This document shows, piece by piece, positions 1 to 34,052 of a DNA stretch of 34,052 nucleotides. The DNA comes from a virus. The translations under genes and the position numbers were made by a program. Location: positions 1-34,052 of the IMG/VR virus record IMGVR_UViG_3300020421_000078; one strand, given 5' to 3'. Position 1 is the stretch's first letter. Each line of letters starts with the position of its first letter. Below the pieces are notes generated by a model. It did no database searches. It was not told the DNA's origin and saw nothing but the letters and a program-made list of their open reading frames with translations.

Positions 1-783
1 AGGAACTCCATTACGTGGTTGTGGTAAGTCCTCTCCTTTTAGTTTGATAATACTATTAGGATCACAGTGGAAGTCAGCACCAGGATTGGAACTATCATTC
101 ATAGGCAGATAGAATCCATTGACACCAAATCCACCACTACGATTGATCGTATGCTTGATTGACTTTGGTAATCTAGGACTCCATTGTCCTGGTCTAAAAT
201 CAGTTGCTTTTTCAGTTCCAGAAGACATATAACCGTCTCCATCTTTATAGAAACCAAACACATCTGGTGTGAGTGCTTGACCGTCTACAAGATACAGATC
301 AAACATTTGTCCATCAGTTGATCTTAATGAACTATCATCTCTTCTTCCTATGATATGTTCATATGGTCCATTGATTGCTAAGTCTGCATTCTGACTAATG
401 TTACCAAAATCATCATAAATGTATTCCACACCATTAATCCAAAATCTTTGAATTTTATCTGGAGTTAAACTAGAAATAGTTGTATCTACTGATAAACATA
501 TATGCATCCAAGAACCAGGATCTCTAGAATGTGCAGCACTACCTCCAGGTCCAGTAAAAATAGCAGACATACTAGTAGTTCCTGTAGTTCCCCATCTACC
601 ATCAGCGTAGTGATATAAGTGAAATCTATCACTATTGTCTGCATTTGTTCCAGCAGCAACACTCCACACAGTGTTGTATTGACTACTTCCAAAATCTTTG
701 TTAATCTTTATCCAACCTGCCCAAGTCCATTTCTTACGATTACCAATGCTGGTAGGAGTTCTCTTTAAACATTCGTTTGCCAT
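1..783 (-). CDS. LamG/concanavalin A-like tail protein (3' end beyond window)
   Basis: This frame is open from an ATG at 783 to the window edge (261 codons), so the C-terminus is missing. The protein begins MANECLKRTPTS and carries the pattern of phage LamG-like proteins: a WTWAGWIKI strand near the N-terminus, MHICLSVD in the middle, then DLYLVDGQALTP, FGFYKDGDGYM and NGFYLPM. Concanavalin A-like jelly-roll folds of this sort are found in phage tail and fibre proteins and are thought to bind cell-surface glycans. The gene follows the 60-residue gene by 3 bases and ends the row of adhesion-type genes, so a role in host recognition is inferred. The ATG follows tandem stops (TGATAAATG) of the upstream gene, suggesting translational coupling. 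Confidence 0.8.
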   Translation of the reverse strand, partial: MANECLKRTPTSIGNRKKWTWAGWIKINKDFGSSQYNTVWSVAAGTNADNSDRFHLYHYADGRWGTTGTTSMSAIFTGPGGSAAHSRDPGSWMHICLSVDTTISSLTPDKIQRFWINGVEYIYDDFGNISQNADLAINGPYEHIIGRRDDSSLRSTDGQMFDLYLVDGQALTPDVFGFYKDGDGYMSSGTEKATDFRPGQWSPRLPKSIKHTINRSGGFGVNGFYLPMNDSSNPGADFHCDPNSIIKLKGEDLPQPRNGVP

Positions 784-786
784 TTA

Positions 787-969
787 TCAACCCAGTGTGG
801 TGGAACCTGATGGAACATAATCAGTAAAGATCGCTACCCACTCAGTGCCATTATATACTTTGTAAGCATTCTCTACAGTATTGAAGTATTGATCTCCTTC
901 AGTATTGTTGCTAGTTGGATCACTAGCAAGGGCACCTAACAACTTTGTGCCGCCGACATGTAATGTCAT
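787..969 (-). CDS. Small virion-associated protein, 60 aa, fibre-module-like
   Basis: A 60-residue protein whose core (DQYFNTVENAYKVYN followed by GTEWV) is the short beta-module seen repeatedly at the N- and C-termini of fibre proteins of marine T4-like phages. The start codon overlaps the stop of the 1297-residue fibre-like gene as TAATG. A very good Shine-Dalgarno AGGAGG lies 7 bases upstream, inside the end of that gene, which supports this start. It probably works as a small partner or cap of the neighbouring fibre proteins; that is inferred from position and sequence style only. No enzymatic motif is visible. Confidence 0.75.
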   Translation of the reverse strand: MTLHVGGTKLLGALASDPTSNNTEGDQYFNTVENAYKVYNGTEWVAIFTDYVPSGSTTLG

Positions 970-3900
970 TAGTTTACCTCCTGAAGCATGAACTTATACT
1001 TCTTACCGCTCCTTCTATTTATTAGGAAGAGGTCTTCTTCACCCTCCTGAATTGTGTATTGACCCCAGGTTCCATCTACTTCGTTAGCAGCACCTTCGTT
1101 AGATAGCTGAAGGTCAGCAGAGTAGATGTTCGCCCAACGCTTAGTTGCTGAACCTAAATCATGAGTAGCATCAGCTCCTGGTAAAATTTCATTAAACTGA
1201 GCGTTACCATTGGCGAATATCCTAGAAGTTTGTGTACTGTTTCCTGTAGTATATCCATTCCATAAAGAACCAGAATTTCTACTTACATTCAAAAAACCAC
1301 CAGTTCTAATCTTAACACCTGATTCATTTCCACTATTTGCGTTTCCACCAATTTTAAGATCACCACCAAATGTTCCTGTGCCTTCAACATCTAGATCAGT
1401 TGGTGTTCCGTTTGGTGAGGCATCAACCCATTGACTTACAGTATTATTACCAGCATCTTGATACTCGTAGTAGATAAACAAACGTCCATCATCGGTATCA
1501 TACCAAAGGTCTCCTTGACTTTGAGTTCCTGGTGCTCCACTCGATACTGTTGCTGATCCACCAATCTTTGCCCAAGCACTTCCGTTATAACCCTCAAAGA
1601 TATTAGCATTACCCTGAGTGCTAAATCTAATTTGACCTAGAGCTTCGTTACCACTAGATGGTCTAGCAGCATCATTACCAACTGGAACTTTGAGTGCTCC
1701 AGTTCCATTAAAATTGAAGATACTAGCGTCTGCTGAGGTAACACCTGCGTTTAGTTTCCAGGTTCCACTAGTAGGTCCGATCTCTCCATTCTTAGCAACC
1801 AGAACATTACCAACTCTATATTCTTTTGCCGATGGAATATCAAGGTGCTCAGTAAGAGTCCAAGCATCAGTAGCATCTGTCCATGTAATCTGCTTGTCAC
1901 TCGCACCTTTAACAATCAATCCACCACCATCAGCTGAAGTATCAGAAGGACCAGTAATGGTCATATCAGCAGCACCAGTACCAGTTACGGTACTACCATT
2001 AACCATAGTAATAGAATTACCACTAATAGATGCAATCGTTCCAGAGATAACAATACCAACTGTATTTGAAACAACTGACATACCCTCAATGATTCCAGTC
2101 ATTGGAGTAACACCTGTAATAGTCAGGTTGTTATTAGTTACCGTACCAGTAACAGAAGGAATTGTCGCTACAGCTGCTAGCGTTAAAGTCTTATCATCTA
2201 CCTCAATTGTATTTGAATTAATGCTAGTTGTTGTGCCATTAATTACAAGGTTACCTGAAACTGTTAGGTTCTGACCTACGTTAAAGTTCTTAGGAATAGT
2301 TACATCGAAGTTACTATCACCTCTAACCCACAAACCATCACCAGATCCAATAACTAATTGCTTGTCACCTGTGATAGATGGTGGTTGATATGTTGCATCA
2401 GCACTCGACTCCGCTGGTGCTGCGCCGATGATAACGTTACCACTACCAAGACAGTTAAATCCAGCAAAGTATCCAATACAAACGTTGTTATTTCCACTGG
2501 TATTTTCTGACAGAGAACCAACACCCATCGCAGTATTGTTGTTACCACTAGTCAAGTTCAGTGTTGAATCTCTACCGACTGATGTATTGTAGTCGCCAAT
2601 ACCAACAACATTCAATGCCTTATGTCCGAAAGCACTGTTACCAAATCCAGCATTAACTGTAGTTAGTGCTTCAAATCCAACACCAGTGTTCTGAGATCCT
2701 GTGGTGTTTGAGTTGAGAGCATTGTAACCCATTGCCGTGTTAGAAGCAATAGCATTATTACCTCTACCAATTCTCATTGGGTTTAAAGAAGTTCCTCTTA
2801 CAGTAATGTCATTATTTTCAGAGTTCAGAACACCATTGACAGTAATAGTATCACCATTTTGGTTACCTAAAGTTGTATTACCATCGACTGCTACATTACC
2901 TGAGAATGTTGTAGTGCCTGTAGAAGCTCCAATGTTTACATTTGTAGCAGCACCAAAAGCATTGATAGTAGTAGCTGTTGTATTGAATACATCAAAACTA
3001 TTTGAACTAGTAACTATACTAGATGTAATCGATGGACTTGTATTAAAGACCAAAGATCCAGCACCAGTTTCATCAGTAATCATACCTCTAAGTTGTGACG
3101 AGGTTGTATTACCAAATACAGATAAATTATCAGATCTATATGCTACTGTTCCACCCTGATTAAAATTAACAGATGCTGTGTCGGTTCCAGTAAGCGTTAA
3201 TGTATTACTACAAGTAAAAGTTTTGTTGGCAGCAATTGATAACGTTGCGTTAACTGTTTGAGAAACAATTAAACCATTTAAAGTTGAAGCTGTTGCTGCT
3301 CCAAGTAATGGATCTGTTAATGTAGGACTGGTTAGAGTTTTGTTAGTGAGAGTTTGTGATTCGTTTTCTGTTACTAATCTATGCGAAACAGATCCATCAT
3401 AAGTTCTCCAATACTGACCATTCTCTGTCCACAAGAGAGAATTAAATGACGTTACTGTTCCCGCTGCATCTGTTGTTCTGTTAATTTGTAATCCAGCATC
3501 TGTTCCAGAAAGACTACTACCTTTTCTTAATTCAATTTGAGCGTCAGCAATGACAACAGTCTGAGATTCAATTGTTGATGTAGTACCAGTAACAATAAGG
3601 TCACCACCCACAGTAACAGTTGATCCATCATCAGTGATGATACTATCTGTTAATTGATCATTAGAATTATCCCACTTCATTACAGTGGAATCATTTAAGT
3701 TACTATAGTTTTTTAATCTAAAATCAGTTCCTTGTAAAATTAAACCACCACTAGCATTCAGTGAAGCACCAGTATCACTGTTAATAGAACTAAAAGTAAA
3801 CGTAGTATCTCCGTTTGAATTTGTTCCTTGAGTAATTGTTGTAGCTCCACCACCAAGTAAGACAACGTTACCAGTTTGGAATGAACCCGAGGCGTCTTCT

Positions 3901-4862
3901 TTTAAAGAAGTAATCGTATTTGTAAACGATGAGTTAATTGTTACTGTATTGTTCGACTGAACTAAATCAACATTAGTTCCAGGAATTAAATCAAAATCAC
4001 CAGAAAAATATGATCCACCATTTGTTCCAGTAGCCCTAAGTCTAGAAATAGTATCTACAGAATCAAACTCAAATGTACTACCAGTTTGAGCAATAGTTAA
4101 ATTTGTACTACCAGAAGTAAAGAATACATCACCACTTACTAATGCTCCACCACCACTAACACTTTCTGTTATTCTAGTAACTGTATTATCATTCTCACCA
4201 CTAATAGTAATTGTTGCTCCAGATTGCTGGACAGTAGTAAAAGCACCAGCAGCAAAAGTAATATCTCCCGACTGTAAAATACCACCAGAAGCAGCAAGTC
4301 TAGTAATAGTATCTTTATCTTCTGCTGAAGCAGACAGAGTAATCTGATCTCCTGATCGATCAATATAAATATTCGCTACCTTGTGATCGTTAGGTAAAGT
4401 TCCTGTGTATGACGCAACAGCAATTGATACATCATCTACTACTGATCCACTGTCAGTAAGTCTAATAATTTTTTGATTAGCAACTCCATCTACTGCTGAG
4501 ATAGAATATGTTGTGTTGTCATTTGGAGTTGTCGCAGTACCACCTAAAGGAATTAGATTACCATTAATAGTAATTCCGTTATTGTTTAAAGCACTGTTTG
4601 GAATATTGGTGAACGTATTTGTAGTTCCAGAGATAAACGAAGACTCGATTGTCTTGTTTGTTATCGTTTGAGATTGATTTAAATATACATCTCCAGGACT
4701 ATCCCAAAGAACAGTAGTTCCGTTACTCTTTAAATACTTCCCAGAACCCAAGTCCCCGTTGATAATAATTCCATTACCAGTTAGTTCTAAATTATCACCA
4801 GAGATCAGTTCCTCAATTTTTTGAGAAACTGCATTTACGATTAAAGGAAAACGATCAGCCAT
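969..4862 (-). CDS. Large tail fibre-like virion protein (1297 aa)
   Basis: A very long protein, rich in Thr, Ser, Asn and Gly and poor in Cys, typical of trimeric phage fibres. The N-terminus (MADRFPLIVNAVSQKIEEL) resembles the attachment end of cyanomyovirus fibre proteins. Three kinds of module follow: several TITRL...GG..SGD repeats; two TGTTSTI/NGTTTSI modules leading into IELRKG or TLTLA strands; and a run of NTAMGYNAL, NTGVGFEAL, NSAFGHKAL and NTAMGVGSL units, the left-handed beta-roll signature of trimeric autotransporter heads. Near the C-terminus are a GDLWYDTDDGRLFIYY module and the ending DLGSATKRWANIYSADLQLS...YKFMLQEV, common in cyanophage structural proteins. I see no S74 autochaperone domain. 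A late promoter motif lies 32 bases before the start. The exact fibre position in the virion is unknown. Confidence 0.85.
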   Translation of the reverse strand: MADRFPLIVNAVSQKIEELISGDNLELTGNGIIINGDLGSGKYLKSNGTTVLWDSPGDVYLNQSQTITNKTIESSFISGTTNTFTNIPNSALNNNGITINGNLIPLGGTATTPNDNTTYSISAVDGVANQKIIRLTDSGSVVDDVSIAVASYTGTLPNDHKVANIYIDRSGDQITLSASAEDKDTITRLAASGGILQSGDITFAAGAFTTVQQSGATITISGENDNTVTRITESVSGGGALVSGDVFFTSGSTNLTIAQTGSTFEFDSVDTISRLRATGTNGGSYFSGDFDLIPGTNVDLVQSNNTVTINSSFTNTITSLKEDASGSFQTGNVVLLGGGATTITQGTNSNGDTTFTFSSINSDTGASLNASGGLILQGTDFRLKNYSNLNDSTVMKWDNSNDQLTDSIITDDGSTVTVGGDLIVTGTTSTIESQTVVIADAQIELRKGSSLSGTDAGLQINRTTDAAGTVTSFNSLLWTENGQYWRTYDGSVSHRLVTENESQTLTNKTLTSPTLTDPLLGAATASTLNGLIVSQTVNATLSIAANKTFTCSNTLTLTGTDTASVNFNQGGTVAYRSDNLSVFGNTTSSQLRGMITDETGAGSLVFNTSPSITSSIVTSSNSFDVFNTTATTINAFGAATNVNIGASTGTTTFSGNVAVDGNTTLGNQNGDTITVNGVLNSENNDITVRGTSLNPMRIGRGNNAIASNTAMGYNALNSNTTGSQNTGVGFEALTTVNAGFGNSAFGHKALNVVGIGDYNTSVGRDSTLNLTSGNNNTAMGVGSLSENTSGNNNVCIGYFAGFNCLGSGNVIIGAAPAESSADATYQPPSITGDKQLVIGSGDGLWVRGDSNFDVTIPKNFNVGQNLTVSGNLVINGTTTSINSNTIEVDDKTLTLAAVATIPSVTGTVTNNNLTITGVTPMTGIIEGMSVVSNTVGIVISGTIASISGNSITMVNGSTVTGTGAADMTITGPSDTSADGGGLIVKGASDKQITWTDATDAWTLTEHLDIPSAKEYRVGNVLVAKNGEIGPTSGTWKLNAGVTSADASIFNFNGTGALKVPVGNDAARPSSGNEALGQIRFSTQGNANIFEGYNGSAWAKIGGSATVSSGAPGTQSQGDLWYDTDDGRLFIYYEYQDAGNNTVSQWVDASPNGTPTDLDVEGTGTFGGDLKIGGNANSGNESGVKIRTGGFLNVSRNSGSLWNGYTTGNSTQTSRIFANGNAQFNEILPGADATHDLGSATKRWANIYSADLQLSNEGAANEVDGTWGQYTIQEGEEDLFLINRRSGKKYKFMLQEVN
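1016..1023 (-). promoter_or_regulatory. Possible T4-like late promoter inside fibre gene end
   Basis: On the minus strand this reads AATAAATA, matching the T4/cyanophage late -10 form NATAAATA, about 47 bases before the 60-residue gene. It lies within coding sequence (residues LINRR of the fibre), so the match could be chance. The AGGAGG ribosome site of the small gene lies between it and the start. Confidence 0.3.
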
Positions 4863-4893
4863 TTAACTTCCAATGGATATTACTGCTCTGGTT

Positions 4894-4901
4894 TATTTAT
4901 G
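4894..4901 (-). promoter_or_regulatory. T4-like late promoter before the large fibre gene
   Basis: The minus strand reads CATAAATA in the 41-base gap between the protease stop and the fibre start, 32 bases from the ATG. The form fits the NATAAATA late -10 element. In a read-through transcript, the protease's last bases ATTTCC could pair with GGAAGT just before the fibre start; a transcript beginning at this promoter would lack ATTTCC. Confidence 0.6.
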
Positions 4902-4903
4902 TC

Positions 4904-6970
4904 TCAGGAAATAACGATCTGTCCCACCATTCCTCCGTGGAATTGACAAATGTAATAGTAAGTTCCTGGTGTTACCCCATTGGTATCCCATGTGATAGTC
5001 GCATTTGTTTGTCCATTATTAATTACACCAGCAACAGCATTTCCAGTTCCTGTTGTAGCAGAAGTTTTAATCCAGAAAGGATGACCAGAAGCACCCACGT
5101 TAAACTCCAATACATCTCCAACACTACATGTAATTGTAGGATCTAATGCATTACTATGTGATGTAGTAGAATCAGTTCCAGTAAATGTGTAATGTGATGC
5201 TCCACTGTTACCAACAGTAAAGATATAAGTTGTTACTGTTGGACCAGTAGGTCCAGGAGAAGGTCTATTAAATGTAGAAACTCTTGGGTATGTTAGATAT
5301 GATGTTCCAGTGGCAGTTGCTAGAGTACCATACGGCACTCCAGTAAGAGACCTTTCTTTTAGTTGAGGAAAAATATATCCCGTTGTTGGTCTTGGGTTGA
5401 CCATCCTAACGTAAGAATTTGGACTACCTTTTCTACATGTTGGATCATCAAATCCTCCACCAGCAATATCAAAAGTCATGTCTCCCACGAGACTTGTATT
5501 ACGTATATAAGTTACTGCATCTTGATTAGAATATCTTTGTTTTGCTGTTGCTTGACACGCAATAATACCTGCTACTTGAGGTGATGCCATTGAAGTACCA
5601 CTAATTGCCGCATAGAAATTAGCAGATCCTTGAGCATACTTTGGATCGTTAAATCCTGTATTACCATAAGCAGAAAGAATCAAGTCTCCAGGAGCAAAAA
5701 CATCTACACCAGGACCGAAGTTTGAATATGTAGATCTCTTAAAGTTTTCATCATCCTGTAGTGCTCCAACAGAAATGCCACCACTATCAGGACTGTTTGG
5801 CCAAGCACCTCTATTATAATAAAGATTTGATGGAATTCCATTCCCTATTACTGTATTATTCCAATCAATATCATTTGGTTCTGCTACTAATAAATTATCA
5901 TTACCAGCAGACCCGACAATAACAATACCTTCTTTAATGGCGTCCTCAACATCTGCTTGAACTGAGGCGCTATAAGATGGATAATCTTCCAATCCAAATC
6001 TCAATCCAAAGTCTGCTATGAGACCTGCTTCACTCCATCCAGATGGTCCAGGATTACTAGGATCGTAATAAACTCCACGATAAAGCACTTGAGTTACATC
6101 AGTAAATTCTATAGTTTCAGATGGTGTACTGAATGTTCTTGCGCCACCATAACTATGATTAGTGACTGTAGGATTTTTAAATCCTGTTTCTGGATTTACT
6201 GGTTTAACTCTATGAAATGCTCTAAGATAATCAAAAATTAATAGTGGAGGAGTTTGCTGTCCAGATGGCCATGGATCAGTGACAGCTAAATTATAAATGT
6301 TTGCTTCTCTTGCCCATCCATAAAATTGACCAGCAACAGTTCCACCAACATGATTTCCATGGTACTGAGATGTTGAAGCATTATCTCCGTAATTAATAAC
6401 TCCAGTTGGCATACTAATACCACCATTAACAACAGCATTCAAGTCATTAAACCATTGATATGGAATAAATCTTGATTGATTGGTTTGTTGACTATACCAC
6501 TCTCCACTATCAAATGACATAGGATCATCAACAATAACCACATCAACATGTTTACCGTTACTATAAATTTCTACAGTATCTGTTACAACTTCAGTGCCAG
6601 TAGATCCTCCCCATTGAGTTTTTCTTCTTTGTGTTTGATCTCCAGCACAATGAACATGTCCCCATTGATGCCACAAGTGACTGAAAGTTGTAGGCACAAC
6701 AGAATTTTTAAAAACTTCTCCCGACACTACATAGGGTTCATTATTCACTACATGTGTACGTATCTGTCCTACATCACTAGCTAGTGATACATCAATAACT
6801 CTGGGATCCAGTTTCAATTCATCTGCCTGTACAACATTCATCATGTAATGAGTATTCCTACTAATAGGACGCTTCATTACTAGAACATAGTTGTTTGATT
6901 CCATTTCAGAATAAAACTGCTCCAAATCTTCATACTTATGGAGAGTTACAACGTATTCTTTATCTAACAT
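4904..6970 (-). CDS. Subtilisin-like (S8) serine protease with C-terminal cupredoxin domain
   Basis: 688 residues. The S8 catalytic triad is visible: Asp148 or 149 in VVIVDD, His204 in HGNHVGGT and Ser460 in GTSMASPQVAG, with the oxyanion Asn357 in GSAGND. Residues 1-130 look like a propeptide or virion-anchoring part. After a Pro/Gly-rich linker (about 570-578), residues 580-688 form a cupredoxin-like beta domain with a full type-1 copper ligand set: His630 (GHPFW), Cys675, His678 and Met681 in CQFHGGM, spaced C-x2-H-x2-M as in amicyanin. There is no signal peptide. It sits among fibre genes, so it is probably a virion protein that cleaves fibre proteins or host surface proteins; the target is unknown. 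The start follows the upstream stop as TGATATG. Both domains are clear; the joint function is not. Confidence 0.9.
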   Translation of the reverse strand: MLDKEYVVTLHKYEDLEQFYSEMESNNYVLVMKRPISRNTHYMMNVVQADELKLDPRVIDVSLASDVGQIRTHVVNNEPYVVSGEVFKNSVVPTTFSHLWHQWGHVHCAGDQTQRRKTQWGGSTGTEVVTDTVEIYSNGKHVDVVIVDDPMSFDSGEWYSQQTNQSRFIPYQWFNDLNAVVNGGISMPTGVINYGDNASTSQYHGNHVGGTVAGQFYGWAREANIYNLAVTDPWPSGQQTPPLLIFDYLRAFHRVKPVNPETGFKNPTVTNHSYGGARTFSTPSETIEFTDVTQVLYRGVYYDPSNPGPSGWSEAGLIADFGLRFGLEDYPSYSASVQADVEDAIKEGIVIVGSAGNDNLLVAEPNDIDWNNTVIGNGIPSNLYYNRGAWPNSPDSGGISVGALQDDENFKRSTYSNFGPGVDVFAPGDLILSAYGNTGFNDPKYAQGSANFYAAISGTSMASPQVAGIIACQATAKQRYSNQDAVTYIRNTSLVGDMTFDIAGGGFDDPTCRKGSPNSYVRMVNPRPTTGYIFPQLKERSLTGVPYGTLATATGTSYLTYPRVSTFNRPSPGPTGPTVTTYIFTVGNSGASHYTFTGTDSTTSHSNALDPTITCSVGDVLEFNVGASGHPFWIKTSATTGTGNAVAGVINNGQTNATITWDTNGVTPGTYYYICQFHGGMVGQIVIS

Positions 6971-6971
6971 A

Positions 6972-7943
6972 TCAATCCTCTAATGGAACAAATGTTAATT
7001 GGACTTGTAAGTTTACTTGAGAACCACTTTTATTAACTATCTTAGCATATGTAATGGCACTACCACTAGCGTTAAATGCGATTGTTCCTGGTGTGATTGC
7101 TTGAGATGCAGCACTAGTAGTAATCAATTCAGAAAGAACTCCAGAACCAGGAGTAGGATCTGTGGTTTCTAATCTTGTCGAGTCAGCAGTTCTGCTAACG
7201 GTATCCGAATACAAAGTCAACCAGCAAGCATGTGATACTTCAATTTTTAAAAGAGCATATGTTTTTGGTGTACTAATAGAAATATCTGTAGCAATATCTG
7301 GTTGAATACCAACTGCTGTATATGTTGTAACTAGTCTTCTACTAGCAGAGTTAGCATTTACCCAGTTAGTTCCATCGTATTTTAAAATTTGTCCATCCAA
7401 AGGAGAAACAACAACATTACCAGCATCTCCAAGTGTTGGAATGGATGCGGCAGATCCACTGATAGAAATTGGATACGTACCACTCAATCTAGCAGTGCCT
7501 AAAGTTCCAGCATTAATATTAGTAGCATTACGATAGTAAGATCCTTCCTGTCCATCTAAAGTATCAGCATCTAATCCACCACCAGATCCTGCTGCAGTGT
7601 TTTCCCACTTTAAATTTGCTTGGTTCCAGGCAAGAACATCACCATCACTAGGAACTCCATGGTTAACATCAATATGTGTATTAAGATTTCCTGTGGATGT
7701 TAAATAAGACGAAAGATCTGGAGGTGTGAGTGTAAAGACACCATCATTTGGATTATATGCTAGTGAACCACCACCAGAAGCAGCAGCGTTGGTAGCACTA
7801 AAGACAGTTCTGTCAGTAGCAGTAGCACCACCACCAGCAGCAGTCCAACTCTCACCATTCCACGAATAGGTGATACCTGCTACCACATAAGTGAATGTTC
7901 CATCAGTTGCCTGCCCTGCTGTTGAGGGAAAATTAATTGCCAT
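6972..7943 (-). CDS. Fibre-like virion protein with PTPGSGV C-terminal domain (323 aa)
   Basis: The N-terminus (MAINFPSTAGQATDGTFTY, SWNGESW) is the short beta module found at the start of many cyanophage fibre proteins. The middle has a LAWNQANLKWEN strand and the LDGQEGSYYRNATNINAGTL/ARLSG signature of phage tail fibres. The last 110 residues form a domain closely related to the end of the 999-residue fibre protein encoded at 11622-14621: both carry SR.AD.TR, DPTPGSGV.SE and a PG...FN strand. The two proteins may therefore share a partner or receptor-binding head. A late promoter motif and the Shine-Dalgarno AAGGAG precede the start. Confidence 0.8.
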   Translation of the reverse strand: MAINFPSTAGQATDGTFTYVVAGITYSWNGESWTAAGGGATATDRTVFSATNAAASGGGSLAYNPNDGVFTLTPPDLSSYLTSTGNLNTHIDVNHGVPSDGDVLAWNQANLKWENTAAGSGGGLDADTLDGQEGSYYRNATNINAGTLGTARLSGTYPISISGSAASIPTLGDAGNVVVSPLDGQILKYDGTNWVNANSASRRLVTTYTAVGIQPDIATDISISTPKTYALLKIEVSHACWLTLYSDTVSRTADSTRLETTDPTPGSGVLSELITTSAASQAITPGTIAFNASGSAITYAKIVNKSGSQVNLQVQLTFVPLED

Positions 7944-7966
7944 TTCTTAAGATGCTCCTTCCGTAG

Positions 7967-7973
7967 TATTTAG
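7967..7973 (-). promoter_or_regulatory. Late promoter motif CTAAATA
   Basis: The minus strand reads CTAAATA in the 32-base gap before the 323-residue fibre gene, 24 bases from its ATG and just after the upstream stop. This is the same short motif that precedes several other late genes in the window. The Shine-Dalgarno AAGGAG lies between motif and start. Confidence 0.5.
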
Positions 7974-7975
7974 AA

Positions 7976-8953
7976 TCACCAAGTCGCAAGTGCTGCTCTC
8001 TTCCATGTATTAGTAGCGATGCAGATATAAACATAGTCAGCATCATATCTAATATCACCAGCGGTTCCATTAGAACTAGCAGTGGTGGGTGCGTTAGAGG
8101 ATAGAGATGAAGAGAGTGGAGGAGACGCATCAACCCACTGCGTGCTATCAGTATCATTATAATAAATCTTCAGGCGTCCCTTGTCAGATTCCCACCAAAG
8201 ATCACCAGCATTAGCAGAACCAGGAGCAGTGTCTGAGATGGTTACGTTCGCACCACCGCCTCCACCAGCACTAGCAGAAGGAACCCAGTTAGAACCATCC
8301 CATGCTAAAACATCATTTGCGGATGGTGATGTGGTTAAATCTACATCTGCTAATTCACCAATAGAAGAACCAGTATCTAGAAGTTGTGTCCAACCACCAG
8401 CATGTCCAAAGTATCCATGTCCCTCAGCATGAACGTGAGCGAACATACCATGATAAGTAGAAGCACTAACCGCATTAAGTGCTGTTAGATCAGCAAAGTT
8501 ATTGGAGTAATATAGTTTGCCAGTAGTAGTAATATCTCTAGCAGTAGTAGATCCAAGTGCTAGAACAGCATCTAGAGTTTGTGTTTCTGTGTATGATGTT
8601 AGATATCCAGCACCACTATGATCACCCCATCCATATGCTGTGTCCCAGTTAGTAACTTGATTTGTGGTAACAGCACCAACAGGAGAAGCAGTAAATACAG
8701 GATCAGTTTCAGTAAAACTCGTTAAGTATCCAGCAGAACCGTGATCTCCCCACCCATGCGCTAGGTTCCAGTTGTTAATATTCTGCTGAAGAATATTAAA
8801 TGAAGGAGAGTTAGTAAAGATAGGATCAGTTTCCGAAGAAGTAAACTGGAATCTTCCCAGAACTTTCCACGTTGTTCCATCGTAAGTCCACGTTACACCA
8901 CCAAATGTATACGTGTCGTTAATATTTGGTGATGCAGGAAAATCTAATGCCAT
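7976..8953 (-). CDS. Fibre-like virion protein with WGDH repeats (325 aa)
   Basis: The protein starts with the MALDFPASPNINDTY/TYDGTTW N-terminal fibre module. Two tandem repeats of about 40 residues follow (residues 39-118), each holding ETDP.F, NW..A.GWGDH and AGYLTS. The same repeat occurs three times in the 999-residue fibre protein at 11622-14621. The centre has an ELADVDL/LAWDGSNWVPS module. The C-terminal third has the GDLWWESDKGRLKIYY...QWVDASP module and a GDIRYDADYVYICIATNTWKR end, widely used in phage tail-fibre proteins. Function is inferred to be adhesion or structural. Cysteine is nearly absent, as is usual for fibres. Confidence 0.8.
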   Translation of the reverse strand: MALDFPASPNINDTYTFGGVTWTYDGTTWKVLGRFQFTSSETDPIFTNSPSFNILQQNINNWNLAHGWGDHGSAGYLTSFTETDPVFTASPVGAVTTNQVTNWDTAYGWGDHSGAGYLTSYTETQTLDAVLALGSTTARDITTTGKLYYSNNFADLTALNAVSASTYHGMFAHVHAEGHGYFGHAGGWTQLLDTGSSIGELADVDLTTSPSANDVLAWDGSNWVPSASAGGGGGANVTISDTAPGSANAGDLWWESDKGRLKIYYNDTDSTQWVDASPPLSSSLSSNAPTTASSNGTAGDIRYDADYVYICIATNTWKRAALATW

Positions 8954-8963
8954 TTCTAGACGA

Positions 8964-9001
8964 TACTACCTTTCAGATATATTTAGTTATCTGTTGTAGT
9001 A
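8964..9001 (-). promoter_or_regulatory. Stem-loop with late promoter motif CTAAATA in its loop
   Basis: An interrupted inverted repeat surrounds a late promoter motif. The outer arms TACTAC/GTAGTA (8996-9001 and 8964-8969) and inner arms CAGATA/TATCTG (8988-8993 and 8974-8979) enclose an 8-base loop with CTAAATA at 8980-8986. The TAA stop of the 95-residue gene lies at the edge of the loop. A transcript reading through from upstream would fold the whole hairpin, while one starting at the late promoter would lack its 5' arm. Confidence 0.5.
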
Positions 9002-9274
9002 CCCTCGTGGGAATAGTAATCCAAAGTATGGTCTTCTACCTCTAAGGAATCCACGCGAAGGACGACGCTTCTGATATGGTTGATTGTTTAGAGGACCAGA
9101 ATAATCTAGATTATTAATGTCAAAATTTTGGGGAGTACCTGCTTCACCAGTTACCCTATCAAGAGAAGAATAAACAGCTGAGATGAAACCAGTCGCAGTA
9201 TTTGCTTGCAACTTGGTTCCATCAAAACCATCAATGGGAGCATCAGGTGCTTCCGAAAGTGTTATTAATGCCAT
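8987..9274 (-). CDS. Conserved-type small virion protein, 95 aa, basic Arg/Tyr-rich tail
   Basis: A 95-residue protein I do not recognise. The N-terminal two thirds are neutral to acidic (MALITLSEAPDAPIDGF, NTATGFISAVYSSLDRV). The last 30 residues are strongly basic and aromatic (RRPSRGFLRGRR, PRGYYNR). Its ATG overlaps the stop of the 780-residue gene as TGATG, so it is probably translated by re-initiation with it and may act as its small partner. A late promoter hairpin overlaps its stop codon. No catalytic motif, signal peptide or membrane segment is visible. Confidence 0.65.
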   Translation of the reverse strand: MALITLSEAPDAPIDGFDGTKLQANTATGFISAVYSSLDRVTGEAGTPQNFDINNLDYSGPLNNQPYQKRRPSRGFLRGRRPYFGLLFPRGYYNR

Positions 9275-11616
9275 CAGCTAATCCTTGCTAAGAACAACAT
9301 ACCAATTGTAGAATTATTATCTACACCATCAAGACCATTCTGTTGTGTTTGATATGAACCACGAATAATTTCATATGTTTCAGTACCACCAATGGTTACA
9401 GTATCACCTGTTCTAAATTGTGTTAGACCAGGAGTTGTTGATACTTGTAGCATTACAAAATCATCTGGTAGGTAGTATGGACATGGAACCATTCTTTCGT
9501 TGATTGGTAAACCTTTAAATGGTTTGTAGTAGTTTGCTTCTGATGCTATAGAATTTCCATTGTACTGATCATAAGCATTGTTTCTATAGTACAGATACAT
9601 GTCATGGTCATTATTTGAATCTGTTTCAATGTTACACTTATACTCACTATAAGTGTATACATCTGGACTTTCAGGATCTCTCAAATAACCATAGAAAGCT
9701 TCTCTAGCAATACTGTTCTGACTAACTGGTTCTTCGTTAGTTCCTTGATCACTTGAATAATAACCATATGTAGGATGTGCTGAAGTATGAACTAATTTGA
9801 TAGATCTTGTATCCGTGTCATATTTCATCAGTGAACCATTAAAAACATAATCAAAGTCCCAAACATTAGATCCGAATGTAGCACCTTTATAAATTGTAAA
9901 GGCACCATAAGGTTGAACAATATTATTAATAGTTTGACAGAATTGAATAACAGCAAAGTTAGTATCTTGTGGAGCTTGTGCTCTATAGACTCTGATCTCT
10001 AAAGGATATGCTGTTGGAGTAGAATTACTACAGTATTCAATTTGTGGGATTGTCCAATAACTAGTAGAACTAGTAGTTGTTGGGTGATTGTAATTGCCAA
10101 TACCATCCAGTTTATCCAGTCCAGTTTGTCCTGTAAATCTACCAGCATCATTACCACCATTCGATTTCTTGGTGCCTCTGAGATTTGCCCACTGATATCC
10201 ACTTCCACTATTAAACACTAAGTCATTATTTGAATCATCAGCGAGTCCAAATGAATAATAAGTAGTTCCATATGTTTTAGAAGCATCATTAACATTTTTT
10301 AAAATCGCCCAACTACCATCATCTGCTTTTTGGAAGAAATTAGAACCAGCACCTAAAGTTGTTGTTGATAGAGCAGGCGTGCCATCACCAATACTGATGT
10401 CGCCATCTGTTCTTACTCCAAAAGTAACATCCTCTTCTGGTGTTCTTCCACCAATTAGATTTCCAGGAATTGTAAATGCTTCATTATCACTCCACCCAGT
10501 ACCCTGACTCATGATTTCCATTCCAGATAGTTTTCCTCTCCAGCTGCTACTATTGTTTTGATGCCTATACACTCTAATTTTTAAAGCAGATCTGCCACCA
10601 TTTTGAGGAACTTCATAATCCCAAAATGGTAAGACGGGATTGTACCCTCTGTTTGTAGCTTTTGGAAAAATATTAATTACTCCTTTCATCGCAGAATTAG
10701 TATCACTAGCATAGATATATTTTCTACCAGGATTTGTTGTATTTTCTGTTGGATGAAATGTCAATACGGTTTGAGCGGCATATGATTGAATATAACCAAA
10801 TGTATCCCATGTTATAGAACCAGAATCAACACCAGTTCCTGTGGGATCCTGACAGTAACTAGTGCTTTGTCCTGGCAATCCTTCTACAACGTACTTGTTA
10901 GCATCATAGTCATCTGTATCATAACAAAAATGAAAATTACCAGTGCCACTAGCACTTAGAGTAACTTCCAGAATATCGGTTGATCCAATATTGATTGTAC
11001 GATTATCAAATGTCGCAACGTCATCATCTTTAAAATAAGAAATATTACTAGATTTAGCAGAATATCCATTACTATATCCACCATTTGGTAGTTGGATATA
11101 CACACCATTGTTAGCATCTGAAAGAGATGCTGCTAACCTAAAGTAATTTTGATCAACTACAATTACGTAATAAAGAGTATTTAAAGTTAGTCCATTAATA
11201 TTTTTAGCTTCATCACCTTCTCCAGGAGCCCAGCGAAGTTCTCTGCCTGTACTTAATCCATGATTATCATATCTAATCATGCTTGGATAATTTGCATTAG
11301 TTTCACTATAAGCATAAGTCCAGCTAGTAATATTAAATCTTTGTAACCATCTATATGCTGTCGTTCCCTGTGCTGTTACTTCATAACGATGGGTTGTATA
11401 ACCTTGATAATATCCAGAACCACCAGCTCGAGCCCATTGGTCATTAATGCCAATATTATTATTTGGATTAATTAATGCTTGAGGAACACCCGTAAAATTA
11501 CTACCACCATGAAATCCTAGGTTAGCAAACACAGTCTCTAACGCATCCATTACGTCAGATTTACTCCAACCAGTGTTGCCGTTATTAACATCAACGACTG
11601 ACTTTAAAATTGCCAT
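9274..11616 (-). CDS. Large virion structural protein of unknown role (780 aa)
   Basis: 780 residues, rich in Tyr, Asn, Gly and Trp, with no internal repeat I can see. The N-terminus MAILKSVVDVNNGNTGWSKSDVMDALETVF is a helix-containing head unlike the beta modules of the adjacent fibre proteins; the rest looks beta-rich. It lies between two fibre genes and is preceded by tandem stops TAATAA and a GGAG site 10 bases before the ATG. Position and composition suggest a tail or baseplate-associated structural protein. I cannot assign it to a named T4 gene product. It could also be a carbohydrate-binding or depolymerising spike, but I see no catalytic signature. Confidence 0.7.
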   Translation of the reverse strand: MAILKSVVDVNNGNTGWSKSDVMDALETVFANLGFHGGSNFTGVPQALINPNNNIGINDQWARAGGSGYYQGYTTHRYEVTAQGTTAYRWLQRFNITSWTYAYSETNANYPSMIRYDNHGLSTGRELRWAPGEGDEAKNINGLTLNTLYYVIVVDQNYFRLAASLSDANNGVYIQLPNGGYSNGYSAKSSNISYFKDDDVATFDNRTINIGSTDILEVTLSASGTGNFHFCYDTDDYDANKYVVEGLPGQSTSYCQDPTGTGVDSGSITWDTFGYIQSYAAQTVLTFHPTENTTNPGRKYIYASDTNSAMKGVINIFPKATNRGYNPVLPFWDYEVPQNGGRSALKIRVYRHQNNSSSWRGKLSGMEIMSQGTGWSDNEAFTIPGNLIGGRTPEEDVTFGVRTDGDISIGDGTPALSTTTLGAGSNFFQKADDGSWAILKNVNDASKTYGTTYYSFGLADDSNNDLVFNSGSGYQWANLRGTKKSNGGNDAGRFTGQTGLDKLDGIGNYNHPTTTSSTSYWTIPQIEYCSNSTPTAYPLEIRVYRAQAPQDTNFAVIQFCQTINNIVQPYGAFTIYKGATFGSNVWDFDYVFNGSLMKYDTDTRSIKLVHTSAHPTYGYYSSDQGTNEEPVSQNSIAREAFYGYLRDPESPDVYTYSEYKCNIETDSNNDHDMYLYYRNNAYDQYNGNSIASEANYYKPFKGLPINERMVPCPYYLPDDFVMLQVSTTPGLTQFRTGDTVTIGGTETYEIIRGSYQTQQNGLDGVDNNSTIGMLFLARIS

Positions 11617-11621
11617 CTTTA

Positions 11622-14621
11622 TTATTCTCCGATCTGTAGTGCTGTTAGGGTAACTGTGATTGTGGTTGCTGCGCCACTTCTATTAGTGACTGTTAGATAA
11701 ATGTTATTCGTTCTTGGATTATCGTTATTGAATCCCATGATGCCTGGGGATATTAGAATTGATTCTGCTCCAGATGTTCTCACTTCAGAAATAACACCGC
11801 TACCTGGAGTAGGATCTTCTCCCTCACTTCGTGTAGTATCAGCATCTCTTGACGCATCATCTACATACACTCGCACCCATGCCTCAGCATCAGTAGTAAT
11901 TTTAAATAACGAATAGGCTTTGTAACCTGTAATATTTAGTTCTCCTGATTGGTCAGCAGCAAGTGATGATGTAGTTCCAGAAAGATCTTGAATTGATGGA
12001 ACACTAGAACCACCAGTAGCAGTTAGAACTCCATTACCATCAATAGATAAACCAGATCCTACTTTAATACCACCAAGAGTTGTTGCGTCTGCTAATGGTA
12101 GTGTGTATCCTCCAGCATTAGCACTAAGAATACCATCACCATCAATGCTTAGATTAGCACCAACTTTAATACCACCTAAAGTTCCTGCTGCAGCAGTAGG
12201 TAATGTATATGCGGATGGAATAGATGGTTTGTTGAGAATCTGTGCTAATCCTGATGTAGCATCCCAATCAGATTGAACTGGTGCTGTGCTACTAATAGTA
12301 ATTCTTTCGTTGGGACCATCCCAAGAAACGTCAGTTCCACCACCACCAGTAATTTCAATATTATCTTGATTATTATTAGCATCTAATAAAGTGATAATAG
12401 CATTATTGCTATTAGTATTAGAACCTACTAAATCATAAGTGGTTCCGCCACCACCTCCACCACCTGCTTGTGCCGTAGCATTGATAGAATTGTTAATATC
12501 ATCATATGTAAATGTGATGTTTGTATGTGTGCCATTAGCAAACATCGCAGCGACAGCATCCTGTGCTTTCTCATCAGTATATAACTGAGTGGTAATATCA
12601 GGTGCTCTAAATGTAATTGTATTGGCGTCTGTATTCTCAACAGTCAGACCGTCAGCACCAGCAAATGTAATATCATCCAGAACACCCTCGCTATCAGTTA
12701 GTCTAAATGTAGCGTTAGAACCAGCACCTGGTTCAATAGAGATGCCATAGGTAGTATCAGTTACCGTATTTGTGAATGTAATTTCATTATTGGATTTAAT
12801 AATTGATAGTCCAGTACCCGCTGTAAGAATAATATCACTCGTTACACCCTGAGAATCAGCAAGTCTTACTATTTTTCTAGCATCATTATATGCTTGTGTT
12901 CCACCTGTTGTATAATCTAACGCATCAATAGAATATGTTAACTGTGTATTGGCAAGTAGTGTAGAAAAATCAGATGTTGTTGAACTATTAGTAGTGACGA
13001 CTCTTTGACTGGTCCAACTTACAGAGTTGGAATAGTACATCGCACCTGTTGCTTGAGAGTAAGCAAATGCACCCTCATTAATATTTGCTCCAGGAAAAAA
13101 TGCTATACTAGCATATACATTTTCAAATGGGTCACCCACAGGAGAAGCATCAACCCACTGTGATGTATTACCATCATCATAATACACTTTCATAGTGCCT
13201 TCATCAGACTTCCACCACATGTCTCCTGGCGATGGACTGGAGGGAGAAGCATCCGAAATGATAGCTTTAGCAGTAATAGTTGCTGGTGAGTTTACCCAAT
13301 CACTACCATTATATGATAGTACATCACCATTAGAAGGTGAACTAATTGTAACATCACCAAGAGTATTAATAGAACTCGAAGTCGTTAGATAACCAGCATC
13401 ATTTGTAAGATCACTTGCACTAACAGCAAGATCATAATAAGTAGATCCATCGTTAGTAAACTGCCACCTGTCAGTGGTTTCATTCCATTTAATACTTACA
13501 TCAGCATCAGTACCTCTTTCGTTTCTAACGAAAGCATCTAATCCACCAGATGCTTGATTTTCGTTGAGAACTATTTCGTTGTTAGTTACATTTAATGTTG
13601 AAACGTTATTAGTAGTAGTTGTTCCAAGAACATTTAAATTTCCACTTACATTAAGATCGGTTAAAGTAACTGTAGTTGTTGTACTAGCTCCTCTGGCAGT
13701 AACACTAGCAAGAGTATCAGTTTCAGTATAAGAAGTTAAGAAATTAGGAGTAATATTTACCCAATTAGTTCCGTTATATTGAAGGAACTGTCCACTAGCA
13801 GCACCAGAAATAGTAACATCACTAAGTCCATCAATAGACGAAGTTGAAAGATCTGTTAGGTATCCTGCTTGTCCATGATCTCCCCAGGTATAAGAAGTGT
13901 TCCAATTAGAAACATTAGTAAGAGTAATTCCAGCAGCAACTGAAGCAGTAAATACAGGATCAGTTTCATTATAAACTGTTAGATAACCTTGAGTAGCATG
14001 ATTACCCCACCCATACGCGGTGTCCCAGTTTGTTTTATTTTGTAGAGTAATACTACCAGCAGGAGAAGCGGCAAATACTGGGTCAGTTTCTGTATATGAT
14101 GTAAGATATCCCGCTTGACTATGGTCTCCCCATGAGTATGCTAGACTCCAATCAGTTCTATTTTCATTACTAATCTGATATGCTGGAGACGCTAAGAAAA
14201 TAGGGTCAGTTTCTGAGTATGATGTTAGATAACTAGAAAGATCTGGTGGAGTAAATGTAAACTCACCGTTTGCTTGGTTGTAAACAAGTGTTGAACTACC
14301 AACAGCAGTTAATACAATGCTTGGTTGCGCTGGAATAACAGGTTTATTTAAAATAGCAGCAACATCATTACCTGTAGCGTTCCAATCAGATTGAACTTGT
14401 GCCGCAGGAATAACTGGTTTGTTAGTTAGATCACTGTAACTACCGCTAAATGGTGCTGTCCAAGAAATGGATCCACCAGTGGTAGTCAACACTTGACCAG
14501 GAGAACCAACAGATCCAGCAATTTGTAAAGGCTTGCCTGCAGGAATATTAAGACCTTCTTTGAGTTCAATTGGAGAATTGTCTCCAAAATTGGCAATTTG
14601 GTTTGCAAGAATCTTTGACAT
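11622..14621 (-). CDS. Long tail fibre-like protein with WGDH repeats (999 aa)
   Basis: The N-terminus (MSKILANQIANFGDNSPIEL, LNIPAGKPLQIAGS) is a known style of cyanophage fibre attachment region. Residues 137-257 hold three tandem repeats of about 40 residues with ETDP.F.AS, NW..AY.WG[DN]H and GYLT. A LNVLGTTTTNN module leading into a RNERGTDADVSIKWNE strand follows, then a GDMWWKSDEGTMKVYY...QWVDASP module, TYGISIEPG/LTAGTGL strands, and paired GGIKVGANLSIDGDG / GGIKVGSGLSIDGNG units. The last 110 residues match the C-terminal domain of the 323-residue protein (DPTPGSGVISE). It is the first gene after the terminator and structured-RNA region and has its own late promoter motif, so it heads the tail/adhesion transcription unit. 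The specific receptor is unknown. Confidence 0.85.
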   Translation of the reverse strand: MSKILANQIANFGDNSPIELKEGLNIPAGKPLQIAGSVGSPGQVLTTTGGSISWTAPFSGSYSDLTNKPVIPAAQVQSDWNATGNDVAAILNKPVIPAQPSIVLTAVGSSTLVYNQANGEFTFTPPDLSSYLTSYSETDPIFLASPAYQISNENRTDWSLAYSWGDHSQAGYLTSYTETDPVFAASPAGSITLQNKTNWDTAYGWGNHATQGYLTVYNETDPVFTASVAAGITLTNVSNWNTSYTWGDHGQAGYLTDLSTSSIDGLSDVTISGAASGQFLQYNGTNWVNITPNFLTSYTETDTLASVTARGASTTTTVTLTDLNVSGNLNVLGTTTTNNVSTLNVTNNEIVLNENQASGGLDAFVRNERGTDADVSIKWNETTDRWQFTNDGSTYYDLAVSASDLTNDAGYLTTSSSINTLGDVTISSPSNGDVLSYNGSDWVNSPATITAKAIISDASPSSPSPGDMWWKSDEGTMKVYYDDGNTSQWVDASPVGDPFENVYASIAFFPGANINEGAFAYSQATGAMYYSNSVSWTSQRVVTTNSSTTSDFSTLLANTQLTYSIDALDYTTGGTQAYNDARKIVRLADSQGVTSDIILTAGTGLSIIKSNNEITFTNTVTDTTYGISIEPGAGSNATFRLTDSEGVLDDITFAGADGLTVENTDANTITFRAPDITTQLYTDEKAQDAVAAMFANGTHTNITFTYDDINNSINATAQAGGGGGGGTTYDLVGSNTNSNNAIITLLDANNNQDNIEITGGGGTDVSWDGPNERITISSTAPVQSDWDATSGLAQILNKPSIPSAYTLPTAAAGTLGGIKVGANLSIDGDGILSANAGGYTLPLADATTLGGIKVGSGLSIDGNGVLTATGGSSVPSIQDLSGTTSSLAADQSGELNITGYKAYSLFKITTDAEAWVRVYVDDASRDADTTRSEGEDPTPGSGVISEVRTSGAESILISPGIMGFNNDNPRTNNIYLTVTNRSGAATTITVTLTALQIGE

Positions 14622-14658
14622 ACTTCCAGTCCTGAAGACAGTTATACTAAGCTAGAAG

Positions 14659-14666
14659 TATTTATT
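14659..14666 (-). promoter_or_regulatory. T4-like late promoter heading the fibre block
   Basis: The minus strand reads AATAAATA, fitting NATAAATA, 38 bases before the ATG of the 999-residue fibre gene and directly after the upstream intrinsic terminator. AGGA stands 9 bases before the ATG. Position and motif together make this the likely promoter of the whole tail/adhesion block. Confidence 0.65.
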
Positions 14667-14684
14667 AAACTGACGAACAAACAT

Positions 14685-14709
14685 AAAAAAGGGGGTGGTC
14701 AAACCCCCT
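14685..14709 (-). terminator. Intrinsic terminator ending the talC-to-structured-RNA unit
   Basis: On the minus strand GGGGGT (14708-14703), a 6-base loop and ACCCCC (14696-14691) form a GC-rich stem, extended by one A-U pair, followed at once by six T (14690-14685). This is a textbook rho-independent terminator. It ends transcription coming from the auxiliary gene block and closes the tandem hairpin region. Confidence 0.85.
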
Positions 14710-14921
14710 GGACACATGCACGCCACTTGTTTGTTTCAGTTGTAAACAAGAACCAACCACACGGAAGGGGTTTGGCACCACCACTTACTCTTTAACTGGA
14801 AGTAAGAAACCAGGCGGGAGAGAGATCCCATCCGCACCACCAGTTCTTAAGGAAAAACTGGAAACCCGAGGGGTCGTGAAACCCATCCCGACCAGGGCAC
14901 TTTTAGAGTCTTTCCGAGACT
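14710..14921 (-). ncRNA. Candidate structured RNA: three tandem hairpin modules
   Basis: This is a stretch of about 210 bases with no gene and visibly higher G+C than its surroundings. Read on the plus strand, three tandem modules of 57-59 bases start at 14718, 14775 and 14834 with GCACGCCA, GCACCACCA and GCACCACCA. Each is followed at once by a hairpin: CTTGTTT/AAACAAG (14726-14750), CTTAC/GTAAG (14784-14806) and CCAGTT/AACTGG (14840-14861). After each hairpin comes GAACC, GAAACC or GGAAACCC; modules two and three also share CCCATCC near the end. The arms differ in sequence but stay complementary, as covariation for a conserved structure would give. Further stems are GGTCG/CGACC (14872-14893) and AGTCT/AGACT (14907-14921). 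The minus-strand terminator directly after module one implies a minus-strand RNA: either the long 3' end of the talC operon transcript or a processed small RNA. It matches no RNA family I can name. Confidence 0.55.
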
Positions 14922-15219
14922 AGGTGAAGCTGATGGTATCATCACTAGAGTTTCCAATAGTAACTCCACCAAAATCAATAACATTATCTAGACGATCTAG
15001 ATCACCACCAGGACGTAGGTAATCAGATGTTAAATTGAAACTGTAGTTTGAATTGTAAGCAAACTTAGATGAATCGTTTACTTTTTTATTCAAATTACTG
15101 ACTGCTTGATACTGAGTGAACAGTTCAGACAGACAATCTTCGTCGCCCTCAGCAAGAGCGTTAATCAGTGCTTGACGTAGTGCTTCTTCAGCAGCTTGGA
15201 CTTGTGATCTTACGCTCAT
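14920..15219 (-). CDS. Conserved-type hypothetical protein, 99 aa
   Basis: I choose the ATG at 15219 (MSVRSQVQAAEEALRQ) because GAGG lies 7 bases upstream and the longer frame would run back into the previous gene. The N-terminal half is a strongly predicted helix with an acidic face (QAAEEALRQALINALAEGDED, LSELFTQYQAV), then a second helix. The C-terminal half is polar and beta-like and ends SSDDTISFT. No catalytic motif, signal or membrane segment is visible. It is the last gene of the talC operon. Its TAG stop lies in the first stem of the structured 3' region. Function unknown; helical N-terminus plus polar tail would suit a small virion or scaffold-like protein, but this is a guess. Confidence 0.75.
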   Translation of the reverse strand: MSVRSQVQAAEEALRQALINALAEGDEDCLSELFTQYQAVSNLNKKVNDSSKFAYNSNYSFNLTSDYLRPGGDLDRLDNVIDFGGVTIGNSSDDTISFT

Positions 15220-15226
15220 AATAACC

Positions 15227-15463
15227 TCAGTTGTATTTACGATAGGCACCAACCTCAGGGTCAGGGTCTAACCATTTGGTATACTCTGGATCCTCAAGGC
15301 AGGTGTCTAGTTGCATTTGGTTGTCAAGTAGGTACATGTCAAAGTACCGTTTTTTCCACTCATGAAACTTTTGAATACGATAGTCTGGCATACCGTTGGT
15401 TTCTAGGGTGCCGCACTGTACGAAACGGTACGGTCCTTGATCAAAAATAACAGTGGGTTTCAT
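15227..15463 (-). CDS. Hypothetical protein, 78 aa
   Basis: I place the start at 15463 (MKPTVIFDQGPYRF), where the ATG overlaps the stop of the permease gene as ATGA; a longer frame is open but would lie entirely within the permease gene. The protein is rich in aromatic and charged residues (HEWKKRYFDMYLLDN, YTKWLDPDPEV) and has two cysteines. I do not recognise it. It is translationally coupled to the DUF401 permease upstream and lies 7 bases before the 99-residue gene. It is too short for an enzyme of known type, and I see no toxin signature even though an antitoxin-like gene is nearby. Confidence 0.65.
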   Translation of the reverse strand: MKPTVIFDQGPYRFVQCGTLETNGMPDYRIQKFHEWKKRYFDMYLLDNQMQLDTCLEDPEYTKWLDPDPEVGAYRKYN

Positions 15464-16500
15464 AGGATGAAGGTAGTGATTGCCGCGTACCCGATTAGTA
15501 TAGCACATAATCGGGATAAGACAACGTAGTATTTCCGAATTGGTGTACCGAAATACTGTTGTCCAATCATGAGACACTTGTGGGCAGGTGAGATGAGGTA
15601 TCCAGAATACTCAGTACAAAGGAACCACACCAGATAGTTAGGTCCAAAGATTGCTACCAAAGCAGAGGTCATACCAGCATACTTGCCAGATGAACCCATG
15701 ATGTAAGCAGCAACCATAGCGACCAGAGAGGCAGGGATGAGCATCTCAGGCGTTGCTGCCTTGAGATAGTCCATGACTGGACCCTTGATCAATCCTACCA
15801 CACCACCAAGGGCAAGGACAAGGGTAGCAATGATAGCAAACTTGCCATCTAACCACCTGCCCCACTTCCAGTCCTTGTATACAATCGAGTAATAGATTGA
15901 CATAGCAAGGAACCAAGGGAAGAAGAATGGTGCTCCTGCCTTACCTGTATTCAATAGAAGAATAACAGTAGCAATCAGAGGTGCCCAACCAGTAAGAGCA
16001 CGACGCCAGTTAAAGTCTCGTACATATTCTAGGTTAGGAACAACAGACGAAGGTGGAACCTTGGTAAAGATATACCACCATGTGTATGCCAAGGTGATAG
16101 CAAGAGGAATAATAGTATATCCAAGGAATGTTGAATAAGAAACACCCATCACTGCCATAGGCAGGACAACTGTCTTCTCCAACGGCGACCACCAATAGTA
16201 ATGGTGGACTGATAGGTAATCAATCACACCAAAAGCAGAACGTTTCTCCTTATCTTGTGGTGCTATGGCATCCAGGAGTGGTGCTGAGAGAGCAACACGA
16301 CCAGGGATAGGTAGAATACCACCCAATAGTGAGGTGATGATAACAAGGATACGATGGTCCTTGATATATTTCTTTGCTAAAGAATAAACATCTTCCAGAG
16401 CACTATGTTCACGGATGAAACCACCCAAGATCATAATGCCAAAGATGTACCCCATGTAGAGTTCATTCTTGGCAATAGATTCTAGTGTTTTAACTAACAT
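15460..16500 (-). CDS. DUF401-family integral membrane permease
   Basis: 346 residues with about nine to ten hydrophobic membrane segments. The match to DUF401 (PF04165) rests on the order of conserved stretches: ILGGFIREHSALEDV in the first segments, the loop GGILPIPGRVALSAP (residues about 60-74), a Tyr/Trp-rich stretch HHYYWWSPLE where the family has its RHIWEYFWP motif, and near the C-terminus GYLISPAHKCLMIGQQYFG matching SPVHLCLVLT.EYF. DUF401 proteins are bacterial and archaeal permease-like proteins of unknown substrate. A full-length copy in a phage is unusual; it would insert into the host inner membrane during infection. The start overlaps the antitoxin-like gene as TAATG, so it is co-translated with the talC, glutaredoxin and antitoxin genes. 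The substrate cannot be deduced here. Confidence 0.75.
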   Translation of the reverse strand: MLVKTLESIAKNELYMGYIFGIMILGGFIREHSALEDVYSLAKKYIKDHRILVIITSLLGGILPIPGRVALSAPLLDAIAPQDKEKRSAFGVIDYLSVHHYYWWSPLEKTVVLPMAVMGVSYSTFLGYTIIPLAITLAYTWWYIFTKVPPSSVVPNLEYVRDFNWRRALTGWAPLIATVILLLNTGKAGAPFFFPWFLAMSIYYSIVYKDWKWGRWLDGKFAIIATLVLALGGVVGLIKGPVMDYLKAATPEMLIPASLVAMVAAYIMGSSGKYAGMTSALVAIFGPNYLVWFLCTEYSGYLISPAHKCLMIGQQYFGTPIRKYYVVLSRLCAILIGYAAITTFIL

Positions 16501-16706
16501 TACGATGCCTCTTCATGATCAGAATACATTTGACTCAACTCATCAACGTCAGAAACAGCAGTAGCTGCTGCTTCATACTCACCAGCAGGAACAGCAACTA
16601 CTGCCCTGCCATCTGGTTGGCGAATCAAGAACGATTCACCTGCTTCAATACGATCCATATACGAATCGAAGTCTTTTTCAAACTCTGCTACAGTAAGTTC
16701 AGTCAT
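16500..16706 (-). CDS. Phd/YefM-type antitoxin-like protein, 68 aa
   Basis: The sequence MTELTVAEFEKDFDSYMDRIEAGESF followed by LIRQPDGRAVVAVPAGEYE follows the Phd/YefM fold: an N-terminal strand and helix, a .vE.GE..li.. hairpin and the strand leading to P..EYE. In chromosomal and plasmid toxin-antitoxin pairs this domain binds operator DNA, and a C-terminal tail neutralises a Doc or RelE-type toxin. Here the tail is short and acidic (SQMYSDHEEAS) and no toxin gene is next to it: the downstream gene is a permease and the upstream one a glutaredoxin. It may neutralise a host toxin or act as a small DNA-binding regulator; both are inferences. The start overlaps the glutaredoxin stop. Confidence 0.75.
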   Translation of the reverse strand: MTELTVAEFEKDFDSYMDRIEAGESFLIRQPDGRAVVAVPAGEYEAAATAVSDVDELSQMYSDHEEAS

Positions 16707-16945
16707 ACCCTACAACAAATATTTTTATCTCGCATGTATTCTATGGATTCTCTACATCCCCCGATATGTTCATCGTTGAATGTAATCTGTGGGAAGGTAG
16801 AATCTTTCCCAAATTTTAAATAAAATTCTTCTTTAGTAAAGTCCCTGTCTAGTTCATAAACAACATGTTTTACTTCTTCAAGTTCAACAATTGCTTTAAA
16901 TTTTTCACAGTAGACACACCCAGGTTTTGAAAAAATTGTAAACAT
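16703..16945 (-). CDS. nrdC: Glutaredoxin
   Basis: An 80-residue glutaredoxin/thioredoxin fold protein with the redox motif KPGCVYCEKF (Cys10 and Cys13), the conserved TFPQITF segment with its cis-proline, and a GG pair before the last helix (HIGGC). It would reduce the C-terminal disulfide of phage ribonucleotide reductase NrdA (20784-23105) or other targets, as T4 NrdC does. The start overlaps the talC stop as TAATG. A third and fourth cysteine close to the C-terminus (ICC) are less usual. The gene symbol is by analogy with T4-like phages. Confidence 0.88.
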   Translation of the reverse strand: MFTIFSKPGCVYCEKFKAIVELEEVKHVVYELDRDFTKEEFYLKFGKDSTFPQITFNDEHIGGCRESIEYMRDKNICCRV

Positions 16946-17586
16946 TAGATTTGTTTGAAGTCGTTGTCAAAAATTGCTAGACCAGCATCGGTTAGAACGT
17001 GATTATACATCTTATCAAATACCGCAGTTGGTAGAGTAACCACATCAGCGCCATACATTAAGCATCGCGATACATGATGTACATCTCGAAGACTTGCAGC
17101 AAGAACTTTAGTTTCTACTCTTTGAGCAGCATACAGACCACCAATAGCACGTACCAGTTCCACACCACTGAGACTATTATCATTCATCCTACCCACGAAT
17201 GGGGAAATGTATGTGGCACCTGCCAATGCGGTCATAACTGCTTGAGCAGCAGAGAAACAAAGAGTAACGTTAGTCTTTATACCTTGCTCAGAGAGAATCT
17301 TACAAGCAATAAGACCTTCTTTAGTCAAAGGCAGTTTGATGGTAACTTCCGAACCAATAGCAATGTATTGCTGTGCATTGGTAATCATTTCATCAGCATT
17401 TTTTCCATCAACTTCTGCTGAAATACTTTCAAAAGAAAATTCTCTTGAAAGCATACGGATGAAATCAAAGTAGTCTACGCCAGATTTACGAATTAGTGTG
17501 GGATTAGTAGTAATACCAGAGACAAGACCCGTCGCATAACGATCAGCAATCTCTGTATAATTAGCAGTGTCTAGAAAAATTTGCAT
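16945..17586 (-). CDS. talC: Transaldolase (TalC/fructose-6-phosphate aldolase-like)
   Basis: 213 residues, the short transaldolase/FSA class usual for cyanophages. Visible motifs are FLDTAN (with Asp6), GITTNPTLI (residues 24-32), the Schiff-base lysine Lys84 in VTIKLP, TLCFSAAQA and ISPFVGRMND. The enzyme moves dihydroxyacetone units between sugar phosphates. In cyanophage-infected cells it is thought to favour the pentose phosphate pathway, supplying NADPH and ribose for nucleotides, which fits the nrdA, nrdB and glutaredoxin genes nearby. It begins a five-gene coupled set (talC, glutaredoxin, antitoxin, permease, 78-residue gene). The start codon has no recognisable Shine-Dalgarno and lies 29 bases from the 3' end of tRNA-Pro, so it may depend on tRNA processing. 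Confidence 0.93.
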   Translation of the reverse strand: MQIFLDTANYTEIADRYATGLVSGITTNPTLIRKSGVDYFDFIRMLSREFSFESISAEVDGKNADEMITNAQQYIAIGSEVTIKLPLTKEGLIACKILSEQGIKTNVTLCFSAAQAVMTALAGATYISPFVGRMNDNSLSGVELVRAIGGLYAAQRVETKVLAASLRDVHHVSRCLMYGADVVTLPTAVFDKMYNHVLTDAGLAIFDNDFKQI

Positions 17587-17615
17587 GTTAGTAAAAGTGT
17601 TGGTGAGTTACCAAA

Positions 17616-17689
17616 TCGGGGTGATAGGATTTGAACCTACGGCATCCGCCTCCCAAAGACGGCGCTCTGCCAAGCTGAGCTACACCCCG
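17616..17689 (-). tRNA. tRNA-Pro (UGG)
   Basis: A full cloverleaf reads from the minus strand: acceptor CGGGGTG/CACCCCG, D-arm GCTC...GAGC, anticodon stem CCGTC/GGCGG with loop TTTGGGA (anticodon TGG) and T-arm GTAGG-TTCAAAT-CCTAT. Discriminator A; CCA is not encoded. It reads CCA codons. Its 5' end overlaps the end of the 68-residue gene by 10 bases, so maturation of the tRNA cuts that message. Confidence 0.95.
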
Positions 17690-17886
17690 ATACGTTGCTC
17701 AACGCTTACGCATTGTTCTTGAAGATTATACTTCAATTTATAGTTGTTTGTCAAGACATAGTATCCATCTATGTCAGAACCATTATCGGTCCATCCATAC
17801 GCTATCACATGTTCACAAATGCCATCAATAGTAAAACATTTTTTTGTGTGTAGATAACTTTCATAACGGTTGTCTAAATCAATCAT
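17680..17886 (-). CDS. Hypothetical protein, 68 aa, overlapping tRNA-Pro
   Basis: A small protein ([18 protein letters not shown]...DGYYVLTNN) with the look of a compact beta-rich domain; I do not recognise it. The start overlaps the stop of the zinc-ribbon gene as ATGA, which argues that it is a real coupled gene. Its last codons run into the 5' end of tRNA-Pro, so RNase P cleavage of the transcript would remove its stop codon. Function unknown. Confidence 0.6.
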   Translation of the reverse strand: MIDLDNRYESYLHTKKCFTIDGICEHVIAYGWTDNGSDIDGYYVLTNNYKLKYNLQEQCVSVEQRIGV

Positions 17887-18131
17887 CGTTCCTCATAGTT
17901 TAATCGACGTACTTTACGTTTGCGTCGTTCCTCCTGATATTTTAGGTCATCAGACGTAAGAATTCCGTTATATTTAATATTTTTTTCATGATTGATTAAC
18001 ACTACTTGCCCTAAATCAATAGCACCAATAGTATCGTCAACAACTCTCATCTGATTAGGACATCCACAGAACTGAACTTTGCTAGTGCTTGTCAGTTCTT
18101 TGCGACATACCTTGCATCTTGCTGTTAACAT
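17883..18131 (-). CDS. Small zinc-ribbon-like protein, 82 aa
   Basis: The N-terminal part has a metal-binding cysteine pattern: Cys6 and Cys9 ([10 protein letters not shown]), then Cys22 and Cys24 (FCGCP). The middle ([11 protein letters not shown]) is followed by a strongly basic tail ([10 protein letters not shown]) that could bind nucleic acid. Proteins of this build are common in marine T4-like phages but have no assigned function that I know of. The gene follows tRNA-Val after 28 bases and is coupled to the next gene by ATGA. A GAGG lies rather far (about 16 bases) upstream. Confidence 0.75.
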
Positions 18132-18159
18132 TTTTAAGCATTTAACCTCTTTGAGGGAA

Positions 18160-18231
18160 TGGGTGAAGAGGGGATCGAACCCCCGACCGCCTCCGTGTAA
18201 AGGAGATGCTCTACCGCTGAGCTATTCACCC
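18160..18231 (-). tRNA. tRNA-Val (UAC)
   Basis: The cloverleaf has acceptor GGGTGAA/TTCACCC, D-arm GCTC...GAGC, anticodon stem TCTCC/GGAGG with loop TTTACAC (anticodon TAC) and T-arm GGGGG-TTCGATC-CCCTC. Discriminator A, no encoded CCA. It reads GUA codons. Third tRNA in the transcribed order Arg-Leu-Val. Confidence 0.95.
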
Positions 18232-18234
18232 GAG

Positions 18235-18317
18235 TGTCGGCAAGAGGACTTGAACCTCCACGTCATAAAGACACTAGAACCTAAACCTAGCGCGTCTACC
18301 AATTCCGCCATGCCGAC
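18235..18317 (-). tRNA. tRNA-Leu (UAG)
   Basis: A class II tRNA with a long variable arm. It has acceptor GTCGGCA/TGCCGAC, anticodon stem CTAGG/TCTAG with loop TTTAGGT (anticodon TAG) and T-arm GGAGG-TTCAAGT-CCTCT. Discriminator A, no encoded CCA. It reads CUA, a codon often rare in higher-GC marine Synechococcus hosts (family knowledge, not seen here). Three bases separate it from tRNA-Val. Confidence 0.95.
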
Positions 18318-18321
18318 AAGG

Positions 18322-18395
<74 letters not shown>

Positions 18396-18400
18396 ATGAG

Positions 18401-18417
18401 GTGGGGATCACCCCCAC
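18401..18417 (-). other. Stem-loop holding the lysozyme stop codon
   Basis: The minus strand has GTGGGG (18417-18412), loop GTGAT and CCCCAC (18406-18401): a 6-bp GC-rich stem with the TGA stop of the lysozyme gene in the loop. No T run follows, so it is not a standard terminator. It lies 6 bases before tRNA-Arg and could act as a processing or RNA 3'-end stabilising element. Confidence 0.5.
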
Positions 18418-18980
18418 GCAAGTTTTTTGTGGTAATCGTAAGCGTAGATTTCACGATTTCCTTTGATGCCCCATCCTAACCAATAGTACGCAGGAACCAT
18501 GTACTGACGGACAGTTTGTCCACTGCCCTCAAACATAGGAAGATAGCGTTGGAAGGTTGTTTCATTGATCATGAAACGAGTCTGACCTTCTAGTGTGCTA
18601 GGGTCGCAACCATATTTATTACAGAAGGAACCAAGGGCATTATAGCGTCCAATAGAGGTCCACTGAATCAAACCATAACCACCACTAAGACACTCGTGAT
18701 AAGAAACCCTAGCACCACCCTCACAAATGTCAGGGATAAACTTTGATTCCTGTTTGATGTTGCCCATGATGGTAGCAAGGGCATTACGATCAGAGATCTT
18801 GGTGTGTTCTTGAATTTCAGAAAGAACGTACTTTTCTTCTGGAGTACAATCTTCACATTTCCAAGATGGATCGTATTCAACAACAGGAATTTCTGTAACT
18901 TCCTGTTGAACAGTGTAAGTAGTTGCACAGGCAGAACTAGTCAGAGTCAGTGCTGTCAGTGCTAGTGTTGTCGCTTTCAT
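18408..18980 (-). CDS. Exported lysozyme-like protein (phage tail lysozyme type)
   Basis: I start at the ATG at 18980, which gives 190 residues with a clear signal peptide (MKATTLALTALTLTSSACA) and a likely cleavage near residue 19-20; the nearby Cys18 could instead be lipidated, though the lipobox is imperfect. The mature part carries the phage tail-lysozyme pattern: helix ALATIMGNIKQESKFIP with probable catalytic Glu78, and SGGYGLIQWTSIGRYNAL (residues 99-116), which matches the GYGL.QWT..R motif. It should cleave peptidoglycan, and export by the signal peptide suggests lysis rather than tail entry. A cysteine pair (Cys42, Cys45) and further cysteines would suit periplasmic disulfides. It overlaps the GIY-YIG gene by 44 bases and has no obvious Shine-Dalgarno. 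Confidence 0.85.
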   Translation of the reverse strand: MKATTLALTALTLTSSACATTYTVQQEVTEIPVVEYDPSWKCEDCTPEEKYVLSEIQEHTKISDRNALATIMGNIKQESKFIPDICEGGARVSYHECLSGGYGLIQWTSIGRYNALGSFCNKYGCDPSTLEGQTRFMINETTFQRYLPMFEGSGQTVRQYMVPAYYWLGWGIKGNREIYAYDYHKKLAWG

Positions 18981-19431
18981 GATAATCAAAATAGTCTTTA
19001 CGGTAGTACCTTCCGAGGATATTGCTATTGTAGTACGCTGGCGTACCGTTGTCAAGGGCTTTGGTCAGAACGTCGTGAAGAAAGAGTTGACGGGTTTCTT
19101 CGTAGTTGACCCTTCCAGGTGTCCCGTGTAAGGAGAGGATTTCTCTAGTAAAAGCGTCCCGTCCATATTTTTTAACATCTGCTTTAAGCTCGTCAGAACT
19201 TCCGTAGTAGTTCTGCCAGTTACTTTCAGATGTAACTCTTCGCCGTCTGGTAGTACCAGCATTACTTCTAGGCTTTCGTTTTTGCCAGAAATATTTTCTA
19301 CCGATGTAGGCACGGTTCGTGGTGCTACAGGTAATCTTGTAAACAAAACCGTAGTGGTCCCCAACATCGCACCGATTAAAAGGGGACTCCAAATATGTCC
19401 AGGGATTCGGATATTCTTCATTTTGTTCCAC
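18937..19431 (-). CDS. GIY-YIG-type endonuclease-like protein (Seg-like)
   Basis: 164 residues starting at GTG (19431). The GIY-YIG core is visible: GFVYKITCSTTNRAYIG, with the paired FVY and YIG elements 11 residues apart, then RKYFWQKRK, SNWQNYYGSSDELKADV and GRDAFTREIL with its Arg and Glu. The C-terminal part (NILGRYYRKDYFD) also resembles phage Seg-like proteins, followed by an acidic Ser/Asp/Thr tail. Such enzymes cut DNA and are often mobile or make host DNA breaks. The start is weak: GTG, with the only good Shine-Dalgarno (GGAG) 16 bases upstream and better placed for an ATG in another frame. Whether this protein is made in quantity is therefore open. Confidence 0.75.
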   Translation of the reverse strand: MEQNEEYPNPWTYLESPFNRCDVGDHYGFVYKITCSTTNRAYIGRKYFWQKRKPRSNAGTTRRRRVTSESNWQNYYGSSDELKADVKKYGRDAFTREILSLHGTPGRVNYEETRQLFLHDVLTKALDNGTPAYYNSNILGRYYRKDYFDYHESDNTSTDSTDSD

Positions 19432-19439
19432 ATGTTCAT
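19065..19439 (-). CDS. Possible overlapping gene: membrane-anchored protein, 124 aa
   Basis: This frame lies almost wholly inside the GIY-YIG gene in a different minus-strand frame. It has the best start signal in the locus: GGAG, 8 bases, ATG. The product has one N-terminal membrane segment (WSPLLIGAMLGTTTVLF) followed by a soluble part that looks like a real domain: SLEVMLVLPDGEELHLKV strand-turn-strand, then a helix EVLTSLKQMLKNM. Shadow frames can look good by chance, and I know no homologue, so this remains a candidate. An N-terminal anchor with a periplasmic part, next to a lysozyme, would suit a lysis accessory protein. Confidence 0.35.
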   Translation of the reverse strand: MNMWNKMKNIRIPGHIWSPLLIGAMLGTTTVLFTRLPVAPRTVPTSVENISGKNESLEVMLVLPDGEELHLKVTGRTTTEVLTSLKQMLKNMDGTLLLEKSSPYTGHLEGSTTKKPVNSFFTTF

Positions 19440-19454
19440 GATGTTATCTCCAAT

Positions 19455-19461
19455 TATTTAG
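19455..19461 (-). promoter_or_regulatory. Late promoter motif CTAAATA before the nuclease/lysozyme genes
   Basis: The minus strand reads CTAAATA directly after the TAA stop of the 63-residue gene and 15 bases before the ATG of the nested 124-residue frame. GGAG follows 4 bases after the motif. A late promoter here would suit lysozyme expression. If transcription starts about 6 bases after the motif, the Shine-Dalgarno would be almost at the 5' end, which weakens the case. Confidence 0.4.
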
Positions 19462-19653
19462 TTAGTCCCATGGGTCTGGTACTTGAGGTACATTGCGCCT
19501 AGGAACCACGCCTCGCTTAGAGACTGTGGTCCCTTCATTATCACCTGTGCTTGTTTGTCGCTTACGTTTGGATCTTGTAATGCCTTCACCTTCCAACCAG
19601 GCAAAGATTTTTCTGTCATAGTTGGAAACCAGCGAACGTATCTTTCTCAACAT
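19462..19653 (-). CDS. Small basic protein, 63 aa
   Basis: 63 residues, strongly basic in the middle (RSKRKRQ, SKRGVVPRRN), with an N-terminal helix (MLRKIRSLVSNYDRKIFAWLEGEG) and an acidic-proline end (PQVPDPWD). It starts within the last 38 bases of nrdB in another frame; there is no alternative Met, and the ribosome site is weak. It fills the only gap between nrdB and the nuclease locus, which favours a real gene. I do not recognise it. The basic character suggests nucleic-acid or membrane-surface binding. Confidence 0.55.
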   Translation of the reverse strand: MLRKIRSLVSNYDRKIFAWLEGEGITRSKRKRQTSTGDNEGTTVSKRGVVPRRNVPQVPDPWD

Positions 19654-20803
19654 CTTGTTTAATGCTCCCGATAAGGTATGATTCTACTTCTGTTTCTTGA
19701 GGAGCAACCTGCATACCCTTAGAAGATAACCAGTGCTCTGTCCATGGTAGAGGATTGTTAGTAATAGGGGTGTCAAACACCGCCTTAAATCCAATAGATC
19801 TCAAACGACGATTAGCAGTCCACTCAACATACTTAGCAAGAAGTTTATCATTGAGACCAATCATAGAACCATCTTTGAAAAGATATTCTGCCCACTGTTT
19901 TTCTTCTTCAACACATTCTTTGAACATACTGTATACATTAAGTTCCTCTTCCTTGGCAATCTTTACCATGTCAGGGTCATCACCATCACGCCACTTGTTC
20001 AAAATGTTTTGAGTGACTGTCATGTGTTGTGATTCATCTCTAGCGATGAGTCCAATAATCTTAGCACTACCCTCCAACAGTTTAAGTTCACCAAAAGCAA
20101 ACGAACAAGCAAACGATACGTAAAATCTAACTCCCTCAAGGATATAGACATTAGCGACTGCTCGATATAATTTTCTCTTGAGTTCATATAGTTCTCCCTG
20201 TGCCATAGGAACTTCATCCAGAGCATGTTCCCACATTCTTCCAGCACCCCACTCCTGTGCTGCTCGTAGAAACTCATCATAGGCACGAGTTACTGACTGT
20301 GCTCTCTGTAAAATCTTCTCGTCTTGTAGAATCTTATCAAAAACCTCAGAAGGATCCGCATATACATTCTTAATGATGTGAGTATAAGAACGACTGTGAA
20401 TCATCTCCATGGTCTGCCAGATGTTCATACATCCTTCTAACTCAGGTAGTGAACAGTAAGGCATAAAAGCCATCCCAGGACCACGCCCTTGTACAGAATC
20501 CAGGAGGATCTGGTACTTAAGGTTACTAGTGAAGATGTGCTTTTGTGCTTCATTAAGTGTCTGATAGTCGGCACGATCTTTCTGTAGTGATACTTCTTCT
20601 GGACGCCAAAAGAATCCAAGTTGTTGCTGTGTTAGTTTATCAAACACAGGATACTTAAACTTATCATATCGTTGAACCCCAAGAGGGGGTCCAAAGAACA
20701 TTTTTTGTTTTGTGCCGTCAATGATATCGGTATTAAATACCGTCATTCCTTCTACTTTAGTACGCATGGGTTCACCGTTTGCTCTAAATTTTGCAACTGT
20801 CAC
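19616..20803 (-). CDS. nrdB: Ribonucleotide reductase class Ia, beta subunit
   Basis: 395 residues. All di-iron ligands are visible: Asp79 (RADYQ), Glu133 and His136 (MEMIHSRSYTH), Glu223 (LEGVRFY), and Glu257 and His260 (ARDESQH). The radical-bearing Tyr140 lies in HSRSYTH, so this is a tyrosyl-radical class Ia subunit like T4 NrdB. With NrdA it turns ribonucleotides into deoxyribonucleotides for phage DNA synthesis. Its ATG overlaps the end of nrdA by 20 bases. The C-terminal peptide (DVEKDTFAGFQL) is the usual NrdA-binding tail. Confidence 0.96.
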   Translation of the reverse strand: MTVAKFRANGEPMRTKVEGMTVFNTDIIDGTKQKMFFGPPLGVQRYDKFKYPVFDKLTQQQLGFFWRPEEVSLQKDRADYQTLNEAQKHIFTSNLKYQILLDSVQGRGPGMAFMPYCSLPELEGCMNIWQTMEMIHSRSYTHIIKNVYADPSEVFDKILQDEKILQRAQSVTRAYDEFLRAAQEWGAGRMWEHALDEVPMAQGELYELKRKLYRAVANVYILEGVRFYVSFACSFAFGELKLLEGSAKIIGLIARDESQHMTVTQNILNKWRDGDDPDMVKIAKEEELNVYSMFKECVEEEKQWAEYLFKDGSMIGLNDKLLAKYVEWTANRRLRSIGFKAVFDTPITNNPLPWTEHWLSSKGMQVAPQETEVESYLIGSIKQDVEKDTFAGFQL

Positions 20804-23105
20804 AGTCGTCCTCCTCGGTCTCTAGAATTTGGGATAGTAAGTCTTCGATTGATTCTTTTTTCTCTTCTGTTAGTTGTGGTTCCTCTCCTTTTTGATCATA
20901 GGTGTTCTGATAATAAGAAGTTTTCCATCCATACTTGTATGTTGTCAGGAAATCATTCGCCATAACAGAAACTGGCACCTCATTGTTGTCATAGTTCTCT
21001 GGATTATAACTCCAGTTGCCAGAAATTGCTTGATCAAAGAACTTCTGCATAGCAGCGACAACTTTGATATAACCATCGTTGTCTTTCATATCCCATAGCA
21101 AAGTATAATTGTTCTTTAGCGAACCATACTGTGGAACAATTTGCTTAAGAGGTCCTTTCTTGGATTTTTTAACGGACAAGTACGCCCTAGGGGGTTCAAT
21201 TCCGTTTGTGGCATTTGACACAACGGAACTGCTTTCCGATGGCATCTGTGCGGACAATGTGCTGTGTCGTAATCCATAGGTGGTGATAGATGTCCTAAGA
21301 GATTCCCAATCATGATTTAATTCACTCCCACAGAACTCATCGATATCACGCTTGTAAGTATCGATTGGGAGGATACCGTCTGCATACTTGGTTCTATCAA
21401 AATATCCACACTTGCCCTTCTCTTTAGCGATTTGGTTGCTTGACTTGAGCAAGTAATATTGGAAAGATTCAGACAAGTCATGGACGAGTTTCCATGCTGC
21501 TGGGTCATCGTAGTGTTCTCCATTTTTTGCTAGGTAATGTGCTAAACCGATATAACCAATACCAAGAGAACGGCGATTCTTGGTGCTCAATTCTGCTGCT
21601 GCGACAGGATATTCCTGGTAATCTACCAGTTCTTCCAGACCACGAACAGCAAGATCACAGATTTCTTCAAGTTCATCTTTCTTAGAGACCTTACCCACGT
21701 TAACAGCAGAGAGAATACAGAGTGCGATTTCACCATTAGGATCATCAATGTGCTGTAGTGGTTTAGTGGGCAGTGTAATCTCCTGACAAAGATTACTCAT
21801 GTAAACTTTGTCTTTAAAAGAAGAATGCTCATTACAATGGTCGATGTTCATAATGTACAGACGACCAGTTTCTGCTCTCTCTTTCAAGAGATCTAAAATA
21901 AGTTCTTGAGCACCAATAGTTTTCTTTGGAATAGATCCATCAGATTCATAACGTGTATAGAGATCATCAAAAGCGTCAGTCCCAAAAGCATCATACAAAC
22001 CTGGGACATCGTGAGGACTGAATAGTGAGATATCTCCATTTTGGATGAATCTTGCATAGAAGAGTTTGGAGATTTGGATGCTGTAATCAAGTTTTCTGAC
22101 ACGGTTATCCTCCGTACCTTTATTATTTTTGAGAACAAGAATGTCCTCTATTTCTTGGTGCCAGATTGGGAAGTGGACGGTTGCGGATCCACCTCTAATC
22201 CCATTTTGCGTGCAGCATCGTACAGTTGATTCAAATTTTTTAAGGAAAGGAACAACACCCGTGTGCTGTACTTCTCCACCTCTGATTTTAGAGTTGATTC
22301 CACGGATGCGACCCGCGTTGATACCGATACCCGCCCTCTGTGCAACATATCTGCCGATAGCCATATCAGAACTAAAGATGCTATCGAGGGTGTCATCAGA
22401 ATCAACAAGAACACAGCTAGCAAATTGTCTAAGTGGTGTTCGCACCCCTGCCATGATGGGGGTTGGGATGTTGATTTTGTGCTTGCTGATGGCGTTGTAG
22501 TATTTTCGGACATACTCAAGTCTTGTTTCCTTAGGATATTTTTGGAAGAGAGTTGCCGCAATCATCATATACATGTACTGAGGAGTCTCGTACATCTCAC
22601 CACAACTACGATCCTGAACCAAATACTTATCTACTACCTGGCGAAGACCAGCATATGTAAATAGCATATCTCGTTCGTGATCAATCCAAGAATTAATCTT
22701 TGACCACTCATCTTCGTCGTAATTATCTAGGATTTCAGAATCATAAACGCCTTTGTTTACACATTGTTGTGCGTGATCAAAGACAGAAGGATATCCATCA
22801 ACCCACGAAGGACCAAAGACTTGTTTGCGAACTCCAAACAATAGCAAACGAGCAGCAACAAATTGATAGTTAGGATTCTCCAAACTAATCAAGTCACTAG
22901 CAGAACGTACTAGGATCTCCTGAATGTCCTTTGTCTCGATGCCATCGAAGAACTGGAGACCAGAGTTCATCTCCACCTGAGAGGCGCTTACGCCGCTCCC
23001 TAGACCCTCGCAAGCCTCGTCAACCATCTTATGGATCTTATCGAGGTTAAGACCCTCTACAGCGCCACTGCGCTTCTGTACTTTAATTCCAACTCCGTTT
23101 GTCAT
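20784..23105 (-). CDS. nrdA: Ribonucleotide reductase class Ia, alpha subunit
   Basis: 773 residues from the ATG at 23105, which overlaps the primase stop as ATGA; a longer TTG start at 23117 is less likely. Residues 7-95 form an ATP-cone (VQKRSGAVEGLNLDKIHKM). The active site has the redox pair Cys231 (FASCVLV) and Cys463 (ALCILSAVN) and the N438-C440-E442 triad (SNLCQEITLP). The tail ends DDCDSCKI, the Cys pair that glutaredoxin or thioredoxin re-reduces. It supplies dNTPs together with NrdB and presumably the phage glutaredoxin encoded at 16703-16945. Length and order (primase-nrdA-nrdB) agree with cyanomyoviruses. Confidence 0.96.
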   Translation of the reverse strand: MTNGVGIKVQKRSGAVEGLNLDKIHKMVDEACEGLGSGVSASQVEMNSGLQFFDGIETKDIQEILVRSASDLISLENPNYQFVAARLLLFGVRKQVFGPSWVDGYPSVFDHAQQCVNKGVYDSEILDNYDEDEWSKINSWIDHERDMLFTYAGLRQVVDKYLVQDRSCGEMYETPQYMYMMIAATLFQKYPKETRLEYVRKYYNAISKHKINIPTPIMAGVRTPLRQFASCVLVDSDDTLDSIFSSDMAIGRYVAQRAGIGINAGRIRGINSKIRGGEVQHTGVVPFLKKFESTVRCCTQNGIRGGSATVHFPIWHQEIEDILVLKNNKGTEDNRVRKLDYSIQISKLFYARFIQNGDISLFSPHDVPGLYDAFGTDAFDDLYTRYESDGSIPKKTIGAQELILDLLKERAETGRLYIMNIDHCNEHSSFKDKVYMSNLCQEITLPTKPLQHIDDPNGEIALCILSAVNVGKVSKKDELEEICDLAVRGLEELVDYQEYPVAAAELSTKNRRSLGIGYIGLAHYLAKNGEHYDDPAAWKLVHDLSESFQYYLLKSSNQIAKEKGKCGYFDRTKYADGILPIDTYKRDIDEFCGSELNHDWESLRTSITTYGLRHSTLSAQMPSESSSVVSNATNGIEPPRAYLSVKKSKKGPLKQIVPQYGSLKNNYTLLWDMKDNDGYIKVVAAMQKFFDQAISGNWSYNPENYDNNEVPVSVMANDFLTTYKYGWKTSYYQNTYDQKGEEPQLTEEKKESIEDLLSQILETEEDDCDSCKI

Positions 23106-24091
23106 ACTTTTTTCCAATCGTTAAATTTGAGGGTTGCAGTTAATCCCTGATAGACATTAGAGTCTACCAGTGTTTGTACGTCATGTCCAGCAAGGTACAT
23201 GTCGTTTATGTCTTTTTGTTGTATTTTTTTAGGCCAGATAACTACCTGATCTCCTCGGTCAATGACTTTGGAGATTCGGGCGACAATTTCTCTGTTGCGT
23301 GGTTCATTATCAAAAATCCAAATATGATTGCTCCAACCAAACGTCCGAACATCAGCATCGGACCCAGCCATAGCAACAGAGTTTTCAAGGAAGGTCGCAT
23401 CAAATGGTCCCTCTACAATATAAACAGGTTTGTCGTTTTTTATTCTATCCAGTCCGAAGATCTTTGGGTGTTCTTCGTCTAGCATGATCGTGATGTATCT
23501 TAGTTTTGCCTTAGGGGCGAGCGATCTGCCTTGGTATCCAAACAGGTTACCTTCTTTGTCTCGGAATGGAATAATAATGCGTGGAGAATCTTGTCTGAGA
23601 TTGTCAAACATCTTCTTTTGTTCATTTGTCCAAGCCTTAAACTTGGGACAATAATAGAAGTAATTTAGATCTTTGATTCCTCTCTTCTCAAGATATTCTC
23701 GTGCTGGGTGAGAAATATTTAGGTCAGAAATTTTCTCTAAATCTGTATCTCTCTTAACAAATTTTGGTGTGGTGAAATTAAACTTTGGATTGGGTACGGT
23801 GGTATGCTTTCCAGTCCTACCTTCTTTGAATTTCTCCATGACATATTGATCATGGAGATGTATGTCTTGATCCTTTAAAAAGTTAGCAAGCGTTCTACCC
23901 ATGCCACAATTGTGGCATTTGTACACAAAGTCATTCTTAATCTTGAACAAATATCCCCTCGCTTTATTGCGTCTCTTTTGCGAATCACCACAGTACGGAC
24001 ACCTGAAATTGTACAGGTCTGCCTTCTTGCGACTGAAAAGAGTCAAGCGAGGGGATATTAAATTTATATACTTGACTTCAAGAAAACTCAC
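23102..24091 (-). CDS. 61: DNA primase (T4 gp61-like)
   Basis: 329 residues. The N-terminus has a zinc-binding site Cys31-x2-Cys34 (CPYCG) and Cys59-x2-Cys62 (CHNC). The TOPRIM catalytic part has YIVEGPFDA (Glu227) and WIFDNE (Asp261 and Glu263). It makes RNA primers for lagging-strand synthesis and works with the gp41 helicase encoded at 31390-32778. The start overlaps the end of the coiled-coil membrane protein gene by 14 bases. The family assignment is clear; the symbol is by T4 convention. Confidence 0.92.
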   Translation of the reverse strand: MSFLEVKYINLISPRLTLFSRKKADLYNFRCPYCGDSQKRRNKARGYLFKIKNDFVYKCHNCGMGRTLANFLKDQDIHLHDQYVMEKFKEGRTGKHTTVPNPKFNFTTPKFVKRDTDLEKISDLNISHPAREYLEKRGIKDLNYFYYCPKFKAWTNEQKKMFDNLRQDSPRIIIPFRDKEGNLFGYQGRSLAPKAKLRYITIMLDEEHPKIFGLDRIKNDKPVYIVEGPFDATFLENSVAMAGSDADVRTFGWSNHIWIFDNEPRNREIVARISKVIDRGDQVVIWPKKIQQKDINDMYLAGHDVQTLVDSNVYQGLTATLKFNDWKKV

Positions 24092-24512
24092 TAACGGGCA
24101 TCACCACTGTAGACAGTGTACCAGCGGTTGCTTGTGGTGTCAATGTTTTAATGATAGGTGGAACCACTTGTAACACTGCCACAAGGGTCGCAAGCACAGC
24201 ACCAGCACCAATTACAAATTTAGCATTTACATCTACTTTCTTTTGTATGGTAGATATTCTGTCATGCACCGTTTCTATATCTTTTCCATGTCGATCTTTC
24301 ATCTCCTCAAGCATGTTGATGATAAGTTGATCAGCACGTTCAGATTCATCCAAACGGTTTTCATGACGCTCCAAGATAACGGCAACTCTATTGCTATTTT
24401 CTGAGATTGTGCCTACTGCTCTTTCAAGTTTATCAAGCATCTCTTTCGAGAGGTCTTCATATATACCAAGTTTTGATTCTAAAACTGCTAGTTTACCAAG
24501 ACCAAAGGCCAT
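24078..24512 (-). CDS. Membrane-anchored coiled-coil protein, 144 aa
   Basis: I prefer the ATG at 24512 (MAFGLGKLAVLESKLG) because AAGGA stands 9 bases before it; an ATG 9 bases further upstream overlaps the previous gene but has the ribosome site too close. Residues about 10-92 are a long charged helix with heptad-like spacing (LESKLGIYEDLSKEMLDKL, HDRISTIQKKV). A single hydrophobic segment (about 99-122, FVIGAGAVLATLVAVLQVV) is followed by a short Pro/Thr-rich end. The build is that of a tail-anchored membrane protein. Conserved in marine T4-like phages by my recollection, without a known function. An i-spanin or holin-like role is possible but unproven, since the membrane segment is C-terminal. 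Confidence 0.8.
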   Translation of the reverse strand: MAFGLGKLAVLESKLGIYEDLSKEMLDKLERAVGTISENSNRVAVILERHENRLDESERADQLIINMLEEMKDRHGKDIETVHDRISTIQKKVDVNAKFVIGAGAVLATLVAVLQVVPPIIKTLTPQATAGTLSTVVMPVSEFS

Positions 24513-24513
24513 C

Positions 24514-25224
24514 TTAGACATTCCTTACCGCGAAATCCAAAGCAGATTGATAAGTCGAAGCATCCTTATTCAACATGTATTGGAATTGCTGCTTGTGAGT
24601 ATCATCCAACTGCGCGTAGCAAGCAGCAATACGCTTAGCAGAGAAGTTATCTAGGTTTTGTGTAGAACCATCAGAGAACTGTACCTTAGCAAAGGAACCT
24701 TCACCCTGTGGATTCAACTCAGCAGTTGCAACGTCGAGAGCAACTTGTACTACATCTTGATTTTCAGTCATAATTTCACCTTGTGGTTCATAAGAATTTT
24801 TTTGTTGGACCTTTTTTTCTTGATCCTTTGCTTTCTTTCTAAAATCAGAAAGACGTGCTTTCATCAACGTGTCCATTTCACTGGACTTACGCATCATTTT
24901 TTCTTTCGCTTCCTTTCTTTTCGATTGAAGATCTTTTTGGCGAGAGAGTTTTTTACCCTGTTGGATAGATTTTTGCGCCCTCTCTGTGTCGGACACAATA
25001 GCCTCATCAATTTGAGTTTCTACTTGTTCTTTCATTTTTCTTTTCTGGATACGGTCAAAGAGGGAGCGGGCACCTTTTGAACGCCCATCAACTTTATCTT
25101 GATTACCTTTTTTATATCTACGATGTTGTCTAGGATTTACCATGACAAAAGCAGGTGGTAACTGGAGACCAGATCCATCTCCTGCCATCATTTCATTCAA
25201 ATTAGATTCAGACTCTTTAGACAT
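24514..25224 (-). CDS. Basic coiled-coil protein with separable C-terminal domain (236 aa)
   Basis: Residues 1-35 are mixed (LQLPPAFVMVNPRQHRRYKK). Residues 35-145 are extremely rich in Lys, Arg, Glu and Gln and look like a long charged helix (KKLSRQKDLQSKRKEAKEK). Residues 152-236 are a different, acidic to neutral domain (MTENQDVVQVALDVATAEL, VQFSDGSTQNLDNFS, QFQYMLNKDASTYQ). An internal ATG at 24771 has AAGG 7 bases before it and could give this 85-residue domain alone. The start overlaps the end of the 117-residue gene. I do not recognise it; the charged helix resembles scaffold or nucleic-acid binding proteins, but that is only composition. Confidence 0.75.
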   Translation of the reverse strand: MSKESESNLNEMMAGDGSGLQLPPAFVMVNPRQHRRYKKGNQDKVDGRSKGARSLFDRIQKRKMKEQVETQIDEAIVSDTERAQKSIQQGKKLSRQKDLQSKRKEAKEKMMRKSSEMDTLMKARLSDFRKKAKDQEKKVQQKNSYEPQGEIMTENQDVVQVALDVATAELNPQGEGSFAKVQFSDGSTQNLDNFSAKRIAACYAQLDDTHKQQFQYMLNKDASTYQSALDFAVRNV

Positions 25225-25550
25225 TCTTCGTCAGCATCAGTAAAGGAAGGTGGTAATCTATTTAGAAACAACATGAAAGCAGTAATTTGTTTCCAGTATG
25301 TTGCTTCTGTTTTATAAAACAGCAATGGAGTTGCTGCATCACCAAACACATTATACAATACAATAACATGATTTAAAATAAGATGTGTTTTTAGTTCACC
25401 CGTCGTCTCATATCTTTTTAGCAGTCTTTTGATGTACTTAAATCTCTTTAAGTCTTCCTCAAAATCTGAATAAGTGACAGACGACGGGTTGTTATAATTT
25501 TGAATAGCAAAGAAGAGCCAGTTGTCTGGCGTCAATTCATCAAAGTTCAT
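25197..25550 (-). CDS. Conserved marine-phage protein, 117 aa (DUF7207-like)
   Basis: The sequence MNFDELTPDNWLFFAIQNY, DFEEDLKRFKYIKRLLKRY, then LKTHLILNHVIVLYNVFG and FLNRLP matches a small helical protein common in cyanomyoviruses that I recall as DUF7207; that label is from memory and needs a search. It is mostly helical and contains no catalytic motif. It starts 3 bases after the Ig-like gene stop and overlaps the next gene by 28 bases. Function unknown. Confidence 0.8.
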   Translation of the reverse strand: MNFDELTPDNWLFFAIQNYNNPSSVTYSDFEEDLKRFKYIKRLLKRYETTGELKTHLILNHVIVLYNVFGDAATPLLFYKTEATYWKQITAFMLFLNRLPPSFTDADEECLKSLNLI

Positions 25551-25553
25551 TCA

Positions 25554-26249
25554 TCAACTGCCGAAGGTTACTGTTGCGGCACCATTAGAAATTACTTCCT
25601 CAGTACCACCCGCAGAGGTGACCTTGACTCTAAACTTAGTACCATCCAGAGCGTCAGAAGCGAGACCACTGTAAGCAAGAGTTGCTGTCGTGAAGTCTGC
25701 ATAAGTAATACCAGTGTCAATAGAAGCAGTGATGTTGGACCAACGCTTACCAGATGCAGTTTGACGCTGCCACTGATATACAAGTGCTCCAGGTGTTCCT
25801 GTTGTTGTAGTGGTGAGGGTGAAAGTACCAGCACCAGAGGAAGATGTGGAGTTAGCAGGTTGAACAGTAATGGTTACTGCAGATGCTACATCAGCAGCAA
25901 GAGAATCGTCAGCGTCAGAAGTGTTAGCAGGAGCAGACTTAAACGCTGCTAGATGAACTGCTTTATGGCGAGTCTCACCAGAAGCATCAGTATAAGAAGT
26001 ATACTGCCACCAACCAGGAGCGTTTAAACCACGCTCTTGGTTTTCTGCTAGACCTGCTTCAGTAGCATCGACAAAGATTGCTCTCGCTGCGATTGCCGCA
26101 GAACCTTCAGCGCCAGAGGTAGCATTGCTGTTACCATCATGTGCTACAAGCGTCCCGTCAGATTCGTACTTCTTTACGGAAGCCTTCTCAGTAGTGTTTA
26201 GAACTTTAATTGATTGTGCTTCGTTTTCAGCACGACTATACAAGGACAT
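25554..26249 (-). CDS. Virion protein with C-terminal Ig-like domain (231 aa)
   Basis: The N-terminal part (MSLYSRAENEAQSIKVLN, YESDGTLVAHDGN, GWWQYTSYTDASGETRHKA) is typical of a cyanophage structural protein. Residues about 120-231 form a bacterial/phage Ig-like domain: VTITVQPANST, GTFTLTTTTTG, LVYQWQRQT, WSNI, a YADFTTATL strand, the turn before GTKFRVKVTSAGG and the last strand AATVTF. Such domains decorate capsids or tails and bind weakly to surfaces. A perfect late promoter motif stands 40 bases before the ATG and GGAG 9 bases before it, as expected for an abundant virion protein. Confidence 0.85.
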   Translation of the reverse strand: MSLYSRAENEAQSIKVLNTTEKASVKKYESDGTLVAHDGNSNATSGAEGSAAIAARAIFVDATEAGLAENQERGLNAPGWWQYTSYTDASGETRHKAVHLAAFKSAPANTSDADDSLAADVASAVTITVQPANSTSSSGAGTFTLTTTTTGTPGALVYQWQRQTASGKRWSNITASIDTGITYADFTTATLAYSGLASDALDGTKFRVKVTSAGGTEEVISNGAATVTFGS

Positions 26250-26279
26250 GGATACGTACTCCAGTTGATAAACTATTTT

Positions 26280-26304
26280 CCTAAAATTTATTTATATTCT
26301 CAGG
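26280..26304 (-). promoter_or_regulatory. T4 late promoter TATAAATA in a possible hairpin loop
   Basis: The minus strand reads TATAAATA, the exact T4 late -10 consensus, at 26296-26289, before the Ig-like virion protein gene. The flanks CCTGAGA (26304-26298) and TTTTAGG (26286-26280) can pair in RNA with two G-U pairs, placing the motif in the loop. The stop codon of the upstream gene lies in the first arm. Confidence 0.7.
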
Positions 26305-26503
26305 CTTCTTCGCGTTTCTGAATTGCCTGTTCCACAACTTCCAGGAGTTTATCATCCATATCAGTCTTAGTTAGTTTGACTGCTTTCTTGAGAATGACTA
26401 AACAAATTTCAACAAGTTTCTCACCAAGTTCCTCATTTTCAGGGATCTTAGCAACAGCGTCAGAAATAATTTTAGATGCGAGTGGTAGTAAAAAAGCTAG
26501 CAT
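26300..26503 (-). CDS. Small membrane-associated helical protein, 67 aa
   Basis: I choose the ATG at 26503 rather than the GTG at 26542, because a late promoter motif lies between the two and only the ATG would be on its transcript. The protein begins with a hydrophobic stretch (MLAFLLPLASKIISDAV), then an acidic helix (IPENEELGEKLVEICLVILKKAVKL) and a charged end (LLEVVEQAIQKREEA). It may be a small membrane or membrane-surface protein. A holin-like role is conceivable, but there is only one clear hydrophobic segment. No known motif. Confidence 0.6.
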   Translation of the reverse strand: MLAFLLPLASKIISDAVAKIPENEELGEKLVEICLVILKKAVKLTKTDMDDKLLEVVEQAIQKREEA

Positions 26504-26526
26504 GATCTTATCGCGATGTGCAAGCC

Positions 26527-26534
26527 TATTTATT
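26527..26534 (-). promoter_or_regulatory. T4-like late promoter before the 67-residue gene
   Basis: The minus strand reads AATAAATA, fitting NATAAATA, 23 bases before the ATG at 26503. It overlaps the last codons of the preceding gene and lies downstream of the alternative GTG start, which it therefore argues against. Confidence 0.5.
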
Positions 26535-26883
26535 TCTCCCACTCATCTAAAATATCTGTCAATTTAGACATGAATTGTTTAAAATTTAATAGTGTTCCAG
26601 AACGATAGTCACGTCTTGCTTTTGCTACACCACTTTCAAAAGATTCCTGATGAAGTTTTCTTTCTTCTACAGGATCAAATCCTCTGCCTTTTACAACAGC
26701 AGACCATGGAGCATACAAAGGACCATCATAGTTCTTTGATTCATTAGTAGGTTTTGTAGTCATACCTTTCTCACCATCAGGAATAGAAGGCATCACTTCA
26801 ACGTTGCCTTTCTTTTTAGATTTTACCTTCTTTTCCTTTTTATCGCAACCACACTCCTCTTGAAATTGTTTAAATGATTTCAT
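26530..26883 (-). CDS. Hypothetical protein, 117 aa, Lys-rich N-terminus
   Basis: The start MKSFKQFQEECGCDKK is followed by a Lys-rich segment (KKEKKVKSKKKGN), a flexible polar region, then LYAPWSAVVKGRGFDPVEERKL and a C-terminal helix (LNFKQFMSKLTDILDEWEK). The MKSFKQF type of N-terminus recurs in small cyanomyovirus proteins of unknown role, including here the 84-residue neighbour (MKDFKKL). Two cysteines (CGC) near the N-terminus might bind metal, but the set is incomplete. The start overlaps the previous gene by 4 bases. Function unknown. Confidence 0.7.
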   Translation of the reverse strand: MKSFKQFQEECGCDKKEKKVKSKKKGNVEVMPSIPDGEKGMTTKPTNESKNYDGPLYAPWSAVVKGRGFDPVEERKLHQESFESGVAKARRDYRSGTLLNFKQFMSKLTDILDEWEK

Positions 26884-27452
26884 TTTTTCTTTGACATACC
26901 AATAATCTTAGAGACTTTCTTACGACGCATGTGGAGGTACTTGTCAGAACCATCTACATCACCATCGTTATCGATGTCTTTATCTTTACGGTCAGCGTGC
27001 TTGCCCTTGAGTTCCTTGTGGTTTACAGGATCAAGTTTCTTTTCTGCTAGTTCCTCACCATCATGAGTTACTTCATCACCTGCCTTAACACAGTTGTCAA
27101 CAGTCTTGCCACCCTTCTTCTTGGTGCCAGCAAGTTTGTAACCTTTCCAACATGCCTTGCCGTCTAGACCCTTTGCCTTCTCGATGACATAAGTCTCACC
27201 ATCAATCTCATACTCTTCTCTTTCTAGCACTTCAGTCTCTTCTTTCTTGACTGCTTTTGCTTTCTTTACTTTTTTAGTAGTGTCCTCAATTTCAGCACCA
27301 TGAGATTGTGGTGGCATCTTAGCGTAGGGACCTTCATTGATAGTAGTATTCTGGAAGGTATCTCCATCCATCCATCTACCATAAGCTTCCATCAAACCAG
27401 ACGAAAACTCATCACTGTTATTGACGTTATTAACTGGCTTCTGATACTTCAT
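26880..27452 (-). CDS. Protein with EF-hand/dockerin-like calcium loop, 190 aa
   Basis: The N-terminus (SSGLMEAYGRWMDGDTFQN) is followed by a Lys/Glu-rich linker. A compact central domain comes next (REEYEIDGETYVIEKAKG, CWKGYKLAGTKKKGG). Near the C-terminus is a calcium-binding loop with Asp159, Asp161, Asp163, Gly164, Asp165 and Asp170 (KDIDNDGDVDGSDKYL), then a very basic end (RRKKVSKIIG, KKK). Loops of this form bind Ca2+ in dockerins and EF-hands; seawater calcium is high, so a virion role is plausible. A perfect TATAAATA stands 28 bases before the start. The specific role is unknown. Confidence 0.75.
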   Translation of the reverse strand: MKYQKPVNNVNNSDEFSSGLMEAYGRWMDGDTFQNTTINEGPYAKMPPQSHGAEIEDTTKKVKKAKAVKKEETEVLEREEYEIDGETYVIEKAKGLDGKACWKGYKLAGTKKKGGKTVDNCVKAGDEVTHDGEELAEKKLDPVNHKELKGKHADRKDKDIDNDGDVDGSDKYLHMRRKKVSKIIGMSKKK

Positions 27453-27684
27453 CGTTTAAAAGGGACGTTCTTCTCGTATTATTTATAGATCTAATATTCT
27501 TAATCCACTCTCTGAACATATTACCTTCTTCCGAAATAACAATTGCGTAGTTACCACCCACTCTGTGGATATGTCCTTTAATTCCTGTACGTGATGACAT
27601 TACGGCATCACCTTCTTTAAACACTTCAGTGTGTCTTTGCTGCTGACGCAGTGCTTCTTCACGTAGTTTCTTAAAATCTTTCAT
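27430..27684 (-). CDS. Small protein with KOW-like beta domain, 84 aa
   Basis: The sequence MKDFKKLREEALRQQQRH is a helix; EGDAVMSSRTGIKGHIHRVGGNYAIVISEEGNMFREWIKNI is a small beta barrel-like segment with the G-x-G-x-h-x-h pattern of KOW/SH3-like domains. The start overlaps the stop of the nucleotidyltransferase gene as ATGA, so the two are probably co-translated. Common in marine T4-like phages by my recollection; function unknown. A late promoter motif lies within its coding region and serves the next gene. Confidence 0.75.
   Translation of the reverse strand: MKDFKKLREEALRQQQRHTEVFKEGDAVMSSRTGIKGHIHRVGGNYAIVISEEGNMFREWIKNIRSINNTRRTSLLNDEVSEAS
27480..27487 (-). promoter_or_regulatory. T4 late promoter TATAAATA before the calcium-loop gene
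   Basis: The minus strand reads TATAAATA, the exact T4 late consensus, 28 bases before the ATG at 27452 and inside the end of the 84-residue gene. No strong Shine-Dalgarno is visible for the gene it serves. Confidence 0.6.
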
Positions 27685-28244
27685 TTAAAATTTTTAGGCA
27701 AATTTGCCACGATCTCCATCATAAGAGCGCGACAATCATTATCATTTAATGCTCTAGGAATACCAGAACGAAATGTTTTAAAGTCACCAGCAAATGCTGC
27801 TCTTCTCATCTTCGTTCCTGAAATGGCAAAGGTATCACCATCAGCGTCTCTACTTCCAGAAGATTGAATATCAATTTTTCTGAATGAAAACTCAGTTCCG
27901 TTGTATTTATGGAGGAACTGCATGGCAGAAACTCTGTCAGAACCTACGAGAAATACAACTTCATTATAACCTGCCAACATCAATTCTTGTAAGATAGCAA
28001 CAGGTTGTTTAGGACCAGAAAATATATGTCCCTTATGCTCTGGGAACATCTTATTCATATAATATAATTTTCTATCAGGTGGCAGTGGATTACTACCTTT
28101 CTTATCTACAGTCTGTGAAATATAAATGCGATAGTCATGATTACCTGCTGCTCTTTTTACACCAGCAAAGTTCTCTTTATGTCCTGTGGTAGGTGGTTGA
28201 AACCTACCAAATGTAAAGTAGCAAGTATTACAATTTAACGCCAT
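27681..28244 (-). CDS. HxGH-type nucleotidyltransferase (cytidylyl/NMN adenylyltransferase-like)
   Basis: 187 residues. The N-terminal Rossmann motif GRFQPPTTGHKEN (residues 13-25) is the (H/T)xGH nucleotide-binding signature of the cytidylyltransferase / NMN adenylyltransferase superfamily; EVVFLVGSDR (95-104) is the core strand with the conserved Asp and Arg. ISGTKMRRAAFAGD (141-154) matches the ISST..R motif that closes on the triphosphate. Such enzymes join a nucleotide to a phosphorylated substrate with release of pyrophosphate. The substrate cannot be read from the sequence. It overlaps the KxDG protein gene by 10 bases and the next gene by 4. Confidence 0.85.
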   Translation of the reverse strand: MALNCNTCYFTFGRFQPPTTGHKENFAGVKRAAGNHDYRIYISQTVDKKGSNPLPPDRKLYYMNKMFPEHKGHIFSGPKQPVAILQELMLAGYNEVVFLVGSDRVSAMQFLHKYNGTEFSFRKIDIQSSGSRDADGDTFAISGTKMRRAAFAGDFKTFRSGIPRALNDNDCRALMMEIVANLPKNFK

Positions 28245-29428
28245 TGCTTCTGTAGAGTGAAGTTATTGTAAGCAAACTCCAAGCGGTTAACAAATTTAAT
28301 CATGCTACCGTCTTTATGAAGAACATATCCCTCAGGAGTTGTGACCTTATATCCTTTCTCCGTCTGGACATAAGTCCTGAACTCCTCAAGGTGGTCTAGT
28401 TTATCTATAACCATTTGCTTAATTGCCTGTAGTTCTTTATACAGTGCTAGCATTGCCTTAAATTTATAGACGTTATCTACAACATAATTTTGACTATCGT
28501 ATACCAGTTTTCTTTTCTTAGTTAAGTTAGCAACTGTCTTAATTTTTGCTAATTCTTTATTAGTTTTTTCTTCGTAGAAATTTAGCATGTCATACATCGC
28601 TTCATCTATATTAGCAATGCTACGAGCATTCCTGATCTCGTTATTAAAGAACTGCTTTAGAAAAGATGCGATGTGAAATTTAGCATCGCCAGTAGTACCT
28701 ACATTCGTAACCAATTCATCTAAGAAAGGACCACAGACCTGACACATGCGTTCAATCTTAGAAACATGTCTATCAAATTTACTCATTTCTGTACGAGAAA
28801 ATCCAACACGATCCATAGGAGTGTCATTCTGTACTACCAAAGCGTCGTTAGATCCTTTTACTCTGGCACCAGCACGAGCTTGCATTGTGGCAAGTTCATC
28901 ACCAGTATAATGAGTATGAAATACTACTCCTATCTTCGCTCTGCCAGCTTTTTTACCAATATCGTGACCAACAGGGATGCCATAAGTAATTGTGTTTGGT
29001 CTAAATGTGTAGAGTTCTTCTCCATTAACTTTCTCCTTTTTAAGATCAGTTGTAAATAATAAATCACCCTGCACCACGCCATCAATATTCAACTCACTAA
29101 AATACTTAAGTGAATATTTTAGTTTTTCTGCTAAATCACCTTCATACCAAGCATCTACAGTTTCATCACTGTAACAAACCTTAGGTTCTGTCTTATTAAA
29201 AACAGATTTGGTTCCGACAAAAAACAATCCAGTCTCTGGATGCGTACCACAAATGATAGATGGGGCACCATCCCACTTGGTTTGCATGAACCCACTACTT
29301 TCCTGCTGTCCCAGCATTTTGCGAAGTTCTTTTAAGAAAGAAACCGCTGCTTTACACCCCTCAACGCCATAGTTGAGCATCTCATCTTCCAGGTGTTCCA
29401 GGTGCTTGAGCTGTGTTACGTTTGCCAT
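28235..29428 (-). CDS. KxDG nucleotidyltransferase (DNA/RNA ligase-fold) protein
   Basis: 397 residues. The covalent nucleotidyltransferase motifs are in order: motif I FMQTKWDGAPS with Lys51 as the expected AMP-bearing residue; motif III-like GVVQGDLLF (117-125); motif IIIa-like KIGVVFHTHY (165-174); motif IV EGYVL (366-370); and motif V IKFVN with Lys378. Residues 215-350, between IIIa and IV, form a large mostly helical insertion. ATP-dependent DNA and RNA ligases and capping enzymes use this fold. I see no OB-fold domain after motif V, so it may be a ligase-like enzyme with another acceptor. It is coupled to the PD-(D/E)XK-like gene (TGATG) upstream and to the HxGH enzyme downstream. I recall similar phage proteins as DUF6267, unverified. 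Confidence 0.8.
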   Translation of the reverse strand: MANVTQLKHLEHLEDEMLNYGVEGCKAAVSFLKELRKMLGQQESSGFMQTKWDGAPSIICGTHPETGLFFVGTKSVFNKTEPKVCYSDETVDAWYEGDLAEKLKYSLKYFSELNIDGVVQGDLLFTTDLKKEKVNGEELYTFRPNTITYGIPVGHDIGKKAGRAKIGVVFHTHYTGDELATMQARAGARVKGSNDALVVQNDTPMDRVGFSRTEMSKFDRHVSKIERMCQVCGPFLDELVTNVGTTGDAKFHIASFLKQFFNNEIRNARSIANIDEAMYDMLNFYEEKTNKELAKIKTVANLTKKRKLVYDSQNYVVDNVYKFKAMLALYKELQAIKQMVIDKLDHLEEFRTYVQTEKGYKVTTPEGYVLHKDGSMIKFVNRLEFAYNNFTLQKQWR

Positions 29429-30450
29429 CAGATTTCTAGTGCCCTACTTCTGTTTTGAACCAGAGCAATAGGGTAGATGCCTGCTCTGGCACCATTATAG
29501 CGTGTTCCGTCTGGCATGTTCCATCCACGACCAGCTCTGTAAGTGGCAGCGAATGCTGCTCTATATCTACTTGTCTTGAAGAATGTAAGATCACCATTCC
29601 AAGAGACGTGAGATGAGAAATCAAGTGAGAAACATGCTTCCTCGTTTTTCATAGGTTTGAATATAGGATTGCCCTGACCAATACACTGAACATTATCATT
29701 GCTAAAGGCACCACCATATTCAGGACCATAAACAGATTGATTAATTAGAAGATCACTCTCCACAAATCTGTATACTGGTCTAGTCAATCTATCGTTTTCA
29801 ATGTAGTTGCCAGCTTCTGCTAAGAATGACTGGACTTCATCATTCATGTAGATCAAATTTGGACTTCTGGGAGTTCCTGCTACCTGAGTGACACCACCAT
29901 ATTGTTGGTATGCTTCTGGACCACCTACTTTCTTGTGAGAGATAAAGATTTTAGGAACTCCATTAGATGTCAAAGCAAAGTCTGCTTTGTAATCTCTAGG
30001 TCTACCAGTAACTTTTGCTTTGGTAGATACGTTTGCCAATCCATTAATATTTTCCCAGTTACCAACAGGAGTACATACTTTAAATGCTCCAACCTGTGAT
30101 ACTATTTCATCAATCAGTTTTTCCAAATCTCTAATTGCTGCTTCTTCAGCATCCATCACATTGGTAGTTGGTTTTCTGATTTCTTTTAAAGCAACATATC
30201 CTGTTTTAGTTCCTACCTTGACATGTGCTACACGAAGTTTTCCAATCAAGCTTTCCTGATTAGAAAGCAAAGTCATCTCTGTTTTCTCAGACAATACTCC
30301 GTGAGTAGATTTCTTCGTTTCTTTAAAGAAAGTTGCAGTAATTTTATTCTCAACATTTAAAACCAAATCTGCCCACGAAGGATTGTCCCTCACATACTTA
30401 TTGAATGAAGGTCCCCTTCCTTGTGTTAAGTTTGTACTTAATACTGCCAT
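29428..30450 (-). CDS. PD-(D/E)XK nuclease-like protein, 340 aa
   Basis: The middle has YKADFALTSNGVPKIFISHKK (residues 154-174): a conserved Asp (157) on one strand and S-H-K-K (Lys173/174) on the next, the arrangement of Asp and Lys in PD-(D/E)XK nuclease cores. A helix with acidic residues (MDAEEAAIRDLEKLIDEIV) precedes it and AYQQYGGVTQV follows, as in some phage nucleases of this type. The second catalytic acid is replaced by a Ser/His position, so activity is uncertain. The C-terminal half has a basic, aromatic region (FFKTSRYRAAFAATYRAGRGW). The start has an unusually strong GGGAGG ribosome site, 7 bases before the ATG, that lies inside the terminator hairpin. It begins the late cassette with the KxDG and HxGH enzymes. 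Confidence 0.6.
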   Translation of the reverse strand: MAVLSTNLTQGRGPSFNKYVRDNPSWADLVLNVENKITATFFKETKKSTHGVLSEKTEMTLLSNQESLIGKLRVAHVKVGTKTGYVALKEIRKPTTNVMDAEEAAIRDLEKLIDEIVSQVGAFKVCTPVGNWENINGLANVSTKAKVTGRPRDYKADFALTSNGVPKIFISHKKVGGPEAYQQYGGVTQVAGTPRSPNLIYMNDEVQSFLAEAGNYIENDRLTRPVYRFVESDLLINQSVYGPEYGGAFSNDNVQCIGQGNPIFKPMKNEEACFSLDFSSHVSWNGDLTFFKTSRYRAAFAATYRAGRGWNMPDGTRYNGARAGIYPIALVQNRSRALEI

Positions 30451-30451
30451 G

Positions 30452-30484
30452 AAAAAACCTCCCGTCTAACTATTTAGAGGGAGG
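30452..30484 (-). terminator. Terminator hairpin / ribosome-site clamp with late promoter at its tip
   Basis: On the minus strand CCTCCC (30484-30479) and TCTAA (30478-30474) pair with TTAGA (30469-30465) and GGGAGG (30463-30458), with one bulged C and a 4-base loop. Six T follow (30457-30452). This is an intrinsic terminator for the uvsX-to-ferredoxin genes. Three further functions share the bases: the TAG stop of the 67-residue gene (30472-30470), a late promoter motif CTAAATA (30477-30471), and GGGAGG as the Shine-Dalgarno of the next gene with TTTTTTC as its spacer. Read-through RNA would hide the ribosome site; RNA started at the late promoter would leave it free. Confidence 0.8.
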
Positions 30485-30673
30485 TGTGTCTTTGAGATAG
30501 TCTTTTTCTGATTGGTATGGATGAGATTTACCAGACCATATCTTATATCCTTCAATTACTTCTGGTACTAACCACTGGTCAACACGGTAGCAATACTGCC
30601 AGTTAACTGGTTGGATACAATTTACCACAACCACTTGGAAGAATGCTACCGTATGAATCCAGAGAGTTAACAT
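30470..30673 (-). CDS. Hypothetical protein, 67 aa, hydrophobic N-terminus
   Basis: I start at the ATG at 30673, which overlaps the ferredoxin stop as TGATG. The N-terminus [19 protein letters not shown] is hydrophobic and could be a membrane anchor or signal-like segment. The rest is polar with many aromatics (WQYCYRVDQWLVPEV, YKIWSGKSHPY). I do not recognise it. Its last four codons (Pro-Pro-Ser-Lys) and stop lie inside the terminator hairpin, so the C-terminal sequence may be shaped by RNA structure. Confidence 0.65.
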   Translation of the reverse strand: MLTLWIHTVAFFQVVVVNCIQPVNWQYCYRVDQWLVPEVIEGYKIWSGKSHPYQSEKDYLKDTPPSK

Positions 30674-30960
30674 CAATAAAGTTCTTCTTCTTTTTCCGAT
30701 TCAATAACCACATCACTTGTGGGGTAAGATACACAAGTGAGCAGAAATCCTGCCTCAATCTGATCATCATCTAGGAACGATTGATCTTCTTGATTTACTG
30801 TTCCTTCTACAACCTTACCAGCACATGTAGAGCAGGCACCAGCACGACATGAATATGGCATATCGATACCTGCTTCTTCTGCTGCGTCTAAAATGTATTG
30901 ATCATCAGCACAATCAAAAGTAGTTTCAGTTCCGTCAGGTTGTTTAATAGTTACGTTCAT
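30673..30960 (-). CDS. petF: Plant-type [2Fe-2S] ferredoxin
   Basis: 95 residues from the ATG at 30960. The four cluster ligands are Cys38, Cys43, Cys46 ([12 protein letters not shown]) and Cys76 (LLTCVSYP), with the usual spacing C-x4-C-x2-C-x29-C of photosynthetic-type ferredoxins. [13 protein letters not shown] before the last cysteine and an acidic end (ESEKEEELY) are also typical. It could carry electrons from photosystem I or host reductases to enzymes such as ribonucleotide reductase or other phage oxidoreductases; the partner is not identified. Phage ferredoxins are known in cyanomyoviruses, supporting a cyanobacterial host. It follows mazG after 28 bases without an evident Shine-Dalgarno. 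Confidence 0.92.
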
Positions 30961-30988
30961 TTGTATAAAAAGACTTGCGTAATATATA

Positions 30989-31393
30989 TCAACGATCTCC
31001 TGTCTTTCTATTCTCAGAAAAATAAATGTCAAATGAACCCTCAGGATAACGCTTCTCTAGTTTCTTTACGTTACGTTCAATGACTTCATTAAAGCTGACA
31101 TCCAAAGCCATTGTTGCCTGAGCGACATACCATAGAATATCACCCAACTCAATAATAAGATGCTCACGGTTGTCCTCGTTCCATGGTTTTCCTTGGAATA
31201 CCATCTTCTTAACGATCTCAAGAAATTCACCCCCCTCAGCATTAATTCCAACACCAGCAGTAAGCAGTCTCTCAATATTGGCACCTTGTCGATCAAGCTC
31301 ACCAATACGGTCAGCGAAATCAACAAAGTTTGTAGAGCAATCTGAAGTAACTGCTGCCACAAATTCTTCATAACGTTCAAATTTAATAGTCAT
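30989..31393 (-). CDS. mazG: MazG-type nucleotide pyrophosphohydrolase
   Basis: 134 residues from the ATG at 31393, which overlaps the helicase stop as ATGA. The metal-binding helices of the MazG/all-alpha NTP-PPase fold are visible: [14 protein letters not shown] (Glu53 and Glu56) and [12 protein letters not shown] (Glu82 and Asp85). The family hydrolyses NTPs or dNTPs to monophosphates. In cyanophages it was proposed to lower host (p)ppGpp, while later work favoured action on dGTP/dCTP (established knowledge, not shown here). Its place between replication helicase and ferredoxin suits nucleotide pool control. Confidence 0.9.
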
Positions 31394-32778
31394 ACATTCC
31401 ACTCAGCAAATTTAGATAATCGGTTTTGTGTGTCAGCGAACTGGGAGAATTGTTCCCCCGTGTCCTCTGAGTTGATGCTGATTTCGGAAGCATCTTCCGC
31501 TACATCATACAGCTTCATCTTCGATCTGTCAATTCCCACCATGAATTTTCGTGAGGTAACAAGGTCGTTGTATCTGTTCTTAAGTTGTTTGACCATGATG
31601 CGACCCTGTTGTTCCAACTCCTCAGTAGAGATAAGGGCAAACATAAAATCAGCAGTGGCAGGAAGACCAAAAGACTCAGAAGTATCGGTAAGATCTGGAT
31701 CGCTATTGCCAAAACCACTACGAGTGGTCTGAGTAGCACTAATAATAGGGACGTTACATTCCACAGCAAGACCCCGAAGCTCCTCAGCAATCGCCTTAAC
31801 ATAGGTATACGAGTTAACAACCGCACCTTTGTACCTCACACTTGCACATATGTTTAAATAGTCAACAAAAATAATATGGGGTTTGAAATCTTTCTTGAGT
31901 TTCAAATCACTCAAGAGTGCTCCAAAGTGTCCAGCATGCGCTGACGCTGTAGGGTATTCTTTGATAATAAGTTTTCCCTGAGTTTTTCTAGCGATCTCTG
32001 TGACCTTGCTAGTGAAGAGAACTTCTGGTAGATCAACAATGTCTTTAACATTTACGTTCAATAGGTTTGCATCAATTCGTTCAGCAATCTTCTCCTCTGC
32101 CATCTCACATGTAATGTAGAGAACGTTGTACCCCTGTGTGAGAGCGGCACTAGCCTGGTGGCACATGAATAGAGATTTCCCGACACCCGTACCAGCAAGA
32201 GCGACATTGAGAGTCTTATTAGATAACCCACCTTTCGTAATGAAGTTAAACTTTTCCAAATCAAACGGGACTTTTTCTTCTTTACGGTGGTAAAACTCAT
32301 ATCTGTCAGTTGCTTGTTCTATGTAATCGTGTCCGATGTGTTCATCAAACGAAACCGCCAAGGCTTCTTGGAGAATGGTGGGTATCGCATCTCTCGAAAT
32401 CTTCTTATCGCCTCCGTCTGCGATCTTGATCGATTGCATAAGGGCGAGATAGATTGCTCTATCTTTACACCACTTTTCTGTGGCGTCGAGTAACCATTCG
32501 TAGTCAACCCATTCATCGGATAGGGAGGATACTGTCTGTACCGAATCTTGAAACGACTCGTCAGTAAGATCGTTCCTATTCTGGAGATTAATCGTAAGGA
32601 CTTCTTTAGTAGGAACTTTATCATACTTGGAAGCGAAATCAGCAATCTCTTCAAAGATGATCTTCTCATGGTAGTTCTCGTAGTATTCTGCTTTTAAAAA
32701 CGGAACTACCTTGCGGTAATATTCCTCATTATGTATGAGGTTTCGCAAGATAGTTTGTTCAATACGCTCAATTGCCAT
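31390..32778 (-). CDS. 41: Replicative DNA helicase (T4 gp41/DnaB-like)
   Basis: 462 residues. An N-terminal helical domain (about 1-110) is followed by the RecA-like motor: Walker A AGTGVGKS (195-202), an ITCEMAEEKIAERIDA segment typical of DnaB motif 1a, Walker B IIFVDYLN (302-309), the SATQTTRS glutamine sensor and a KNRYND motif near the arginine finger region. It unwinds DNA ahead of the phage replisome and binds the gp61 primase. It overlaps uvsX by 11 bases and mazG by 4. Length agrees with T4 gp41 (475). Confidence 0.94.
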   Translation of the reverse strand: MAIERIEQTILRNLIHNEEYYRKVVPFLKAEYYENYHEKIIFEEIADFASKYDKVPTKEVLTINLQNRNDLTDESFQDSVQTVSSLSDEWVDYEWLLDATEKWCKDRAIYLALMQSIKIADGGDKKISRDAIPTILQEALAVSFDEHIGHDYIEQATDRYEFYHRKEEKVPFDLEKFNFITKGGLSNKTLNVALAGTGVGKSLFMCHQASAALTQGYNVLYITCEMAEEKIAERIDANLLNVNVKDIVDLPEVLFTSKVTEIARKTQGKLIIKEYPTASAHAGHFGALLSDLKLKKDFKPHIIFVDYLNICASVRYKGAVVNSYTYVKAIAEELRGLAVECNVPIISATQTTRSGFGNSDPDLTDTSESFGLPATADFMFALISTEELEQQGRIMVKQLKNRYNDLVTSRKFMVGIDRSKMKLYDVAEDASEISINSEDTGEQFSQFADTQNRLSKFAEWNV

Positions 32779-33784
32779 AAGAAAATTCTTGCTGTGCTGC
32801 TTCTTCTAACTTTGCCATCACTTCTTCTGTGAAATACTTCTCGGGATCAGCAAGTACAGCAGAAGGATAAACGGAAGATTCACCAATAGTGACCCTATTA
32901 CCGTTCTTTCCGAATACCCCGTACTCTGTACCCAACTCCAATAAGCCGTAGTATTTGTCAAGACCTCGCTCGTCAAAAAATAGACGTGTTGCAACTTTTG
33001 AACCCTCCACAGTTAGACGAGATTTTTTTGCCTCACACTTAATGATGTTACCTACAACTTCTTTCTTGCTATCACGTTCCTTACTCTTAGTAAGATAGAT
33101 GATAGTAGAAGCAGCATACTTGAGACCAGTGCCACCGCCCATCTCCTTTGTAGGAACATAGGAACCGATGACATCATATGTATGGTTAGTAACAATCATA
33201 GGCACCTGTGCCTGTCCCAGTTTGAGCGTAAGCACACGAAAGGCACCCTTGATTAACTGACTCTTAGTCATGTCCCTGACCTGCTTATCGTTAGCAACGT
33301 CTTCCATCTCCTTGTTAGTTGAAAGCATACCAAGAGAATCTAACACAAACATCATAGGTTGACGTTTGTCTTTAGGTTCTTTCATATACTTGTCAACGAT
33401 ACGACAAGCTTGAGTCCTGAACTCTTCAATAGTTGAGACAGGAAACAAAACCATGCGTTGGGAATCAATACCACGCGACTCAATCATGTCACGAGAAATG
33501 GCGGATTCTGTTTCAAAATAAATGACACCACCTGTAGGATTATCGCGAAGGAAATTACGAACGACACTAAGAGCAAAAAAAGTTTTTCCAGTGCTTGATT
33601 CTCCTGCAAGAGCGGTGACTTTGTTTGAAGGAAGACCTCCAAACAGAGAACCACTAACCAAGGCGTTAAAAATATAACTGCCAGTATCAACATAGTCAGT
33701 AATGTCGCCTGCAGCAACCCCATCACTAACCAAACCAGCAAACTCATTGCCACTATCCTTGATTACTGTGTCTAGGAATCCCAT
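32768..33784 (-). CDS. uvsX: RecA-like recombinase UvsX
   Basis: 338 residues, slightly shorter than T4 UvsX (391). Walker A is GESSTGKT (61-68), the catalytic Glu lies in YFETESA (89-95), and Walker B is MFVLDS (145-150). IVTNHTYDV matches the strand before loop L2, and the following MGGGTGLKYAAS belongs to the DNA-binding region. It promotes strand exchange for recombination-dependent replication and repair. It overlaps the 58-residue gene by 13 bases upstream and gp41 by 11 downstream. The order gp43-small gene-uvsX-gp41 is usual for cyanomyoviruses. Confidence 0.95.
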   Translation of the reverse strand: MGFLDTVIKDSGNEFAGLVSDGVAAGDITDYVDTGSYIFNALVSGSLFGGLPSNKVTALAGESSTGKTFFALSVVRNFLRDNPTGGVIYFETESAISRDMIESRGIDSQRMVLFPVSTIEEFRTQACRIVDKYMKEPKDKRQPMMFVLDSLGMLSTNKEMEDVANDKQVRDMTKSQLIKGAFRVLTLKLGQAQVPMIVTNHTYDVIGSYVPTKEMGGGTGLKYAASTIIYLTKSKERDSKKEVVGNIIKCEAKKSRLTVEGSKVATRLFFDERGLDKYYGLLELGTEYGVFGKNGNRVTIGESSVYPSAVLADPEKYFTEEVMAKLEEAAQQEFSYGN

Positions 33785-33948
33785 TGATTTACATTCTCCT
33801 CGTAAAAGTTTACATAATTATATTTCTGCTTCATGAGTTTAGAAAACCCAATAGCAGTTTTGTAGTCCTCAAAGCACTTTATGTCCTCTGGTTCTACTTG
33901 CCCAACAATATTGTTGGTCCAGGTAACCACAAAGATTTTTTTGCTCAT
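33772..33948 (-). CDS. Small protein between polymerase and uvsX, 58 aa
   Basis: An intact 58-codon frame begins at the ATG at 33948, overlapping the polymerase stop as ATGA, and ends with a TAG inside the first codons of uvsX. The product starts MSKKIFVVTWTNNIVGQVEP and continues with ECF-type residues KCFEDYKTAIGFSKLMKQKY and a polar end. It looks like a small beta-alpha protein. Both overlaps strongly suggest a real, translationally coupled gene. Function unknown; a replisome accessory role is suggested only by its position. Confidence 0.75.
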   Translation of the reverse strand: MSKKIFVVTWTNNIVGQVEPEDIKCFEDYKTAIGFSKLMKQKYNYVNFYEENVNQWDS

Positions 33949-34052
33949 TCAAAGAAACTCCCAATGGTAATGGTTTTCTCGTGGGTCCAACCAATACATT
34001 GTAGCACGTTTTTGAGAGGTTCCAAGAAACTCTTCTCAAATTGTGTCTGATA
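33945..34052 (-). CDS. 43: DNA polymerase gp43, C-terminal end (5' part beyond window)
   Basis: The last 35 codons of a gene that enters from the right edge. The peptide FEKSFLEPLKNVL, CIGWTHEKT and the final SFFE resemble the C-terminus of T4 DNA polymerase (family B), including the sliding-clamp binding tail with a paired Phe. The gene order before uvsX agrees. Only the tail is present, so the assignment rests on this short match and on position. Confidence 0.75.
   Translation of the reverse strand, partial: YQTQFEKSFLEPLKNVLQCIGWTHEKTITIGSFFE

Follow-up and report, generated by a model that had tools for sequence, protein, structure and literature searches.

Cyanophage auxiliary genes known so far mostly concern photosynthesis, carbon flow, nucleotides, and phosphate sensing. 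Among membrane transport proteins, the DASS (SLC13) carriers, which move di/tricarboxylates or sulfate in a Na+-coupled or exchange mode, are built such that two hairpins and two broken helices meet at the substrate; for the DUF401 family, we know of no substrate. The invariants that cellular DUF401 proteins (PF04165/TIGR00529, AF0261-like) have in common with the phage protein analyzed here are R50, P66, S72-A-P74, P106, G269, and the SPxHxC signature, with Y316 being nearly invariant.

The window, that is, the whole stretch of DNA that was analyzed (34,052 nt; IMG/VR record IMGVR_UViG_3300020421_000078), is a 34-kb piece of a T4-like cyanomyovirus, whose closest phage records are ACG-2014i, Sf-CH1b, S-CAM4, and ACG-2014j. 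According to our main reading, to which we assign a probability of roughly 0.55, its DUF401 gene encodes an IT/DASS-like elevator secondary transporter with an anionic substrate, which travels as mobile cargo and for which TalC is probably only a neighbor.

The DUF401 gene and its neighbors in the window

The DUF401 gene belongs to the tightly coupled string tRNAs-TalC-Grx-Phd-DUF401-phrog_481 (Table 1). The overlaps are 1 nt between TalC and Grx, 4 nt between Grx and Phd, 1 nt between Phd and DUF401, and 4 nt (ATGA) between DUF401 and the phrog_481 gene, and both Pfam and PHROGs confirm the TalC, glutaredoxin, and Phd neighbors. The DUF401 frame is intact, with an ATG start and an AGAGG-like ribosome-binding site closely upstream. 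Its product matches PF04165 above the gathering score of 24 (37.6 bits, E = 2.2e-9), covering profile positions 62 to 378 of 393, and the copies of S-H25 and metaG-MbCM1 reach 44 bits. The match to TIGR00529 (AF0261 family membrane protein) is weak and stays below the threshold, at 51 bits against a cutoff of 378, while the unnamed PHROG family phrog_14035 matches the protein end to end. In an alignment with 16 cellular DUF401 sequences, the family signatures P-x5-SAP and SPxHxC are kept.

The first ca. 55 residues of cellular DUF401 proteins, which comprise two predicted transmembrane helices, are missing in the window protein and in all 205 phage copies. These N-terminal helices are a usual feature of the whole-length domain but are not demanded by the cutoff, and by its sequence the window protein is best described as a shortened DUF401 variant, not a non-member. 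We rejected the possibility that the missing N terminus is encoded upstream, as the frame preceding DUF401 belongs to Phd, whose product is hydrophilic, and the upstream sequence varies between contexts. The original prediction had described a full-length DUF401 protein tightly coupled with talC, glutaredoxin, and an antitoxin-like gene. The family assignment was borne out by the HMM search and the coupling by junctions that overlap by 1 or 4 nt, whereas "full-length" holds in relation to the other phage copies but not to the cellular family.

Table 1 Features of the window around and within the DUF401 gene
Feature	Position	Strand	Evidence
DUF401 permease gene, phage-type short form, 346 aa	15460..16500	−	PF04165, 37.6 bits; phrog_14035, 642 bits; AF2 IT/DASS fold (predicted)
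Hairpin-1 motif PIPGRVALSAP, residues 64-74	16279..16311	−	P66, S72, P74 common to cellular DUF401
Helix break 1, HHYYWWSPLEKT, residues 99-110	16171..16206	−	P106 common to cellular DUF401
Hairpin-2 motif MGSSGKYAGMT, residues 268-278	15667..15699	−	G269 common to cellular DUF401
Helix break 2, family signature SPAHKC, residues 304-309	15574..15591	−	SPxHxC invariant in phage and cellular proteins
Phd/YefM-like antitoxin gene	16500..16706	−	PF02604, 30.3 bits; phrog_375
Glutaredoxin gene	16703..16945	−	PF00462
TalC transaldolase gene	16945..17586	−	PF00923, 176 bits; phrog_440
Four tRNA genes (Pro, Val, Leu, Arg) enclosing two small genes; upstream of talC	17615..18395	−	ARAGORN, Rfam
phrog_481 small protein; ATGA overlap with DUF401 stop	15227..15463	−	phrog_481, E = 3.7e-40; junction sequence
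phrog_604 small protein; start placed at MSVRSQ	14920..15219	−	PHROGs

Some further features of the region were noted. The two small genes among the four tRNA genes correspond to phrog_6312 and phrog_8074, and a similar layout of tRNAs and small genes recurs in Sf-CH1b and S-WAM2. A wcaG RNA motif (RF01761; 89.6 bits, cutoff 42) lies at positions 14770 to 14869 on the minus strand, directly upstream of a large tail-fibre-like gene (11622 to 14621). No toxin gene adjoins Phd, whose neighbors are Grx and DUF401, and no toxin family was matched in Pfam or PHROGs; having no adjacent toxin, Phd was not assigned to a type II toxin-antitoxin system. Phd-like antitoxins occur in 49 phage records, nearly all of cyanophages, and usually adjoin talC or glutaredoxin.

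Predicted fold and basic residues fixed in phage copies

The AF2 model of the window protein, built from 43 sequences, has a pLDDT of 76.5 and a pTM of 0.77, with low confidence (54 to 72) at residues 1 to 40 and 150 to 240; a cellular DUF401 protein (L096) gave no usable AF2 model (pLDDT 39). The top IT-fold matches in Foldseek were MleN, AtDiT1, TRAP SiaQM, and Pho90, with probabilities of 0.96 to 1.00 and E-values of only 0.004 to 0.1. When compared by VIA-align, the plant dicarboxylate carrier AtDiT1 scored highest (Z = 21.8, with 340 of 346 residues aligned), followed by LaINDY and NaDC1 (Z = 21.4 each), Pho90 (21.2), MleN (17.6), and TRAP SiaQM (ca. 14), and the next clearly different group, CNT, scored 8.8. 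With Z scores of 20 to 22 to DASS members over 332 to 344 residues, the protein is predicted to have an IT-superfamily, elevator-type fold over its whole length, in line with the multi-span permease that had originally been proposed. A sequence-profile search of solved structures gave no credible match and reached no solved transporter; the fold assignment thus depends on the AF2 model.

In the model, helices 49-62 and 65-79 make up hairpin 1, and hairpin 2 extends from 251-268 to 277-285; the two broken helices are 84-98/109-118 and 287-302/305-310. The aligned part of the DASS and Pho90 chains starts past their first helices, in accordance with the N terminus missing in the sequence.

Four basic residues, R68, K109, K273, and K308, are present in 205/205 phage copies and in 0/16 cellular homologues, the latter being a narrow set of 15 Atribacterota sequences and one Peptoclostridium sequence. 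At the position of R68, all 16 cellular proteins have G; K109 corresponds to P, T, or S and K273 to A, T, G, or S, while K308 takes the place of a fixed cellular L within the helix-break signature. Together with the conserved residues, these four fall on the two hairpins and the two helix breaks of the model. The hairpin tips read P-I-P-G-R and G-S-S-G-K and contain no SNT, the motif that DASS carriers have at both tips. Since the phage-fixed basic residues lie at predicted substrate-site elements, we infer that the phage DUF401 protein is a secondary transporter whose solute is an anion.

Distribution, selection, and genomic context

DUF401 is carried by nine phage records, with S-CAM4, ACG-2014j, S-H25, and metaG-MbCM1 as the four named phages, whose copies were deposited as hypothetical proteins, one of them named after Glov_0511. 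In IMG/VR, 249 to 275 stretches, depending on the query, encode relatives. We judged 205 copies, some of which are one contig fetched twice, and counted 136 distinct stretches. All 205 copies are open frames of 340 to 348 aa, save one ended by the contig edge, and share 68% identity or more with the window protein. With dN/dS values of ca. 0.08 to 0.10 (Nei-Gojobori, usable pairs), the gene is under strong purifying selection and not decaying. It is thus widespread, but the possibility, raised with the original prediction, of a common neutral cyanophage gene fails on this selection.

A search of 84,980 genomes with two peptide patterns yielded no close relative, and no long-form, bacterial-type DUF401 was found among viral contigs. 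The plasmid search returned two distant DUF401 copies only; that of Cetobacterium plasmid p5 (L094:5881-6930) is a bacterial DUF401 gene with its N terminus cut, directly behind a Tn3 transposase. A search of the open literature found no paper discussing this DUF401 gene in cyanophages, in keeping with the original view that it stands outside their usual auxiliary genes; "DUF401" in a Bacillus anthracis paper proved to be DUF4015. In a viral structure library, there was one strong match (E = 3.3e-13), the DUF401 family protein A0A1L7N0V7 of Ralstonia jumbo phage RP12, a member of Chimalliviridae; its phage family and host differ from those of the window virus. The fold match extends over the whole length with 26% identity, and the equal length of the two proteins (346 aa) suggests that RP12 has the same short form.

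The surroundings of the gene were surveyed in 66 distinct loci, each with at least 2.5 kb of upstream and 1.5 kb of downstream flank. The gene directly upstream of DUF401 is Phd in 21 loci, a phrog_274 gene in 18, and a MazG-context gene in 13, the remainder being 2OG oxygenases, small membrane proteins, and others. CpeT and a phage outer-membrane protein are also found next to DUF401 copies, as are MazG, a phrog_274 gene, and 2OG oxygenases. In a tree of the 66 proteins, the class of neighbor switches 14 times or more. talC was found within 4 kb in at least 29 loci, a lower bound given that some flanks are short, and was not found within that distance in 37. In S-H25 and metaG-MbCM1, DUF401 is located elsewhere and talC is not adjacent.

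Of the ACG-2014j isolates, Syn7803US103 has DUF401 where Syn7803US23 has an unrelated 135-aa membrane protein in the same slot, and the swap is exact, with flanks that are 96% identical and end at the gene edges. This small protein belongs to phrog_1248 (L252:2141-2548, NC_062735.1) and is also present in ACG-2014i and ACG-2014h. The phrog_1248 protein and DUF401 look interchangeable at this slot. Other genes hold the talC-phd site in ACG-2014i, ACG-2014h, Sf-CH1b, S-WAM2, and one ACG-2014j isolate. In the window, DUF401 occupies a variable cargo site that is bordered by phd and the phrog_481 gene and lies near the tRNAs. talC itself occupies variable positions, often near tRNAs, as in the window (Sullivan et al. 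2010, PMC3037559).

Two further arrangements were observed. In one (L219:7867-11262; also L152 and L217), TalC is followed by a phage beta-barrel protein of the outer membrane (PF24653), then by a small membrane protein, DUF401, and Grx, so that proteins of the outer and the inner membrane are encoded next to each other. In the other (L175:9471-11442; also L155), DUF401 has a 2OG-Fe(II) oxygenase (PF13759) on one side and a CpeT-like gene (PF06206) on the other. Cellular neighborhoods were also considered as a substrate clue and discarded: 20 Atribacterota loci, whose neighbors were named by reading their sequences rather than by searches, had either housekeeping genes (rsmG, parAB, HD, threonine synthase) or FecCD-like ABC genes, and nothing usable emerged.

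Candidate roles and comparison with known carriers

The window gene is a real, intact, selected, phage-specific DUF401 variant with a predicted transporter fold. The original prediction had taken its coupling with TalC as a hint that a metabolite or carbon compound is moved during infection. As a carbon-metabolism partner of TalC, the permease would move a pentose-phosphate-linked metabolite or organic acid to sustain the TalC-driven pathway, with the operon as a functional unit. The translational coupling in the window, the loci with talC nearby, including the one with the outer-membrane protein, and the dicarboxylate carriers among the fold relatives all speak for such a partnership. We nevertheless consider it unlikely and rejected it as the main reading after the survey, given the loci without nearby talC, the repeated neighbor changes, the ACG-2014j swap, and the other genes found at the talC-phd site; moreover, TalC matches 460 cyanophage-named phage records and DUF401 only nine. 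As DUF401 is mobile cargo in a variable slot, TalC is probably its neighbor and not its partner, and the link incidental.

Another role would be that of a membrane-modifying or exclusion protein, in which the repurposed fold has ceased to transport and serves to block or alter host import or secondary infection. It would fit the absence of two N-terminal helices from every phage copy and the one-for-one replacement by a small membrane protein in ACG-2014j. If transport had been given up, the hairpins, broken helices, and substrate-site residues should have been lost; the model retains both hairpins and both broken helices, and few parts of DUF401 are as strongly conserved as its putative substrate-site residues, which makes this role improbable. 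There is likewise only a small chance that the protein exports an inhibitory anion made in infection or works as an MleN-like Na+/H+-anion antiporter instead of an importer. MleN, an antiporter-family protein, is the top Foldseek row, but same-fold carriers known as importers score higher in VIA-align, and the fold cannot give direction.

In the secondary transporter reading that we favor, the protein would sit in the host inner membrane during infection and work by an elevator mechanism, with R68, K109, K273, and K308 at the hairpins and helix breaks binding the anionic substrate, which would most likely be a di- or tricarboxylate, phosphate, or a small metabolite that is phosphorylated. With its first two helices, the protein may have shed nothing but scaffold and kept the core needed for transport, although their loss could also leave it inactive or partner-dependent. 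Uptake feeding phage synthesis would be the direction, a weaker suggestion than the others. If this holds, a complete phage-made secondary carrier would let infection alter the solutes crossing the host membrane. The phage proteins single out four residues, and the ACG-2014j isolates are a natural presence/absence pair. More tentatively, and at somewhat below even odds, there could be a phage-specific short DUF401 subfamily, present in cyanophages and in nucleus-forming jumbo phages, that works as an elevator transporter on its own and has been remodeled to take a strongly anionic metabolite. It would be a transport-type auxiliary gene independent of host carriers, passed from one phage genome to another as a cassette of one gene.

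Compared with known systems, the cyanophage proteins of S-CAM4, ACG-2014j, S-H25, and metaG-MbCM1 (phrog_14035) are the same gene, at 68 to 92% identity. Cellular DUF401 proteins are ca. 19 to 24% identical to the window protein, which differs from them in being without their first residues and in having the four fixed basic ones. To the DASS/SLC13 carriers AtDiT1, LaINDY, and NaDC1 and to Pho90, it shows 8 to 11% identity and no sequence-profile match; it is predicted to resemble them in fold over its whole length, with two hairpins and two broken helices, and it is without their N-terminal scaffold helices.
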